NCBI RefSeq assembly: GCF_017352095.1
Contig: NZ_CP071463.1
Span: 496,001-560,000 of the forward strand
Source: Natrinema longum
Lineage (GTDB): Archaea > Halobacteriota > Halobacteria > Halobacteriales > Natrialbaceae
Reading direction: 5' to 3'
DNA length: 64,000 nucleotides
Of the stretch, positions 1 to 64,000 are shown one piece after another. The stretch's first letter is position 1. Each line of letters opens with the position of its first letter. A model generated the notes under the pieces. That model was not told the DNA's origin. It saw nothing but the letters and a program-made list of their open reading frames with translations, and made no database searches. A program made the position numbers and the translations under genes.

Positions 1-1
1 G

Positions 2-241
2 ACGACGTGCGAAGAACTGGTCGAGGCATACGGGAGTGCGATCCTCCGGTTCCAAGACGGCGAACAGACGCTCGAGGAGGTGCTGAATCCGGTGCGTGAA
101 GAGCAGTTCGATTCGCCTGCGGAGGCCCGTACAGCCATCTTCAGCAACGTCTCCGAAGGTGCCATCGGACGGAAGGGCTACAGCGATCGCACGCCGCCAG
201 CGCTCGGTGAGCAAACCGAGGAACCGGACGAATCGTTCTGA
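2..241 (+). CDS. DUF5789-like protein, C-terminal part (cut by window start)
   Basis: The reading frame is open from base 2 to a TGA at 239-241 and gives 79 residues; the N-terminus lies outside the window. The visible part has EELVEAYG, then LEEVLNP, then SEGAIGRKGYSDRTPP, which resembles the conserved end of the haloarchaeal DUF5789 family as I remember it. Proteins of this kind are small, acidic, soluble and of unknown function. No catalytic motif is visible. Codon use is normal for the organism. The family name is a recollection, not a search result; that this is a real coding region is well supported by composition and the conserved GRKGYSDR stretch. Confidence 0.7.
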   Translation, partial: TTCEELVEAYGSAILRFQDGEQTLEEVLNPVREEQFDSPAEARTAIFSNVSEGAIGRKGYSDRTPPALGEQTEEPDESF

Positions 242-672
242 GCCCTCCTGAAAGACCATTCCCGAGATTCACCACGGCGAGCCTGAAAGACCCGGGAAGC
301 ACCCTGATTTGGAATCGCTTCTCCAGTGTCTGCAGAAAACTGGCTGCCGATCGATGCGTGCACTCCCCGTCTTGACCAGTTTGGATGATCGCGAATCCCG
401 GTGACGCCCACTCGAGCATCGAACCAAAGCCCCGGTGCTTCGTTCAGTCGAAGGCAGACCCGCCATGGTCGTCGGTCACGTCCGCTCTCGGCCCATCGAT
501 GTAATCCTGAACCGCTCGAGCGATCTCCCATTGATTCGCTGGCACGGTGGTGGCGATCACCGCGGGACCGAGCAAGCGAAGATCTCGATCGCTTCCATTT
601 TTTAGCAGAACGGTGGTGGAGAGATACCCTTTGGATAAGGGAGGAGGTAAGGGGGACGCTAGTGGCAGTGTA
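242..672. other. Gap without an intact gene; possible gene remnant
   Basis: No intact gene is convincing here. On the minus strand, about 450-610, one frame reads VIATTVPANQWEIARAVQDY and continues to a TGA near 448. It has good haloarchaeal codon use but no acceptable start, so it may be the tail of a decayed gene. The other frames look like chance reading frames with Arg/Ser-rich composition. Confidence 0.4.
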
Positions 673-1200
673 CTATTGGTCGGCTGGTTCAGCGAGTTCT
701 AGATAGAGATTCACGGTAACGCTTTGTTCGCTTGGAGCGGTCACTTGGCTGGTGTAATCAAGTGAAAAGAGGTACTCGCCTTTGTCAAGCGTGCGTGTGA
801 GGGTTGTTTTGGTAACTCCCGTTCGGCTATATTCGGAGACGATGGGAACATCGCGGGCACCGGCCGCGTAGGCGTCATAGGCCTCCCGCTCAAAGACGAG
901 GCAATCAACCTCCGTGTCGCCTTCGACTTCAACGTCGTAGTGCAAGACCTCGCCACTCGCCTCTGGCGAGTTCGTGAGCGCAGTGGCCGAGAATTGACCG
1001 GGACGAAGCGTGTAGGTGCCTTCCCTGCTATGATCTCGGAACGCCCTACGAGAGTCGTTCGGATAGCGGTCGGCGCGATCAGGAACCCCGTCGCCGTCCG
1101 TGTCAGACTCTGTGGTCGTTGGCGAGGACTGGCGAGTTCCTACACACCCACTCCCGATTCCCACCAGAACAACCACGAATGCCCGTCGAGACTGCTTCAT
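673..1200 (-). CDS. Secreted lipoprotein with a thrombospondin-type-3-like calcium motif
   Basis: 175 residues starting at the ATG at 1200, chosen because it places a twin-arginine-like, hydrophobic signal (KQSRRAFVVVLVGIGSGC) at the N-terminus; an upstream ATG in frame would bury it. The GSGC ending fits a lipobox, so the mature protein should be lipid-anchored outside the cell. Next comes DTDGDGVPDRADRYPND, a calcium-binding thrombospondin type 3-like motif common in haloarchaeal surface proteins. The remaining ~120 residues look like one beta-sandwich and match no family I recognise. It stands alone, with no co-directional neighbour close by. Confidence 0.8.
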   Translation of the reverse strand: MKQSRRAFVVVLVGIGSGCVGTRQSSPTTTESDTDGDGVPDRADRYPNDSRRAFRDHSREGTYTLRPGQFSATALTNSPEASGEVLHYDVEVEGDTEVDCLVFEREAYDAYAAGARDVPIVSEYSRTGVTKTTLTRTLDKGEYLFSLDYTSQVTAPSEQSVTVNLYLELAEPADQ

Positions 1201-1403
1201 ACCTATGCAGCCAGACTCACGGTGAAAAAGGTCATCCCTCTCGGAGATCAAATAGGAACGACATTCTAAGTAGGTGATCTGCTGATACTACTTCACTTCT
1301 ACTGGCGGGTGGACCCCCTCTCAGTAGCGACCCGTAGTTACCGCACATGCGTACCTACCGTACGGCTATCTCACTTGCCGGAATCTCGAATAGATGGATA
1401 GAG

Positions 1404-1658
1404 TCAGTCGGTGATGACCCCGATTTCAGTCTCAACCTCGAACGTTACTGCTCGAGTCGAGAGCGTCTCGGCGATCTCCCGACGCTGTTCGAGTGTAAGG
1501 TCGTCGCGCTCGAGGACCTGGCGGATAGCCTGGACGAACTTCCGCACGTCGTCGCAGGCACTGACGACTGCCTTCGTCTTGTTACAATCGTAGCAGTCAG
1601 CTGCGCGTTCGATCGCATCCCGTCGATACGCGTAGTCGCCGTCGGTTCTGATTCGCAT
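1404..1658 (-). CDS. Small DUF7692-like haloarchaeal protein
   Basis: 84 residues from the ATG at 1658 (MRIRTDGDYAYRRDAIERAA); the longer start at 1676 adds only a poor MVVCTS extension. The pattern is a short beta strand, a helix with CNKTKAVVSACDD, and an ending LTLEQRREIAETLSTRAVTF. I recall this as the haloarchaeal DUF7692 family, probably a ribbon-helix-helix-like small DNA-binding fold, but that fold is inference. Such genes are common on haloarchaeal plasmids and integrated elements, which fits this accessory stretch. The long plus-strand frame that overlaps it is its shadow. Confidence 0.75.
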   Translation of the reverse strand: MRIRTDGDYAYRRDAIERAADCYDCNKTKAVVSACDDVRKFVQAIRQVLERDDLTLEQRREIAETLSTRAVTFEVETEIGVITD

Positions 1659-2106
1659 GCTCGTACACACGACCACCGAAATCCTAGTTTTTTCGACTCA
1701 CTGAACGGCCCATTTCGGCCCACAATCGGTGAGTCCTATCGAATAGCGGATGAGAACACGGACTCGAGCGACGGCTCAACTCGAGATATGCACACGGCGA
1801 GTCGCGACTCGTGTACATATTCAGGAATCGGATTCTGTCGACGTACAACCCCGAGTGGTTGTTTTGGAAACGAGTTCCAGAGATTCTATTCAAACGTTCA
1901 CAGTGAGAATTCTTCGATTAATATGTATGCAAAATACTGTGATCAAAAATCTGAAGAGTGCTACTATGTCGACGGTTGCACGATCGTCTCGACTGGCCCA
2001 AAGAGTCCTATTACACCGCGGTTCAAGAGGGCCAAATAAAGAACCGATCGAGGTGATGCCACGGTCAGCGCGGTCGAATGCGCCCGAAGGCGGTTGTTTG
2101 GCCGAT
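1659..2106. other. Gap, AT-richer, no supported gene
   Basis: The part around 1880-1990 is clearly AT-richer than its surroundings. Short frames here are unlike known proteins. I see no RNA gene, no transposase and no repeat; probably degraded accessory DNA. Confidence 0.4.
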
Positions 2107-4830
2107 TCAGGACGCGTGCTTATACTTCTGTTTATACTCCTCGTACTCGCGTTTTGCGCGCTCGTAGGCGTGTTTCTTCTTTTTGAGTTGCTTTTTGTTC
2201 ACCTTGCCCTTCTCGTATTTCTTTTTGTACTCCTCGTACTCACGCTTTGCACGCTTATATTTGCGTTTTAGCTTCTTCTTGTTCTTCCCGTCGTCCCCAT
2301 TCTCGGGTGCCTTCGTAAATTCCAGAATGTCCCCGTAGACAACCGTGGCACCGACCTGAGCGACCGCTCGGAACTCGTAGGTCGTGCCAGTCTCGAGGTT
2401 CATCGCCGTCGCATTGAACGGTCCGGGTCCGGTGAGGACCGTCTCGTCGGTAAACGTCCACACCTCGGTCCCCTTGACGCGGTACAGGAAGTAGACGGTA
2501 ACCTCCGCTGCACCCTCGAGTTCGAGCAGTTCGCCGTTGAGCGTGGCCGTCGAGCCGTTGACCTCCGTCGCCGGCTTCGTCTCGACGTCCAACTCGTCCG
2601 GGCTGAGCTTGGTAAACGAGAGCGTGGTTCCGAGGAACCGTTCATCGTTCGCTACCATGGCCGCCCGGAATTCGTACGTGGAACCGAGTTCGAGGCCTTC
2701 GATCCCGGCGCTGAAGTTACCAGGCTCGTCGAGCGTCTGGAACTCGGTGGTGATCCACTCGTCTGCGCCGAGTTCACGCCACTCGAAGAAGACGTCGGCG
2801 GTGTCGAAGTCCCCGAGATCGATCAGTTCGCCGTTGAGCGTGGCCGTCGACCCGTTGATTTCCGTCGCCGGCTCTGTCTCGACATTGGGGACGCCGGCCT
2901 CAACTTTGGTGAACGAGACGATGGTTCCTTCCTCGCGCGTGCCATTCGCCACGACGACTGCCCGGAATACGTACGTGTTCCCGGGCTCGAGGCCGGAGAT
3001 CTCGTCGCTGAAGTCGCCGGGCGCGTCGAGCGTCTGCGGCGTGGTGGTGTTCCACTCCTCCTCGCCGAGTTCGCGCCACTCGAAGAAGACATCGACCGTG
3101 TCGAAGTCACCGATATCGATCAACTCACCGTTGAGCGTGGCCGTCGACCCGTTGACCTCCGTCGCCACCTGAGTTTCGACGATGGGTGCGCCAGGTTCGT
3201 CTTTGGTGAACGAGATAATGGCTCCTTCCTCACGCGTGCCATTAGCCACGACGACCGCCCGGAATTCGTACGTGCCGCCGGGTTCGAGGCCTTCAATCCC
3301 GTCACTGAAGTCGCCGGGCGCGTCAAGGGTCTGCGTCTCGGTGGCAGTCCACTCCTCCGTGCCGAGTTCACGCCACTCGAAGAAGACGTCGACGGTGTCG
3401 TAGTCGCCGAGATCGAGCAGTTCGCCGTTGAGCGTGGCCGTCGAGCCGTTGACCTCCGTTGCCGGCTCTGTGATGACCTCTGGTACACCTGGCACCGTCT
3501 TGATGATGCGAAGCGTGGCCCCTTCGACGCGTTCACCGTTCGCCAGCCCGATCGCCCGGAATTCGTACGTGTTTCCGGGTTCGAGGCCCGCGATTTCGTC
3601 GTCGAAGTCGCCGGACGCGTCGAGTGTCTGCGGCGCGGTGGTGTTCCACTCCTCCTCGCCGAGTTCGCGCCACTCGAAGAAGACATCGACGGTGTCGAAG
3701 TCGCCGAGGTCGGTCAACTCACCGTTGAGCGTGGCCGTCGAGCCGTTAACCTCCGTCGCCGGCGTCGTTACGACGTCAGGAATGGCCGAATCGCAACTAA
3801 TGTCGAGCGTCGTGATGTCGAGACCGATTGCGATATTGTCGGTCTCGAGCGAGTACGTTCCGTCCGCGAGATTCCCCCACGTCGCCGAACCGCCGGCAGG
3901 AACCTCCATGGTCTCCTCGTACGCATCGGGACCGGTGACGGTTACCATCACCGAGACGCTGTTGGGGTTCGATACCGTGATCTCCCCCTCCTCATCTTCA
4001 CACGCCGAGTCCACTTGCAGGTCTACGAGATCGCAGTCACAGCCGGTAACCGTCGCCATCTGAAGATTGACGGCGGTTTGGGCGTACAAACAGCCGTCCA
4101 CCGTTGCGTCGGTGAGTACGTTGATCGCCGTCTGGGCCAGCACGACCCCCGCAAAGTTTGCGTCCGTTCCGATCTCGACGCCGGGACCACCGGCGACCAC
4201 CCAGACGATGTTCTCGGCCTGCGCGCCCCCTTCCAGATTGACGGTTACCCCACTCGCCACGCTGAGACCTCCCGCGACCTGGAAAATCCAGATGTCGTCC
4301 GGACCACCGTCGAGGGTGATATCTCCGTCGATCGAGAGGCCCGTATCCCAATTGTACACTCCTGGAGTCAGTGTTTCTCCGTCGAGATTGCCGCCGCCTA
4401 CATTTGTAAAGTCCGGTGGGATGCGGCCGTACGCATCGGTAAACGCGGTTTCCATATCGCTCACGGCCGTGGTCAATCTGGACGGGGTCGGCTCCGAATA
4501 ATCTGCCGCGTACACCCGTCCGCCCACCTGCGTCGACGTCGCGAAGACGCCCGTCGCATCCAACGTCAGATCGAATCCTGTTATCGCAGTCGACGCAATC
4601 GGGCTCACGCCAATGTCTCCCGCCACGTCGGAATTGGGAACGCTCGATATTCCGGATTTTGCCAGGATCGAAAAATCACAGGCCGTCCCGAGATCGACCG
4701 GTGCCGGACCGTCTTGTTGGATTTGAATCGGGGGATCTTCACCTTCTTGCGCCGCGCCTATACCGGCGAGACCAGCTGTGAGCAACCCACTCGATGCGAG
4801 GACTGTTCTTCTTGTTGGATTGTACTCCAT
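2107..4830 (-). CDS. Secreted ice-binding-like (DUF3494) protein with five repeats and a Lys-rich tail
   Basis: 907 residues. A Tat signal (TRRTVLASSGLLTAGLAGIG, ending before AQE) sends it out of the cell. Residues about 45-265 match the DUF3494 ice-binding-like fold: FSILAKSGISSVPNSDVAGD, SPIASTAITGF, GVYNWDTGLSIDGDITLDGG, then a beta-solenoid-like series to TVTGCDC. Residues ~268-345 look like another small beta domain. Residues ~351-842 are five near-identical 99-residue beta-sandwich modules (TEVNGSTATLNGEL, FFEWRELG, TYEFRA), fibronectin III-like. The last ~60 residues are Lys/Tyr/Glu-rich (KRAKREYEEYKKKYEKGK), highly basic and probably helical, which is odd for a haloarchaeal surface protein. 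DUF3494 domains also occur in adhesins of non-cold organisms, so ice binding is not implied here. Confidence 0.85.
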   Translation of the reverse strand: MEYNPTRRTVLASSGLLTAGLAGIGAAQEGEDPPIQIQQDGPAPVDLGTACDFSILAKSGISSVPNSDVAGDIGVSPIASTAITGFDLTLDATGVFATSTQVGGRVYAADYSEPTPSRLTTAVSDMETAFTDAYGRIPPDFTNVGGGNLDGETLTPGVYNWDTGLSIDGDITLDGGPDDIWIFQVAGGLSVASGVTVNLEGGAQAENIVWVVAGGPGVEIGTDANFAGVVLAQTAINVLTDATVDGCLYAQTAVNLQMATVTGCDCDLVDLQVDSACEDEEGEITVSNPNSVSVMVTVTGPDAYEETMEVPAGGSATWGNLADGTYSLETDNIAIGLDITTLDISCDSAIPDVVTTPATEVNGSTATLNGELTDLGDFDTVDVFFEWRELGEEEWNTTAPQTLDASGDFDDEIAGLEPGNTYEFRAIGLANGERVEGATLRIIKTVPGVPEVITEPATEVNGSTATLNGELLDLGDYDTVDVFFEWRELGTEEWTATETQTLDAPGDFSDGIEGLEPGGTYEFRAVVVANGTREEGAIISFTKDEPGAPIVETQVATEVNGSTATLNGELIDIGDFDTVDVFFEWRELGEEEWNTTTPQTLDAPGDFSDEISGLEPGNTYVFRAVVVANGTREEGTIVSFTKVEAGVPNVETEPATEINGSTATLNGELIDLGDFDTADVFFEWRELGADEWITTEFQTLDEPGNFSAGIEGLELGSTYEFRAAMVANDERFLGTTLSFTKLSPDELDVETKPATEVNGSTATLNGELLELEGAAEVTVYFLYRVKGTEVWTFTDETVLTGPGPFNATAMNLETGTTYEFRAVAQVGATVVYGDILEFTKAPENGDDGKNKKKLKRKYKRAKREYEEYKKKYEKGKVNKKQLKKKKHAYERAKREYEEYKQKYKHAS
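2305..3780 (-). repeat. Five tandem 297-bp coding repeats
   Basis: The gene for the DUF3494 protein contains five head-to-tail units with a spacing of 297 bp, easiest seen from the segment coding STATLNGEL, which recurs around 2530, 2828, 3125, 3422 and 3719. Units 1-4 (counted from the protein N-terminus) are the most alike; unit 5 is more diverged (AAEVTVYFLYRVKGTEVW). Nucleotide similarity is high enough for slippage or unequal crossing over, so copy number may vary among strains. Confidence 0.9.
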
Positions 4831-4920
4831 ATCTGGAACTCTTCGGTGTAAGATATCGTTTTCAGGATGTTAATTCTGTTTAGGTGTACAATATTTTCTC
4901 CAGATAGTCTTCAAATTCGA

Positions 4921-6390
4921 TTAGTGAGTCCATTCCGACGCGCTTGACAACCGGTCCAGTAGGTGGGAAGTGACAATACAGATTACGTGGCGATAGGTGC
5001 TGACCCCCGCTTCATGTGCTTCAACTGGAGTTCCACGTGCGGAAGCAGGGGCGGGGTGCTGTAATTTTTTGTCGAAGTCCCCTTGGAGACACCCGCCAAG
5101 GGGGCTTTCGCGCGAAGCGCGAAACGACCCCGCCGGCGCTGCGGTGCGATCGCGGTGCCGACCCCCGCTCTCGAGGGCCTCACTGGCGATCGTCGCGACG
5201 TTCTCGAAACTATCGTACTTCAACCGCGAAAGGATCGTATCGATCCGCATCTGTCGCGGGTCGCCGTTCTCGTCGAACTCGAGGTCAGCACCGTTCTTCG
5301 CGAGCCACTCTTGGAAGGGCGAGGACTCGGCGACGTGATCGGCCAAGCCCATGATGTGTTGCATCCGATCGGCGTAGCTCTCGATCGCGTACTCGGCGGA
5401 CTCGACGAGCGCGCGGAGTTCCTCGCGATACTTCCGGGCTCGGAACGACACGTCGCCCTGGTCTAACTCGAGGATGTCACCGAGGTCGTTGATCGCTCGG
5501 TAGATCGTCGCGGGGTGCTTCCCCAGTTGGTCGGCGAGGTCGTCGACGGTCGCGCCGCCATCGGTCGCGATCGTCTCCGAAACGTCGCGGGCGGTCTCGC
5601 CCATATCGCGGAGCGTCGTCATCAACAGGTGGTCCGACTTCGCCTCGAGGCGCGGGGTGGGATCTTCGTACAGTTCGACCAGGTCGTCTCGAGCGACCGC
5701 GTCGAAGTGATCGTCAGCAACGTAGACACCGCTGCCGTCGGGCCCGAGCGGGATGTCTTCCCAGTGCAGCGCGTTCAACAGGGTCTCCTCGATTTGCTCA
5801 GTCACTTCGTGGCGATCGGCCCACGCCCATGCCTCGCCGTCGTTCATCGACTTGTTCACCAGGACTTCCACCTTCGGGTGGTAGGATGGGTGATCCTTCG
5901 AAACCGCGTCGGGATCGGCGAGCTGGTAGATCTCGAATTTCCGTCCGTACGTGTGGCTCGGTAGGAGCTTGCTTGCGGATGCTGGATTCAAGAACAGCCG
6001 ATTCTGGTGGTTGACGACTTCCTCGTTGTCGAGATGGAGCTTGGCTTTCACTCCCTCGAGGTCGGACAGATAGTGCGCGACCTTCTGTAAGACACCGGCC
6101 GACGAGAGCTTCTCAGCCCATTCACGGCGAATCCGAACGTACCGCTCGTACGCCCACATTCGACTCGCCGAATGCGGGGTCGTTCTGAAATACTCCGAGT
6201 GAATGCGCTCGCCGGCGTGCTCGAAGATCGCCGCGAAGAACTCCGGCAGCAACTCGAGACCGCGGTCGAGTTCGATGTTGCTGGTGTGAAACTCGACGTC
6301 GACTCCATCGACTTCGCCGACCTGATTCTCCCAGGGGAGTTGCAACCGCTCGCCACTCTCCCAGTGACGCATGTTCGGGAATCGTGGGCC
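4921..6390 (-). pseudogene. DUF7845-like HTH protein gene, truncated at 5' end, altered 3' end
   Basis: An open frame of 483 residues starts at ATG 6372, but the coding similarity continues upstream of it: the codons before the ATG read PRFPN, matching what I recall as the interior of full-length haloarchaeal DUF7845 proteins (about 110-130 residues normally precede MRHWESGE). The N-terminal domain is thus missing. The middle is good: YFRTTPHSASRMWAYERYVR, then a winged-helix segment (VDDLADQLGKHPATIYRAINDLGDI) near residues 270-320. After SEALESGG the protein turns into ~75 residues of unrelated Arg/Pro/Ser-rich sequence read from a region holding two strong hairpins (5079-5124), so the true C-terminus is lost too. 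Probably non-functional; the frame could still make a truncated DNA-binding protein. The family assignment is from memory. Confidence 0.6.
5079..5124. repeat. Two adjacent perfect hairpins inside the broken DUF7845-like gene
   Basis: CCCCTTGG (5079-5086) pairs with CCAAGGGG (5096-5103), and right after it TTTCGCGC (5106-5113) pairs with GCGCGAAA (5117-5124). They lie exactly where the reading frame loses similarity to its family. Paired hairpins of this type occur at ends of some small mobile elements and as transcription terminators; no transposase or clear target duplication is visible, so the origin is undecided. Confidence 0.6.
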
Positions 6391-6398
6391 GAGACCCC

Positions 6399-6415
6399 CG
6401 TTCGATAATCGAACG
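6399..6415. promoter_or_regulatory. Palindrome upstream of the DUF7845-like gene
   Basis: CGTTCGA (6399-6405), three bases, then TCGAACG (6409-6415). On the minus strand a TATA-like TTTATAAA lies at about 6441-6448, which would put the transcription start close to the palindrome. It could be an operator for a winged-helix regulator, or just the scar where the 5' part of the gene was lost. Confidence 0.35.
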
Positions 6416-6493
6416 AAATCAAATGCGCGATCGGCGGCTCATTTATAAACGATGTACCGCCGTCTTGCGAATGTGATCCGTTCGGAAAACGAA

Positions 6494-6568
6494 TGGGCGC
6501 TGCAGGATTTGAACCCGCGGCAGCTTGGTCCGAAGCCAAGTACTCTGTCCAGGCTGAGCTAAGCGCCC
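6494..6568 (-). tRNA. tRNA-Arg (anticodon UCG)
   Basis: Read on the minus strand, a 75-nt cloverleaf: acceptor GGGCGCT pairs with AGCGCCC, D arm starts GCTC, anticodon stem CTTGG/CCAAG encloses the seven-base loop CTTCGGA with anticodon TCG, T arm is GCGGG/CCTGC with loop TTCAAAT, and the discriminator base is A at 6494. CCA is not encoded. It reads CGA codons. No intron is present. The 3' end faces the accessory stretch 1-6490, the usual orientation for an element integrated at a tRNA 3' end, although I found no second copy of the tRNA 3' end in the window. Confidence 0.95.
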
Positions 6569-6718
6569 GCATCGCGTTATTCCGGGCGGGTCCGTATAAG
6601 TCACTCGATTTGCACCGAATGAGACAGGGACCGACACACCCCCCTCTCGAGGAATTTTCAGCCGGTGACAATCGGCTCCGGGGGTCTTTAGGATGGGGCC
6701 CCACGGACGAGGTGGACC

Positions 6719-6901
6719 ATGACGAGACACGAGACCCCAGTCCCAGACGAGACGCAGTCCGGCGTGACGCCCCTCGAGTTGCTCTCGGACGACGAGGGTG
6801 TCTGGACCGCCGTCCCCGCGGACGCCAGCGGCGACGAGCGGGTACGCGAGTGGCTCGAGATCGAGGGTGACGGGCTCTGTGATCTCGAAGCCTGGCGCTG
6901 A
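6719..6901 (+). CDS. Small DUF7511-like haloarchaeal protein
   Basis: 60 residues, very acidic, starting MTRHETPVPDETQSG and ending CDLEAWR. The core LLSDDEGVWTAVPADASGDERVREWL matches a family of ~60-residue haloarchaeal proteins I recall as DUF7511. Function unknown; no cysteines, no membrane segment. It lies alone between the tRNA gene (opposite strand) and ubiA. The size, acidic content and codon use support a real gene; the family number is from memory. Confidence 0.75.
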   Translation: MTRHETPVPDETQSGVTPLELLSDDEGVWTAVPADASGDERVREWLEIEGDGLCDLEAWR

Positions 6902-7099
6902 GACATCGAGTCGGAGCAGTGGGTCCCTGGGCGGGTGGGTTACGACGTTATTTCTGATCGCGTATCCGTCGGAAACACGCTCTAAAAGCCCTGATTGAGA
7001 CGAATCACACGGCTGACGAAGAAACGAGCCGGGTGCGGAGACCGAGGCCGGTGCTCGCGGACCGTACCGTTTAACCAGCCTGAATGACCACTGCCGGGT

Positions 7100-7954
7100 A
7101 TGACTGCCGGGGAGACGGGTCGCGGGTTGCTCGAGTTGACACGGCCGGTAAACGTGATCGCAGCGAGCGTGTTGACGTTCATCGGCTCGTTCGTCGCGGG
7201 TGGCCTCGCCGAGAAGCCGCTTGCGACCGCCGCGGCGGTCGGCGCGACGGCGCTGGCGGTCGGTGCGGGCAACGCGATCAACGACTACTTCGACCGGGAG
7301 ATCGACCGGATCAATCAGCCCGAGCGGGCGATCCCCCGCGGTGCGGTGAGTCCCCGCGGCGCGCTCGCGTTCAGTCTCCTGTTGTTCGCCGGTGCGGTCG
7401 CGCTCGCTATCACCCTCCCCACGCTGGCGATCGCCATCGCGGCCGTCAATCTCTTCGCGTTGATCGCGTACACGGAACTGTTCAAGGGACTGCCCGGCCT
7501 CGGGAACGCGCTCGTCGCGTATCTGGTCGGCAGCACGTTCCTCTTCGGGGCAGCGGCGGTCGAGGAGATCGGTCCGGCGGTCGTGCTCTTCGTCCTCGCG
7601 GCGATCGCGACGGTGACTCGAGAGATAATCAAAGACGTCGAGGACATCGAGGGGGACCGCGCGGAAGGGTTGCACACGCTCCCGATCGCGATCGGGGAAC
7701 GGCGAGCGCTCACCGTCGCTGCTGGCCTCCTCGTCGTCGCCGTCGTCGCGAGTCCCGTCCCCTACCTCCGTGGTGACTTCGGGCTTGCCTATCTAGTGGT
7801 CGTCGCCCCGGCTGATGCCGTCATGCTCGTCGCCGCATACGAGAGTTTCGCGGATCCAAGCAGCGGCCAATCACGCCTCAAGTACGGGATGTTTCTCGCT
7901 GCACTGGCGTTTATCGTCGGCCGTGGCGTCCGATCCCTCCCGATCTCGCTATAG
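7100..7954 (+). CDS. ubiA: Digeranylgeranylglyceryl phosphate synthase-like UbiA prenyltransferase
   Basis: 284 residues, a polytopic membrane protein of about eight or nine helices. The two Mg/diphosphate-binding motifs of the UbiA superfamily are present: NDYFDREID (61-69) and DVEDIEGDR (179-187). The N-terminal ELTRPVNVIAAS and the length fit the archaeal enzyme that adds the second geranylgeranyl chain to geranylgeranylglyceryl phosphate, making the core of archaeal membrane lipids. UbiA relatives for menaquinone or other aromatic acceptors share the motifs, but the archaeal lipid subgroup is the best match by eye. A TATA-like CGTTTAAC lies ~25 bases before the start region. No operon partner is evident; the next gene is 180 bases away. 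Confidence 0.88.
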   Translation: MTAGETGRGLLELTRPVNVIAASVLTFIGSFVAGGLAEKPLATAAAVGATALAVGAGNAINDYFDREIDRINQPERAIPRGAVSPRGALAFSLLLFAGAVALAITLPTLAIAIAAVNLFALIAYTELFKGLPGLGNALVAYLVGSTFLFGAAAVEEIGPAVVLFVLAAIATVTREIIKDVEDIEGDRAEGLHTLPIAIGERRALTVAAGLLVVAVVASPVPYLRGDFGLAYLVVVAPADAVMLVAAYESFADPSSGQSRLKYGMFLAALAFIVGRGVRSLPISL

Positions 7955-8135
7955 CAGCGGGGTCGAACGGGACGGTGCCCGAAGCCGTCTCATCGGCTCA
8001 CAAGTGCGCTACTGGTTTTATAATCAAAAGTACTATAAGCCGCTTCGCATATTTCAATAACAACACGCCGGACGCCGGAGTGGGCTATGGAACCAGTAAC
8101 GGTCGCTGCCACGGCGATGGATGTGAGTATCTCGT

Positions 8136-8768
8136 ATGTATGACCTCGCAGATGTCCTTCCGGATGCCGAACTCGATCCGGGGGCGAACGTACTCGTCGC
8201 AGGCCCGCCACTGACGGGGAAACGACGGATCGCCTTCGATATCCTCGCGAGCGGCGCGAACCGCGGTGACGGGTCGATCATCGTCACCACGAAAGACAGC
8301 GCCGACAAGGTCCTCGAGAGCTTCGCCGAGACCGTCGCCGAGGGGATCGAACCGGATATCGGCGTCGTCGATTGCGTCACGAAACAGCGTGGCATCGGGA
8401 CGATCGACGACGACCCGCGGATCAAGTACGCCTCCTCCCCTGTCGACATGACCGGGATCGGAATCAAGCTCTCGGAGTTCCTCCAGGAGTTCTACGAGAG
8501 TCGGGGCCTCACGGAAAATCGGGTCCTCTTGCATTCGGTCTCGACGCTATTGATGTACTCCGACCTCCAGACGGTCTTTCGGTTCCTCCACGTCTTTACG
8601 GGACGGATCCAGAGTGCCGACGCGCTGGGAGTCTACGTCATCGACTCGACCGCCCACGACGACCAGACGATGAACACGCTCAAACAGTTGTTCGACGCCG
8701 TCATCGAACTCGAGGAGTCGGCCGACGGCGACGAGCCCACGATTCGGACCGCCGGTCTCTCACCGTAG
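8136..8768 (+). CDS. RAD55-like RecA-fold ATPase (haloarchaeal type)
   Basis: 210 residues. A P-loop-like GPPLTGKR is at 23-30, followed by the RecA/KaiC-type pattern: FDILASGANRGDGSIIVTT, a hydrophobic strand VLLHSVSTLLMYSD, and LGVYVIDSTAHDDQTMNTLKQLFDAVIELEE, as in RAD55-like proteins where the last stretch ends the core sheet. The P-loop ends in Lys-Arg rather than Lys-Ser/Thr, so ATP hydrolysis is not certain. Haloarchaea carry several such paralogs; roles in signalling or DNA metabolism are suggested only by family. It is transcribed alone, after an AT-rich upstream region (8015-8070). Confidence 0.8.
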   Translation: MYDLADVLPDAELDPGANVLVAGPPLTGKRRIAFDILASGANRGDGSIIVTTKDSADKVLESFAETVAEGIEPDIGVVDCVTKQRGIGTIDDDPRIKYASSPVDMTGIGIKLSEFLQEFYESRGLTENRVLLHSVSTLLMYSDLQTVFRFLHVFTGRIQSADALGVYVIDSTAHDDQTMNTLKQLFDAVIELEESADGDEPTIRTAGLSP

Positions 8769-8878
8769 TGGAGCCCGAGCGGAGGCGAGCGCTGGGCCGA
8801 CGACGCCTGCTCGGCACTGACGGACAGGAGACCGTATGAACCCCGAGAGGTTTACTGATCGAACCCGTACAGTCACAC

Positions 8879-9289
8879 ATGCCAGTTGACTCTCCGGCGG
8901 AACTCGAGGAGATACTCGCGTACGACACCATCGCCGTCGTCGGCTGCTCGAGCACACCTGGAAAAGCGGCCCACGACGTGCCGAAGTATCTGCTCGAGCA
9001 CGGCTACGACGTCATTCCGGTCAATCCGTTCGCCGACGAAATCTTCGGTCGGGACGTCTACGACTCCCTCGCGGACGTCGAGGCCGAGATCGACGTAGTC
9101 TGCATTTTCCGGCCCAGCGACGAGGTCAGTGAGATCGTCGATGCAGCCCTCGAGCGCGACGACGTGGCGGCGATTTGGACCCAGCAAGGCATTCGCGACG
9201 ACGAGGCAGCGGCCCGCGCGGAAACCGACGGTCGGGCCGTCGTTCAGGATCAGTGTATGAAGGTACAACACCGGCGGCTCGTCGCCTGA
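8879..9289 (+). CDS. CoA-binding domain protein (YccU type)
   Basis: 136 residues forming one Rossmann-type CoA-binding domain: TIAVVGCSSTPGKAAHDVPKYLLEHGYDVIPVNPF is the nucleotide-binding half, with IFRPSDEVSEIVDAAL and IWTQQGIRDDEAAARA following, and a conserved Cys near the end (VQDQCMKVQHRR). This matches the stand-alone relatives of the succinyl-CoA synthetase alpha N-terminal domain. The ligand is probably CoA or an acyl-CoA; no enzyme activity is established for the family. TATA-like sequence TTTACTGA lies 20-30 bases upstream. Confidence 0.88.
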   Translation: MPVDSPAELEEILAYDTIAVVGCSSTPGKAAHDVPKYLLEHGYDVIPVNPFADEIFGRDVYDSLADVEAEIDVVCIFRPSDEVSEIVDAALERDDVAAIWTQQGIRDDEAAARAETDGRAVVQDQCMKVQHRRLVA

Positions 9290-9390
9290 AGCGGAATCCG
9301 ACGCGACGAACGGGCCGTCGACGCTGCGTCCGACTCGATTCGACCGCGCCGAGCGTTTTCGACGTCGGGGAGGCGGCTCGTCCCGTGGCG

Positions 9391-9732
9391 CTATTCTGCC
9401 GGCGTGTCGGCTGTGGTCGCGTCGTCCGTCGATTCCGAGTTCGCCGTCGTCTCGGCGTCCTCGGCGTCGGCGTCGGCCTCGAGTTCGGCGTCGTCGATCG
9501 CCGCGTCGGCCAGGATCGCCTCTCCATCGATCCCCTGCTCGTCGGCGATCGCGAGCAAGAGCGCGCGCTGTTCGGTGAGTTGGTGGTCCATGCGCGTGAC
9601 CGTATCGTGGGTTTCGTCCGTCTTCTCTTCCAGCCCGGTGATCCGTTGCTGGAGTTTCTGTACCTGCTTGTACATCGCTTCGGCCCGGTCCGAAAGCGCC
9701 TGAATCTTCTTTGCAGTGCTGCCGAGTCCCAT
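9391..9732 (-). CDS. DUF5798-like coiled-coil protein
   Basis: 113 residues. The first ~65 form a coiled coil with clear heptads (KKIQALSDRAEAMYKQVQKL, then DETHDTVTRMDHQLTEQRAL), followed by a short conserved segment IADEQGIDGEAILADAAI and a disordered acidic tail. This matches a haloarchaeal family I recall as DUF5798. Function is unknown; the helical stretch suggests oligomerisation. It is transcribed toward the CoA-binding gene on the opposite strand. Confidence 0.8.
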   Translation of the reverse strand: MGLGSTAKKIQALSDRAEAMYKQVQKLQQRITGLEEKTDETHDTVTRMDHQLTEQRALLLAIADEQGIDGEAILADAAIDDAELEADADAEDAETTANSESTDDATTADTPAE

Positions 9733-9877
9733 ACCTGTCCGATGTGTTGGGGAACTAATGGGCCTTTTCCTCCGTTGTAGTCGACCGGTCGAAATGTTGT
9801 ATGCTACCGATGGACGTTATTCGGCAGATTTATTACGAACCGCGGGCAATCGTCTACTGAATTCGAGGTGATCAGCC

Positions 9878-10246
9878 ATGGTGCGAACGAGCCCACCAAG
9901 CACATGGATGCAAGGCCTCGACCTGCCCTCCCAACTGTTCGGTGACGCAGGTGGTAGCGACTACGAACTGTACGAGGAGGACGACGAGTTCGTCCTCACG
10001 ATCGACATGCCGGGCTTCGAAACCGACGAGATCGATCTGGCATGGGACGACGGCATCCTGAACGTCGCCGCCGAGCACTCCGACGAGAGTCGCGGCCGGA
10101 AGAAGACCTACCATCGTCGGTTCCGCTTCCCCAAGGTGATCGACGACGAGGAAATCGCTGCCGAGTACACGAACGGCGTCCTCGAGGTCCGGCTGCCGAC
10201 CGCCGACTCGACCACCCAGGGGAAAGAGATCCCACTCGAGGGCTAA
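9878..10246 (+). CDS. Hsp20 family small heat-shock protein
   Basis: 122 residues. An alpha-crystallin domain covers about residues 27-120: YELYEEDDEFVLTIDMPGF, DGILNVAAEH, RRFRFPKVIDDEEIAAEYTNGVLEVRLP, with the GVLEV form of the usual G-x-L signature. It should form oligomers that hold unfolding proteins during heat or salt stress. Both N- and C-terminal extensions are short. A Shine-Dalgarno-like GAGGTGAT (9866-9873) is 7-8 bases before a run leading into the ATG at 9878, and a TATA-like TTTATTAC is near 9830, so this mRNA is leadered. Confidence 0.92.
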   Translation: MVRTSPPSTWMQGLDLPSQLFGDAGGSDYELYEEDDEFVLTIDMPGFETDEIDLAWDDGILNVAAEHSDESRGRKKTYHRRFRFPKVIDDEEIAAEYTNGVLEVRLPTADSTTQGKEIPLEG

Positions 10247-10464
10247 CCGTCCCCGGACTCGGCACGGGCGACCGAGCATCCCCGTTCCACCACGTCCGCT
10301 GCGGTGAACCGTTTCCCGGGTCCACCCCGGTGAACCACCTCCGCGTCGACCGTTCGATTCGCGTCCGTCGATCGGTCGGTTCCTGTCCTGAATCCGTCGT
10401 TTGACGTTCGAACGCGTCGACGAACGACATCGATCACGACCGTCCAAAGCACACCACAGTGGCC

Positions 10465-10771
10465 ATGCGACTCCGTGTAAAACCACTCAAACGGAAGGAC
10501 GCAGGCAGTGGCCTGGCCGCGATCGACCGCGAGACGATGACCGAACTCGGGGTCTCGAGCGGCGAGTTCGTCGCGATCGAGGGGCCCGATGATCGCCGTC
10601 CGCGAGCACGTCCGCGCCGAGGCGACCGGCGAGGAACGCGACGTCGAATCGATCGAACTGACGAGCGAACACTTCGAGCGAGCGCTCGAGGAGGTATCCG
10701 CCGACGTCACCCGCGAATTCGTGGCGGGCGAGTTCGGCGACGTGCCCGAGGGTGCCGGGGGCGAAGCGTAA
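10465..10771 (+). pseudogene. Remnant of a CDC48/VAT-type AAA ATPase with the middle deleted
   Basis: The first ~40 codons from ATG 10465 (MRLRVKPLKRKDAGSGLAAI ... GEFVAIEG) are the start of the CDC48/VAT N-domain (double-psi beta barrel). At about 10585-10590 the match stops, and in the next frame the sequence IAVREHVRAE ... HFERALEEVSADVTREF is the typical C-terminal end of the second AAA module of the same family. Roughly 600-650 residues that should lie between, including both AAA domains, are missing, and the junction also shifts the frame. I read this as one internal deletion of a former cdc48 paralog. Haloarchaea usually have several CDC48-like genes, so loss of one is tolerable. Confidence 0.8.
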
Positions 10772-10863
10772 CGACCCATCGTCGGCGGCCTTCCAGTGTG
10801 GCCGTTGACGACAGCCTCTCGAGTCGCCGGCTTCATCGACGGCTCGTGGTGGGGCCCTAGCAG

Positions 10864-11715
10864 TCAGGCGTCCGTCCCCGGTGTTTCGGGATAACGACGC
10901 TTGTGCCGGGTTCGGTCGCACCACTCGGCGAGTTGGTCGATGATCGACGGATCGACGCCGGTCCGTTCGGTCACGGTCGCCGTGTCGACGCCGTCGTCCA
11001 CGCGGGCGTGGAGGACCCGATCGACGGTCTCCGTCGAGATTCCGAGCGCCGCTGCCGGCGATTCGCCCGGGTGAAGCGGCGACCCCGACGTCTCGACGGT
11101 CAACGCCTCGGGGATACCGACGGCTCGAGCGAGCGCCTCGACTTCGGTTCGGTAGAGGTCGCCGAACAGGAGGCAGTCGGCACCCGTCTCGCCGTGTTTC
11201 GTGACCGAACCGAGGAGGGACTGCGTGCGGTTGATCGTTCCCACGACGAGCGCGTTCGTCGTGTTCGCGACGTAGTACGCACAGGCCATCCGAAGCCGTG
11301 ACAGCGCGTTGTTCGTTGCGACCAGGTCGTCGGCCGGTCCGTCGGAGCCACCGACCGCCTCCTGAAACGCGGCCAAGACCGGCTGGAGGTGCACCCGCCT
11401 GTGTTCGATGCCAAGCGCCGTCGCGATCGCCTCCGCGTTTCGGGACACCGCCTCGTGACTCAGAAACGCCGGCATCACGAGACCCGTTACGCGGTCCTGT
11501 CCGACAGCCTCGACCGCGAACGTCGCTGCCAACGCCGTCTCGACGCCGCCGTCGAGGCCCACGACCAGACGGTCCGCGCCGGCATCGGCGACCCGTTCCT
11601 CGAGGAATCGGGGGAGTCGCTCCCGGAGCCGTGCCAGCGCGTCGTCGGTGGTCGCGAGTCCGTCCGAACTGCGAGGGAGATCCGCGAGGGACGCGTCGGA
11701 ATCGGCCATCGTCAT
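10864..11715 (-). CDS. NAD synthase-like protein with altered PP-loop motif
   Basis: 283 residues with the fold of ammonia-dependent NAD synthetase (NadE): RLVVGLDGGVETALAATFAVEAV, VMPAFLSHEAVSRNAEAIATALG, NNALSRLRMACAYYVANTTNALVVGTINRTQSLLG, and KHGETGADCLLFGDLYRTEV are all recognisable. The ATP-pyrophosphatase signature SGGxDS, however, reads DGGVET (55-60): all three side chains that contact the phosphates are changed. Also the ATP-binding KYGDGG loop reads KHGETG. The C-terminal part after residue 215 (TVTERTGVDPSIIDQLAEWC) is intact. It may have lost catalysis or changed substrate; a canonical NadE presumably lies elsewhere. Start could be the Met at residue 1 or 3. Confidence 0.8.
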   Translation of the reverse strand: MTMADSDASLADLPRSSDGLATTDDALARLRERLPRFLEERVADAGADRLVVGLDGGVETALAATFAVEAVGQDRVTGLVMPAFLSHEAVSRNAEAIATALGIEHRRVHLQPVLAAFQEAVGGSDGPADDLVATNNALSRLRMACAYYVANTTNALVVGTINRTQSLLGSVTKHGETGADCLLFGDLYRTEVEALARAVGIPEALTVETSGSPLHPGESPAAALGISTETVDRVLHARVDDGVDTATVTERTGVDPSIIDQLAEWCDRTRHKRRYPETPGTDA

Positions 11716-12210
11716 CGGACTGACGAGGCGACGACCGCTCGAGCGACGGCCCTCCGTCGGGTTCCGGGACGGTCACGGCGATCTCCCGGCCAGGGGCCGG
11801 AAAACGGACGATCGACGGCCATAACGTGGAGTCGATAGCTCATCGTTCACTCGAGGGAGATCGGTCACGCGATATAACAGTTTCTGACCAAATGATTAGC
11901 CAATTGCCGAGGATTAATGGACTATACTACAATATATATTCGGAAAAATATTGCAATATCCAAAATAGCCGGCCACAAAGAAAGGTGAGCGAACCCGACG
12001 CGGGCCGGATCGGTTCCGAAACGGAACAGTCCTGCGGTGTCAATCGGTGTTCGTCCCACTCACTGCTCGCTCCGGCGTGCCCGCCGGCGTCCCTATCGGA
12101 CGCGATTTCGTGCCGCGAGCGACGGTCTGGCGGAGGATACGTTCCAATCGCCTGTGGTACCCCTCGAGTCGCCCGATCGCCGCTGGCTCGGGCGGTTCGC
12201 GAGGCGAAAG
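11716..12210. other. Gap upstream of the SRP RNA gene
   Basis: No gene recognised. An AT-rich patch (about 11870-11980, with a TATA-like cluster near 11925-11945) interrupts otherwise GC-rich sequence. Long plus- and minus-strand frames here are Arg/Pro-rich chance frames. Confidence 0.4.
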
Positions 12211-12219
12211 GCCCTTAAG
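12211..12219 (+). promoter_or_regulatory. TATA box of the SRP RNA gene
   Basis: GGCCCTTAAGTACC contains an archaeal box A-like CTTAAG centred about 25 bases before the inferred 5' end of the SRP RNA at ~12240, the normal archaeal spacing. GAAAGG just upstream would serve as the TFB recognition element. Confidence 0.6.
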
Positions 12220-12239
12220 TACCAGTCGTCTACAACGAG

Positions 12240-12547
12240 ATGGACTAGGTCGGGCAGTTTGGCCCTGCTCGTTACCCGCGCTATGGTCATCAGCGGGGAC
12301 CGAACACCGTGGGCGTCCGGTCAGACCGGCCGGGGCCTCGGGAGCCAACATGGAAGCCTCGTCCGTCGGGGACAGCGGTCTACGATGGCCGTCCGCAGGG
12401 ACGACCCATCGTGGTTAGTCGGCGACAGCCCATCAGGCGCGGAAGCGAGCAGTGGACCGCCGGACACCTGTCGCTCGACGGGTCGCGGGGTGGAGAAGGC
12501 AACCGAGATTCCCCCGTCCGGAACGCCGGGCAACCGTGGCCGTCCAC
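12240..12547 (+). ncRNA. ffs: 7S RNA of the signal recognition particle
   Basis: The SRP54-binding helix 8 signature is plain: TCAGG (12433-12437), CGGAAG (12440-12445) and GAGCAG (12447-12452), in the order and spacing shared with bacterial 4.5S and human SRP RNA. The ends pair as expected for an archaeal SRP RNA with helix 1: TGGAC (12241-12245) with GTCCA (12542-12546), then GTTACCCG (12271-12278) with CGGGCAAC (12527-12534). A local hairpin at ~12251-12271 fits helices 3/4, and GCGTCCGG pairs with CCGGACAC as part of helix 5. Length ~308 nt is that of haloarchaeal 7S RNAs. It scaffolds SRP19 and SRP54 for targeting of membrane and secreted proteins. End points are accurate to a few bases. 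Confidence 0.93.
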
Positions 12548-12737
12548 ATTCATACTCTTTCGAGGGCGACAGTACTACCCGATTGCCGAGTCCGATCTCC
12601 GCGACGGTTTCGACGGAACTGTGCTTCGAGTTGCGCCCCGCTCGAGACTCCCGCGTTCGTGGATCGATCCCCCGTCCGGATCGAGCAGAGACGGTCTCGA
12701 GCCCAAACCATTAGCCGATACCAGAAGAAAGAGCGAT

Positions 12738-13487
12738 ATGGACGTTTTCGAGGCACTTGGGGCGGAGTCGGGCGTCGTCGCCGTCGTCGGTGCGGGCGGG
12801 AAGAAGACGACGCTCTACACGCTGGCTGAGCGGACGAGGGGCGATTCAGCCCATCGAGCGGTCGTGACGGCGACGGTCCGGATTCCCATCTTCGATCGCC
12901 ACGTCGAGACGGTGGTCGTGACTGACGATCCGGTCACGGCACTCGAGCGAACGGACGCGTGGCCGGTCGGCGTCGTCCCGGAGCGAGAGCGCGAGGACCG
13001 GTACGTGGGATACGACCCCGCGATCGTCGACGATCTCGCGGCGGCCGACGCCGCCGATCTCGTCCTCGTCAAGGCCGACGGTGCCCGGACGCGGGAGTTC
13101 AAAGCACCCGGCGACGACGAACCGCAACTTCCCCAGCGAGTCGATACCGTGATCCCGATCGCGAGCGTCCACGCCGTCGGGAAGCCGCTCTCGGCCGAGT
13201 CCGTCCACCGACCGGAGCGAGTGGCAGCGATCACTGGACTCGAGCTCGGTGATCCGGTCCGACCCGAGGACGTGAGTCGTGTGCTCACGAGCGACCGTGG
13301 CGGGCTGAACGGCGTTCCTGACGGGGCGACGGTCGTCCCGCTGCTCAACAAGGTGGACGACCCCGACCGACGAGCGATCGCCGAGGAAATCGCAACGGGA
13401 GTACTCGAGCGAGCGCCGCGCGTACCGCGAGTGGTCCTGGCGCGGATGATCGCCGACGAGCCGGTCGTCGACGTCCTCGAGAGATAG
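12738..13487 (+). CDS. yqeC: YqeC family protein (selenium/molybdenum cofactor related)
   Basis: 249 residues. A P-loop-like GAGGKKTT is at 18-25, followed by AVVTATVRIPIF, the VLVKADGARTREFKAPGDDEPQLP stretch and a final VPLLNKVDDPDRRAIAEEIA segment, all features of YqeC. In bacteria YqeC is linked by gene neighbourhood to selenium-dependent molybdenum hydroxylases and to molybdenum cofactor genes. Here mobA, the molybdenum cofactor nucleotidyltransferase, is the next gene (opposite strand), supporting a role in molybdoenzyme maturation. The exact reaction is unknown. The start ATG 12738 is preceded by GAAAGAGC, no clear Shine-Dalgarno. Confidence 0.85.
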   Translation: MDVFEALGAESGVVAVVGAGGKKTTLYTLAERTRGDSAHRAVVTATVRIPIFDRHVETVVVTDDPVTALERTDAWPVGVVPEREREDRYVGYDPAIVDDLAAADAADLVLVKADGARTREFKAPGDDEPQLPQRVDTVIPIASVHAVGKPLSAESVHRPERVAAITGLELGDPVRPEDVSRVLTSDRGGLNGVPDGATVVPLLNKVDDPDRRAIAEEIATGVLERAPRVPRVVLARMIADEPVVDVLER

Positions 13488-13600
13488 GCGTCGCTGACGG
13501 TCAGTGAACGCGGGCTCGCGAACCGGGGGCAAGCGACCCCGGCACTGGCCGTTCAGGGAGGAGCGGTGTCAGTCGTCTCGCCGCCGACTGTGGTACCAAC

Positions 13601-14245
13601 TCACTCATCCCCGAGTCGATCGATCGCCCCCTCGAACTCCGTGCGGGTGTTGACGTTCTCGAACGTCTCGAGGGCCGTACACTCCCGAATTTCGTCCTCG
13701 TCGACGACGACGTAGTCGAGTTCCAGCAGGGGTTCGACGATCCGTCCCTCGTCGCGCTCGAGAGCGCGCTCGCAGGCGGCGAGCATCGGCTCGACGCTGT
13801 AGACGGCCTGGGTCGTCTGGAACCACTGGTCGTCGAGCCGGGGCACCGCGGCCTCGTGGTCGGCCGCCCGATCGAAGAGATGGGCTGCGAAGTCGGGATC
13901 GACGAAGGGCATATCGCAGGCGACGACGAACGCGTCCGCTCCGCTGGCTGCTCGAAGTCCCGTCGTGATACCCGCCATGGGTCCGCGATCGGGAATCGGG
14001 TCGATCGCAAACGACGCGTCCGGTTCGAGGCCACCCCCCAGGGCCTCCCGGATCGCTGGCACCTGCTCTTCCCGACAATTGACGACGAGGTCGTCGACGA
14101 CGGGTTCGATCCGGTCGACGACGCGGCGGATCATCGGCGTCCCGGCGAGGTCGGCGACGGCTTTGTCCGCCTCGCCGAAGCGAGTCGAGTAGCCACCCGC
14201 GAGGACGATAGCCGCTCGCTCGGGTCGACCCGTCTCGAGAGTCAT
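13601..14245 (-). CDS. mobA: Molybdenum cofactor guanylyltransferase
   Basis: 214 residues from the ATG at 14245 (MTLETGRPERAAIVLAGGYS), chosen because the nucleotidyltransferase signature LAGGYSTRFGEADKAV must be near the N-terminus; a longer frame upstream is unrelated in composition. Also present: GTPMIRRVVDRI, DPIPDRGPMAGITTGL, and the metal-binding VACDMPFVDPD near residue 100. The enzyme transfers GMP (or CMP) to molybdopterin in the cytoplasm, making the dinucleotide form for DMSO reductase-type or related molybdoenzymes. It faces yqeC tail to tail. Confidence 0.92.
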   Translation of the reverse strand: MTLETGRPERAAIVLAGGYSTRFGEADKAVADLAGTPMIRRVVDRIEPVVDDLVVNCREEQVPAIREALGGGLEPDASFAIDPIPDRGPMAGITTGLRAASGADAFVVACDMPFVDPDFAAHLFDRAADHEAAVPRLDDQWFQTTQAVYSVEPMLAACERALERDEGRIVEPLLELDYVVVDEDEIRECTALETFENVNTRTEFEGAIDRLGDE

Positions 14246-14449
14246 GGTCGGCCGTTCGTCCAGCGATACGAAAAACGTCCGGTCGAATAGCCGAGCTATA
14301 GCCGATTTCGTTTGCGTAGTTCGAGCGTCCGTCGATACCCCGAGAGAGCGTCCACAGGTCGCGGTCGAACCGATCGGCAACTGAGCGGCGTCGCTCGAGG
14401 CAACCGCTCCTCCGAACAACAACCGACAGGAAACGAACGTGATCGTCGC

Positions 14450-14719
14450 TTACGCGCCGGCCGACTCGAGGGCGTCTTCGATGTCGTCGCGCTGGGTGAC
14501 GCCGACGAAGCGCTCGACGATGCCGTCGTCGTTCTCGATGATGAGCGTCGGCAGCGATCGTACCTGGTATTCGTTTGCAATGTCCTGTTGTTCGTCGACG
14601 TTTACTTTCTCGACTTCGAATCGGCCCTCCCAGTCGTCCTCGAGCTCCTCGAGGATCGGGTCCTGGGTCTTGCAGGGGCCACACCAGTCCGCGTAGAAGT
14701 CCTTGAGTGTGACAGTCAT
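14450..14719 (-). CDS. Thioredoxin family protein
   Basis: 89 residues, beginning at ATG 14719 (MTVTLKDFYADWCGPCKTQD), the start that leaves the family's short beta-1. Active-site WCGPC is at 12-16, the cis-proline loop reads RSLPTLIIEND, and VNVDEQQDIANEYQV is the typical middle strand and helix. It is a minimal thioredoxin, ~15 residues shorter at the N-terminus than the E. coli protein. It should reduce protein disulfides in the cytoplasm. The gene is divergent from secG. Confidence 0.92.
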   Translation of the reverse strand: MTVTLKDFYADWCGPCKTQDPILEELEDDWEGRFEVEKVNVDEQQDIANEYQVRSLPTLIIENDDGIVERFVGVTQRDDIEDALESAGA

Positions 14720-14837
14720 ACGGTTCAGCGCTAGTTGCCACGCGCCGCGCATAAGGGTTTCCCACTGCCACTGCATTGCCGTCGTCGTCGACGGCGTCGG
14801 TCGAAAGGTTTAGTTTCAGGGGCACATAGGATCCGGT

Positions 14838-14999
14838 ATGGATAAAGGACAGAACACGGGCGGCCTGATGTCCAGTGCCGGACTCGTCCGGTACTTCGAC
14901 TCCGAGGACTCGAACGCGATCCGTATCGACCCAAAGACGGTCATCGCGTTCGGCGTCATGCTGGGCGTGCTGGTCCAGCTACTGACGTTCGTTTCGTAA
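14838..14999 (+). CDS. secG: Preprotein translocase subunit SecG (Sec61-beta)
   Basis: 53 residues, too short for most gene finders' default limits. [20 protein letters not shown] is the cytoplasmic part with the conserved Ser/Gly-rich turn and GLVRYFDSE, followed by [10 protein letters not shown] and one tail-anchored membrane helix [15 protein letters not shown]. This is the archaeal Sec61-beta subunit of the SecYEG/Sec61 channel. It shares an intergenic region with the divergent thioredoxin gene. A TATA-like GGTTTAGTTT lies ~25-30 bases upstream. Confidence 0.92.
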
Positions 15000-15149
15000 C
15001 GCCGCCTTCTTTCGACATCGTCTCTCGTAGCGCCAGCGCCGGACCGTCGTGCCGGCTCCTAACCGTTCGTCGCAGTACCGGGAGCGCTCGGAACGGACTC
15101 CCCGCTCGAGTGTGAGCGCTCGAAGAAAACGGCAGGTACTCGAGGGGGT

Positions 15150-15704
15150 CTATCGCGACTCGCAGATCGCCAGGAAGTTCTCGAAGATCTCGTCACCCTC
15201 CTCGGTGTGGGCGACCTCGGGGTGCCACTGGACGCCGTAGAGATCCCGGTCAGTGTCGCTCATCGCCTCGACGTCGCAGACGTCGCTTTTCGCGGTCAGT
15301 TCGAACCCGTCGGGCAGTTCCGTGACCTCGTCGGCGTGGCTCGCCCAGACGCGCGTTTCAGGATGCAGCGTGCCGGTCAGCGGATCCTCCTCGTCGACGA
15401 TATCGACGTTGACGTCGGCATAGCCGCCGTACTCGCCGCTCTCGACGCGGCCGCCGAGTTCTTCGGCGATCAGTTGCATCCCCAGACAGATACCAAGGAC
15501 CGGCACGTCGGCCGCGAGGTAGTCGGTCGACTTCCCGATCCGATTCATGTCCGGCCCGCCAGAGAGGACGACGCCGTCGGCGTCGACGTCCTCGGGTGGC
15601 GTGTCGTTGTCGATCAGTTCCGTATCGACGCCGAGGTCGCGAAGCGCCCGGCGCTCGAGGTGGGTGAACTGTCCGTGGTTGTCCACCACGACGATCTTCG
15701 TCAT
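15150..15704 (-). CDS. guaA: GMP synthase, glutamine amidotransferase subunit
   Basis: 184 residues from ATG 15704 (MTKIVVVDNHGQFTHLERRA). Class I glutaminase domain with nucleophile Cys73 in GICLGMQLIAEELGG, and His161/Glu163 in GVQWHPEVAHTEEG. In archaea GMP synthase is split: this glutaminase (subunit A) feeds ammonia to a separate ATP-pyrophosphatase subunit, which is not in the window. It makes GMP from XMP. Length agrees with archaeal GuaAa proteins (~185). No operon partner nearby. Confidence 0.93.
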   Translation of the reverse strand: MTKIVVVDNHGQFTHLERRALRDLGVDTELIDNDTPPEDVDADGVVLSGGPDMNRIGKSTDYLAADVPVLGICLGMQLIAEELGGRVESGEYGGYADVNVDIVDEEDPLTGTLHPETRVWASHADEVTELPDGFELTAKSDVCDVEAMSDTDRDLYGVQWHPEVAHTEEGDEIFENFLAICESR

Positions 15705-16195
15705 TGCGTGCTCGTAGCGGGTCACCCGGTAAAAGGAGTCCGAAAATCGATCTCGAGTCCAACGAGCTGCCGGGTCGATGTCATCTCCCGCAGATAACGG
15801 ACGCACCACTCGAGGGATCCCGATTCCGGGACGTTCTGTTGGGAGTGTGACGCCGCTCGATGCGACGCGGTCGGCTTTGGCTTCACCTCGCGGCGACAGG
15901 CCCGGTTCGCTCTTCGGGGAGCGGTATCAGGATAGCTATCGATAGTGGCGGCCCACGCCTGCACTGGAGGGTCGAATCCGGCGGTCTGATCTCCGCCGAC
16001 CCTGCAGTCGACGGGTGGAACGGTACTACAGTAGCTACTGAAACGATTGACACACTCATCGCACCGTCGTCGGGCGAGGTGGAGAGCATTGACGTTCACG
16101 GCTACGATAGTTGCGGCCGGAATCGCGGCGGTAAACGCCGATTTTCGACTCGGAGTTCCGGTACGTTTATGCGTTCGTCACCGGATGGCAGACAC
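15705..16195. other. Gap with a palindromic element near 16029
   Basis: No gene supported. The 12-bp perfect palindrome CAGTAGCTACTG is at 16029-16040, within CTACAGTAGC ... AAACGATTGACACA. A related sequence (CTACAGTAGCGAAA ... CGATTGACA) occurs at 48535-48560, so this may be a dispersed regulatory or mobile repeat. A TATA-like TTTATGC near 16166 probably serves the next small gene. Confidence 0.4.
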
Positions 16196-16333
16196 ATGGC
16201 AGTCGATCTCAGCGAATTCGAGCATCCGTCGTGGCTCACTGCGGCAGGAACGGGCATCGGATACGTGCTAATCCTCGCCGTGTTGACGGTGGCCATGTTC
16301 ATCGTACCGTACCTCGTCTTCTCAGCGCTCTAA
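16196..16333 (+). CDS. Small single-helix membrane protein
   Basis: 45 residues: MAVDLSEFEHPSWLTAAGTG followed by one hydrophobic helix (about 18-43, YVLILAVLTVAMFIVPYLVF). I do recall nearly identical short proteins across haloarchaea, usually unnamed. A TATA-like box at ~16166-16172 is 25-30 bases before the ATG, suggesting a leaderless transcript. Function unknown; a subunit or regulator of a larger membrane complex is possible but unsupported. Confidence 0.7.
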   Translation: MAVDLSEFEHPSWLTAAGTGIGYVLILAVLTVAMFIVPYLVFSAL

Positions 16334-16479
16334 CGGCGGACAGATAGACACGTTTTCCGACAACTAGCTGTGTGTTGTCAAAATAGGTATGTGTTCCCTG
16401 CCGTTCAGAGCGCGTCTAACCTCGGCTAGTCCGCTTTGGCCCCAAGACTGAAGCCAGTAGTCGAATGAGAACGACATAC

Positions 16480-19074
16480 ATGTCTGAAAGAAATTCAGGT
16501 ATGTTTATTAATAATACGCGTCGTGAGTTGCTGAAAGTAGCAGGTACTGGTGCACTATTTAGCACGACTGGAATAGTCAGCGGGCAAGATGGGGGAGGCA
16601 CGTCTGGTGGAGCGAAACAGTGGACCTTCTCGACAGGGGGTGCCGTTCAAAGTTCACCGACGGTTGTTGATGGGACCGTTTTTGTTGGCAGTGATGACAA
16701 TAATGTCTATGCATTAGACGCGAACACAGGTGCCAAGAAATGGGACTCCCCGTTTGAAACGGGTGGTGATCTATATTCGTCGCCCGCAGTTACCAATAAC
16801 TCGGTTTATATTGCTGATGAGAGCGGGGTCGTGTATGCAATAAATGCCGACGATGGGACTGAACAGTGGCAGTACGAGACAGGAGCCAGCGACATCAATT
16901 CGTCACCAACAGTAGCGAATGGGACGGTCTATATCGGCGCGGGAGATCAGAACGTCTATGCAGTAGACGCTGCTGACGGGACCGAACGATGGGACTCACC
17001 GTTTTCGACCGACGGTGCCGTTGATTCGTCTCCGACAGTCAGTGACGGGACAGTTTATGTCGGCAGTAGTGATAATAGCGTCTATGCCATTAGTGCAGAT
17101 GACGGATCGGAGAATTGGTCGTTTGAGACGGGTGACTCCATAATTTCGTCTCCGACGGTTGCTAACGGGACAGTCTATGTCGGAAGTTACGACTTCCACT
17201 TTTATGCGATCGACGCTGACAGTGGTGAAAAGGAATGGAGAAGGAACATGGATTCCGGTGTCTACTCCTCACCAACGGTCGCTGATGGGGCAGTCTATGC
17301 AGCAGATTATTCGTTTGGGACGCTCTTCGAACTACAAGCTGATTCCGGTGAGAGAACACCAATTGCACCTGACGTAACGACCAATCCAATCAGATCCTCG
17401 CCCACGGTCGCCGATGGGGTCGTTTACATCGGTGACGGCGACGGTACGATTTATGCCTTTGATCCAACGGCAAAGACCGCAGATCGAGTCGAACAGTGGC
17501 GGTTTTCAACTGACGGTGTAATTGAGTCGTCTCCAACAGTCGTGGACGGTACTGTCTACGTCGGGAGTAACGATGGCACAGTCTATGCACTAGATGCGGG
17601 TGTCGAGGGTTCAAGCGAGGGAAGTCGCGTTACCCTTGGAACACTAGGGCATCACTCTAAGGCAGCAGAGACTGGCTCTTCCGACTCTCCGCCTGCAGAA
17701 ATCACGGTGGATCGTGATACGCTCCAGTTCGGTGCAAACGTTATTGGCGGGACGCCTACAAGAAAATTCACCATCACAAACAATTCCGAAAGAGAGGTTA
17801 GAATAACTCCTGAGTCAATGGACGAAATCACGTTCATCGAGGAGTCGTGGATGGTCGACGAGTATGACTCGAGCGTTCCACCATTCGACATTCCAAAAGG
17901 AGAGACGGTCCCGCTAACCATCGAACTAGATACAGCAGAAGCCTTCGAGAGCCAGGGGTCGGACGTTTCGTTCTCGCTTCCGTTCTATGCGAACGAGAAA
18001 ACGGTCGCGACGATCTCGGTTGAGGCGGCAATTCTCAACGATTCCGATACGCTGGACGAAATGGCAACGGCTGCCCAACGCACGGCAGAGATGTTTAGCA
18101 GCGAAGCTGCGAAAAAAGAAAGCGTCAAAGAACTCTTTAATGCATATATCAATATTGCGCAAATAACGTACGAGTTGAGCGACAAGGATTACAGCGATGC
18201 GGAAGACGAACTTACAGCTTTCCGCGACAATATAAACAATATTAGACATTCGACCTCGATTGGTTCTGCACTTAACTATGCTCAGGGATTTCAAGAGGAC
18301 GACTACTACAATAAATACACATCTGCTGCATCTAATTTCGAAACCGCTGCCACCAGACTCGAAAAAGATCATAGCAACCAGGAAGCAGCGAAGAAGTTCG
18401 ATGATGGGATATCGAAAGTACGTGAACTCGCGGATGAATGGGTTGGAGATGGGGGACTGAACAGTGATAGACACGCGTTCAAAAAAGCACTACAAAACGG
18501 AACTCCTGCAACTGCGGAGGATGTCCAAACGATCGTCGAAGAATATACGACAGCGATCACGACGTTTGTAGACGTTACGACACTCTCCTCATCGATGCTT
18601 ACTCTTACGGCTTCACCAGTCAATACCACTGTTGCGGATCCGGAGGGACGTGTCGTTGGTCCGGACCGAGTCGAAATTCCAAATGGGTCGTATCACGAGG
18701 TCACACTCGATGGGGAGGGATCAACGGAAGAGTTGATCGTGATACAGGACCGACAACCCGGATCGTATGATGTCGATGTAACGGCTGAACAGAACGCGGA
18801 CACTACGGATAGCTATTCGATTGGTGTAAGTAGTGATGGCGGAGACACTCAGTTGGCCGACAAAGAGCAGATCCAGTCGATCCCGTCCGACGGCTATACT
18901 ATTACATCTCCTTCAACCGTGGCCGATGACGGATTACCAACCGATCCTGGCGAGCCGTCGTTCCAAGAGGTACTGGAAGTGCTTCAAGCCCACAATACTG
19001 GTGAACGGTATAATGGCGTAGATGTGGGCTTTCAGGACGTTTTAGAGGTGGTCAGTGCGTATAACGCGGGTTAG
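16480..19074 (+). CDS. Secreted PQQ-type beta-propeller protein with dockerin-like end
   Basis: 864 residues from ATG 16480; ATG 16465 is also possible. Tat signal TRRELLKVAGTGALFSTTG. Residues ~45-395 hold eight beta-propeller blades of the PQQ/BamB kind, each with SSPTV..GTVYVGS..NVYALD..GE..W. Residues ~410-530 are an HYDIN/ASPM-like Ig fold (RKFTITNNSEREVRITPESM). Residues ~540-720 are helical, then a beta domain, then two short dockerin-like helices: FQEVLEVLQAHNTG and FQDVLEVVSAYNAG. No enzyme motif is visible; a surface protein or scaffold is likely. Base composition is distinctly AT-richer and codon use more mixed than in neighbours, so it was probably acquired by transfer. Confidence 0.85.
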   Translation: MSERNSGMFINNTRRELLKVAGTGALFSTTGIVSGQDGGGTSGGAKQWTFSTGGAVQSSPTVVDGTVFVGSDDNNVYALDANTGAKKWDSPFETGGDLYSSPAVTNNSVYIADESGVVYAINADDGTEQWQYETGASDINSSPTVANGTVYIGAGDQNVYAVDAADGTERWDSPFSTDGAVDSSPTVSDGTVYVGSSDNSVYAISADDGSENWSFETGDSIISSPTVANGTVYVGSYDFHFYAIDADSGEKEWRRNMDSGVYSSPTVADGAVYAADYSFGTLFELQADSGERTPIAPDVTTNPIRSSPTVADGVVYIGDGDGTIYAFDPTAKTADRVEQWRFSTDGVIESSPTVVDGTVYVGSNDGTVYALDAGVEGSSEGSRVTLGTLGHHSKAAETGSSDSPPAEITVDRDTLQFGANVIGGTPTRKFTITNNSEREVRITPESMDEITFIEESWMVDEYDSSVPPFDIPKGETVPLTIELDTAEAFESQGSDVSFSLPFYANEKTVATISVEAAILNDSDTLDEMATAAQRTAEMFSSEAAKKESVKELFNAYINIAQITYELSDKDYSDAEDELTAFRDNINNIRHSTSIGSALNYAQGFQEDDYYNKYTSAASNFETAATRLEKDHSNQEAAKKFDDGISKVRELADEWVGDGGLNSDRHAFKKALQNGTPATAEDVQTIVEEYTTAITTFVDVTTLSSSMLTLTASPVNTTVADPEGRVVGPDRVEIPNGSYHEVTLDGEGSTEELIVIQDRQPGSYDVDVTAEQNADTTDSYSIGVSSDGGDTQLADKEQIQSIPSDGYTITSPSTVADDGLPTDPGEPSFQEVLEVLQAHNTGERYNGVDVGFQDVLEVVSAYNAG

Positions 19075-19415
19075 TGCTACGAGGGCAGTAACCCATCAAT
19101 CTCGAATCGAGGCCCCTGCCCATACAAAGAGCAACCACCGCTCGTTCGGACGGAGTTCGAACGAATTAGAAGGCGACTCCAGTCAGCAGTACCTTCCGTC
19201 GCTGGTGCAATTCCGGAGCGGATTTCAGATAGTGTCCGGAAGACCGGTCTCTCGGCGCGCGCTACCGTCGTCTATCGAAGACTGACTCCATTGGAGAAAA
19301 CATACCCAAAGTTACGTTACTGTCGGATCGAGAAGTAATCCGTTTTTCGAACCACTCTATCCAAACGAACGAACACAGAACGCAATGAGCCGTCGTCGAT
19401 CTCGGACCGAGGAAC
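19075..19415. other. Gap after the beta-propeller gene; possible remnant
   Basis: No intact gene. On the plus strand about 19145-19285 a frame without a start reads EFERIRRRLQSAVPSVAGAI and continues PERISDSVRKTG; it looks helical and coding-like, and might be the tail of a lost gene. The end near 19300-19390 is AT-richer and precedes no plus-strand gene. Confidence 0.35.
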
Positions 19416-20633
19416 TCAGGCGAAGGTCTTCGAGACCTGTTCGTTCTCCTCGGATTCGGCCTGGACCTTGTCCCAGGCACTGCGGAAGTCCTCCATCCGG
19501 ATTTCGGTGCGGTCGTCGCGGATCGCGAACATGCCGGCCTCGGTACAGACGGCCTTGATGTCGGCACCCGATGCCGCTTCGGCGTCGACGGCCAGTTCGG
19601 CGAAGTCGACGTCGTCGGCGACGTTCATGCCGCGGGTGTGGATCTCGAAGATGATCTCGCGGCCCTCGGCGTTGGGCTTTGGGACCTCGATGAGACGGTC
19701 GAACCGGCCGGGCCGGAGAATGGCGCGGTCGAGCATGTCGAAGCGGTTCGTCGCGGCGATGATCCGGATCTCGCCCCGTTCCTCGAAGCCGTCCATTTCG
19801 CTCAGGAGCTGCATCATCGTCCGCTGGACCTCGGCGTCGCCGGAGGTCTTGGATTCGGTTCGCTTGGCGGCGATCGCGTCGATCTCGTCGATGAAGATGA
19901 CCGCGGGCTCGTGTTCGCGGGCGACATCGAAGAGATCACGGACCAGCTTCGCGCCCTCACCGATGAACTTGTGGACCAGCTCCGAGCCGGCCATCTTGAT
20001 GAAGGTGGCGTCGGTCTGGTTGGCGACAGCCTTCGCGAGCATCGTCTTGCCCGTCCCCGGCGGCCCGTAGAGTAAAACGCCGCTCGGCGGGTCGATACCC
20101 ACGTCGTCGAACATCTCGGGCTTCTCGAGGGGCATCTCGACGGTCTCCCGGACCTCCTGCATCTGCTCTTCGAGGCCGCCGATGTCCTCGTAGCTGACTT
20201 CCGGGCTCTCGGTGACTTCCATCACGCGGGCGCGGACGTCGGTCTCGTTCGAGAGCGGCTTGACGATAGAGAGGGAGTTGTTGACCGCGACCCGGGCGTC
20301 GGGCTCTAAGTCGTCGCGCATCTCGTCGGTGACCTCGGTCAGGGCCTCCTGGTTGTTCCCGTGCTGTTTGATGATGACGCCCTCGTCCGTGACTTCCTGG
20401 ACGGTGGCGACGAACAGCGGGGACTGCTTGAGCTTCTTGTTCTCGTGCGTGAGTCGCTCGAGTTTCTGCTGGTACTTGTTGTTCTCGGCGTTGGCATCGA
20501 GGAGTTTGTCGCGCATCTCCTCGTTTTGTGTCTCGAGGATCTCCAGCCGGTCCTCGAGCGCCTGGATCTTCTCCTGTTGGGACGCCTCGTCCTCGTCGTA
20601 TGGGAGGTCGACGTCGTCCACAGTATCGCTCAT
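19416..20633 (-). CDS. pan: Proteasome-activating nucleotidase (PAN)
   Basis: 405 residues from ATG 20633 (MSDTVDDVDLPYDEDEASQQ); the in-frame ATG at 20681 is not needed. N-terminal coiled coil 20-70, OB domain 72-130 (FVATVQEVTDEGVIIKQHG), AAA domain with Walker A GPPGTGKT (190-197), Walker B IFIDEID (246-252) and arginine fingers in RAILRPGRFDR. It unfolds substrates and opens the 20S proteasome gate. The C-terminus ends KTFA rather than a classical hydrophobic-Tyr-X motif, so docking may use Phe instead. A TATA-like TTATATCC (minus strand, ~20690) suggests a leadered transcript. Divergent from a winged-helix gene. Confidence 0.95.
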   Translation of the reverse strand: MSDTVDDVDLPYDEDEASQQEKIQALEDRLEILETQNEEMRDKLLDANAENNKYQQKLERLTHENKKLKQSPLFVATVQEVTDEGVIIKQHGNNQEALTEVTDEMRDDLEPDARVAVNNSLSIVKPLSNETDVRARVMEVTESPEVSYEDIGGLEEQMQEVRETVEMPLEKPEMFDDVGIDPPSGVLLYGPPGTGKTMLAKAVANQTDATFIKMAGSELVHKFIGEGAKLVRDLFDVAREHEPAVIFIDEIDAIAAKRTESKTSGDAEVQRTMMQLLSEMDGFEERGEIRIIAATNRFDMLDRAILRPGRFDRLIEVPKPNAEGREIIFEIHTRGMNVADDVDFAELAVDAEAASGADIKAVCTEAGMFAIRDDRTEIRMEDFRSAWDKVQAESEENEQVSKTFA

Positions 20634-20759
20634 TACCCGTCCTTTGGAAGTTGGTTCATAAGAGACTTCGGGTAGGTGCACTCGCGAACGGGATATAACT
20701 GCAAAACATTAGAACGAATGGAAAATATTATTACCTCGTATTCGGAATGGGGAGGTACG

Positions 20760-21029
20760 ATGAGTGCTTCAGAGTCGCTTCGAGGGGAGACCAGCGATCG
20801 GGGAACATGGGACGACGTTCGGGAGCTACCCCCGAGCGCGAAACTCGTCGCGAAAGTCCTCGAGTACAACGAGACGATGACCCAACAACAGATCGCCGAC
20901 GAGACGCTCTTGCCCTCGCGAACGGTTCGGTACGCGCTCAATCGACTCGACGAGAAAAACGTCATCGACTCCCGGTTCTCCTTCTCCGACGCGCGAAAGC
21001 GCCTCTACAGCCTCGATATCGAGGCATAA
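20760..21029 (+). CDS. Small winged-helix transcription regulator (MarR-like)
   Basis: 89 residues from ATG 20760, with a Shine-Dalgarno GGGGAGGT (20749-20756) that decides this start over the longer frame from 20676. One winged helix: AKLVAKVLEYNETMTQQQIADETLLPSRTVRYALNRLDEKNVIDSR with wing SDARKRLYSLD. Single-domain haloarchaeal regulators like this occur in many copies. It is divergent from pan and shares the 126-bp promoter region, so control of pan is possible but unproven. An AT-rich box AAATATTA is at ~20723-20730. Confidence 0.88.
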   Translation: MSASESLRGETSDRGTWDDVRELPPSAKLVAKVLEYNETMTQQQIADETLLPSRTVRYALNRLDEKNVIDSRFSFSDARKRLYSLDIEA

Positions 21030-21240
21030 CGCGACCGTCACAGTCTGCTGAGCGGTTCTTCTCACGTCGGTTTTCTCGCCCTCGTCTCGTTACTGCTGGT
21101 GGGTTCTGTGCGATCCCTGACCGTCCGCGAGGCGCTCTCTCCGATCGCGTTTCGAAAGCGAATAGCGCGCCGCCACACGGACAGGTCGGCATCGCGGCCC
21201 GTCGTCGATCTGCCGGAGCGTTGGCCCGGCCCTGTGACGT

Positions 21241-21280
21241 GTCGCTTTTACTTTCACTTCGGTCACGGAACCCATTTAGG
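21241..21280 (+). promoter_or_regulatory. mre11 promoter with 14-base element shared with the mrfB-like gene
   Basis: ACTTTCACTTCGGT at 21250-21263, preceded by GTCGCTTTT, followed 9 bases later by a TATA-like CATTTAGG (21273-21280). The element ends 40 bases before the mre11 ATG. The same 14 bases, with GTCGCTT in front and the same 40-base spacing, occur before the mrfB-like gene (48699-48712). TATA position predicts transcription starting at or near the ATG, i.e. a leaderless mRNA. Confidence 0.65.
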
Positions 21281-21303
21281 GCGGGCTCGCCAACGACTGG
21301 CCA

Positions 21304-22677
21304 ATGACGCGGGTTATCCACACGGGCGATACCCACATCGGGTACCAGCAGTACAACTCGCCCGACCGACGACGGGACTTCCTCGAGGCCTTCCGCTCGG
21401 TCGTCGAGGACGCGGTCGCCGACGACGTCGACGCGGTGATCCACGCCGGCGACCTCTTTCACGACCGGCGGCCGGGACTCGTCGACCTCCAGGGGACCGT
21501 CGACGTCCTCCGGACGCTGGCGGACGCCGACATCCCCTTTCTCGCCGTCGTCGGCAACCACGAGTCGAAACGCGACGCACAGTGGCTCGATCTCTTCGCG
21601 GACCTCGGACTGGCGACGCGTCTCGGTGCCGAGCCGATCCTCGTGGACGACACCGCCTTCTACGGCCTCGACTTCGTCCCCCGCTCGCGCCGGGACGACC
21701 TCACCTACGATTTCGACGCGCTGCCGGACGAAGCGGCTCATGCCAGTTTAGTGAGTCACGGTCTCTTCGAGCCCTTCGCACACGCCGACTGGGATACCGA
21801 AACCGCCCTCGCGGAGTCGACGGTCGATTTCGACGCCGTCCTGCTGGGCGACAACCACACGCCGGACACCGCAGAGGTACTGGACACGTGGGTCACCTAC
21901 TGCGGGTCGACCGAGCGCGCCAGCGCCAGCGAGCGCGAGGACCGGGGCTACAATCTCGTGGACTTCGAGGACGACGAGGTCGCGATCAGTCGCCGGGGCC
22001 TCTCCTCGACCCGCGAGTTCGTCTTCGTCGACGTCGAACTCGCGGACGGCGAGGGCATCGATCGCGTGCAGGAACGCGTCCGCCAGCACGACCTCGCGGA
22101 CGCGGTCGTCATCGTCACCGTCGAGGGCGAGGGCCGACCGATCGCCCCGGCGGCCATCGAGGAACTCGCGATCGACCGCGGGGCCCTCGTCGCCCGCGTC
22201 AACGACCGCCGGGATCTCCCCGACGAGGACGACGACGTGTCGGTAAGCTTCGCCAACCCGGACGACGCCGTCCGCGAACGGATACGCGAGATGGGCCTCA
22301 GCAACGCCGCACTCGAGATCGACGAGACCGTCCGGAGCGACGACCTCGCCGATTCGAACGTCCGCGACGCCGTCGAACGGCGAGTCCGGGAGCTACTCGA
22401 GGACGACGAGTCGGCGTTCGAGCCCGCACCGGAGCGCGAACCTGGCGACGAGGACGTGACGACGGTTGCCGACCAGCTCGCCGAGGAAACCGTAGCCAAC
22501 GGGGGTACGGACCAAGTCGACGCCGCCGACGCCGACCGATCAGCGAACGCCGCTGACAGCGAAGAGTCGGCCGCCCACGACCCCGTGGAACCGACCGAGG
22601 ACGACGCGGCTACCGGGTCGGCCGACGACGCCGACGAGACGGACGCCGACACCGCCTCGCTGGGTGATTTCGCGTGA
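21304..22677 (+). CDS. mre11: DNA double-strand break repair nuclease Mre11
   Basis: 457 residues. The phosphodiesterase motifs are all present near the N-terminus: HTGDTHIG (6-13), [11 protein letters not shown] (~53-63), VGNHES (~80-85) and [17 protein letters not shown] later. Manganese-dependent exo- and endonuclease; with Rad50 it processes DNA ends. The C-terminal ~90 residues are an acidic, low-complexity tail ([20 protein letters not shown]) typical of haloarchaeal proteins and not part of the fold. The stop overlaps the rad50 start by four bases (GTGA), so the two are translationally coupled. See the shared promoter element upstream. Confidence 0.96.
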
Positions 22678-25358
22678 GGGTCGACCGCGTCCGCCTGCTG
22701 AACTTCAAGTGCTACGGCGACGCCGACCTCACGCTCGAGCGCGGCGTCACCGTCGTCCACGGCGTCAACGGCAGCGGGAAGTCGACGCTGCTCGAGGCGG
22801 TCTTCTTCGCGCTCTACGGCTCGAAGGCGCTCGACGACCGCACCTTAGACGACGTGATCACGACCGGCGAGGAGGAGTCCGAGGTCGAACTGTGGTTCAC
22901 CCACGACGGCCGCGAGTACCACGTCGAACGCCGGCTCAAACTGCGCGGCGACCGCGCGACCACGACGAAGTGCGTCCTCGAGACGCCGACGGAGACGATC
23001 GAGGGTGCCCGCGACGTTCGCCGGGAGGTGACCCAGCTCCTGCGGATGGACGCCGAGGCGTTCGTCAACTGCGCGTACGTCCGCCAGGGCGAGGTCAACA
23101 AGCTCATTCACGCCTCGCCGAGCGACCGCCAGGACATGATCGACGATCTCCTCCAGCTGGGCGCGCTCGAGGACTACCGCGAGCGGGCCAGCGAGGCACG
23201 TCTCGGGGTCAAGACGGTTCTCGACGGGCAGCGAGAGGTCCTCGAGGACGTTCGCACGCAGGTCGAGCAGAAAGAAGAGAAAGAGCTCCACGAGCGGCTG
23301 AATAGCCTCGAGTCCCGGCGCAGCGACGTCGTCGAGGAGATCGACCACTACGAGACACAGCGCGAGCAGGCCGAGGAGACGCTCGAGACGGCAGAAGACG
23401 TCCTCGAACGCCACGAGGAGACCCGCGAGGAGATCGCGGAACTGACTGCCGATATCGAGGACCTCCGATCGAAGATTTCCGAGACCGAGCGCAAGCGCGA
23501 GGCGGCCGGCGACGAAATCAGCGAGGTTCGGGACCGCCGCGAGGAACTCGCGGCCGAACGCGGCGACCTCCTCGAGACCGTCGACCTCGAGAGCGACGAC
23601 CCCGGCGAGGACGCGGTCCGGGACCGCATCGCGGAACTCGAGGCTCGCGACGAGGACCTCGGCGACGAGCTACAGGAACTGACGGTGACGATTCAAACCG
23701 GAACCGACGAGATCGAGCGACTCCGCGAGGAGGCCGACGACCTCGAAGCCCAGGCCGAACGCGCTCGCGAGGAGGCCGACGACCTCGACGAGCGAATCGA
23801 GGCCGACGAGGAGGCGATCGAGGACCGCGAGGCGAAACTCGAGGACCTCGAGGCGGAGATCGAGTCCGCGCGGGCGACGTTCGACGACGCGCCGATCGCG
23901 TTCGGCGAGGCGGCGTCTCGCCTTGCCGACCTCGAGACCGAACGCGAGGAGCTGGTCGCGGCGATCAACGACATCACTGCCGACATCCGCACCGCCGAGA
24001 ACGCGATCGAGGAGGGCGAACGGCTGCTCGAGGAGGGGAAGTGCCCCGAGTGTGGCCAGCCGGTCGAGGACTCGCCCCACGTCGACGTGCTCGACGACCG
24101 CCAGGAGGAACTCGCCGACTTCGAGGCCGAGCGCGACGACCTCGACGCGGAGCGCGACGAGATCGACGACCGGATCGACCGCGCCGAGGACCTCCGCGAG
24201 GCCGAACGACGGGTCGAGCGACTCGAGGAAAATCGCGACAACATCGAACAGTTACTCGCCGAGAAACGCGAGAGCCTCGCGGACCGGCGCGACCAGCGCG
24301 ATCAGCTCCGAGCGGACGCCGCGGAGTACGACGCCGACGCCGAGGAAAAGCGATCCGCGGCGGCCAAACGCCAGGACGAGGTGGCCGATGCACGGGCCGA
24401 ACTCGGCGAGATCAACACCGAACGCGGGGAGCTCACGGAGACCCTCGAATCCCTCGAACGCGTTTCCGCGATCGCCGACGAGCGGGCGAGCCTCGAGAGC
24501 GAGATCGAAACCCTCCGCGAACGGCGGCAGGACTGGAGGGAGATGAACGACGAGCGCCGCGAGACGCTTTCCGAAAAGCGCGACCGCAAACGCGACCTCG
24601 AGTCGGAGTTCGACGAGGACCGCATCGAAACGGCACGCGAGGACAAGGAAAACGCCGAGCGCTACATCGAACAGGTCGACGACAAACTCGCCGAACTCGA
24701 GGAACGGCGGACCGAGATCCAAAACGCCATCGGTGCCGCCGAGAACGAACTCGAAGAACTCGAGCGGCTTCGCGACCGCCTCGAGTCGGTCGAGGATCGT
24801 TGTGAGCAACTCGAATCCCTCTACGAGGAGGCCGAGAGCCTCCAGACCACGTACGGCGACCTGCGGGCAGAACTGCGCCAGCACAACGTCGAGACCCTAG
24901 AGCGGCTGCTCAACGAAACGTTCGAGCTGGTCTATCAGAACGACTCCTACGCGGCGATCGATCTCGACGGCGACTACCGGCTGACCGTGTATCAGAAAGA
25001 CGGCGAGGCTCTCGAGCCCGAACAGCTGTCCGGCGGCGAACGAGCGCTGTTCAACCTCAGCCTGCGGTGTGCGATCTACCGACTGCTCGCCGAGGGCGTC
25101 GACGGATCGGCACCGATGCCGCCGCTGATTCTCGACGAGCCGACGGTGTTTCTCGATTCGGGTCACGTGACCCAACTCGTCTCGCTGATCGAGTCGATGC
25201 GCGATCTCGGCGTCGAACAGATCGTCGTCGTCAGCCACGACGAGGAACTCGTCGGCGCGGCAGACTCGCTGGTCCGCGTCGAGAAAGACGCCACGTCGAA
25301 CCGGTCGCGACTCGAGCGCGGCGAGCCGCCGGAAGCGGAGCTGCTGGCGTCGGACTGA
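22674..25358 (+). CDS. rad50: DNA double-strand break repair ATPase Rad50
   Basis: 894 residues, starting at GTG 22674 inside the mre11 stop region. Walker A VNGSGKST lies near residue 35 ([20 protein letters not shown]). Two long coiled-coil arms run about 175-430 and 470-730 and meet at the zinc hook GKCPECGQP, Cys457 and Cys460. The C-terminal ABC half has the signature [14 protein letters not shown], Walker [12 protein letters not shown] and the H-loop VVVSHDEEL. It clamps DNA and regulates Mre11. Haloarchaeal arms are very acidic, as seen here. Confidence 0.97.
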
Positions 25359-25400
25359 CGGGGAGAACGTCGGCATCGCTGCCGAACGGGGGGTCGGAAC

Positions 25401-25862
25401 TCAGTCGGTATCCGCCGTCCCGTCGTTCGACGGCTCGATTTCCGGTCGGATCGTCTCGAGTGCGCGTTCGCAGTCCTCGGTGAGCCCGTATCCGCGTTCG
25501 CCGGCAACGTCGGCTTCTTCGAGCAGTCCGGCCGCCGAAAGGACCGTCAGCCGGCCGTGGAGATCGCTCTCGCAGAACTGGTAGGCGTCGAGCAGGGTGC
25601 GGACGCCGAGTGGCCCCCGATCGGCGAGTTCGATCAACAGGCCGAGCGTCTCCGCGTCGTGGACGTTGGTCAGCAACGTCAGGACCGGATCGGCCACGGT
25701 TCCGGCGGCCGTCTCGAGCGCCGACTCGCCGTCGACGGCCTCGAGGCGGTCGTTTTGAACGTAACACTCGTTGCCGGTTTCGGGATCACGGACGAGACTC
25801 GCGTTGTCCGATCGTCTGAGAAGCAGGTATCGTCTGCCGGTGTCGTCCTCGACTGTTTTCAT
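25401..25862 (-). CDS. DUF7346-like haloarchaeal protein
   Basis: 153 residues from ATG 25862 (MKTVEDDTGRRYLLLRRSDN); a longer frame upstream belongs to the next gene's shadow. The first ~45 residues are a small beta domain (YLLLRRSDNASLVRDPETGNECYV), then LLTNVHDAETLGLLIELADRGPLGVRTLLDAYQFCESDLHGRLTVLSAAGLLEE, which looks like a winged helix. I recall it as DUF7346, commonly found beside rad50 in haloarchaea. Probably a DNA-binding protein; function unknown. Tail to tail with rad50. Confidence 0.75.
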   Translation of the reverse strand: MKTVEDDTGRRYLLLRRSDNASLVRDPETGNECYVQNDRLEAVDGESALETAAGTVADPVLTLLTNVHDAETLGLLIELADRGPLGVRTLLDAYQFCESDLHGRLTVLSAAGLLEEADVAGERGYGLTEDCERALETIRPEIEPSNDGTADTD

Positions 25863-25884
25863 AGGCGATGGGTCGGTCGGGTAG

Positions 25885-26394
25885 CTACTCTTGTGTACCG
25901 TCCCGTGAAGGTGTTTCGGCCGATCCCTCCGTGGTCGACTCGGTCGGTTCCGTGTCCTCGGAGCCGCCGTCAGCGGCGGTATCGGTTCCGGAACCGTCAG
26001 TACCGGCAGTGTTGCCGTAGTCGCCTGCCCGAAACCGTCTGTATCGTCGACCGGCCAGACCGAGCAAAACGAGTCCACCACCGACGAGGGGTCCCCCACG
26101 GGTCAGGTTCCCCTCGAAAATCAGGAACAACAGACCGAGCGAGACGAGCAACACGGCGGCGTTGAGCACCACCACCAGCACCCAGAACGTCTGGAGGATC
26201 TCGTCGGGAACGTCCATTTCGCCGGTCGAAACGGTCGGTGCCCTGATCGGGTTCGTGAGTTCGTCCAGGTCGTCGTCCGGACCGTCGTCCTCGATCGAGA
26301 CCTGTGGAATCGTCAACGAGTCGCTCTCGGGGTCGTAGAACTCCTCTTCGGGGTCCCACTCCTCGGGCTCGTTCTCGGTCCGGTCGAATACCAC
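25885..26394 (-). CDS. DUF7322-like membrane protein
   Basis: 169 residues. N-terminal ~75 are acidic and soluble (EEWDPEEEFYDPESDSL), then two membrane helices: ILQTFWVLVVVLNAAVLLVSLGLLFLIF and LVGGGLVLLGLAG, followed by RRYRRFRAGDYG and a disordered Thr/Glu/Ser tail. I recall this as the haloarchaeal DUF7322 family. Only 22 bases separate it from the following DUF7346-like gene, so the two are likely co-transcribed. Function unknown. Confidence 0.75.
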   Translation of the reverse strand: MVFDRTENEPEEWDPEEEFYDPESDSLTIPQVSIEDDGPDDDLDELTNPIRAPTVSTGEMDVPDEILQTFWVLVVVLNAAVLLVSLGLLFLIFEGNLTRGGPLVGGGLVLLGLAGRRYRRFRAGDYGNTAGTDGSGTDTAADGGSEDTEPTESTTEGSAETPSRDGTQE

Positions 26395-26529
26395 GTTCGA
26401 GACGATGCCCAGCGGAAGGAAAAACGTTCGCTTCGCGAGTGCCGTTTCGTCCGGACTCCTGTCAGTTAGTACCGTCCCAGCCCCACAGCGGGTCGCGGGG
26501 ACGCCGAAAAACAGCGACAGCAGCCCGTC

Positions 26530-26694
26530 TCAGGCCAGTTCCTCGAGAGTAAGCGTCCGGGAGGTCTCTACCCACGCCAGCGGATTCTCGGCGTCATAGA
26601 AGACGACGCCGTCCTCGGTCTCGTAGGACTCGATCGTTGCGGTCCCCGCGGGTTCACTACTCGGTTCGCGCTGATCCGTCACGTCATCGTTCAT
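26530..26694 (-). CDS. Small DUF7331-like protein
   Basis: 54 residues from ATG 26694 (MNDDVTDQREPSSEPAGTAT), chosen over an upstream in-frame ATG at 26715 that adds a weak MTDVSTH. The conserved part is IESYETEDGVVFYDAENPLAWVETSRTLTLEELA, matching small haloarchaeal proteins I recall as DUF7331. Single-domain, acidic, no cysteines. Third of three minus-strand genes between rad50 and polB; 135 bases before the DUF7322-like gene. Function unknown. Confidence 0.75.
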   Translation of the reverse strand: MNDDVTDQREPSSEPAGTATIESYETEDGVVFYDAENPLAWVETSRTLTLEELA

Positions 26695-26910
26695 ATGGGT
26701 GGACACATCGGTCACCTGGCTCTATGCTATGTGTTACCAATTTATATGTCTTGCTGCTTCCGCAAGCATGGGCGCTGTACTCCTGACATCCGATAGTCGT
26801 CGGACGAGTCGAGCGTGGGCGAGGGGTGCCGTCGACATCACTCGAGCGTCGCCACTGGGGACCACTCCAGACGGAGGGGTTTTTATCCGGCGACTGCAAA
26901 ACCCGGTATC

Positions 26911-29649
26911 ATGACTGAGGCGGGCCAGACCGGACTCGCGGAGTTCGGCGGCGACTCCGACGGGACCGACGACCGGCCGACGGAAGAGGCGGTAGCCGTC
27001 GCCGGCAACGGCGGCTCGAACGCTGCGGAGGTGATCGACGTCGTCGAGGAGACGCTCCCCGAATCGGCGGGCCAACTCGAGCTTGCCGTGATGCAGGTCG
27101 ACTACACGGTCGCCGGCTACGGCGACGAGGAGCGACCGATCATGCACGTCTTCGGACGGACGCCCGAGGGCGAGTTAGAGCACGTACAGGTCGTCGGCTT
27201 CAGACCCTACTTCTACGCGCCGACGGAGAGCCTCGAGCGACCGCCCGAGGAGCACTACGAGCGACTCACGGGCAGCGCGGAGTACGACGAGGACGGCGAG
27301 CCCTACGAGAGCATCCGGGGCGAGAGCCTCACCAAGATCTTCGGCCAGACGCCCCGAGACGTCGGACAGGTCCGCGACGACTTCGACCACTTCGAGGCCG
27401 ACATCCTGTTCCCCAACCGGTTCCTGATCGACAAGGACGTCCGCAGCGGGATCCGGGTCCCTGAACGCCGCGCCGACGACGAGTCGCTGGTCGTCCCCCA
27501 CGACGAGGTCGAGGCGGCCGACGTACAGGCCGAGCCACGCGTCAACACCTTCGACATCGAGGTCGACGATCGCTCGGGATTCCCCGAGGACGGCGAAGAA
27601 CCGATCGTCTGTCTCACCAGCCACGATTCGTACGACGACGAGTACATCATGTGGCTCTACGAGGCCCCGATCGGCGACGGCGAGATTCCGACCGAGATCG
27701 ACGACTACGATCCGATCGAGGGCGAGATCGACCACGAAGTGCGGAGCTTCGAGGAAGAGGAGGCCATGCTCGAGGCATTCATCGAGTACGTCCGAGAAAC
27801 TGATCCGGACCTTCTTACTGGGTGGAATTTCGAGGACTTCGACGCGCCCTATTTCCTCGACCGCCTCGAGGAGCTCGCGGGTCCCCACCACGAGTACGAC
27901 CTCTCGATCGACCGGCTCTCGCGGGTCGACGAGGTCTGGCGCAGCAACTGGGGCGGCCCCGACATCAAGGGCCGGATCGTCTTCGACCTGCTCTATGGCT
28001 ACCAGCGGATGGTCTTCTCCGAACTGGACTCCTACCGGCTCGACGCCGTCGGGGAGGCGGAGTTGGGCGTCGGCAAGGAGCGCTACGCCGGCGACATCGG
28101 CGACCTCTGGGAGGGCGACCCCACGCAGTTGCTCGAGTACAACCTGCGGGACGTCGAACTCTGCGTCGAACTCGACCGCCAGCAGGAGATCATCCCGTTC
28201 TGGGACGAAGTGCGCTCGTTCGTCGGCTGCAAACTCGAGGATGCGCCGACGCCGGGCGACGCGGTCGACATGTACGTCCTCCACGAGGCCTACGGGCGGT
28301 TCGCGCTGCCATCGAAGGGCCAACAGGAGGCCGGCGAGGAGTACGAGGGCGGGGCGGTGTTCGAGCCGATCACGGGCGTCAAGGAGAACGTGACCGTCCT
28401 CGACCTCAAGTCGCTGTATCCGATGTGTATGACGACGATCAACGCCTCGCCGGAGACGAAGGTCGATCCCGACGAGTACGACGGGGAAACCTACGTCGCA
28501 CCGGTCGGAGACGATGGGATCCACTTCCGCAAGGAGCCCGACGGCGTCATGCGCGAGATGATCACCGAACTGCTCGCCGAGCGCGAGGAGAAGAAGGAAC
28601 TGCGAAACGAGCACGAACCCGGGAGCCTCGAGTACGAGCAGTACGACCGCCAGCAGGGGGCGGTAAAGGTCATCATGAACTCGCTGTACGGTGTGTCAGG
28701 ATGGGAACAATTCAGGCTCTATGATAAGGAAGCAGCAGCAGCAATCACGGCCACTGGCCGCGAAGTAATCGAATTTACCGACTCGGCCGCAAACGAGCTC
28801 GATTATCAAGTTACGTATGGAGACACGGACAGCGTCATGCTCGAGCTCGGCCCCGACGTCGCGAAAGAAGACGCCCTCGAGCACTCCTTCCACATCGAGG
28901 AGTACATCAACGGCCGCTACGACGACTTCGCGCGCGAGGACCTGAACGCCGAGTCACACCGCTTCCAGATCGAATTCGAGAAGCTCTACCGTCGGTTCTT
29001 CCAGGCGGGAAAGAAGAAACGCTACGCGGGTCACATCACCTGGAAGGAAGGAAAAGACGTCAACGACGTCGACATCGTGGGATTCGAGTACCAGCGCTCG
29101 GACATCGCGCCGATCACCAAGGAAGTCCAGCATCGGGTCATCGAGATGATCGTCCGCGAGGGCGACATCGAGGGCGCGAAGGAGTACGTCAACGGCGTCA
29201 TCGAGGACGTACTGGCCGGCGAGATCTCCCTCGATGAGATCGCGATTCCGGGCGGGATCGGCAAGCGACTGGACAACTACGACACCGACACGGCACAGGT
29301 CAGGGGCGCGAAGTACGCCAATCTCCTGCTCGGAACCAACTTCCAGCGCGGGAGCAAGCCAAAACGGCTCTACCTCGACCGCGTCGATCCGTCCTTCTTC
29401 GAACGGCTCGAGGCCGAGGAAGGGTTCGACGCCCGCACCGATCCCGTCTACGGGGCATTCAAGAGAGATCCCGACGTGATCTGCTTCGAGTACGAAGACC
29501 AGATCCCCGAGGCGTTCGAGGTCGACTACGAGAAGATGCTCGAGAAGACGCTACAGGGACCGATCGAGCGGATCCTCGAGGCGTTGGATATCTCCTGGGA
29601 GGAAGTCAAGAGCGGGCAGGAACAGACCGGACTCGATCAATACTGGTGA
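26911..29649 (+). CDS. polB: Family B replicative DNA polymerase
   Basis: 912 residues from ATG 26911. 3'-5' exonuclease motifs: FDIE (D215, E217), LLTGWNFEDFDAPYF, and YNLRDVELC. Polymerase motifs: DLKSLYPM with D498, motif B KVIMNSLYG (N590-G594) and motif C YGDTDS (D638, D640). The N-terminal ~45 residues are a haloarchaea-type acidic extension. All three classical intein sites (a, b, c) are empty. Between motifs B and C (28690-28835) about half the codons end in A or T, unlike the rest of the gene. TATA-like TTTTTATCC at ~26880 lies ~28 bases before the ATG, suggesting a leaderless mRNA. Confidence 0.96.
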   Translation: MTEAGQTGLAEFGGDSDGTDDRPTEEAVAVAGNGGSNAAEVIDVVEETLPESAGQLELAVMQVDYTVAGYGDEERPIMHVFGRTPEGELEHVQVVGFRPYFYAPTESLERPPEEHYERLTGSAEYDEDGEPYESIRGESLTKIFGQTPRDVGQVRDDFDHFEADILFPNRFLIDKDVRSGIRVPERRADDESLVVPHDEVEAADVQAEPRVNTFDIEVDDRSGFPEDGEEPIVCLTSHDSYDDEYIMWLYEAPIGDGEIPTEIDDYDPIEGEIDHEVRSFEEEEAMLEAFIEYVRETDPDLLTGWNFEDFDAPYFLDRLEELAGPHHEYDLSIDRLSRVDEVWRSNWGGPDIKGRIVFDLLYGYQRMVFSELDSYRLDAVGEAELGVGKERYAGDIGDLWEGDPTQLLEYNLRDVELCVELDRQQEIIPFWDEVRSFVGCKLEDAPTPGDAVDMYVLHEAYGRFALPSKGQQEAGEEYEGGAVFEPITGVKENVTVLDLKSLYPMCMTTINASPETKVDPDEYDGETYVAPVGDDGIHFRKEPDGVMREMITELLAEREEKKELRNEHEPGSLEYEQYDRQQGAVKVIMNSLYGVSGWEQFRLYDKEAAAAITATGREVIEFTDSAANELDYQVTYGDTDSVMLELGPDVAKEDALEHSFHIEEYINGRYDDFAREDLNAESHRFQIEFEKLYRRFFQAGKKKRYAGHITWKEGKDVNDVDIVGFEYQRSDIAPITKEVQHRVIEMIVREGDIEGAKEYVNGVIEDVLAGEISLDEIAIPGGIGKRLDNYDTDTAQVRGAKYANLLLGTNFQRGSKPKRLYLDRVDPSFFERLEAEEGFDARTDPVYGAFKRDPDVICFEYEDQIPEAFEVDYEKMLEKTLQGPIERILEALDISWEEVKSGQEQTGLDQYW

Positions 29650-29727
29650 CGCGACTCGGCGCGCTTTGCGTCGCTTTCGGACCGTAGCCGCGACGGCGGC
29701 GAAAAAACGAGCGGTCTCGGCGTGGTG

Positions 29728-31578
29728 TCAGTCGTCTCCCGGTTCGGCCGCGGGTCGGTCGGGGCTGCGACGGACGGTCTGGATGTTGCTGTACCCCAAC
29801 CTGACGAGTGCGAGCGCCAGGCCGACGAGAACCAGTCCGAGCACCATCTGTACGCCCGAGGATATCATCGCCTCGAGGGACTCCGCTCCGCCCTGGAGCA
29901 GGTTCAGATAGAGGTTCTCGTAGAACACCAGGATCAGCAGTCCGAGGACGGTGATCGTGACCATGATCGCCATCGGGACCCCGGTGGAGACGAGCTGTTT
30001 GTTGTCGTCCCAGTTTGCCAGCCAGACGGTCGCGGTAAGCAGCGCCAGCGCCGCGAGCAGCTGGTTCGCGCCGCCAAAGAGCTGCCAGAGGACGACCCAC
30101 TGACCGGAGACGACGAGCAGGTACGCGGGGACGATCTGCACGATCGGGTTCGTGTATCGACCGCGTGCGATCGAGCGTGGATCGAGGTTCAGCCCCGTAT
30201 CGGTCCGTCCTGCGGGCGTGCCGACGATCTCTTCCATCATGTAGCGACCGAGCCGGACGGCCGTGTCCGTCGACGTAAGCAGGAAGCTACACAGCACCAG
30301 CGCCATGAACACGGCACCGACGGTCTGGGGAATCCCGAAGCTCGTGAGGATGACGCCGCCGCCCGAAGCGAAATTCGGGAGGGCAGCGCCGATACCACCC
30401 GCGACATCGGGGGCCCCCCACACCGCGAGCGTCGAGAGAGCGACCGCGGCGAGCAGGCCCTCCCCGAGCATCCCGCCGTACCCGATCAAGCGGGCGTCGG
30501 TCTCGTTGTCGAGTTGTTTGGCGGTCGTCCCCGACGACACCAGCGAGTGGAACCCGCTAATCGTCCCGCAGGCGATCGTGATGAATAGCAACGGGAACAG
30601 CGGCGCGTATCCGGCCGCTTCGACGCCCCAGAACCCTTCGAACGCGCCGATCGTGCTGTCGACGACGAGTGGTTCCGACGAGGTGCCGAGGAACGTCCCG
30701 ACGACGATGGCGACGGTCGCGCCACCGACACCGGTGTACAGCAGGAACGACGAGAGGTAGTCCCGAGGTTGAAGCAACACCCAGACTGGGAGTGCGCTCG
30801 CGATCGCAGCATAGACCAGCACGAACGGGATCCAGCCTGCGGTGTTACCGCCTCCCACCGCCTCGAGTGCGGCTGCACCCGGCATCACACTCCCGTCACC
30901 GCTGAGCAACACGATCGTTCCAGCGGGGTAGTCGCCGGCGAACAGCGCCACCGGATACTGGAGTCCCACCCAGACGGCAGCGAAGACGCCCACCACGAAG
31001 ACGATCGTTCCTGGGATGAACGGACCGTTGAACTGGTAGAGGTAGACGCCGAAGACCAACGCCAGGAGGATGTAGATGGTCGACGCCGTCACCACCTGTG
31101 GATACGCGTTGAAGACGATCGCGACCACCAGTGCGAACACGGCCACGACGAGCATGATCGTCAGGAACGCGAACCACAGTAGCATGTTTTTGCCGCTCTC
31201 TCCGACGTACTCGCCGATCATGTAGCCGATCGACTTCCCCTCGTGACGGAGGCTGCCCGAGAGCGACACGAAGTCGTGAACCGCCCCCATCAACGGATTC
31301 CCGAGCGCGATCCACAGCAACGCCGGCACCCATCCCCAGATGGCACCGGCCGTGATCGGTCCGACGATCGGGGCCCCACCCGCGATACTCGAGTAGTGGT
31401 GGCCCAACAACACCGGTTTCTTCGATGGGACGTACTCCTGTCCGTCCTCGTATTTGTGTGCCGGCGTCTCCGCCTCCTCGTCGAGTTCGACGAATCGCGT
31501 GAGATACCGCGAGTACCCCACGTAGCCGGCTGTGAACGTCACCAGTACCGCCGCGATGATCCAAATTACCTGTGTCAT
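29728..31578 (-). CDS. cstA: Carbon starvation protein CstA (peptide/pyruvate transporter family)
   Basis: 616 residues from ATG 31578 (MTQVIWIIAAVLVTFTAGYV); the frame opens 21 bases upstream with a poor MCLCRRA. About sixteen membrane helices. Family motifs: KPVLLGHHYSSIAGGAPIVGPITAGAIWGW, GNPLMGAVHDFVSLSGSLRHEGKSIGYM, and GTISGFHSLVSSGTTAKQL. CstA proteins import peptides or pyruvate when carbon is scarce; the substrate here cannot be told. An AT-rich TATA region (about 31610-31625) is ~35-45 bases upstream on the minus strand. No linked sensor gene is adjacent. Confidence 0.92.
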   Translation of the reverse strand: MTQVIWIIAAVLVTFTAGYVGYSRYLTRFVELDEEAETPAHKYEDGQEYVPSKKPVLLGHHYSSIAGGAPIVGPITAGAIWGWVPALLWIALGNPLMGAVHDFVSLSGSLRHEGKSIGYMIGEYVGESGKNMLLWFAFLTIMLVVAVFALVVAIVFNAYPQVVTASTIYILLALVFGVYLYQFNGPFIPGTIVFVVGVFAAVWVGLQYPVALFAGDYPAGTIVLLSGDGSVMPGAAALEAVGGGNTAGWIPFVLVYAAIASALPVWVLLQPRDYLSSFLLYTGVGGATVAIVVGTFLGTSSEPLVVDSTIGAFEGFWGVEAAGYAPLFPLLFITIACGTISGFHSLVSSGTTAKQLDNETDARLIGYGGMLGEGLLAAVALSTLAVWGAPDVAGGIGAALPNFASGGGVILTSFGIPQTVGAVFMALVLCSFLLTSTDTAVRLGRYMMEEIVGTPAGRTDTGLNLDPRSIARGRYTNPIVQIVPAYLLVVSGQWVVLWQLFGGANQLLAALALLTATVWLANWDDNKQLVSTGVPMAIMVTITVLGLLILVFYENLYLNLLQGGAESLEAMISSGVQMVLGLVLVGLALALVRLGYSNIQTVRRSPDRPAAEPGDD

Positions 31579-31890
31579 GGCACGTCTACACAAACACACG
31601 GACGGCGATGACCTTAATATTTATTTATCACTATCGGATCCTTTCAGTCAGGTTCTTTATATCAAACGGCATAATTACACCGATTCCCTGGTGTGATACG
31701 ATTGTTTGAAAATCGACACTACATTCTTCCGTATTGGTAATATGGTTCAAATTATGTTCCCCTGCCGAGGGTCGACCGACACGCAGGGACGCCACGGGAA
31801 CAGCCGCGTTCGTCCGACCGACCACACCGCGGCTGTGCGATCGGCTCTGGCATTCATCGTTCTCGCTGGATCGCACGGCGGTGCTGAGTG
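31579..31890. other. cstA upstream region, AT-rich, no gene
   Basis: Contains the cstA promoter (AAATATTAAGG on the minus strand near 31615). A short inverted repeat ACACC ... GGTGT lies at about 31676-31693. The stretch to 31760 is AT-rich; the rest, to the end of the aminotransferase gene, is GC-rich and featureless. Confidence 0.45.
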
Positions 31891-32958
31891 CTACCCGAGG
31901 GCGGCTTCGAGCGCGTCCATCGTCCGTTCGACGCGGTCGATGCGTGCGTTGTGTCCCATGTGACCGATCCGGAGGACGTCCTCGGCGAGATCGCCCAGCC
32001 CCGTCGCGAGGACGATATCGTGCTCGTCGGCAAGCGTTTCCTGGAGGTGTTGTGCTCGGCCGGGAACCTCGAGGGCGGTCACGGTCGGGGACGCCACCGA
32101 CTCGGCGGGATAGAGCGCCAGCCCCAACTCGGCGGCGCGGGCCCGACAGCGCGTTGCGGCCTCCTCGTGGCGCGCGTAGACGGATTCGAGGCCCTCGTCG
32201 AGTAGCAGGTCGATCGCCGCCTCGAGGCCGTAGAGGTTCGATGACAGGTGCGTGTAGGGGAACCACTCCCCGTCGGCAGCGTCGCGCCAGGGCTCGAGAT
32301 CGGTGTACAGGCTCTCCGTTTCGACGGACTCGATTCGTTCCCAGGCGCGGTCGCTGACCGAGCAGACTGTCAGTCCCGGCGGCGCACTGAAACACTTCTG
32401 TGAGGCCCCTAGGCAGACATCGATCCGGTCGGTCGGCACTGGCACGCCGCCAAGCGAGGAGACTGCGTCCACGACGGTGACGACGTCGTGGGCCTCGAGT
32501 CGCTCGAGGACCGGTTCGATATCGTTCAACACGCCCGTCGGCGTCTCGCAGTGAACCATCGTTGCGACGTCGAACGAGTCCGTCTCGAGTTCGGATTCGA
32601 TTCGCTCGAGATCGAGCGGTTCGCGCCACGAGGTGGCACAGACGACCGCTTCCCCGCCGTACATTTCGACGAAGTCGGCGAAGCCCTCGCCGTAGAGCCC
32701 GTTCGCGATACACAGCACCCGATCGCCCGGCTCGACCAGCGACGCGATGGCCGCCTCGAGGCCGAGGATCCCCTCGCCGCCGAGGATGACGACGTCGTCG
32801 TCGCCGTAGATCGCCCCGAGTTCGTCGGTCAGATCGCGGTAGAACGCGAAGAATTCGGGCTCGACGTCCGGATTCGGCGTCGGTTCGCTCATCCGTTCGC
32901 GGACGGCTGTGGGGACCTCCGTCGGGCCGGGAGTCATCCGCAGTCGGTCGTCTGTCAT
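31891..32958 (-). CDS. Class V aminotransferase (alanine-glyoxylate / serine-pyruvate type)
   Basis: 355 residues from ATG 32958 (MTDDRLRMTPGPTEVPTAVR). PLP-dependent fold type I: TPGPTEVP at the start, GGEGILGLEAAIASLVEPGD, VHCETPTGVLNDIEPV, VDAVSSLGGVPV with the PLP-ring Asp, and the Schiff-base Lys in LGASQKCFSAPPGL. The C-terminal ATGLGDLAEDVLRIGHMG is characteristic of the subgroup. It probably moves amino groups between alanine or serine and glyoxylate or pyruvate in the cytoplasm. Exact substrate pair is uncertain. Downstream of and facing away from nothing informative. Confidence 0.9.
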   Translation of the reverse strand: MTDDRLRMTPGPTEVPTAVRERMSEPTPNPDVEPEFFAFYRDLTDELGAIYGDDDVVILGGEGILGLEAAIASLVEPGDRVLCIANGLYGEGFADFVEMYGGEAVVCATSWREPLDLERIESELETDSFDVATMVHCETPTGVLNDIEPVLERLEAHDVVTVVDAVSSLGGVPVPTDRIDVCLGASQKCFSAPPGLTVCSVSDRAWERIESVETESLYTDLEPWRDAADGEWFPYTHLSSNLYGLEAAIDLLLDEGLESVYARHEEAATRCRARAAELGLALYPAESVASPTVTALEVPGRAQHLQETLADEHDIVLATGLGDLAEDVLRIGHMGHNARIDRVERTMDALEAALG

Positions 32959-33066
32959 ACGGGGACTACCGGCACGTTCGGCCATAAAACGCTCGAGACG
33001 ATCGCCGGAATCGGACGTTCTGCACTCGATCGTGGTCCAGCCGATGAACGGGTCCGACGCGGCGTC

Positions 33067-35175
33067 TCAGTCCGGCGGTGCCGGCAGCGTAAACGAGACC
33101 GTCGTTCCCTCTCCGGGCGTGGATTCGACCCAGATGTCGCCGCCGTGTCGTTCGACGATCCGTTCACAGAGCGCGAGGCCGATGCCGGTTCCGGCGTGGT
33201 CCTCGTACCCGTGGAGCCGGCGGAACACCTCGAAGATGCGCTCCTGTGCGTCCGGCTCGATACCGATCCCGTTGTCGGCGACCGAGACGGTCCAGTCCGT
33301 TCCGTTCCGTTCGGCGGAGACGTGGATTCGCGGGGGTTCCTCGCCGCTGTACTCGATCGCGTTCGACAGCAACTTCTGGAACACCTGACGCAACTGTCCC
33401 TCGTCACCCTCGACTCGAGGAAGCGGCTCCGCCGTGATCTCCGCGTCGTGGCCCGCGATCTTCATCTGGAGGTTCTTGCGAGCGTCCTCGAGAACCGCCT
33501 CGAGGTCGACCGGTTCGAGGTCGTCACCGCGCGTCTCGACGCGTGAGTACTCGAGCAGCCCGTCGATCATCTCGCGCATACGTTCGGCCCCGTCGACGGC
33601 AAACGCCAGGAACTCCTCGCCGTCCGCATCGAGGTCGTCGCCGTACCGGCGCTCGATCAGTTGCAGGTAACTCGAGACCATTCGCAGGGGCTCCTGGAGG
33701 TCGTGGGAGGCCGCGTAGGCGAACTGCTCGAGGCGCTCGTTCGATTCCTCGAGGTCCGCGACTAAGTCCTCGAGTTCCGTCTGGTACTGTCCGCGCTCGA
33801 TCGCTTCGGCGAGGACGTTCGCGACGCTCTGGACGAAGGTGACGTCCTCCTCGGTGAACGACCTGGTGTCGGTGTCGTGTGTCCCCAGAATTCCCCACGG
33901 CTCGTCGACGGGGCCGATAATGGTGCTGATACCGCTGTGGACATCGTGGCTCGTCAGCAACGCCGGGCCGCTGAACCGCTCGTCCGTCTCGAGGTCGGCG
34001 ACGACGACCGGCCGATCGGTCTCGAGGGTGTACGCGGCCTGGGACGCCGATTCGACGGCCGATACCGTCTCCGTCCCGACGAGCCCGTCCCGCCAGCCGA
34101 CCCCCTGACGGAGGACGAGCCGCTCGCCGCCGTCGTCGAGATCGAGGATCTTGCAGTAGTCGGTGTCCAGAACGGCCGCCACCTGCCGCGTCGCTTCCGC
34201 CATGAGCTCGTCGAGGTCGTCCGTCTCGAGAGCGAGTTGTCCGAGTTCGGCGACGACGCGTTGTTGCTGGGCGCGTTGGTGGAGTTCGTGCTCGCGGGCC
34301 ACGCGTCCGGAGATATCGCGACCGACCCCTGCCAACACGGATTCGCCGTCGGGCGTTTCGAGACTCGAAGCGGAGAACTCGTATGGAATCGCCTCGCCGT
34401 CGCTGGTTTGGAGTGCCGTCTCGAGTTGGAGACTTCCGGTTTCGAACCCCTCCCGGATCGCGTCCTCGATCACCGCGCGATTGCGCTCGTCGACGAACTC
34501 CACGGCAGTCATCGAGGCGATTTCGTCGTCCGAGTACCCCGTCACCTCACAGGCGGTTTCGTTCCACCGCTGAAACGTGCCGTCGGAATCGAGGACGTAG
34601 AAGACATCGTGGACGGCGTTCAGGATGTCGTCAGTGTATTCCCGATAGTGCTCGAGGCGCTCGTTCGACTCCACGAGTTGGGTGTTCGCGTCTTCGAGTC
34701 TGGCGACCGTTTCCTCGAGTTCGGAGCGTGTGGCCTCGAGTTCGCAGTTGCGCTGCTCGAGTTCTCGGGTTCGCGTTTTGGCCTCCGCGTCGTAGATCCC
34801 GGCTCCGAGGCCGGCGACGCTCCCGAGGGCAGTCAGGATGAGGACCGTCGACGGACTGTCGATGACCTCGCCGGGCTGGAGACTGTAGAGGACGAGAACG
34901 CCGAGAATGACGCCGAGACCACCGAAACACCAGCCCCCGATGGCTGCGTAGAATTCCGTTCGGATATCGAAGGAGCGCAATCGATAGCCGACGACGAGGA
35001 GGACGACACCAGGGCCAGCGATGAGCACCGACGTGATGAAGACGTTTCCGAACGGTATCCCCGCCGTGATTCGCACGACGGCCCGTGCTGTAGCGACTGC
35101 GACATACATCGCGCCGAGTGCGACAATGATGTGGTGCCCTCCCAGCACAGCGAGCACACGATTCCAGGGATCCAC
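33067..35175 (-). CDS. Membrane PAS-GAF histidine kinase
   Basis: 702 residues. Four membrane helices within 1-125 (LGAMYVAVATARAVVRITAG onward), a coiled coil 130-180, a PAS domain ~180-300 (VHDVFYVLDSDGTFQRWNE, GRDISGRV), a GAF domain ~320-465 (LDELMAEATRQVAAVLDTDY, WGILGTHDTDTRSFTEEDV), HisKA with phospho-accepting His in YAASHDLQEPLRMV (~residue 485), and HATPase with N, G1 and G2 boxes (LLSNAIEYS, DNGIGI, GTGIGLAL). It should sense a cytoplasmic signal, perhaps redox or small ligand through PAS/GAF. No response regulator is nearby, so the partner is an orphan elsewhere, as usual in haloarchaea. Confidence 0.93.
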   Translation of the reverse strand: MDPWNRVLAVLGGHHIIVALGAMYVAVATARAVVRITAGIPFGNVFITSVLIAGPGVVLLVVGYRLRSFDIRTEFYAAIGGWCFGGLGVILGVLVLYSLQPGEVIDSPSTVLILTALGSVAGLGAGIYDAEAKTRTRELEQRNCELEATRSELEETVARLEDANTQLVESNERLEHYREYTDDILNAVHDVFYVLDSDGTFQRWNETACEVTGYSDDEIASMTAVEFVDERNRAVIEDAIREGFETGSLQLETALQTSDGEAIPYEFSASSLETPDGESVLAGVGRDISGRVAREHELHQRAQQQRVVAELGQLALETDDLDELMAEATRQVAAVLDTDYCKILDLDDGGERLVLRQGVGWRDGLVGTETVSAVESASQAAYTLETDRPVVVADLETDERFSGPALLTSHDVHSGISTIIGPVDEPWGILGTHDTDTRSFTEEDVTFVQSVANVLAEAIERGQYQTELEDLVADLEESNERLEQFAYAASHDLQEPLRMVSSYLQLIERRYGDDLDADGEEFLAFAVDGAERMREMIDGLLEYSRVETRGDDLEPVDLEAVLEDARKNLQMKIAGHDAEITAEPLPRVEGDEGQLRQVFQKLLSNAIEYSGEEPPRIHVSAERNGTDWTVSVADNGIGIEPDAQERIFEVFRRLHGYEDHAGTGIGLALCERIVERHGGDIWVESTPGEGTTVSFTLPAPPD

Positions 35176-35361
35176 TAGTCGTAGTCAGGGGACCGTCAGT
35201 ATGAGGGTTGTGCCGTCGTGTCGACCAGGAGCGCACACCGGCGGCTGTGAGCGTCGTGGCGCTCTCGTCGAACGTCGGGTCACGGCTCTCGCGACGTGTC
35301 TCTCGAGCAGCGTGGGAAACCTGTATCAGTCGGGTCGTCGTCGGTCCCATCGAGTCGCACC

Positions 35362-36021
35362 ATGACGGATTGTACGCCACGACACGCCACGGGTGAGGGG
35401 CGGTTTTCACGTCCGCTCTTCACCGCGCTGTACGATCGATTCATGCCGGATCGGTTTCTGATCGGGCCCCATCGCGAGTATCTCGCGGCTGGCCTCTCCG
35501 GGCGCGTCCTCGATCTCGGTGCAGGCAACGGCGCGATGTTTCCGTACGCGGCCGACGCCGGCGACGACCTCGAGTACCACGCGGTCGAACCGGATCCGAC
35601 TATGCGACAGCGCGCCGTCCAGAAGGCGGCCCAGACGGACCTGCGCGTTCACCTGCGCGACGCCCGCGGCGAATCGCTCCCCTACGCGGCCGACAGCTTC
35701 GACGTCGTCCTCTCGGGGGCGGTCTTCTGTACCATCGACGATCCCGACGCCGCCCTGGACGAGGTGGCTCGCGTCCTGCGGTCCGGGGGCGAACTGCGCT
35801 TCCTCGAGCACGTCCGCAACGACGGCTGGCGCGCCCGAGCGCAGGATCGACTCACGCCGCTGTGGGAACGCGCCGCCGGCGGCTGTCAGTTGAACCGCGA
35901 GACGATCGAGCGGTTCGTCGGGCACGACGCCCTGGACGTCCTCGAGATCGAACGGACCGGAATCGGACTGTTTCCGGCGACCCCGATCCTGCGCGGGCGA
36001 CTCCGGCGGCGGACCGAGTGA
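35362..36021 (+). CDS. Class I SAM-dependent methyltransferase
   Basis: 219 residues from ATG 35362 (MTDCTPRHATGEGRFSRPLF). SAM-binding motif I GRVLDLGAGNGAMFPY (~49-64), the acidic loop VEPDPTMRQRA, and SFDVVLSGAVFCTIDDPDAALDEVARVLRSGGELRFLEHV. This is the Methyltransf_11 pattern; the N-terminal FTALYDRFMP and the EHVRNDGW segment resemble methyltransferase-like 7/phospholipid-type enzymes. Substrate unknown. It is followed 131 bases later by the phosphoribosyltransferase gene on the same strand. Confidence 0.88.
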   Translation: MTDCTPRHATGEGRFSRPLFTALYDRFMPDRFLIGPHREYLAAGLSGRVLDLGAGNGAMFPYAADAGDDLEYHAVEPDPTMRQRAVQKAAQTDLRVHLRDARGESLPYAADSFDVVLSGAVFCTIDDPDAALDEVARVLRSGGELRFLEHVRNDGWRARAQDRLTPLWERAAGGCQLNRETIERFVGHDALDVLEIERTGIGLFPATPILRGRLRRRTE

Positions 36022-36152
36022 GCCACGAGGGGCCGGTGATCGGCCGCGGAATCCGCTCGATGCCGTCGGTCGCGTCCGGTCCCCTCAGACATCCGCTCCC
36101 GGTGTGTGCGACGAAAACGCATAGTGCGACGCCGTCGTAGTCCCGACCGACC

Positions 36153-36776
36153 ATGTTCGAGGACAGAACCGACGCCGGCGAACGCCTCGCAGCGGCCCTC
36201 GAGGACCGCGACCTCGAGGCCGACATCGTCTTCGGGATTCCCCGCGGTGCGTTACCGGTCGCCCGGCCGGTCGCCGACGCGCTCGACGCGACGCTCGACG
36301 TCGTCGTCGCACGGAAGGTGGGTGCGCCGACGAACCCGGAGGTCGCCCTCGGCGCGGTCGCCAGCGACGGCAGCGTCTGGTACAACGACGAGTTGATCGA
36401 CCGACTGAACGTCTCCGAGTCCGTCCTCGAGGAAATCCGGGCCGCGGAAGCGGAAAACGCGCGTCAGAAGGCGGATCGCTATCGCGACGGGACCGGCATG
36501 CCCGATCTCCGTGGACGACGGGTCGTGGTGGTCGACGACGGGGTCGCGACCGGCGCGACGGCGACGGCCTGCCTCCGACAGGTTCGAGAGGCCGGGGCGG
36601 AACGAATCGTGCTGGCCGTCCCCGTCGGCTCTCCGCGGTCGATCGAGGCCTTAGAGGGGGAGGCCGACGCGGTGATCGCACTCGAGACGCCCGCCGACTT
36701 CCGAGCCGTCGGCCAGTACTACCGGGATTTCGGCCAGGTGAGCGACGAAGCGGCTCTCGAGTACCTCACCCAGTAG
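36153..36776 (+). CDS. Phosphoribosyltransferase family protein
   Basis: 207 residues. Type I PRTase fold with the PRPP-binding motif VVVVDDGVATGATATACLRQ (the acidic pair DD and the GATA loop), a hood-like N-terminus FGIPRGALPVARPVADALDA, and VVARKVGAPTNPEVALGAV. This subgroup (sometimes called predicted phosphoribosyltransferase, COG1926) is separate from the known purine and pyrimidine salvage enzymes; its base is not known. A TATA-like GCATAGTGC lies ~30 bases upstream. Confidence 0.88.
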   Translation: MFEDRTDAGERLAAALEDRDLEADIVFGIPRGALPVARPVADALDATLDVVVARKVGAPTNPEVALGAVASDGSVWYNDELIDRLNVSESVLEEIRAAEAENARQKADRYRDGTGMPDLRGRRVVVVDDGVATGATATACLRQVREAGAERIVLAVPVGSPRSIEALEGEADAVIALETPADFRAVGQYYRDFGQVSDEAALEYLTQ

Positions 36777-36894
36777 CCGTCGCTCGAGCAGTCGGGGCCC
36801 AGGCCACGCCGTCCAGAACTGTACCGCACCGGCTCCCGAGCTCGATCGACGAACCGGATCGACGCCCGTCGGAGGGCCGGGTTCCTGAAAGCAG

Positions 36895-37068
36895 TTACCG
36901 CCACTCCTCGAGCGAGACGGCATCTCCCTCGGTCATGGCGATCCACCCGTCGTCCCGTGCGATATCCGCGATGACGAGGTGTGGGGAGCCGTCGATCTCG
37001 TCGACCGCTGTGACGACATCAGCTGTATCGCCCGATCGGCTTCCGATCGACTCTGCTTCAGGCACCAT
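36895..37068 (-). CDS. Small DUF7556-like protein
   Basis: 57 residues from ATG 37068 (MVPEAESIGSRSGDTADVVT); the longer frame starting at 37149 reads through the AT-rich promoter region and is not used. The core TAVDEIDGSPHLVIADIARDDGWIAMTEGDAVSLEEWR matches short haloarchaeal proteins recalled as DUF7556. Function unknown. An AT-rich TATA region lies at 37080-37110 on its upstream side. Confidence 0.72.
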   Translation of the reverse strand: MVPEAESIGSRSGDTADVVTAVDEIDGSPHLVIADIARDDGWIAMTEGDAVSLEEWR

Positions 37069-37337
37069 GGACGGAGGTAGAACGATTATAACTATGAATG
37101 TATCGATATAGTACGAATCGGTGTTTGAATATCGGGCATAATGCGCCAAACTTTTGCAGTGCTGGAATTAAAACGCGCGGAAGTTAGACGCACTTGCAGA
37201 GTATCGGAGACGGACGCACGATCCCGTGGGATACGACCCACCGAATCGCACAGGACAGCGAACTTTTCGGGAGCCGTCCCTCGATCGCTTCGCTCACCCG
37301 GTCGACCCCGGTAACACGTCGACCCCTCGAGGCGGCC

Positions 37338-39527
37338 CTAGAACGGACTTCCCGAGCCGTCGTTCGTTGCCTCGTCACGGTCGCCGTTTTCACCGAGCCA
37401 TTCGAGGGCCGTCTCGACGTCGTGCGTGGGCGGCGAACACGTCCGGTCACGGCAGACGTACAGCGTCGGCTCGCCGTCCCGCGCTTCTCGCCCCGCCCAG
37501 ATCGCGGGTGCGTCTTCGAGTGCCAGTCGATCGAGCCAGCCCTCGAGCGCGTCCTCGGTCGGCGGTCGCAGCGCGAAGAGCCGATCGGGCAGATACCGCG
37601 ACGCGAACCGGTCGCGCCACTCCTCGGGGAACTCGTCGGCGGCTACGGTCACTTCGAGCGCGCCCGACGCGAGCCGGTCGGCCCCGAGACAGAGCGTCGC
37701 GTGTTCCAGTGCGCTCGCCTCGATCTCGTTTGCGTGCGTCTCGAGGACGGTCGCGGCGATCCCCTCGAAGGCCTCGTCGGCGAAGGCCTCGAGTGCGAGC
37801 AACGTTTCGACCGCCACGCCCGTCGCCGACGGCGTCGACTGATCGCCCAGTTCCTGTGGCCGGGTCACGAGCGACTCGCCGCTCTCGGGCGTGAAGTAGA
37901 GCGTTCCCCGATCCGCGTCCCAGAACTCGGCCTCGATGACGCGAGCCAACTCGAGTGCGACGGCGAGGTGATCGACCTCGCCGGTCGCCTGATAGCAGTC
38001 CAGTGCGCCCCGCGCGAGGAAGGCGTAGTCCTCGAGGTAGCCGTCGACCTTGACGTCCCCGTCTTTGTATCGCCGCGAGAGCCGCTTTTCCTCGTCGTCC
38101 CAGAGTTTCTCGCGGACGAACTCGAGGGCGTCGACGGCGGTCTCGGCGTACGCGTCCTCGCCGAGGACCAGCGCTGCGTGGGCGTACGTCGAGATCATGA
38201 GCCCGTTCCAGCCCGCGAGCACCTTCTCGTCGCGGTCGGGCCGGGGCCGCTCCTCGCGAGCCTCGAACAGCTGCTGGCGGGCCGACTCGAGTCGTTTCAG
38301 GATCTCGCTTTCCCCGAGGTCGAACTCGCCGGCGAGCTCCGAAACCCGCCTCACGCGGTTGGGTTGATTTCGCCCCTCGAAGTTCCCCGAGTCCGTAACG
38401 TCGTAGCGCTTACAGAAGAGCTCGGCGTCGGTTTCGTTCTCGAGGACGTCACGGACCTCCGCGGGCGTCCAGACGTAGAACGCACCTTCCTCGCGCTCGC
38501 CGGTCTCGGGCGATTCGCTCTGTGCGTCGAGCGTACTGAAGAAGCCGCCCTCCTCGTGGGTCAGTTCCCGGTCGACGAACTCGAGGGTCTCCGCGACGAC
38601 CGTCGCGTAGCGGTCCTCGCCGGTCAGCTGGTAGCCGGCGAGGAAGGCGCGGGGAATCTCGGCGTTGTCGTAGAGCATCTTCTCGAAGTGTGGAACCGTC
38701 CAGTCCCGATCGACGCAGTAGCGGTGGAAGCCGCCGCCGACGTGGTCGTAGAGCCCGCCCGCTGCCATCGCGTCGAGGGCTTCCTCGAGCACCTCGAGAT
38801 ACTCCTCCCGTCCGGTTCGATCGAACGCTCGGGCGAGAACGCGCAACCGCGAGGGCTGTGGGAACTTCGGGCCCCCCGAGCCGAAGCCGCCGTGCTGGCG
38901 GTCGGCACTTCGCAGGACCGCGTCCGCAGCCGTCTCGAGAACGTCGTTCGAGGGCGGTGCTGGGGATCCGCCGGCTTCTGCCCCGGCGGCCGCCGGAGTC
39001 TCCTCGAGTTGATCTCTCGCCGCGTCGGTCCACTGCTGGGCGCGGTTCTCCATTTCGCCGCGATCCTCCTCGCTCTCCCAGGAGTCGCTGATTCGCTCAC
39101 AGAGTTCGAGGAAGCCGGGCTGGCCACGCTGGCCCTCCTTCGGGAAGTAGGTCCCGACGAAGAAGGGCTTGCCCTCGGGGGTGAGCCACGCCGACAGCGG
39201 CCAGCCGCCCCGGCCGGAGACGAGTTGACAGACGGTCATGTAGATGCTGTCGATGTCCGGGCGCTCCTCGCGGTCGACCTTGATCGGGACGAAGTTCTCG
39301 TTGAGCACCTCGGCGACCGCTTCGTCTTCGAAACTCTCCTCTTCCATCACGTGACACCAGTGACACGCCGAGTAGCCGATCGAGAGGAAGATCGGCACGT
39401 CGCGTTCCTTCGCGGCCTCGAGTGCCTCCTCGTCCCAGGGCTGCCAGTTGACGGGGTTGTCCGCGTGCTGGCGCAGGTAGGGGCTCTCCTCTTCCTCGAG
39501 CCGATTCCGTGACGTCGGGGTTGTCAT
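37338..39527 (-). CDS. Thioredoxin-domain DUF255 protein (YyaL/SPATA20 family)
   Basis: 729 residues from ATG 39527 (MTTPTSRNRLEEEESPYLRQ). The N-terminal ~165 residues are the DUF255 thioredoxin-like domain: HADNPVNWQPW, the CxxC in YSACHWCHVME (Cys55, Cys58), and VDREERPDIDSIYM. The remainder is an (alpha/alpha)6 barrel like N-acylglucosamine epimerases/glycosidases (GGLYDHVGGGFHRYCVD, HFEKMLYDNAEI). The family is widespread in all domains, known in mammals as SPATA20, with no clear enzyme activity. Alternative start codons lie 5' but would add a poorly conserved segment. A long plus-strand frame covering the same bases is its shadow. Confidence 0.93.
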   Translation of the reverse strand: MTTPTSRNRLEEEESPYLRQHADNPVNWQPWDEEALEAAKERDVPIFLSIGYSACHWCHVMEEESFEDEAVAEVLNENFVPIKVDREERPDIDSIYMTVCQLVSGRGGWPLSAWLTPEGKPFFVGTYFPKEGQRGQPGFLELCERISDSWESEEDRGEMENRAQQWTDAARDQLEETPAAAGAEAGGSPAPPSNDVLETAADAVLRSADRQHGGFGSGGPKFPQPSRLRVLARAFDRTGREEYLEVLEEALDAMAAGGLYDHVGGGFHRYCVDRDWTVPHFEKMLYDNAEIPRAFLAGYQLTGEDRYATVVAETLEFVDRELTHEEGGFFSTLDAQSESPETGEREEGAFYVWTPAEVRDVLENETDAELFCKRYDVTDSGNFEGRNQPNRVRRVSELAGEFDLGESEILKRLESARQQLFEAREERPRPDRDEKVLAGWNGLMISTYAHAALVLGEDAYAETAVDALEFVREKLWDDEEKRLSRRYKDGDVKVDGYLEDYAFLARGALDCYQATGEVDHLAVALELARVIEAEFWDADRGTLYFTPESGESLVTRPQELGDQSTPSATGVAVETLLALEAFADEAFEGIAATVLETHANEIEASALEHATLCLGADRLASGALEVTVAADEFPEEWRDRFASRYLPDRLFALRPPTEDALEGWLDRLALEDAPAIWAGREARDGEPTLYVCRDRTCSPPTHDVETALEWLGENGDRDEATNDGSGSPF

Positions 39528-39906
39528 GAACGCATCTACGGGCGGCGGTTGTAAAAGACCGCTGTCCGTGCCCGTTCCGACCGCAGCGACGGTCGATCGA
39601 AGGGAACGGCCTGCTATCCGTTGACGTGCAACGCTCGTCTCCGGTCGCACACGAGGCGTAACGGGTTCTACTGGAGTTTCAGTCCGTATCTTCCCCCACC
39701 ACACGTATCTCTCAACGACCAATTTGAGGCGTTCTTCATGGTATGTCAAATATTACCATGACTGGGACGACGAATCGCAGTCGACGGAGACCAGCGATCG
39801 GATGTGTCGGTTAACTGTTTTTACGAATACGAAACGATCGTGCCACTATAAGCATATTGATATTGACATTCTTGATGCAGTGCGGAACGAACACAGAGGG
39901 GGGACA
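39528..39906. other. Upstream region of the cupredoxin gene with an inverted repeat
   Basis: No gene. CATGGTA (39737-39743) and TACCATG (39754-39760) form a perfect 7-bp inverted repeat with a 10-base AT-rich spacer. A TATA-like ACTATAAGC at 39844-39852 fits a transcription start near 39875, with GAGGGGGG at 39895-39902 as Shine-Dalgarno. The repeat lies ~100 bases upstream of the TATA box and could bind an activator. Confidence 0.5.
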
Positions 39907-40758
39907 ATGATGGCACCTGACGAAGAGAGAACCGAAGAATCGCTCGATAACCCACTGAACAAGCGGTTCGATTTCGAGCGGCGACCGCTCCTGAAACTGT
40001 TGAGTGCAGGGACCATGCTTTCGCTTGGCACCAACACGGCGATCGCCTCCGGTGACGAATCCAATGGCTCGGATGACGAAGCGACGAGTTCTCGACGGAT
40101 CGATCCCCAGTACGGCTTCGCGACGCCGGATGCCACGGCGGTCCCCGAGAACCTAGAGCCCGATCACGTAGTCGAACTCCACACGGACGAACCGGACGAC
40201 CCGAACGATCCGGACCGAACGCCTTTCTTCCACTTCGATCCAAGCGGCATCCACGTGAACGCTGGCGACGTCGTGCAGTTCACTCCCGAAAGCCCCGATC
40301 ACACGATTACGGCGTATCATCCCGGAGTGGGCTTCCAACAGCGAGTGCCTGACGGGGTGCCGCCGTTCTCGTCACCCGTTCTCAGCATCGATAGCGCATG
40401 GCTCTACGAGTTCACCGAAGCGGGTGTGTACGACTTGTACTGTGGTCCACACCACGTTCTCGGAATGAGCATGCGGATTATCGTCGGTGACCTCACGGAG
40501 GAGGACATCCCCGACTACGAGGACACCTTCGAGGGGAGTCAGGATCCGCCGCTCCTCGCCCCGTTTAGCAGAGAGTTCCTCGAGCACGAACTCAACGAGA
40601 CGAACGACGCGAACGAGGGCTGTGAGTGGTCGTGGCTAACACCACAAGAGATCCTCGACGCAGACGTACTCGACCCGGAAACGATTCAGGACCGGGGGAC
40701 AGTGCCGTTCAGGGACGTGCTCGCCGATATCGATCGCTTTGCTGATGAAACCGCGTAG
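39907..40758 (+). CDS. Secreted cupredoxin (blue copper) domain protein
   Basis: 283 residues from ATG 39907 (MMAPDEERTEE); the strong Shine-Dalgarno a few bases upstream decides this start over the long frame from 39724. Tat-like signal FERRPLLKLLSAGTMLSLGT. Residues ~120-220 are a plastocyanin-like domain: VNAGDVVQFTPESPDHTITAYHP gives the first His, and YCGPHHVLGMSMRI gives the C-x2-H-x4-M ligand loop, so a type 1 copper site is complete. The C-terminal ~70 residues (EWSWLTPQEILDADVLDP) are an added region I do not recognise. It would act outside the membrane in electron transfer. The long N-terminal linker is acidic and halophilic. Confidence 0.85.
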   Translation: MMAPDEERTEESLDNPLNKRFDFERRPLLKLLSAGTMLSLGTNTAIASGDESNGSDDEATSSRRIDPQYGFATPDATAVPENLEPDHVVELHTDEPDDPNDPDRTPFFHFDPSGIHVNAGDVVQFTPESPDHTITAYHPGVGFQQRVPDGVPPFSSPVLSIDSAWLYEFTEAGVYDLYCGPHHVLGMSMRIIVGDLTEEDIPDYEDTFEGSQDPPLLAPFSREFLEHELNETNDANEGCEWSWLTPQEILDADVLDPETIQDRGTVPFRDVLADIDRFADETA

Positions 40759-40945
40759 CACGACGACGCCGATGAAGCGGCGACTCTCCATTTCTGCTAG
40801 GACTCACCTGCCGAACGATCGTCTCGACTCCGAGGACGACGGCATGCCGGCGAGTGGCCGATACTGACCCCTCACGTCCGGTTATCGGTGGACGATTCGC
40901 GAGAGCCGTACCGAAGAACGAAAAACCGATTCCCTGACTCGAGTC

Positions 40946-43723
40946 CTACTGCAGTTCCTCGGTGAGCAGCCGCCGGAGCACGAGGTGGAGGACGCCGCCG
41001 TTCTCGACGTACTCGACCGCGGCGGGCGTGGCGACCTGTGCGGTCACGTCGAACTCCGTGGTCGAGCCGTCGTCGGCCTCCGCGGTCACGGTCAGTTCGG
41101 CGTTGGGTTCGAGCCCGTCCTCGAGCCCCTCGATGGTGAAGTGCTCGGAGCCGTCGAGGCCGAGTTCCTCCCAGCCGTCGCCATCCTGGAACTGCAGGGG
41201 CAAGACGCCCATGCCGAGCAGGTTGTCGCGGTAGATGCGCTCGTAACTCTGCCCGATCGTCGCGCGGATGCCCAGCAGATCGGTCCCCTTGGCCGCCCAG
41301 TCGCGGCTCGAGCCGGTGCCCAGTTCCTCGCCGGCCATGACGATCAGCGGCGTGTCGTCCTCGCGGTAGCGCTCGCTGGCCTCGAAGACGGTGGTCTCTT
41401 CGCCCGTCGGATGGTGAATCGTGTACCCGCCCTCGACACCGTCGAGCATCTCGTTTTCGATGCGGACGTTCGCGAACGTCCCGCGCATCATGACTTCGTG
41501 ATTCCCTCGGCGGGAGCCGTAGGTGTTGAACTCGTGGGGCTCGACGCCGCGTTCTTTCAGCCACTGGCCGGCGGGCAGGTCCTCGCTGAACTGGCCGGCC
41601 GGACTGATGTGGTCGGTCGTGACCGTATCGCCCAGCGTCAGCAGGCAGCGCGCGTCGTCGACGTTCTCGACGCCGGGCTTCTCCAGGGGGAAGTCCTGGA
41701 AGAACGGCGGCTCGCGGATGTAGGTCGACTCGGAGTCCCAGTCGTAGACCTCGCCAGTCGGGGCCTCGAGCGCGTCCCACCGTTCGTCGCCGTCGTAGAC
41801 CTGCGAGTATTTTTCCTCGAAGAGTTCGGGCGAGACGCTGCCGTGGATCGCCTCGTGGATCTCGTCGCTGTCGGGCCAGATGTCCTCGAGGAAGACCGGC
41901 TCGCCATCGTCGTCGGTGCCGATGGGCTCCTCCTCGAGGTCGATATCGATGTGTCCGGCGAGACCGTAGGCGACGACCAGCGGCGGGCTCGCGAGATAGT
42001 TCGCCTGGATCTTCGGGTGAATGCGGGCCTCGAAGTTACGGTTACCCGAGAGGACGCTCGTCGTCCAGAGGTCGTGTTCGTCGATCGCGGCCTCGATCGC
42101 GTCCGGTAGCGGCCCGGAGTTGCCGATACAGGTCGTACAGCCGTAGCCGACGACGTGGTAGCCGAGATCCTCGAGGGGCTCGAGGAGGTCGGCCTGTTTC
42201 AGATACTCGGTGACGACGCGGCTGCCCGGTGCGAGCGATGTCTTGACGTACTCGGGGACGTCCAGTCCGGCTTCGACGGCGTTTTGCGCGAGCAAGCCGG
42301 CCGCCATCATCACCGACGGGTTCGAGGTGTTCGTACAGGAGGTGATCGCGCTGACGACGATGCTGCCGTGCCCGATCTCGACCTCCGAGCCGTCCTCGAG
42401 CTCGATGGGGACGCGTTCCTCGAGTCCGAGCCCGGGTTCGACGGCCGCGGAGCCCTCCGTGCCGGCGTCCGCTTCGACGCCACCACCGTCACCGATGGCT
42501 GGTTCGCCGCCCTGACCGAGAACGCCTTCCTCTTGCAACAGGGTCGCGAAGTGCTCGTCCAAATCTCCCATCGGGATGCGAGAGTGGGGCTTCTTGTGAC
42601 CCGCGAGGCTGGGTTCGACGTCGCCGAGGTCGAACTCGACGGTCTCGGTGTACTCCGGTTCCTGCTCGCCGAACAGGCCCTGGGCCTCGAGGTACTCGTG
42701 AACGAGGTCGATGTGGTCCTCGTCGCGGCCCGTCAGCTCGAGGTAGTCGAGGGTCTTCTCGTCGACGGGGAACATGCTGATCGTCGACCCCTGTTCGGGG
42801 GCCATGTTCGAGATGGTCGCGCGGTCGGCGACGGAGAGCTCCGCGACGCCGGGGCCGAAGAACTCGACGAATTTGTCGACGACGCCCACCTGTCGGAGCT
42901 GCTCGGTGATGTGGAGGACGAGGTCGGTCGCGGTCGCACCCTCGGGGAGCTCCCCGGAGAGGCGCACGCCGACGACCTCGGGGAGGCTCATCGTGATCGG
43001 CTGGCCGAGCAACGCGGCCTCGGCCTCGATCCCGCCGACGCCCCAGCCGACGACGCCGATGCCGCCGATCATCGGCGTGTGGCTGTCCGTCCCGACGAGC
43101 GTATCGGGCAGGAGCCACTGGTCGCCGTCGTCGTCCGCACGTGCGTGGACGACCCGCCCCAGGTGCTCCAGGTTGACCTGGTGGACGATCCCCGTCCCCG
43201 GCGGGACGACGTTGAACTCGTCGAAGGCCTGCTGGGCCCACTTGATCGACCGATAGCGCTCCTCGTTGCGCTCGTACTCGAGTTCGACGTTGCGCTCGTA
43301 CGCGTCCTCGTTGCCGAAGTAATCGACCTGCACGCTGTGGTCGATCACGAGGTCACAGGGGACATCGGGTTCGACGACGGTCGGATCGACGCCTTTGCGG
43401 TCGGCCGCCGACCGCAGCGCCGCGAGGTCCACGACCGCGGGGACGCCGGTCAGATCCTGCAAAACGACGCGCGAGGGCTGGAACGGAACCTCCACGTCTG
43501 GAACCTCGGGCTGCCACGACGCCGCGTTACGGATGTCTGCGGCGTCGATGTGCTCGCCGTCCGCGTTCCGAACGACCGACTCGAGGAGCACTCGGATACT
43601 CACGGGGAGTTTCTCGAGATCGCACAGTCCTCGCTCCTCGAGGACCGTGAGATCGGCCATCTTGTACGTCTCGTTGCCGTGTTCGAACTCCCGGATCGCA
43701 TCCGAGAAGTCGTCGGGTGCCAT
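40946..43723 (-). CDS. acnA: Aconitate hydratase
   Basis: 925 residues from ATG 43723 (MAPDDFSDAIREFEHGNETY). AcnA/IRP-type order: LQDLTGVPAVVDLAALRSA, GTGIVHQVNLEHLG, LVGTDSHTPMIGGIGVVGWGVGGIEAE, Fe-S ligands Cys in AITSCTNTSNPSVM and two Cys in GYGCTTCIGNSGPL, then LSGNRNFEARIHP and the swivelling domain YGSRRGNHEVMMRGTF, GSSRDWAAKGTDLLGI. It interconverts citrate and isocitrate. A Gly/Ala/Glu-rich insert around residues 410-440 is haloarchaea-specific. Opposite-strand long frames here are shadows. Confidence 0.96.
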   Translation of the reverse strand: MAPDDFSDAIREFEHGNETYKMADLTVLEERGLCDLEKLPVSIRVLLESVVRNADGEHIDAADIRNAASWQPEVPDVEVPFQPSRVVLQDLTGVPAVVDLAALRSAADRKGVDPTVVEPDVPCDLVIDHSVQVDYFGNEDAYERNVELEYERNEERYRSIKWAQQAFDEFNVVPPGTGIVHQVNLEHLGRVVHARADDDGDQWLLPDTLVGTDSHTPMIGGIGVVGWGVGGIEAEAALLGQPITMSLPEVVGVRLSGELPEGATATDLVLHITEQLRQVGVVDKFVEFFGPGVAELSVADRATISNMAPEQGSTISMFPVDEKTLDYLELTGRDEDHIDLVHEYLEAQGLFGEQEPEYTETVEFDLGDVEPSLAGHKKPHSRIPMGDLDEHFATLLQEEGVLGQGGEPAIGDGGGVEADAGTEGSAAVEPGLGLEERVPIELEDGSEVEIGHGSIVVSAITSCTNTSNPSVMMAAGLLAQNAVEAGLDVPEYVKTSLAPGSRVVTEYLKQADLLEPLEDLGYHVVGYGCTTCIGNSGPLPDAIEAAIDEHDLWTTSVLSGNRNFEARIHPKIQANYLASPPLVVAYGLAGHIDIDLEEEPIGTDDDGEPVFLEDIWPDSDEIHEAIHGSVSPELFEEKYSQVYDGDERWDALEAPTGEVYDWDSESTYIREPPFFQDFPLEKPGVENVDDARCLLTLGDTVTTDHISPAGQFSEDLPAGQWLKERGVEPHEFNTYGSRRGNHEVMMRGTFANVRIENEMLDGVEGGYTIHHPTGEETTVFEASERYREDDTPLIVMAGEELGTGSSRDWAAKGTDLLGIRATIGQSYERIYRDNLLGMGVLPLQFQDGDGWEELGLDGSEHFTIEGLEDGLEPNAELTVTAEADDGSTTEFDVTAQVATPAAVEYVENGGVLHLVLRRLLTEELQ

Positions 43724-43912
43724 GCCTCGAGTTAGAGGCCCGTGAATTTGAATCCGTCGAGAATTGCAAGTATTCCCCACTGAACCCACCATTTGTCGGT
43801 ATGTGTTGTGGTATCAACGCTGCCACCGTGGAAAAAACGCGACCGAACGACGACTGGGGAGTCGGACTGACCGTCGCCGCAAAGTCGTCACGTCGGTTGG
43901 ATGCTCGGAGCG

Positions 43913-44494
43913 TCAGTTGCCGCCGGCACCACCATCGCTGGCGTTGCCGCCGCCACCGCCGCCGCCGTTCGCACCGGCACCATTGCCGCCGTTTTCGTCT
44001 TCGGTATCCTCTTCTTCGGTGTCCTCTTCCTCGCCGTTGCCGTTGCCGTTGCTGTTAGCGGTCGCACCGGGAGTAACCTCGATCAGGTCGATTTGGGAGT
44101 CGCGGAACTCTCCGTCTTCGCCCATCGTCCCGCTGTCTCCCGAACTGAGGCTGAGTTCTTCCGTGAACAGGAAGCCCCACGTCGGGGCGTCCACGCCCAA
44201 GTCGTAGTTGATGATGTACGCGTCCCAGTCGTCCGGATCGTCGAACACGTCGTCCGCCGACCCGGAATCCTCGAGCAGGTCTTCTTTCGTCTGTGTGTTC
44301 AGCGCCGAGACGACCTCGAAGTCCTGCCCCGGCTTGTAGTCGTCTCCGTACACGAGCACCTGCCCGTCCTCCTGGGCGGCGGCGGTTCCCGCCGTCGCGC
44401 CTGCACCGAGAGCGAGTCCCGCCGTCGCGAGCGCTCCTTTCTTCATGAACGAGCGTCTCGAGTCGTCGAATAGTCCTGTGTTGTCTTCTGTCAT
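43913..44494 (-). CDS. Secreted haloarchaeal protein with Tat signal and Gly/Asn-rich tail
   Basis: 193 residues from ATG 44494 (MTEDNTGLFDDSRRSFMKKG). A full Tat signal SRRSFMKKGALATAGLALGA with AAAQ cleavage site. The mature part (QVLVYGDDYKPGQDFEVVSA to SQIDLIEVTP) matches a family of ~150-residue exported haloarchaeal proteins, beta-rich, function unknown. The final ~48 residues are low complexity: Asn/Gly, then Glu/Asp/Thr, then Gly runs, an addition the neighbouring paralog lacks. The upstream GAAGGAGGGG (~44509-44518) is a strong Shine-Dalgarno. Confidence 0.85.
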   Translation of the reverse strand: MTEDNTGLFDDSRRSFMKKGALATAGLALGAGATAGTAAAQEDGQVLVYGDDYKPGQDFEVVSALNTQTKEDLLEDSGSADDVFDDPDDWDAYIINYDLGVDAPTWGFLFTEELSLSSGDSGTMGEDGEFRDSQIDLIEVTPGATANSNGNGNGEEEDTEEEDTEDENGGNGAGANGGGGGGGNASDGGAGGN

Positions 44495-45078
44495 GTCTCT
44501 CACTTGAGTCCCCTCCTTCGGGGGCAGACGACCCTTGACCCAATTTTCGCATAAGTCAACGCCATTGTTTCACCGTCTAAGACGAACTAATATCTCGGGA
44601 TCTGACCGCTCCGCCCCTATACACCCCCATCTCGATGTTTCAGAGAGCAACGGGACCCAGCTATCAGCAATAGTTGTTTATCGAGCGAAACGGATCTCAT
44701 CGGAGACGCTGCTGTCTGTTACCGTTACGAACCGACCGAAGTCGAGCGTCATCCATTTCGACCGCGGTGGGCCGCGGACGTCGATCTACGATTGCACCGT
44801 CGTAACCGTTCTACAAGGCGCTTTTGCGGTCGTAGCGGTGGTGCTTGGAACTGTTCATACAGCAAAACAAATGATTTCCTCGGACTGTCCCCGCAAAATC
44901 CATCACCGGGGACCGGTCACGTTCAGTGATTCTCCCCGCCTCGAACAGCTCCGGGACTGGAGTTCTCGAGCACGGATCTCCGGTACCGCGGAGTTCACGC
45001 TGCCGTGTTTGGAAAATCGGTTGCGAAGCAGGGAAACGGGCAGTCTCTGGTGACTTCTCGATCCGAATCAGTGTGGCA
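44495..45078. other. Gap between the two secreted paralogs
   Basis: Holds the promoter of the downstream paralog: on the minus strand a TGACTTATGCGAAAATTGG block (about 44540-44558), which has a close copy before the other paralog. The rest has no supported gene; the plus-strand frame 44535-45053 has no recognisable protein features. Confidence 0.45.
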
Positions 45079-45507
45079 TCACAGCCCGACTTCGACGAGG
45101 TTCAGTCGGGAGTTCCGGAAGACGCCGTCCTCGCCCATCGACTCGCTGTCGCCGACGTCGAGGTCGACTTCCTCGGTGAACAGGAGCCCCCACGTCGGGC
45201 CATCCGTGTCCATGTCGTAGTTGATGATGTACACGTCCCAGTCGTCCGGGTCGTCGAAGACGTCGTCGGCCGACCCGGAGGCCGCGATCAGGTTTACTTT
45301 CATTCCGCCCTCTACCTCCGAGACGACATCGAAATCGACATCCGGCCGGTAGTCGTCTTCGTATACGACGACCTGCTCGTCGTCCTGTGCAACAGCGGTC
45401 CCCGCCGTCGCGCTCGCGCCGAGTGCGAGTCCCGCCGCGGCGAGAGCCTCCGTTTTCGTGAACGAGTGTCTCGAGTTATCGAACCGCTCGTCGGAATCTC
45501 TAGTCAT
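45079..45507 (-). CDS. Paralog of the preceding secreted protein, with RH instead of RR in the signal
   Basis: 142 residues from ATG 45507 (MTRDSDERFDNSRHSFTKTE). Closely similar to the gene at 43913-44494: GSADDVFDDPDDWDVYIINYD and PTWGLLFTEE align nearly without gaps. The Tat motif reads SRHSFTK in place of SRRSFMK, replacing the second of the two invariant arginines, while the hydrophobic part and TAVAQ site remain. Export by the Tat route may be impaired or lost. No Gly-rich tail. A tandem duplication including the promoter is the likely origin. Function unknown. Confidence 0.82.
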   Translation of the reverse strand: MTRDSDERFDNSRHSFTKTEALAAAGLALGASATAGTAVAQDDEQVVVYEDDYRPDVDFDVVSEVEGGMKVNLIAASGSADDVFDDPDDWDVYIINYDMDTDGPTWGLLFTEEVDLDVGDSESMGEDGVFRNSRLNLVEVGL

Positions 45508-46008
45508 GTATCTCACCTGCATCCCTGGCTGTGGGATAGATGGTTCTCGAGCCAACTTTCTATAAGTGAGTCCGATCGTTTCATGGTCAACGAAGAGCTA
45601 TACTCGGAGAACGGGGAGTTGGAGGCGTGCTCTGTCGACGGTTCGGGCTCTCACTCCCTGGTAAGCGATAGCCACCCGACGGCCGGATATGACCGTCGGG
45701 ACGCTCCACCGTCGTATTGCGCTATTCAGTTCGGATATCGGGTGCTTCACCCATCAAACGGCGTATTGTGTGGAGACGAGTAGAACATAAATCCGAGGAT
45801 GATCCCGTGAGGGGCGGCTGGGGTATTCTTGTGCCGACCTGTGACGGGCTGGTGTCACTGTGTCCCGGCCTCCCCCGACGGGTCGCGGCTGGGCCGGCAC
45901 TGACCGACAGGACGCGACCCATGTCCCCAGTTCTACGGCGAATCGATCGACCACGTCGACTGGCGGAGACGACGAGCCAAACCGTCGACGGGCAGCCCCC
46001 ACGCTCGT
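45508..46008. other. Gap between the secreted paralog and dihydrofolate reductase genes
   Basis: Near 45560 a TATA-like box (CTTATAG on the minus strand) serves the secreted paralog. GGGTCGCG (45881-45888) and CGCGACCC (45914-45921) form a perfect 8-bp inverted repeat that could be a terminator for thyA-dfrA transcripts. No gene seen. Confidence 0.4.
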
Positions 46009-46566
46009 TCAGTTTCGCCGAACGAACTCCACGAACGCGAACCCGTCGCGCTCGTCCCGAGTCGCCTCACGAAACGATTCCCGGTTCCAATCCGGGAAGT
46101 ACGTATCGCCTTCGGGGTCATCGTGGACCTCCGTCACGATCACCCGATCGAGCGCGGGCAGGAACTGGTCGTAGACGGTCGCTCCGCCCGCGACGAAGAT
46201 CCGATCCGCATCGTCGTGGCGCTCCCGCGCTGCTCGGTCGGCCCGGTCGAGGGCTTCCTCGAGCCCGTGTGCGACCACGGCTCCCTCGGGCGTCTCGAGG
46301 TCCCGACTCGTCAGTACGACGGTCGTCCGGCCGGGGAGCGGTTCGCCCAGCGTCTCGAGGATCCCCTCGTAGGTCACCCGGCCCATGATGACGGGGTGGT
46401 CCATCGTCGTCTCCTTGAAGTGCTGGAGATCGGCGGGGATGTGCCAGGGCATGTCGCCGTCGCGCCCGATGACGCCGTTGTCCGCGACGGCCACGATGCC
46501 GACGAGTTCGCGGTCGGTCTCGAACGCTGGCGTCGCGTCCCCCGGTGCGGTCCGATCCTCGCTCAT
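46009..46566 (-). CDS. folA: Dihydrofolate reductase
   Basis: 185 residues. LVGIVAVADNGVIGRDGDMPWHIPADLQHFKETTM has the substrate Asp/Glu-equivalent region and Met20-type loop, VIMGRVTYEGI is the NADPH-binding segment, and DRIFVAGGATVYDQFLP the conserved GG motif. Reduces dihydrofolate to tetrahydrofolate. The ATG overlaps the thyA stop by four bases, so the two genes are translationally coupled; dihydrofolate produced by ThyA is recycled by this enzyme. The N-terminal ~18 residues are a non-conserved extension. Confidence 0.94.
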   Translation of the reverse strand: MSEDRTAPGDATPAFETDRELVGIVAVADNGVIGRDGDMPWHIPADLQHFKETTMDHPVIMGRVTYEGILETLGEPLPGRTTVVLTSRDLETPEGAVVAHGLEEALDRADRAARERHDDADRIFVAGGATVYDQFLPALDRVIVTEVHDDPEGDTYFPDWNRESFREATRDERDGFAFVEFVRRN

Positions 46567-47579
46567 TCGGCCACCGAGAACTCGATGCCGTCGTGGGACT
46601 CGTAGCCCCGAAGCTCGACGTCCTCGTACGCCAACTCGTCGATCGAGACGTCCGCGACCTCGAGGGTCGGTCGCTCGAGGGGCGCTCGCGACAGTTGCTC
46701 GAGCAGGCCGGGGACGTGATCGAGCCGGTCGTCACCCGCGGCCTCGGCTGGGGCTTCGGACTCGAGCCACTCGCGGACCTCGCGGTACTCCTCGCGGTCG
46801 TCGACATCGGCCAGCCTCGACTGGAGCGCCTCGAGGTTGTCGGCGTACCACTCGCCGCGCTCGCCGCGGCCACAGTAGACGTGCGTGTCGACGACGGTGT
46901 GGGCGAAGGTGCCGGGCTCGAAGCCGGTCTGCTGGGCGATCACTTTCGTCAGGAGCGCGTAGGCCGCGATGTTGAACGGGATGCCGAGTGCGGTGTCACC
47001 GGAGCGCTGCGTGAGATGGCAGTTCAGCCGATCGCCCTGGACGTTGAAGACGAACGAGTAGTGACAGGGCGGGAGCGTCGAGACGGCCGCGTTGGCGGGA
47101 TGCCAGGCGTTGACGACGAGCCGCCGCGAGTTGGGCGCGTCGGAGAGCGTGTCGATGACGTACTGCAGTTGATCGAACGTCTTCCGACCGTCGGCTTCCT
47201 CGGTGACCCACTGCTGGCTCTCGTCGGGCCAGGATTCGCCCTCGAGTTGTGCATCCTCGTCTGGAACCGGGAACCGTCGCCAGAAGCGGCCGTAAGCGGT
47301 GTCGAGCCGCCCCTCCTCGTCGGCCCAGGCGTCCCAGATTTTGGTCTCTTCCCGTAGGTCACGGATGTGTTCCTCGCCGGAGAGATACCAGCAGACCTCG
47401 TGGAGCATCGAGTTCCAGCGGTAGCCGTCCATCTCCTTGGTCGTAAGGAGCGGATACCCCTCTTGGAGGTCGACCTCGTAGTGCTCGCTGAACGACGAAA
47501 TCGTGTCGACGCCGGTCCGGTTGGGCTTGTGCGTGCCCTCGGAGAGGACCGCGTCGACGAGATCGAGATACTGTCGCAT
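46563..47579 (-). CDS. thyA: Thymidylate synthase (ThyA)
   Basis: 338 residues from ATG 47579 (MRQYLDLVDAVLSEGTHKPN). NRTGVDTISSF, LLTTKEMDGYRWNSMLHEVCWYLSG, the catalytic Cys in TLPPCHYSFVFNV, QRSGDTALGIPFNIAAYALL and HVYCG are all in place. It methylates dUMP to dTMP with methylene-tetrahydrofolate. An insertion of ~40 residues after the C-terminal core (REYREVREWLESEAPAEAAG) makes it longer than E. coli ThyA (264). First gene of the thyA-folA pair; TATA-like CATAATA at ~47605 on the minus side. Confidence 0.95.
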   Translation of the reverse strand: MRQYLDLVDAVLSEGTHKPNRTGVDTISSFSEHYEVDLQEGYPLLTTKEMDGYRWNSMLHEVCWYLSGEEHIRDLREETKIWDAWADEEGRLDTAYGRFWRRFPVPDEDAQLEGESWPDESQQWVTEEADGRKTFDQLQYVIDTLSDAPNSRRLVVNAWHPANAAVSTLPPCHYSFVFNVQGDRLNCHLTQRSGDTALGIPFNIAAYALLTKVIAQQTGFEPGTFAHTVVDTHVYCGRGERGEWYADNLEALQSRLADVDDREEYREVREWLESEAPAEAAGDDRLDHVPGLLEQLSRAPLERPTLEVADVSIDELAYEDVELRGYESHDGIEFSVAE

Positions 47580-47756
47580 TGCCCGTACTGTAGCGACCGA
47601 ACGACCATAATAACGCACGATCCGGAAACTATCAGGCCAGGAATAGGATCGATGACGGTCTCATCGTTCTCGAGCGTTTCGACCCCCTCGAGGGGAGCGC
47701 AAGCAACCAGTAGCGGCGTTCCGGGCACGATCCGTACTCGTTCCGGGGCGGGAAAG

Positions 47757-48449
47757 TCACCGTTCCGAGACGGAGAGGCGGAGATCGTGACGCTCGACAT
47801 CGACCCAGAGACTATTCGTATCCGAATTCAGATGTGTCGTCGATTTCGTCATCCCGTCGGCCCGGACAGTGGCGTCGTACTCTCTCCCGGCCACGAAGAC
47901 GTCTCGGAAGGCCACGAGGTCGTCCGGCGGGAGAGTGATGATATCGTAGAAAGTAGCGCTGTCCGCGGAATCGCTGATCGTCAGTCGAACGTCGACGCGC
48001 TCGTCGCTATCGTTCGAGATCACGATATCGGACGTCGGTCTGTAGCCCTTCTGGAAGCTGATCTCGTCCGACGAAATCGTGTACGCAAACGCGTCGTACG
48101 GTGACTCGGTCGGCCGCAGCGTCCGTTCCGTCGCCGTTTCGTCGGTCGACACCGACACAGTGTACGGTTCCGGCCCCGCCGTGAACAAGCCCCTGACCGG
48201 CGTCTCGTCTCCTGGTTCGACCGAGACGGTTTCGTCCTCCGTCGCCCCGTTGGCAGCAGTCACTGTGACCGACGCATCCACTGATTCGGTCAGTTCGTTT
48301 CGGATCGAAACGACGTAGTCGCCCGCTATTTCCGTGAAGTGTACGCGGTCTGCCTCACGTCGCGTGTTGGCTGGGTGGAACCTGCCGACACAGCCGGACA
48401 CTGCACCGAGTACGAACGGGCCGCCGACGAGGAGTTGACGTCGTCTCAT
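47757..48449 (-). CDS. Tat lipoprotein of unknown function
   Basis: 230 residues. Signal MRRRQLLVGGPFVLGAVSGC with a twin arginine and a lipobox ending in Cys20, so a lipid-anchored surface protein. The mature part is all beta: two similar ~90-residue beta-sandwich units, each with an EDETVSVEPGDETPV- or ITLPPDDLVAF-like strand pair, probably a small repeated Ig-like domain. No enzymatic motif. It is divergent from the mrfB-like gene with ~300 bases between. Confidence 0.82.
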   Translation of the reverse strand: MRRRQLLVGGPFVLGAVSGCVGRFHPANTRREADRVHFTEIAGDYVVSIRNELTESVDASVTVTAANGATEDETVSVEPGDETPVRGLFTAGPEPYTVSVSTDETATERTLRPTESPYDAFAYTISSDEISFQKGYRPTSDIVISNDSDERVDVRLTISDSADSATFYDIITLPPDDLVAFRDVFVAGREYDATVRADGMTKSTTHLNSDTNSLWVDVERHDLRLSVSER

Positions 48450-48536
48450 AGGGAACGATAGCAGACGCTTGTACTTACATCGTGTTCAAAGAAAAAACAT
48501 CTACTGTACCGACTCGGTATTCCACCTGAATAGGCT

Positions 48537-48576
48537 ACAGTAGCGAAATTCGATTGACAGTAGCGAAACGCGATCG
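48537..48576. repeat. Tandem 20-bp repeat in a divergent promoter region
   Basis: ACAGTAGCGAAATTCGATTG (48537-48556) and ACAGTAGCGAAACGCGATCG (48557-48576), 17 of 20 bases alike, head to tail. They lie between the lipoprotein gene and the mrfB-like gene, ~65 bases upstream of the former's TATA-like sequence. Tandem copies suggest a protein-binding site array. The flank TAGGCTACAG and the following CGATTGACA resemble sequence at 16027-16052. Confidence 0.55.
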
Positions 48577-48690
48577 ATACTGACCATGCTGAACCACGTA
48601 TCAGCGGTCGCTGTCACCCTCATTGGTCGGGAGCGGTAGGTCCCGTTCGAACCGATCCGGGCAACCCGGTTTCCGCGCCGGTCGATTCGG

Positions 48691-48730
48691 GTCGCTTCAC
48701 TTTCACTTCGGTATCCAAACCGTCTTTATC
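48691..48730 (+). promoter_or_regulatory. mrfB-like gene promoter with the element shared with mre11
   Basis: ACTTTCACTTCGGT at 48699-48712, preceded by GTCGCTTC, then a TATA-like CTTTATCG (48723-48730). The element ends 40 bases before ATG 48753, the same distance as at mre11 (21250-21263). The TATA box is ~26 bases before the ATG, so a leaderless transcript is predicted. Confidence 0.65.
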
Positions 48731-48752
48731 GGTGCGGCCGTTCCGACGAGCG

Positions 48753-50438
48753 ATGACTGCCCGAGACGGCGTCTGCCTGCTCGCCCTCCCGCCGTCTGCG
48801 ATCACCGACCGCCCCGCCGCGACGCTCGCGGATCTCGAGGCGACCCTCGAGCCCGACGCCGTCTGGGTGCTCGGTCCGGAGCGCGAGCCACAGGCCTTCG
48901 CCAGAGCCCGACGGGCGTTCGACGCGCCGGCGTTTCACCCGCCCCTCGAGACCGGTAGCGGGCCGGCCCCGCATCGAGAACGGATCCGTGCCGACGGCGG
49001 TTCCGACGCCATCGAGATCGCCGTCGCACAGGGGCTCGAATCGCTTCGAGCATCGTCGGAGGCCCGCTCGAGCGACCGGCCGATCGCCGACCCGGGCGTC
49101 GCCGCGATCGTCTGTGACGACGTCACGACGACCGTTCGACCGACGACGCTCGAAACGATCCTCGAGGGGACAGCGACGCTCGCGACGGCGCTGCCGACCG
49201 GCCAGGTGACGACCGTTCTGACGGGGAGCGAACCGGCCGGCTACGACGAACTGTGGCACCTCGAATCACCGAGTGGCGAGGTCCGCGCGGTCGACCACGA
49301 CGTCGTCGGCGACAGCGGCATCGACGATGACGATCCCGTCGAGGGAGACCGCGTCGCCGTTCGCCTCCGGGGTGTCGGCCCCGTCGAGGGCTACGGGAGC
49401 CGCCAGTCGATCGCGACGGTGACCGTCACCGCCGACGGGATCGACCGGGTCGACACCCACGCGGTGACCGACTTCGGCCTCGAGGCCGTCGCCGGAATCG
49501 GCCCGAAGACGGCCGGACGGCTCGCCGATCGCGGCGTGACGACGCGGGCCGACCTCCTCGAGACACCCCTCGAGACGCTGGCCGATCTCCCCGGCGTCGG
49601 TCGCGACCGCGCGCGGCGGAGCCACCGGCACGCGACGGTCCTCGAGACCGGCGAGCCGAGACGAGTAACCGACGAGTCGCTCCCGGGCGAGAACTGGTCG
49701 CAGCCGCCGCTGTGTCTCGATATCGAAACCGACGGCCTCTCGCCGACGATCATCTGGCAGGTCGGGGTCTACGACCCCGCCACGGACACCTATCGTGCGT
49801 TCGTCGAGACGAACGATCCGACGGACCCGGCGTCGGTGCTCGAGGCCTTCTGCGACTGGCTGCTGGGCATGCACCCGAATCGAGCCTTGCTCACGTGGAA
49901 CGGCTGGCGGTTCGACTATCGCCATCTCGGAGCCTTCATCGCCAAGCACCTCCCCTACTACACCGACGAGTGGGAGTCGATCCCGAAGTTCGACCTCTAC
50001 CTCTGGGCCGTGGGGAACGAGAACGCCCTGCTGCCCGGCCGGACGAACCGACTCGAGGCCGTCGCGGCTGCGCTGGGCTACGAGGACGCGGCCACGGGAC
50101 TCGACGGCGCGGCGACGGCGGCGGCCTACCAGCGGTTCATGCGGACGGGCACCGAACTCGAGTGGGACCGCCACGAGGCCTACTGCGAGGACGACTGCCG
50201 GGCGCTCTGGCACGTCTACGAGCGGTTGCGGGACGCGCCGACGGCGTCGGCGTCGTCGATCGAACGCGGATCGGCCTCGAGTCGGCCCGATTCGAGCGGC
50301 TCGTCGTCGGCCGCTCCCTCGAGTGCGAGCGGGTCGGGCTCCGAGCGGGCTGGACCCGAGGCGACGGGACGAACAGCGATCCGACGCGACGCGAGCGACG
50401 GCACCGACAGCGAGCAAACCGGACTGAGCGATTTCTAA
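48753..50438 (+). CDS. MrfB/YprB-like RNase H-fold exonuclease with helix-hairpin-helix
   Basis: 561 residues from ATG 48753; GTG 48732 would also be in frame but lies on the TATA/transcription start region. Residues 1-230 are a haloarchaeal N-terminal domain I do not recognise (LALPPSAITDRPAATLADLE). Residues ~245-290 are two helix-hairpin-helix units (AGIGPKTAGRLADRG, LPGVGRDRARRSHRH) that bind DNA. Residues ~318-490 are the YprB RNase_H_2 exonuclease: CLDIETDG gives Asp and Glu, NGWRFDYRHL the second Asp, YCEDDCRALW the last Asp, a complete DEDD set. Ser-rich tail. It ends 3 bases before the helicase gene, so they form an operon as mrfA/mrfB homologs do in bacteria. Confidence 0.88.
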   Translation: MTARDGVCLLALPPSAITDRPAATLADLEATLEPDAVWVLGPEREPQAFARARRAFDAPAFHPPLETGSGPAPHRERIRADGGSDAIEIAVAQGLESLRASSEARSSDRPIADPGVAAIVCDDVTTTVRPTTLETILEGTATLATALPTGQVTTVLTGSEPAGYDELWHLESPSGEVRAVDHDVVGDSGIDDDDPVEGDRVAVRLRGVGPVEGYGSRQSIATVTVTADGIDRVDTHAVTDFGLEAVAGIGPKTAGRLADRGVTTRADLLETPLETLADLPGVGRDRARRSHRHATVLETGEPRRVTDESLPGENWSQPPLCLDIETDGLSPTIIWQVGVYDPATDTYRAFVETNDPTDPASVLEAFCDWLLGMHPNRALLTWNGWRFDYRHLGAFIAKHLPYYTDEWESIPKFDLYLWAVGNENALLPGRTNRLEAVAAALGYEDAATGLDGAATAAAYQRFMRTGTELEWDRHEAYCEDDCRALWHVYERLRDAPTASASSIERGSASSRPDSSGSSSAAPSSASGSGSERAGPEATGRTAIRRDASDGTDSEQTGLSDF

Positions 50439-50441
50439 GCC

Positions 50442-53126
50442 ATGAGTAGCGAACACGAAGCCGAGCACGCGGACGTACCGGTCACCGGCGACGAACTGGT
50501 CGACACCTTCCCCGGCTACCGAGCCGGCGACGACGTCACCGTCCTCGAGCGGTCCGGCCGCGAGGCGTCGACGGTACCCAACGAGCGCGTGCTCCGTCCC
50601 GAACTGGCCGCGCCGCTCGAGAACGCCCTCTACTCGCATCAGGCCGAGGCTCTCGAGGCGCTGGCCCGCGACGAAAACGTCTGCGTCGCGACGAGCACGT
50701 CGTCGGGGAAGACTCGGATCTACGCCCTTCAGATCGCCAGAAACTATCTCGAGGCCCGCGCTCGAAACGAGGACGCCACGGCGTACGTTCTCTACCCGAC
50801 GAAGGCACTCTCGCGGGATCAGGAGCGGGAGCTGAACGACCTCTTCGACGAGCTAGGACTCGAGATCACGGTCCGGGTCTACGACGGCGACACCGAGCGC
50901 GGGCGCAATCGCAAGCGGATCCGCGAGGAGGCCGACGTCATCATCTCCAACTTCGCGGGCGTGAACACCTACCTCCACGACCACGACCGCTGGGCGCGGT
51001 TCCTCTCGGCCTGTGACCTCGTCGTGATCGACGAGTCCCACACCTACACGGGCGTCCACGGAATGCACGTCGCGTGGATCGTTCGCCGGCTGAAGCGGGT
51101 CCTCGGCTACTACGACGCCGACCCGCAGTTCGTTCTCACGAGCGCGACGATCGGCAACCCAGAAGCGCACTCGACGGCGCTGATCGACGAATCCGTGACG
51201 GTCGTCGACGAGGACGGCTCACCCACGGGGCCGCGGGATCTGGTGCTCTGGAACCCGCCGCCACGGGCTCGCGAGGACGACGGCAAGCCAGCACAGGAGG
51301 GAACGGCCGACGCGGCCGAGGACGCCATCGTCGAGCGCGTCCCCGCCACCGTCGAGGCCCCGCGGATGCTCTCGCATCTCACCTACCACGACGCCCAGAC
51401 CCTGCTCTTTACCCCCTCGAGGAAACTCGCCGAACTCTCGGTCAAGCGGGCGTCGAAACACCGCCGCGACAACCGTCGTTACTACACGAACCCCGACCGC
51501 GGAGCCGCCTTAGAGCCCTACCACGCGGGTCACTCGCGGAAGAAACGCCACGGGACCGAACACCAGCTCAAGACCGGCGTGCTCGACGGCGTCGCCTCGA
51601 CCAACGCCCTCGAGTTGGGGATCAACATCGGCGAGATGGACGCGACGGTGCAACTGGGCTACCCGGGGCAGCGCCAGTCGTTCTGGCAGCAGATCGGCCG
51701 CGCGGGTCGCGGGACGAAGCGGGCCCTGTCGGTGCTGGTCGCCGAACACCGAACGCTCGACCAGTACGTCGTCTCGAACCCCGACTACCTGCTCGAGGCC
51801 GACGTCGAAGACGCCGTCGTCGACGTGACCAACGACGCGGTGTTCGCCCAGCACCTGCGCTGTGCGGCCGACGAACTCGCGATCGACGACTCGGACGGAG
51901 GGACCCTCGCCGATCGGGGTCGCCTCGAGCGGGCCGTCGAAATGTGGCGGCGCGCGGGGCAGTTACGGGGCAGCCTCGAGACCGGCGTCTCCTACGTGGG
52001 GCCGCCGCGACCCCAACGGACGATTTCGCTGTACGCGACGACGGGTCAGGAGTACGAGGTCGAACTCGCCGACGGCGTCGACGAGCGCCACGACCCGGAG
52101 ATGGAGCCGCTCGCGAAAGAGCGAGTGCTGCGGGACTTCCACGAGGGCGCAGTCCGGCTGCATCAGGGCCAGCAATACGAGGTGACGGACGTCGACCACG
52201 ACGCGCCCCGGCCCTCCGTGACCGTCCGGCCGACGGACGTCGACTACTACACGCGGACGCGCACCGACGTGACGGTGCTGGACGCCGTCTCGGAGGAGTC
52301 CCGCGAGATCGGCGAGTTCACGCTGCATTTCGGCCGCGGCCGGGTGCTCGTGTATCACGGCAGCTACGACAAGGTCGCGGTTCACGGCGGGAAGCGCACG
52401 GAGCAGGGGATCCCAACCGAGAACCCGCCACTCGAGATGGAGACGCAACTGTGCTGGCTCGAGGTGCCCCAGCGCGTCGAGGCTGCGCTGGTAGAGAAAT
52501 ACCGGAGCTTCGAGGTGCCCGAACTCGAGGACGGGCTGGCGGGGACGGCCCATCTGGGCTACGCGGGTGGGCTCCACGCCGCCGAGCACGCGACGATCGG
52601 CGTCGCGCCCCTCGAGTTGATGGTCGACAAGCGCGACCTCGGTGGCCTCGCGACCCTGACGATCGACTCGCATCTCGATCGGGAGGCAGACACGGATGCG
52701 GACGCGAGCTCCCAGTTCGGACCCGCGGGCAGTGGGGGCGACGGCGCGCCGCGAAACATCGCCGCCGCCGAGGCCACGGTACGGGAGATCGCGAACGGTC
52801 TCGAGCGTACCCCCGCCAGTGGCTGGTTCATCTACGACGGTATCGAGGGTGGACTGGGCTTCGCGCGGGCGATCTACGAGAACTACGAGGCCGTCGCCGA
52901 GCGCGCTCGAGAACTCATCGCGGATTGCGATTGCGGGAACGTCGACGGCTGTCCGGCCTGCGTGATGGACGACCAGTGTGGGAACGACAACCAGCCGCTC
53001 CACCGCGACGCGGCCGTGGACGTGCTGGATCAGTTGCTGGGCGACGCCGACGAGGGGGCGCTCGAGCCCCACCTCCCCGACGAGGAGTACGGGGGCGATC
53101 GGCGACCGCCGCTGTTTTACGCCTGA
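50442..53126 (+). CDS. MrfA/YprA-like DEAD/DEAH helicase with DUF1998 zinc domain
   Basis: 894 residues, 3 bases after the exonuclease gene. Superfamily 2 helicase core: ALYSHQAEALEAL (Q-motif region), STSSGKTR (Walker A, ~83-90), VLYPTKALSRDQ (Ia), DESH (~196-199), LTSATIGNP (III), VASTNALELGINIGEMDATVQLGYPGQRQSFWQQIGRAGRG (IV-VI). Then a winged-helix/beta region, and the C-terminal DUF1998/MZB domain with four cysteines in CDCGNVDGCPACVMDDQCGN (~827-846), a likely zinc or iron site. In Bacillus this helicase with its exonuclease partner repairs mitomycin C-type adducts by an excision pathway separate from UvrABC. Function in haloarchaea is inferred. Confidence 0.93.
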   Translation: MSSEHEAEHADVPVTGDELVDTFPGYRAGDDVTVLERSGREASTVPNERVLRPELAAPLENALYSHQAEALEALARDENVCVATSTSSGKTRIYALQIARNYLEARARNEDATAYVLYPTKALSRDQERELNDLFDELGLEITVRVYDGDTERGRNRKRIREEADVIISNFAGVNTYLHDHDRWARFLSACDLVVIDESHTYTGVHGMHVAWIVRRLKRVLGYYDADPQFVLTSATIGNPEAHSTALIDESVTVVDEDGSPTGPRDLVLWNPPPRAREDDGKPAQEGTADAAEDAIVERVPATVEAPRMLSHLTYHDAQTLLFTPSRKLAELSVKRASKHRRDNRRYYTNPDRGAALEPYHAGHSRKKRHGTEHQLKTGVLDGVASTNALELGINIGEMDATVQLGYPGQRQSFWQQIGRAGRGTKRALSVLVAEHRTLDQYVVSNPDYLLEADVEDAVVDVTNDAVFAQHLRCAADELAIDDSDGGTLADRGRLERAVEMWRRAGQLRGSLETGVSYVGPPRPQRTISLYATTGQEYEVELADGVDERHDPEMEPLAKERVLRDFHEGAVRLHQGQQYEVTDVDHDAPRPSVTVRPTDVDYYTRTRTDVTVLDAVSEESREIGEFTLHFGRGRVLVYHGSYDKVAVHGGKRTEQGIPTENPPLEMETQLCWLEVPQRVEAALVEKYRSFEVPELEDGLAGTAHLGYAGGLHAAEHATIGVAPLELMVDKRDLGGLATLTIDSHLDREADTDADASSQFGPAGSGGDGAPRNIAAAEATVREIANGLERTPASGWFIYDGIEGGLGFARAIYENYEAVAERARELIADCDCGNVDGCPACVMDDQCGNDNQPLHRDAAVDVLDQLLGDADEGALEPHLPDEEYGGDRRPPLFYA

Positions 53127-53148
53127 CGACGATGTTGGGATCGTTCGA

Positions 53149-53985
53149 TCAGTTCGATTCGGACCCCGTCTCGACGGTCTCACAGACGGCCGCGGTTTGC
53201 CCGTCACGTGCAGCCGGTTCACCATCGAGCGTGTACGTGAACCCGTATGTGGCGCTGCCGCCGGAGCCGTGAAGGACCGCGATCTTCCCGCGGCGTTCCG
53301 CATCGCCACAGTCGGCCGCGTCGACACCGTCGGGGAAGACAAACGGCGCGTAGGTCGTTTCGAACGGTTTCGTCTCGCCTGGCGGGACGACGAGATCGGT
53401 TCTCGACGGTGAGAGCGGACGGTTCTCCTCGATACCGATGACGCCCGGCCCCGGATCGAACGTCGACGAGTCGAACGAGTCGGCCTGCGGATCGACCGTC
53501 GGGTTCGGAACGTCGCCGTAGATCGCGACGAAGCGCGCGAGAAGCGGGGCATCACCCTGGTTCTCGAGCGTGAACCTGGCGCGACCGTCCGGGAGCGGTT
53601 CGACGGCTCTCGTCACGCCGTGGATCACGTCCCAGACGGAGAGGTGCGCCGTCCCGTCCGGCGTCTCGGCTCGGACGCGAAGTCCCGGATAACTGGAGAG
53701 GGCCGTCTCGAGCCGATTCGGGAAGAGCACGGGGAAGCGAGCGGTTCCGACCGGGCCCTCGACGCGATCGAATTCCTCGTCGGTCGAGGAATCGACGAGG
53801 ATCGCCTGCTCTACGTCGACGTCGTCGCGGAACTGGACGAGGAGATCCGTCTCTTCGTACCAGTACTCCTCGAACACGTCGTCGGTCTCCAACCGCGTCC
53901 CGGTGAGCGGAAGCGACTCGGTACAGCCGGCCGAGAGGAGGGCACCACCGGTGGCGAGGGCCTGAAGGAACGGGCGGCGGTTCAT
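53149..53985 (-). CDS. Tat lipoprotein of unknown function
   Basis: 278 residues from ATG 53985 (MNRRPFLQALATGGALLSAG, then Cys21), a twin-arginine lipoprotein signal; a longer frame upstream crosses the promoter. The mature part is beta-rich with no recognised family: VFEEYWYEETDLLVQFRDDV, FTLENQGDAPLLARFVAIYG, LSPSRTDLVVPPGETKPFET, GSGGSATYGFTYTLDG. The pattern of a repeated Ig-like domain is plausible. It ends opposite the helicase gene and starts divergently from purD, with a promoter in a shared AT-rich 139 bases. Confidence 0.82.
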   Translation of the reverse strand: MNRRPFLQALATGGALLSAGCTESLPLTGTRLETDDVFEEYWYEETDLLVQFRDDVDVEQAILVDSSTDEEFDRVEGPVGTARFPVLFPNRLETALSSYPGLRVRAETPDGTAHLSVWDVIHGVTRAVEPLPDGRARFTLENQGDAPLLARFVAIYGDVPNPTVDPQADSFDSSTFDPGPGVIGIEENRPLSPSRTDLVVPPGETKPFETTYAPFVFPDGVDAADCGDAERRGKIAVLHGSGGSATYGFTYTLDGEPAARDGQTAAVCETVETGSESN

Positions 53986-54124
53986 GAACGAGATATTACA
54001 ACCAAGCGGTATATATTTTCTATCGATTCGAGCGGGACGCGCTCGGTCGCGTAGCCATGATCGTGTATACTTTCGGCTCGAGGAAAGAGCAACGCTTACA
54101 GGTTCGTGCGTTCCGCTATCGACC

Positions 54125-55417
54125 ATGCGAGAGACCGTGCTCCTGATCGGCGGCGGTGGCCGCGAACACGCCATCGCCCGTGCGCTCGAGGACAGCGAAG
54201 CCGACCTGTACGCCTGTGCCGGCAACAAGAATCCCGGTATCACCCGTCTCGCCGCCGGGTTCGAGTCGCTCGAGACGACCGACCCCGAGGCAGTCGTCGA
54301 CTACGCCGAGGACGTCGACGCGACGATCGCCGTCATCGGCCCCGAAGCACCGCTCGAAGCCGGCGTCGCGGACGCACTCGAGGCCGCTGGCGTCTACGCG
54401 TTCGGCCCCAAAGCGGAAGACGCCCGCATCGAGACGGACAAGGCGTTCCAGCGCCGTTTCATGCGGGAAAACGACGTTCCGGGCTGTCCGGACTTCGAAA
54501 CCTTCGACGACGTGGAGGCGGCCTGTGACTTCATCGACGACTACGACGGCGACCTCGCGATCAAGCCCGCCGGGCTGACCGGCGGCAAGGGCGTCAAGGT
54601 CATCGGCGACCAGGTCACCGCCGAGGAGGGCAAGGCCTACATCCGCGACTCCGAGTACGACCGGATCGTCTTAGAGGAGCGGCTGATCGGCGAGGAGTTC
54701 ACGATTCAGGCGTTCGTCGCGAACGGCGAGTTCCGGACCGCGCCGGCAGTGCAGGACCACAAGCGCGCCTACGAGGGCGACGAGGGCCCGAACACGGGCG
54801 GCATGGGCAGCTACTCCGACGCGACCGACGAGTTGCCGTTCATGACCGAGGACGACTACGACGAGGCCGTCTCGATCATCGAGGCGACCGTCGACGCCCT
54901 CGAGGACTACCGTGGCATCCTCTACGGTCAGTTCATGCTGACCACCACGGGCCCGCGCGTCGTCGAATTCAACGCCCGCTTCGGCGACCCAGAGGCGATG
55001 AATACGCTTCCCGTCCTCGAGACCGACTTCCTCGACGTGCTCACCGCCGCTCGCGACGGCGACCCGCTGCCGGAACTGGCGTTCGCCGAGCAGGCGACGG
55101 TCTGTAAGTACGCCGTCCCGGAGGGATACCCGACCGAACCCGAGGCGGGTGCGAAGGTGCAGGTCGACGAGGAGAGTGCGGGTGACGCCCTGCTGTACTA
55201 CGCCAGCGTCGAAGAGCGAGACGACGGCATCTACACGACCACCTCGCGGTCGTTCGCGCTGGTCGGCGTCGCCGACTCGATCGACGAAGCCGAGGAGATC
55301 GCGGAAGACGCGCTCGCAGTCGCCGGCGAGGAGGGACTGCGCGTGCGCCACGACATCGGCAAGGCCGACCTCGTCCAGAAGCGAATCGACCACATGAACG
55401 AACTTCGCGGCGAGTAA
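54125..55417 (+). CDS. purD: Phosphoribosylamine-glycine ligase
   Basis: 430 residues from ATG 54125 (MRETVLLIGGGGREHAIARA); a longer frame from 53984 runs through the promoter. N-terminal Rossmann-like domain with GGGGREHA, then the ATP-grasp domain: AIKPAGLTGGKGVKV, LEERLIGEEFTIQAFV, NTGGMGSYS, YGQFMLTTTGPRVVEFNARFGDPEA. Second step of purine biosynthesis, making GAR from phosphoribosylamine and glycine. Glycine is supplied by glyA, found 7 kb downstream. Confidence 0.96.
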   Translation: MRETVLLIGGGGREHAIARALEDSEADLYACAGNKNPGITRLAAGFESLETTDPEAVVDYAEDVDATIAVIGPEAPLEAGVADALEAAGVYAFGPKAEDARIETDKAFQRRFMRENDVPGCPDFETFDDVEAACDFIDDYDGDLAIKPAGLTGGKGVKVIGDQVTAEEGKAYIRDSEYDRIVLEERLIGEEFTIQAFVANGEFRTAPAVQDHKRAYEGDEGPNTGGMGSYSDATDELPFMTEDDYDEAVSIIEATVDALEDYRGILYGQFMLTTTGPRVVEFNARFGDPEAMNTLPVLETDFLDVLTAARDGDPLPELAFAEQATVCKYAVPEGYPTEPEAGAKVQVDEESAGDALLYYASVEERDDGIYTTTSRSFALVGVADSIDEAEEIAEDALAVAGEEGLRVRHDIGKADLVQKRIDHMNELRGE

Positions 55418-55686
55418 CGACCCCGACCGCCACAACACGATCACCCCGGTCGCTACCGCCGCCGACCGGTTCCGGTCACCGGGTTTCGGATCCTGTTCTT
55501 CAGCGACGGTTTCGATCGCCTCGCCGCCTGCATCCCGGACGACCCCGTAGGCGTACGTGCTGGGGTGGCGAATCGGTGGTGAGAGTCGACCCACTCGCTG
55601 ACCCGTTCACCGGGGACCGTCGCTATCGCCGGTCGCGCCGTTGCTCGGTCCATATCGTCACATAGAACGGGATCGAGTAACGGGAG

Positions 55687-56994
55687 TCAGGCCGAAACAA
55701 CGGCGATCGCCGCTGCGGCCAGCCCACCACCCACCAGGAGGATCGTACTGTAGGCCGCGACGCGGTTCCGAAAGCCGTCGTTCGTCGACGTCGTTGCCAG
55801 CAACGCCTTGACCACGATGCTCGAGACCGTCGCGAGCAAGATCGCGATCGTCGCCTCGGCCGGACCGAGCTGCCCGCCACGATAGAGGACGACGGCGGAG
55901 GTCGTCGCGCCGGCACTCGAGACGAAGCCGCTGGCGACGGCGGTCGCGTAGAAGCCCAGCGTTCCGAACCACGTCTCGGCCAGCGATCCGAACACGAGGA
56001 CGACGAGGAAGACGGCCCCGAACGCGAGGGCGTTCTTCAGCGAGAACGGGCTCTCGAGCTCCATGGGGCCGGACTCGCTCCAGTCAGCCGTGAGGGCGGC
56101 GACGGCGAAGGCGAGCAGGATGACGGCTCCGAGCGGAACGACCGCCTCGACGAGAATGCCGGTCTCACCGCCGGCGGTGAAGCCGACCGCGATCGCGAGG
56201 TTGCGGGTGGCCATGGCGGCGTTCGCCAACAGGATCGCGGCGACGGCGTAAGAGGCTGCCTCGGGGCGCTGGTTGACGTGATCGAGCATCGTTCCGACGA
56301 CGGCCGTCGAGGAGGCCAGGCCGCCGAAGAAACCGGTGATCGCGATGCCGCGCCCGCCGTAGGTCGAGACGATCGCGTAGTTGGCGATGCCGATCCCCGC
56401 GACGGCGACGACCATCAGCCAGATGACCTGGGGCTCGAGCGGGATCGTGACCCCTGCGACTTCGGGCTCGTACGTGGCCGGAAGGAGCGGATAGATGACG
56501 AACGCGAGGATGGCGAACTCCGTCGTCGAACGCATTTCCTCGCGGGAGAGCCCCCAGGCGAATTCGTGGAGCTCCCGTTTCAACACGAGCAGCAGCGACG
56601 AGAGGACGGCGACGGTAACGCCCTCGAGGATGAACCCGGCAGCGACAAGCACCCCGATGCCGTAGGCGACGAGCATCGAGACCGACGTCGTCAACGAGAG
56701 TCCCGTGTCGGCCGGGTCCTCTTCGGTAAGCCCCTGGACGGCGAGCAACACTCCCTGGACGATCACCAACAGCCCACCCAGAAAGAGGAGGCTTTCGCCG
56801 ACGTCGCCCTCACGGACGAGGACGGTAAAGACCGCACCGAGCAGGCTGATCAGTGAAAACGTGCGGATGCCGGCGGACTTCTGGGACCACTCGCGCTCGA
56901 GTCCGAGGAACATCCCCAGTGCGCCGGCCAGCGCGAGCCGGACGATCGGTTCCTCGAGGGGCGCGTCGGCGACCTGCAGCGCAGCCTCGTTCAC
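55687..56994 (-). CDS. MgtC/SapB-type membrane protein with DUF4010
   Basis: 435 residues if the start is GTG 56994 (read as Met in MNEAALQVADAPLEEPIVRL). This start is chosen because a TATA-like TTTATATG (minus strand, ~57017-57024) is 26 bases upstream, giving a leaderless transcript; ATG 57051 would lie upstream of that promoter. The N-terminal ~130 residues have the MgtC family signature RLALAGALGMFLGLEREWSQKSAGIRTF; the rest is a DUF4010 multi-helix domain (STYGGRGIAITGFFGGLASSTAVVGTML). About twelve membrane helices. Possibly an ion or metabolite transporter; substrate not known. Confidence 0.82.
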   Translation of the reverse strand: MNEAALQVADAPLEEPIVRLALAGALGMFLGLEREWSQKSAGIRTFSLISLLGAVFTVLVREGDVGESLLFLGGLLVIVQGVLLAVQGLTEEDPADTGLSLTTSVSMLVAYGIGVLVAAGFILEGVTVAVLSSLLLVLKRELHEFAWGLSREEMRSTTEFAILAFVIYPLLPATYEPEVAGVTIPLEPQVIWLMVVAVAGIGIANYAIVSTYGGRGIAITGFFGGLASSTAVVGTMLDHVNQRPEAASYAVAAILLANAAMATRNLAIAVGFTAGGETGILVEAVVPLGAVILLAFAVAALTADWSESGPMELESPFSLKNALAFGAVFLVVLVFGSLAETWFGTLGFYATAVASGFVSSAGATTSAVVLYRGGQLGPAEATIAILLATVSSIVVKALLATTSTNDGFRNRVAAYSTILLVGGGLAAAAIAVVSA

Positions 56995-57123
56995 TACTGC
57001 TCGTTTGCTATGGCCACATATAAACGACGCGCCGGTGACGAGCGGGGCCACACGACCCGCAGTAGCGACTGGGGGCGGCCTCCGACGGCGGTGGCGAAGT
57101 CCGACTGCGTCGACGGGCGCTCT

Positions 57124-57399
57124 TTATAAGTCGACGTACTGGGATTCCCACTCGCGGCGCGCCTCGAGTTCGCGGCGACCGCGACGGGTGAGCGTATAGA
57201 AGTTCGTTCGCCGATCGCGGCGGCCCTTTTCGACGAGTCCCTTGTCGACGAGGGTGTCGAGGTTGGGATAGAGCCGGCCGTGATGGATCTCTTTCTCGTA
57301 GTACTGCTCGAGTTCTTCTTTGATCGCCAGTCCGTGGGGTTCGTCCTCGCCAGCGATGACGTAGAGCAAGTCACGCTGAAATCCTGTCAGGTCGTACAT
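57124..57399 (-). CDS. PadR family transcription regulator
   Basis: 91 residues from ATG 57399 (MYDLTGFQRDLLYVIAGEDE); an upstream ATG at 57417 overlaps the inferred transcription start. Classic PadR winged helix: GLAIKEELEQYYEKEIHHGRLYPNLDTLVDKGLVEKGRRDRRTNFYTLTRRGRRELEARREW. It belongs to the short haloarchaeal PadR group without a C-terminal helix domain. The ATTGG/CCAAT repeat at its start may be its own operator. 129 bases separate it from the MgtC-like gene on the same strand, which has its own promoter. Confidence 0.9.
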   Translation of the reverse strand: MYDLTGFQRDLLYVIAGEDEPHGLAIKEELEQYYEKEIHHGRLYPNLDTLVDKGLVEKGRRDRRTNFYTLTRRGRRELEARREWESQYVDL

Positions 57400-57414
57400 T
57401 GGGAAAGTACCAAT
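57398..57414. promoter_or_regulatory. Possible PadR operator
   Basis: ATTGG (57398-57402) and CCAAT (57410-57414) with a 7-base spacer, lying across the PadR start codon and the transcription start predicted from an AT-rich box near 57435. Position fits autorepression; sequence is not the bacterial ATGT-N8-ACAT consensus. Confidence 0.3.
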
Positions 57415-57690
57415 CACACTTACTGTCGAATTTTAATAAGGCTATCGGGTTGTTCCGATCGAAAGAGGGCTATTACCAGTGAGGAGCCACGTTTTCGGGA
57501 CAGAAAACCCATAACACCCGTGACGAATCGCTCGGTCGACCACACATAATGAGTGGTTCATGTTTACAGTTCAGTGATTACGTTTCGGTACAATTATATT
57601 GAATAACGCCAAGCGCTGTCGGCTTCGAACGAAGTCGCGACTATCGCACTCGCGTCGCTCCAGCGTGTAGTACATCGAAACAGGAAAGCA
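57400..57690. other. Upstream region of the PadR gene; no gene
   Basis: AT-rich between 57420 and 57600. On the plus strand a TATA-like ACAATTATATTG (57590-57601) could start a transcript near 57622 that runs into the structured element at 57691-57798. The minus-strand frame 57571-57816 (MSLPLSPSNRTF ... KRNH) is without family features. Confidence 0.4.
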
Positions 57691-57798
57691 GATCGCGTGA
57701 CGGAAAAATGTCACGCGATCGCTTGCCGCCCTGAATTGGTCCCCGCTGACGCTTCGGCCCTCCAAGCGAAGCGTCACGTGAAAGGTTCTGTTGGAGGG
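57691..57798. other. Two strong hairpins with a possible pseudoknot; candidate structured RNA
   Basis: GATCGCGTGAC (57691-57701) pairs perfectly with GTCACGCGATC (57710-57720). TGACGCTTCG (57747-57756) pairs perfectly with CGAAGCGTCA (57767-57776). The loop of the second hairpin contains CCCTCCAA (57758-57765), complementary to TTGGAGGG at 57791-57798, so a plus-strand RNA could close a pseudoknot. A minus-strand promoter-like CCTTTAAGT at ~57801-57809 also faces into it. No open frame explains it. It may be a small RNA, a leader, or the end of a lost mobile element. Confidence 0.45.
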
Positions 57799-57862
57799 AC
57801 TTAAAGGTAACGACACAGTGTCCGGTCAGACGCGGGGTCGACCGCTCCCGACACGTCCTCGA

Positions 57863-58009
57863 TCACATGTGTTCTTCCTCGAGCACCCAGCCGATCGCGC
57901 GCTTGTAGTAGGTAAACATCTCTTCGACACCGTCGTGTCGCATGTCGTCGCTCTCGAGGTGTTCTTTGAGGAACTCGTACTGCTCGCGGATCTCGTCTTC
58001 GTCACGCAT
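57863..58009 (-). CDS. Small conserved helical protein
   Basis: 48 residues from ATG 58009: MRDEDEIREQYEFLKEHLES then DDMRHDGVEEMFTYYKRAIGWVLEEEHM. Highly acidic and helical throughout, resembling short conserved haloarchaeal proteins of unknown function; I recall close sequences but no name. The longer frame from 58168 contains a poorly coding N-terminal part. Isolated gene, no operon partner. Confidence 0.65.
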   Translation of the reverse strand: MRDEDEIREQYEFLKEHLESDDMRHDGVEEMFTYYKRAIGWVLEEEHM

Positions 58010-58251
58010 ACGGAGTAGTATCGACCGAGGGGGCAAAAAAGCCGCCACGCCGAATCCCAGGCCGTCGGTCGAGAGTCGCGAGTCGGCGGCGACGTCGATC
58101 CTCCGTTTCGATCCGGAAAGAGCGGTTTCCGTCCTGAAACGATCGTCAGAACCGTTCGACAGCTCCACCTGAATCCCATTCAGTAGAGAGGTCGTTCCCG
58201 AGCCGGACCGGGCTCGATGGGAGCGTCTCGATTGCGGCGATCGGAGATCGA

Positions 58252-58896
58252 TTACACGTCTTCGGTCTCGTTGTCACCCGTAGTCTCGTTGCCGTCTTCG
58301 GTTTCGTTTGCGGCCCCACCGTCTTCCCCGAGCATCAGGGTAACCTCTTCGTCGGCCCCATCGATTTCGACGTCGTCCTCGGCTTCCTGCCCCCCGTCTT
58401 CGGCGCTCACAGTGTACTCTCCGTTCTCGAGTTCCTCGAATTCGACGTCGCCGTTCTCGTCGGTTTCGTCTTCCATCGGGAAACTCTGGGTGGCGGCACC
58501 GTCTTCGGTCTCGTTGGCCGATTCGTTGGCTGATTCGTTCTCGGACTCGTTCTCCGATTCGGTGACCGACTCGTTGGCCGACTCGTTCCCCGATTCGTTT
58601 TCCGATTCGTTCCCCATCTCTTCGTCGCCCATGCCGCCGACGCCCGCCTCCTCGAGAGTGACGGTCGCGCCTTCGACCGGTTCTTCCTGGTCGTCCTGAA
58701 CCGTCGCTGTCAGCGTATACGTTTCGTCGCCGCTTTCCTCGTCGGTCTCGTTGTCCCCAGCAGGTTCCCCGTTGCCGTCTTCCGTTTCGTTGTCTTCGTC
58801 ACCCGGGCCGCCGTCAGCGCAACCGGCTAACGCGAGTGCGCTTGCTGTTCCTGCCGCGGCCACGAACGTCCGTCGGTTCAGTTGGGTACCGGACAT
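58252..58896 (-). CDS. Acidic lipoprotein with an N-glycosylation sequon array
   Basis: 214 residues. Tat lipoprotein signal LNRRTFVAAAGTASALALAGC. A first acidic stretch is followed by a carboxypeptidase-regulatory-like beta domain (YTLTATVQDDQEEPVEGATV and GDVEFEELENGEYTVSAEDG), interrupted by a low-complexity insert GNESENESGNESANESVTES with many N-x-S/T sites. These sequons are targets of haloarchaeal surface N-glycosylation. The insert is coded by short imperfect repeats (gattcgttctcggactcgtt-like units) at about 58510-58620. Function unknown; a surface shield or adhesion role is possible. Confidence 0.82.
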   Translation of the reverse strand: MSGTQLNRRTFVAAAGTASALALAGCADGGPGDEDNETEDGNGEPAGDNETDEESGDETYTLTATVQDDQEEPVEGATVTLEEAGVGGMGDEEMGNESENESGNESANESVTESENESENESANESANETEDGAATQSFPMEDETDENGDVEFEELENGEYTVSAEDGGQEAEDDVEIDGADEEVTLMLGEDGGAANETEDGNETTGDNETEDV

Positions 58897-59205
58897 ATAT
58901 TCGGGTAGGACGTTCCGGTTGGTTTCGATGTGGCCTGCACCTGCCGTCCGTTAATCACCTATTGAACGACGCCACGACACTGATGACCATCATCGTCGAT
59001 TGAACGACGTTCCGACGCAACCGACGCTCAGGCGCGGGCGACTGTCGTCGCTTTCACACCGCTCAGGGCAGCCATTGGGCCACGATCGAGCGTCGGCGGA
59101 TCCGATTCCCGTCCACGGTCGGTCCTCGCCGACCGCCGATCGCGTCGTTCGAGCATCCGTCGCCGGTCCGGTGGGCCTTTTGGTATCCCGGCCGTAGTCG
59201 CTCAC
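58897..59205. other. Gap with the promoters of two divergent genes
   Basis: An AT-poor region. Frames inside are chance. Upstream sequence of the lipoprotein near 58900-58915 has a weak TATA-like CGAATATATG (minus strand). Nothing else recognised. Confidence 0.4.
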
Positions 59206-59931
59206 ATGAAGATCCGGGGTGAGCGCGAGTGCACGGAGTGTGGGACCCGCTGGTCGTACTACGAGACCGGGAGTGTCGGCTGTCCGGGCTGTGGCAGCCT
59301 GCAAAGCGTCGGCGTCGACGAACGCACCGAACACACCGATCTCCAGGTGGCGTTCGATCTCACCCCCGTTCGGAACGCGATCGACGACGTCGCGACCGAC
59401 GACCTCGCCGAACGCGCTCGGGACCGCTGTCGCGAGTACGTTCGCCGACGCGGATTCGTCAACGCCGGGACGCTCCGCGAACTCGACGATACCTACCTCG
59501 CCGCGACCGAACTGCTCCACGTCGCCGACATCGTCGCCCGCGAGATCCACCTCGAGGAGCGCGAAGAGCTGTACTTCCTCGCGTTACTCCGGGACGCCGA
59601 TCAGGGTGAGCGTCCGCCCGTCGACGACGTCCCTCGCTCGCTCCGGGCGGCCCGCGGCCTCGCGTACGCGAACGCGATCCGTGAGTACCGACGTGACGTT
59701 CGGACCTGGACGGACGACCGCAACCTGACCGCGAGCGAGCGAAGCGCACTCGAGACACTGGGCGAACACGTCACGCGGATTCGAATGCTCGACGGCGACG
59801 TCGAGCCACGGACTGCCGAACGGCTCGTCGAGGCGACCCGCAACCTGACAAACGGCCTTCGCGGCGACGAACTCGCGTTCACACGGTCCCAAGAACGGTT
59901 AGAGAGCCTCGAGTTCGGTTCGATCGACTGA
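59206..59931 (+). CDS. DUF7117-like protein with N-terminal zinc ribbon
   Basis: 241 residues. CTECGTRWSYYETGSVGCPGCG (Cys-x2-Cys ... Cys-x2-Cys, 9-30) is a TFIIB-type zinc ribbon. The rest is helical with YRRDVRTWTDDRNLTASERS and LRGDELAFTRSQERLESLEF, matching a haloarchaeal family I recall as DUF7117. It might bind nucleic acid through the ribbon. No operon partner; the gene lies between the divergent lipoprotein and the convergent folD. Confidence 0.75.
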   Translation: MKIRGERECTECGTRWSYYETGSVGCPGCGSLQSVGVDERTEHTDLQVAFDLTPVRNAIDDVATDDLAERARDRCREYVRRRGFVNAGTLRELDDTYLAATELLHVADIVAREIHLEEREELYFLALLRDADQGERPPVDDVPRSLRAARGLAYANAIREYRRDVRTWTDDRNLTASERSALETLGEHVTRIRMLDGDVEPRTAERLVEATRNLTNGLRGDELAFTRSQERLESLEFGSID

Positions 59932-60098
59932 CCCGACGGAGAACGAGCGACCGACGCGGAAAACGGAGCCGGCGGGGCCGCCATCGACGCGGCCGTGTCA
60001 CCGTTCGTGGTGATCGATTCCGTTCGCCGAGATCGAAACCGGAGCCGGCGAACGCGACGAAAAGCGGGAGACGCGAAATCGAACCCGGGACCGGCGAC

Positions 60099-60992
60099 TC
60101 AGGGGAGGTCGACGGCGACGTCTTCCTGCAGACTCGCGGCTTTGACCGTGTTGTAGAGCAACATCGCACGGGTCATCGGGCCGACGCCGCCGGGGACCGG
60201 GGTGATCGCGCTCGCTTTCTCCTTGGCGCTCTCGAATTCGACGTCGCCGACGAGTTCGTACCCCTTGTCGGTGTCGGCGTCGACGCGGTTGATTCCGACG
60301 TCGATGACGACGGCATCCTCACCGATCATCGACCCGTCGATCAGTTCCGGAGCGCCGACCGCTGCAACCACGATGTCCGCGTTCCGCGTCTTCGTAGCGA
60401 GATCGTCGGTTCGGGAGTGACAGACCGTCACCGTCGCGTTGCCGTCGTCGGCTTTCTGAAACAGGAGGTTCGCGAGCGGTTTCCCGACGATCCGGGAGCG
60501 ACCGACGATCGTTACGTCGGCGCCCTCGGTTTCGATATCGTACGCCTCGAGCAGTTTCTGTACGCCGTGTGGCGTACAGGGACGGAAGCGAGCATCGCCG
60601 GCGACGAGACGACCGACGTTCTCCGGATGGAACCCGTCAACGTCCTTCGCGGGGTCGATCCGTCGGATTACCTCGCGATAGTCGATGTGGTCCGGGACGG
60701 GGTCCTGAACGAGATAGCCGTGAACGTCGGGATTCTCGTTGAGGTCGTCGATCGTCTGGTACAGCTCCTCGGCGGGCGCGTCACCGTCGACGTCGACGTG
60801 GTGACCGTCGATGCCGACCTCCTCGCAATCGCGTTGTTTCATATTTACGTAGGTCTGGCTCGCGGGATCGTCGCCCATGAGCACGGTCGCCAGTCCCGGC
60901 CGTGAACCTGCGTCGGCGAGTGTCTCGATCGCGTCTGTCAGATCGTCCCGAATCTCGCTCGCGACGGCGTTGCCGTCGATGATCTCGGTCAT
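60099..60992 (-). CDS. folD: Bifunctional methylene-tetrahydrofolate dehydrogenase / cyclohydrolase
   Basis: 297 residues. Substrate-binding domain with YVNMKQRDCEEVGI (conserved Lys), LVQDPVPDHIDYREVIRRIDPAKDVDGFHPENVGRL, then the NADP-binding Rossmann domain VTIVGRSRIVGKPLANLLFQ and the closing TPVPGGVGPMTRAMLLYNT. It oxidises methylene-tetrahydrofolate and hydrolyses the methenyl form, feeding formyl groups to purine synthesis. Shares a C1 folate network with glyA, thyA, and dihydrofolate reductase in the window. Confidence 0.96.
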   Translation of the reverse strand: MTEIIDGNAVASEIRDDLTDAIETLADAGSRPGLATVLMGDDPASQTYVNMKQRDCEEVGIDGHHVDVDGDAPAEELYQTIDDLNENPDVHGYLVQDPVPDHIDYREVIRRIDPAKDVDGFHPENVGRLVAGDARFRPCTPHGVQKLLEAYDIETEGADVTIVGRSRIVGKPLANLLFQKADDGNATVTVCHSRTDDLATKTRNADIVVAAVGAPELIDGSMIGEDAVVIDVGINRVDADTDKGYELVGDVEFESAKEKASAITPVPGGVGPMTRAMLLYNTVKAASLQEDVAVDLP

Positions 60993-61090
60993 TACTCGAG
61001 TGGGCGACCGCGAGGCTCATTAATCCCCGGATTCGTGCTCAGAACTGGGCCAGTATCGGCCCGAATATACACGTACGTGGATACATCTTC

Positions 61091-61903
61091 TCAGAACCGC
61101 TCGTCGAGGAACGTCCGGATCGCGTCGTTTGCCGCCTCCGGCCCCTCGAGGTTCGAGGTGTGTCCCGCCTCCGGGATCAGTGCCATCTCGGCGTCGGGCA
61201 GCTCCTCGACCATCGGCTCGGCCTGTTCGGGCGCGATCGAGGGGTCCTCCTCGCCGTGGACGATCAGGACCGGCACGTCGATCTCCGAGAGCCGGTCGGT
61301 CACGTCCTCGCGACCGAGCCACGAGTTGAGTTCATAGTGGACCGCCCGGCCGGGATAGGTGGCCCAGCGATCCACCCACGCCTCGACGAGTTCCGGGTTC
61401 TCCTCGTGGGTCGTCTGGCCGAACAGTTCGCCAGTCGAGCCCGCCGCGATCTCGCGGGGCAGCGGCTCGAGGACGTCCTCGTAGGGCTCGACGAGGGCCT
61501 CGTACTCCGCCCGCTCCTCCTCGGGATGGGGCGTCGCCATCGAGTCGATCAAGACCAGCCCGTCGACCCGCTCGGGGTACTCGAGGGCAAAGCGCAGCCC
61601 CATGAACCCGCCCATCGACATGCCGGCGATGACCGCGCTGTCCTCCCCGATCCCGTCGAGTAGCGCCGCACAATCGTCGGCCAGCTCCCACAGATCGTAC
61701 TCCGGCGCGTACCGGTCCGTCCGCGCCCGCAGGTCGTAGGCGACCGCCCGGTACTCGTCTTTGAGGGCCTCGAGTTGGGGCTCGAACATCGTCCGATCCA
61801 TCAATGTCCCGTGGGCGAAGACGACCGGCCGTCCCTCGCCGACGTCGGTGGTCAACGCGTCGGTTCTGGTTCGGTACATCGCCGTCGCCGTTTCGTCACT
61901 CAT
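61091..61903 (-). CDS. Alpha/beta hydrolase
   Basis: 270 residues from ATG 61903 (MSDETATAMYRTRTDALTTD); ATG 61918 is possible. Oxyanion HGTLMDRTMFEPQ, nucleophile elbow GMSMGG (Ser in AVIAGMSMGGFMGLR), acid VLIVHGEEDPSIAPEQ, and base His in IPEAGHTSNLEGPE: a complete catalytic triad. The cap domain is typical of the large esterase/peroxidase/dehalogenase-like hydrolase family. Substrate unknown. It lies between folD and glyA, all on the minus strand, with separate promoters suggested by >90-base gaps. Confidence 0.9.
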   Translation of the reverse strand: MSDETATAMYRTRTDALTTDVGEGRPVVFAHGTLMDRTMFEPQLEALKDEYRAVAYDLRARTDRYAPEYDLWELADDCAALLDGIGEDSAVIAGMSMGGFMGLRFALEYPERVDGLVLIDSMATPHPEEERAEYEALVEPYEDVLEPLPREIAAGSTGELFGQTTHEENPELVEAWVDRWATYPGRAVHYELNSWLGREDVTDRLSEIDVPVLIVHGEEDPSIAPEQAEPMVEELPDAEMALIPEAGHTSNLEGPEAANDAIRTFLDERF

Positions 61904-62103
61904 GCTAACTAGACTCATTGGTAAGTTACAAAAGGTATTCGGTCCGAAGGGATCTCGCTCGAAACGGGCGACGATCGGCGACGTGGTTCCCAGCACCAAC
62001 GCGGTCGTGGACCTCACCGGTCTCGAGCCTGCCTAAGAAGTCGCGGAAAAACGGGATCGCGTGCCGTTCGTAGCCGGACCGGCCGAGGCGACGCGGCCGT
62101 CGA

Positions 62104-63351
62104 CTACTCGTAAAGCGGGTTGGCGTCGCAGAGGTCGTCGACCTCGGCGCGGACCTCCTCGATGACGGCCTCGTCTCCGGGGGCGTCGACGACGCGGGCG
62201 ATCAGGTCACCGACCGTCCGGCAGTCGTCCTCGTCGAAGCCGCGGGTCGTCAGCGCCGGCGTGCCGGCACGGATCCCGCTTGGATTAAACGGCGAGCGCG
62301 TCTCGCCGGGCACCGTGTTGCCGTTGAGGACGATACCGGCCTCCTCGAGGACGTCTTCGGCGTCGCCGCCGGACGTGTCCGGGTGGCTCTCGCGCAGATC
62401 GACGAGCACGAGGTGGTTGTCGGTCCCCTCCGAGACCAGCGAGAGGCCGTTCTCCGTGAGGGACTCGCCGAGCGCTTTCGCGTTCGCGACCGTCTGTTCG
62501 GCGTAGTCCTCGAACGCGGGCTCGAGGGCTTCCTTGAAGCCGACGGCCTTGCCGGCGACGTTGTGCATGAGCGGGCCGCCCTGCCCGCCGGGGAAGACGG
62601 CGGCGTCGATGTCGTCGGCGTACTCCTCGTCGCACATGACGATCCCGCCGCGGCCGGCGCGGATGGTCTTGTGAGTCGAACCGGTGACGAAGTCGGCGAC
62701 GCCGACCGGCGAGGGGTGGACGCCGGCGGCGACGAGTCCGGTGATGTGGGCGATGTCCGCGAGGTGGAGCGCGTCGACCTCGTCGGCGGCCGCCTGAACC
62801 CGCTCCCACTCGATTTCGCGCGGGTACGCGGAGTACCCCGACACGATGATGTCGGGATCGAACTCGGCGGCGTGGGCCGCGAGGGAATCGTAATCGATGT
62901 AGCCCGTTTCGGGGTCGACCTCGTACTGTTCGACCTCGTAGAGCTGCCCCGTGAAGTTCGCCGGGTGACCGTGACTGAGGTGGCCGCCGTGGTTGAGATC
63001 CAACGAGAGGATCTTGTCGCCGGGCTCGAGCATCGCGAAGTAGACCGACTGGTTGGCCTGCGTGCCCGAGTGGGGCTGGACGTTGACGTGGTCGGCACCG
63101 AACAGTTCCGTAGCGCGGTCGATCGCGAGCTGCTCGACCTCGTCGGCGTACTCACAACCGCCGTAGTAGCGCTCGCCGGGATAGCCCTCGGCGTACTTGT
63201 TCGTCAAGGCGCTGCCCTGCGCGTCCATGACCGCCTCGCTTGCGTGGTTCTCGCTGGCGATCATCTGTAACGTCTCTCGCTGGCGGTCTACCTCGGCCTC
63301 GAGGGCGTCGGCGACGGCGGGATCGACGTCCCGAACCTTGTCGTGGTTCAT
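62104..63351 (-). CDS. glyA: Serine hydroxymethyltransferase
   Basis: 415 residues from ATG 63351 (MNHDKVRDVDPAVADALEAE). NKYAEGYPGERYYGGCEYAD, NVQPHSGTQANQSVYFAML, DLNHGGHLSHGHPANFTG, and the PLP Lys in TGSTHKTIRAGRGGIVM all match. Makes glycine and methylene-tetrahydrofolate from serine. The glycine feeds purD, the folate feeds thyA and folD, so these genes complement each other. Haloarchaea use tetrahydrofolate for this, as the folD and ThyA genes imply. Confidence 0.96.
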   Translation of the reverse strand: MNHDKVRDVDPAVADALEAEVDRQRETLQMIASENHASEAVMDAQGSALTNKYAEGYPGERYYGGCEYADEVEQLAIDRATELFGADHVNVQPHSGTQANQSVYFAMLEPGDKILSLDLNHGGHLSHGHPANFTGQLYEVEQYEVDPETGYIDYDSLAAHAAEFDPDIIVSGYSAYPREIEWERVQAAADEVDALHLADIAHITGLVAAGVHPSPVGVADFVTGSTHKTIRAGRGGIVMCDEEYADDIDAAVFPGGQGGPLMHNVAGKAVGFKEALEPAFEDYAEQTVANAKALGESLTENGLSLVSEGTDNHLVLVDLRESHPDTSGGDAEDVLEEAGIVLNGNTVPGETRSPFNPSGIRAGTPALTTRGFDEDDCRTVGDLIARVVDAPGDEAVIEEVRAEVDDLCDANPLYE

Positions 63352-63494
63352 ATCCGAACTGCAGTCTGGCGGCTGTATAAGTGTACCCTTCCCCGGCAAG
63401 TCGAGCCACTATCGAGTACTCCCGAACAGTAATTGCCGTTTGGAACAGGTACCCCGATACAACTAACTTCTCCCAGTGACATTCAGCCAACCGA

Positions 63495-64000
63495 ATGATA
63501 GAGTGGGCGGTAGACGGCGACACCCTCCACGTCACCGACGCGGACAACGCCGAGCTAACGGTCATCGGTGACGAACTCGTCGTCGACGGCTCCGGCGTCG
63601 ACATCTCGCGGCCAGTCGACGACACGATCGTGCTGACGACTGACGAACTCCGGTTCCCGCACGCGGTCGTCTACGCGTTCTCCCTCGGCCTCGAGGATCA
63701 GCACGAACTCGACCCCACTGGGGAGCCGCTCTCGTTGTCTCCCGACGAGTACGTCATCGACATCGACACGGAGATCAAGTCCTACCTTCGGTTCTCCGGC
63801 TCCGCAACGATCCGGAAGACCGACGATTACGAGGAGGTCGTCGTCTCCTTTCCGGACCGAACGCGCGTCATCCTCGGCGTCCGCTGTCGTCACGAGTTCC
63901 CCGCCGGGACGATCACCGTCCCCGACTCCCCCTCGGCCATCGCCGAGGCCATTACGCGGATGGCCGCCTCACACAAAACGGAGCGACCGGACCGGTCGTA
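63495..64000 (+). CDS. Conserved haloarchaeal protein, N-terminal part (cut by window end)
   Basis: At least 168 residues from ATG 63495 (MIEWAVDGDTLHVTDADNAE), open to the window end. Beta-rich: ELTVIGDELVVDGSGVDISR, LRFPHAVVYAFSLGLEDQHE, LSPDEYVIDIDTEIKSYLRF, TIRKTDDYEEVVVSFPDRTRVILGVRCRHEFPAGTITVPDSP. I recall similar haloarchaeal proteins of unknown function. No membrane helix or enzyme motif. The gene is divergent from glyA. Confidence 0.75.
   Translation, partial: MIEWAVDGDTLHVTDADNAELTVIGDELVVDGSGVDISRPVDDTIVLTTDELRFPHAVVYAFSLGLEDQHELDPTGEPLSLSPDEYVIDIDTEIKSYLRFSGSATIRKTDDYEEVVVSFPDRTRVILGVRCRHEFPAGTITVPDSPSAIAEAITRMAASHKTERPDRS

Follow-up and report, generated by a model that had tools for sequence, protein, structure and literature searches.

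What surface a protein would meet in molar salt when it joins an ice-binding-like head, a stalk of beta modules and a strongly basic tail, and which of these parts would do the binding, is the question raised by a gene of Natrinema longum at 2107..4830 (- strand) of the window, the 64,000-nucleotide stretch of contig NZ_CP071463.1 analysed here. A single open reading frame encodes an exported DUF3494–FN3–basic tail protein of 907 amino acids, for which two AlphaFold2 models were obtained: a full-length model (18 rows, mean pLDDT 79.5), whose pTM of 0.37 leaves the relative placement of the domains undefined, and a second model of module 5 and the tail (7 rows, mean pLDDT 87.4).

The head, residues 44–266 (4033..4701, -), had been assigned to DUF3494 in the earlier note, and profile, solved structures, AlphaFold2 and Foldseek all uphold that assignment. 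The PF11999 profile matches residues 55–262 over 208 of its 208 positions (E 3.5e-68), residues 44–262 match ice-binding proteins of the PDB with E down to 3e-69, and the structure prediction proposed as a check returned the DUF3494 fold and not something else: a beta-solenoid with a long helix at 115–135, lying within 1.0 Å of solved ice-binding proteins (Foldseek TMt 0.96, rmsd 1.0 Å and 53% identity on Ca. Cryosericum protein 9lhn). The fold is shared with FfIBP (4nu2/4nu3), 9lhn and TisAFP at 43–55% identity, together with T-A/G-X-T/N motifs; TAIN at residues 234–237 (4120..4131, -) fits the motif reported for FfIBP in the available portion of PMC5334608, and alignment places a second, TAVN, at residues 252–255 (4066..4077, -). 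A head that binds ice in freezing brine, protecting the cell or holding it at brine–ice surfaces, would suit this identity, the near-identical predicted fold to tested ice-binding proteins and the two motifs of the window copy, but is an unlikely account of the protein, given the charge at the presumed binding face (the second motif reads TDVN in 13 and TRVD in one of 21 haloarchaeal heads, and is charged in 14 of 21), the recorded origin of two plasmid carriers from saline soil and sediment in Xinjiang, and the occurrence of DUF3494 in settings without ice, where it is presumed to bind a substrate, described in the accessible part of PMC12337378. That adhesion is likelier than ice binding for this protein is plausible.

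From bacterial and fungal DUF3494 ice-binding proteins the present protein differs in its acidic head (net -23), its FN3-like stalk and basic tail, and its haloarchaeal host. With SfIBP-type ice adhesins, as far as the excerpted descriptions go, it shares a DUF3494 domain combined with tandem beta-sandwich domains; whereas that type carries DUF3494 at the tip of the stalk and is anchored by the opposite end, the head is here N-terminal, directly following the signal or lipobox and next to the lipid anchor of relatives. Among 31 bacterial loci chosen by likeness to the window protein, and not amounting to a census, the DUF3494 domain ends ≤20 residues from the end of the frame in 27 (one at a contig edge), 19 of which have at least 99 residues ahead of the domain; longer C-terminal parts are present in L033, L034, L041 and L061. 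The head itself is an ordinary DUF3494 domain, and the tail module is the unusual part.

Full-length PF11999 occurs in 17 of 125 genomes of the family and in 19 of 391 of the class (18 and 20 genomes passed the cut-off, one in each search with a weak composite match), three of the 19 lying outside the family; weak partial matches of 19–25 bits (G052, G008, G084, G139 and G347, and second matches of G085, G176 and G335) were left uncounted. The 21 proteins compared throughout represent the 20 genomes of both searches, the window included, and a Halomicrococcus copy on a named plasmid. All 21 heads form one group (SH-aLRT 100), which is compatible with a single origin of the haloarchaeal heads followed by a new fusion. 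A protein tree of 14 of the 21 (G092, G334, G176, G335, G040, G095 and the Halomicrococcus copy being left out) rejects monophyly of the six same-genus copies (p-AU 2e-6), and the rpoB tree groups seven same-genus genomes (96/97). The head in the window shares 96.9% identity with its Natribaculum breve counterpart (rpoB 94.9%) and 87.0–88.3% with those of three congeners (rpoB 97.2–98.0%); one other genome of the same species (rpoB 99.8%) is without the gene. Judged from these sequences, the gene is patchily shared and apparently swapped between relatives.

Matches to the two flanks lie 16 kb apart in the same-species genome as against 6 kb in the window, which places the gene in a variable region (465–6493) ending at a tRNA-Arg (6494–6568). 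Insertion at the 3' end of this tRNA-Arg was considered and rejected, neither the window nor the 19 kb searched containing another copy of its end. In two congeners, at other loci, conservation covers only the gene, the 160 bp preceding it and a short piece following it (1930..4990, -, the last piece being visible from 1930 as far as 2060, where the query stops); alignment of the upstream regions of relatives yields just a short conserved stretch ahead of the start. A conserved operon was likewise rejected, no neighbour cluster being common to more than four of 22 stretches (the window start, its own 19-kb stretch, 19 other genomes and one plasmid copy) and the listed neighbours recurring only within genus pairs, so that genomic context gives no function; one homologue adjoins aglM, aglF and glycosyltransferase genes. 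Nearby, a DUF7845 gene and a short neighbouring stretch (5003–6393) constitute a multi-copy element of the genus, with three copies at least 93% alike in this genome, this one included; 673–1251 (-) encodes a small putative Tat lipoprotein (MKQSRRAFVVVLVGIGSGCVG) of no clear family; and 1349–1852, with similar copies elsewhere in three congeners, is possibly a decayed mobile element. Towards the other end of the window, 58505–58612 holds a 36-bp tandem repeat array with a 12-bp sub-unit.

An extra all-beta domain of about 80 residues, a predicted beta-sandwich (270–348; 3787..4023, -; AlphaFold2 strands at 271–344) separates the head from the modules and, like the missing lipobox cysteine described below, goes beyond the earlier reading. 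Sequence comparison and AlphaFold2 delimit five FN3-like modules, all on the - strand, at 3478..3774, 3181..3477, 2884..3180 and 2587..2883 for modules 1–4 and at 2302..2586 for the divergent module 5, which both models cover. The five 99-residue beta modules reported previously are confirmed in number, with a length of 99 in four and 95 in one, but are not nearly identical in DNA as had been stated: they are 74–83% alike in DNA (79% matches by TRF) and 47–79% alike in protein, modules 1–4 sharing 65–79% and module 5 sharing 47–55% with the others. Membership of the FN3 class is indicated by a PF00041 match above the cut-off (1.1e-10) and by Foldseek matches to FN3 chains, and the module of the second model again matches FN3-like domains. 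Modules of this FN3/purple-acid-phosphatase N-terminal type, 33–48% identical, are found in pectate lyase and DUF1349 proteins of haloarchaeal plasmids; unlike other haloarchaeal FN3-type modules, those described here have a fixed order and position-specific sequences, and no similar ones were found in other genes of this genome.

The proposed comparison of repeat number across relatives gives five modules as the norm (15 of the 21 proteins, in conserved order), with eight, one and none in two proteins each; the suggestion of a variable-length stalk is in this respect only weakly true. In means taken over nine of the 15 five-module proteins, same-position modules from different proteins agree at 84–87% and different-position ones at 49–75%, indicating that the array is inherited as a whole. 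Both eight-module proteins have modules 5, 6 and 7 nearest to their own modules 2, 3 and 4 (84–89%, 86–93% and 81–84%), which identifies these forms as block duplications. Two divergent haloarchaeal DUF3494 proteins (L017, L092) have very long repetitive acidic linkers, with DPDD and TDTETD runs, in place of FN3 modules.

An export signal, in line with the earlier note, is supported by sequence and by alignment with relatives: the N-terminus is a twin-arginine signal (MEYNPTRRTVLASSGLLTAGLAGIGAAQ; residues 1–27, 4750..4830, -; RR at 4807–4812). The window copy is without the lipobox cysteine, an in-frame loss of the codon leaving LAG at 4762..4770 (-), and four other proteins also have no cysteine at this position, which 16 of the 21 possess as LAGC (14) or FAGC (2). 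LAGS stands in place of the lipobox in two Halovivax-type copies (G029, G033), and G092 and G334 have other signals. The available text of PMC2945643 gives an RR-to-Cys spacing of 12–21 for Tat lipoproteins; the spacing is 15 in the N. mahii copy (G061), whereas the window copy shares the Tat signal with haloarchaeal LAGC lipoproteins and has no cysteine in that interval. In Haloferax Tat lipoproteins, according to the same portion of PMC2945643, Cys-to-Ser exchange blocks processing; three of the mutants were released and two stayed with the cell, and on this mixed outcome the window copy may be either released or retained. The cysteine in 16 of 21 proteins suggests that the usual anchor is an N-terminal lipid, with the head predicted near the membrane and the tail distal; in lipobox proteins the head starts ∼20–40 residues past the lipid site, which would direct stalk and tail away from the membrane.

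The tail, residues 844–907 (2110..2301, -; from composition and both models), had been described as some 60 strongly basic residues dominated by Lys, Tyr and Glu, and its composition agrees: 64 residues comprise 23 Lys, 8 Tyr and 8 Glu, with a net charge of +18 and a pI of 10.1, the rest of the protein being acidic (head -23, linker domain -18, modules -79). Its 23 Lys per 60 residues compare with 7 in the next frame among 338 stop-to-stop frames of at least 100 amino acids in the window, a composition beyond chance. Helices are predicted at 847–873 (2212–2292, -) and 879–904 (2119–2196, -) and are repeated in the second model, the tail as a whole being a predicted helical hairpin.

A search with the tail matched 26 of 125 family genomes, and a 19-row profile matched 20 of 391 class genomes, all within the window's own family. 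As read from the loci, the tail accompanies a DUF3494 protein in 16 of the 26 (in one it is cut off from the gene), and in the other 10 it belongs to at least three other kinds of protein: FCGTFSPGPQ-type proteins (G041, G086, G089); WGGQGSENATQEC-type (WGGQG-type) proteins that combine FN3-like modules with two tail units (G090, G101, G103, and G098 seen in part); and, in G055, a PQQ- and DUF7282-domain fragment for which no start was located, besides a 33-residue tail remnant in G094 and a contig-edge tail fragment in G121. G085 has a gene of the FCGTF type in addition to its DUF3494 gene, and another, in G105, was found by the class profile search only. One FCGTF-type and one WGGQG-type example had no Pfam match at 0.001. 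A lipobox is present in the tail proteins of G101 and G103 and absent from the FCGTF kind and from G090. G101 encodes one and the same tailed protein on two of its contigs (L083, L089). Conversely, the tail is present in 15 of the 21 DUF3494 proteins and six end otherwise, so it is not essential to the head: other C-terminal parts are found in the copies of Halohasta litorea (G335), G334, G092 and Halomicrococcus, and on a Natribaculum breve plasmid (G049) an IS66 transposase gene lies between gene and tail, a natural tail-less form. The last 60 residues are net negative in five of these six proteins. Nei–Gojobori dN/dS values for the window against up to 14 others are 0.20 for the tail (tailed proteins only, 12 of 14), 0.15 for the head and 0.21–0.31 for the modules, values indicating that the tail is under purifying selection.

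That the tail recurs on further exported proteins speaks for its having a role of its own. A viral origin was considered and rejected, no relative being confirmed among 466 candidate stretches, with one weak module match in phage records; plasmid BLAST with the tail gave no match and is uninformative, such sequence being masked by BLAST and a known tail-carrying plasmid missed. Among open-licence PMC papers, none dealing with this protein or its tail in haloarchaea was recognised. The Lys/Tyr hairpin may be an undescribed portable surface-attachment domain of the Natrialbaceae, a basic clamp, single or doubled, at the distal end of various exported proteins, lipid-anchored or not, that would bind the acidic S-layer or an exopolymer in molar salt, a possible but on the whole doubtful reading.

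Two other roles could be served by the same helices. Both contain clear a/d heptads of Tyr, Leu and Ala, and the tail alignment has invariant Tyr and Lys columns; an oligomerising coiled coil, bundling two or more stalks and leaving the lysines without a binding role of their own, accounts for the heptads equally well as an attachment module and has on its side a very weak likeness to hairpins of helices in OEP (E 0.35) and in membrane-fusion proteins (E 0.08, 0.32). It leaves the lysines unexplained in proteins whose bodies hold ∼1% Lys (0.6–1.2%), and is rather unlikely; the AlphaFold2 runs, being of monomers only, carry no information on oligomers. Lys-rich predicted helices might alternatively hold extracellular DNA at the surface for biofilm formation or uptake, a role for which the available part of PMC5118699 offers a lipobox protein, presumed to act in DNA metabolism, whose abundance is raised in haloarchaeal biofilm; the tail's eight glutamates, profile searches returning no DNA-binding domain match and the lack of a conserved neighbour gene make nucleic acid a very improbable partner.

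For the attachment module, a candidate partner is the Haloferax S-layer protein, described in the accessible part of PMC8640222 as strongly enriched in negative residues and as forming a pore whose lining consists of such residues and metal ions, in an acidic layer stabilised by cations. The tail was earlier proposed as an anchor, which fits copies without the lipobox cysteine, the window's among them, but not the 16 of 21 with the cysteine, in which the tail is the distal end and a second anchor would be redundant. It also counts against attachment that helices predicted from 7 to 18 rows carry little weight for a stretch so rich in Lys and Glu. Molar salt weakens electrostatic binding, so the Lys-rich tail need not act by charge.

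The Tat-type signal, the fold, the modularity and selection on the tail are supported computationally, and with them we tentatively prefer, at somewhat less than an even chance, an exported cell-surface protein of adhesin type with a C-terminal basic attachment module. The head would bind a solid or polymer surface, the FN3 array would keep the two ends apart, and the tail would attach to an acidic partner, whether the S-layer glycoprotein, its glycans or an exopolymer. Most relatives would be held by a predicted N-terminal lipid that keeps the head close to the membrane while the tail reaches outward; the window copy, without the lipobox cysteine, would be left with the tail, or with a signal peptide that escapes cleavage, as its tether.

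As a rule, haloarchaeal proteins that leave the cell are acidic so as to function in salt, and a conserved, selected and portable basic domain outside the cell runs counter to this. The natural variants, with or without lipobox, with or without tail and with five or eight modules, are ready-made controls, and the tail offers a small, testable model of how a protein sticks to surfaces at molar salt.
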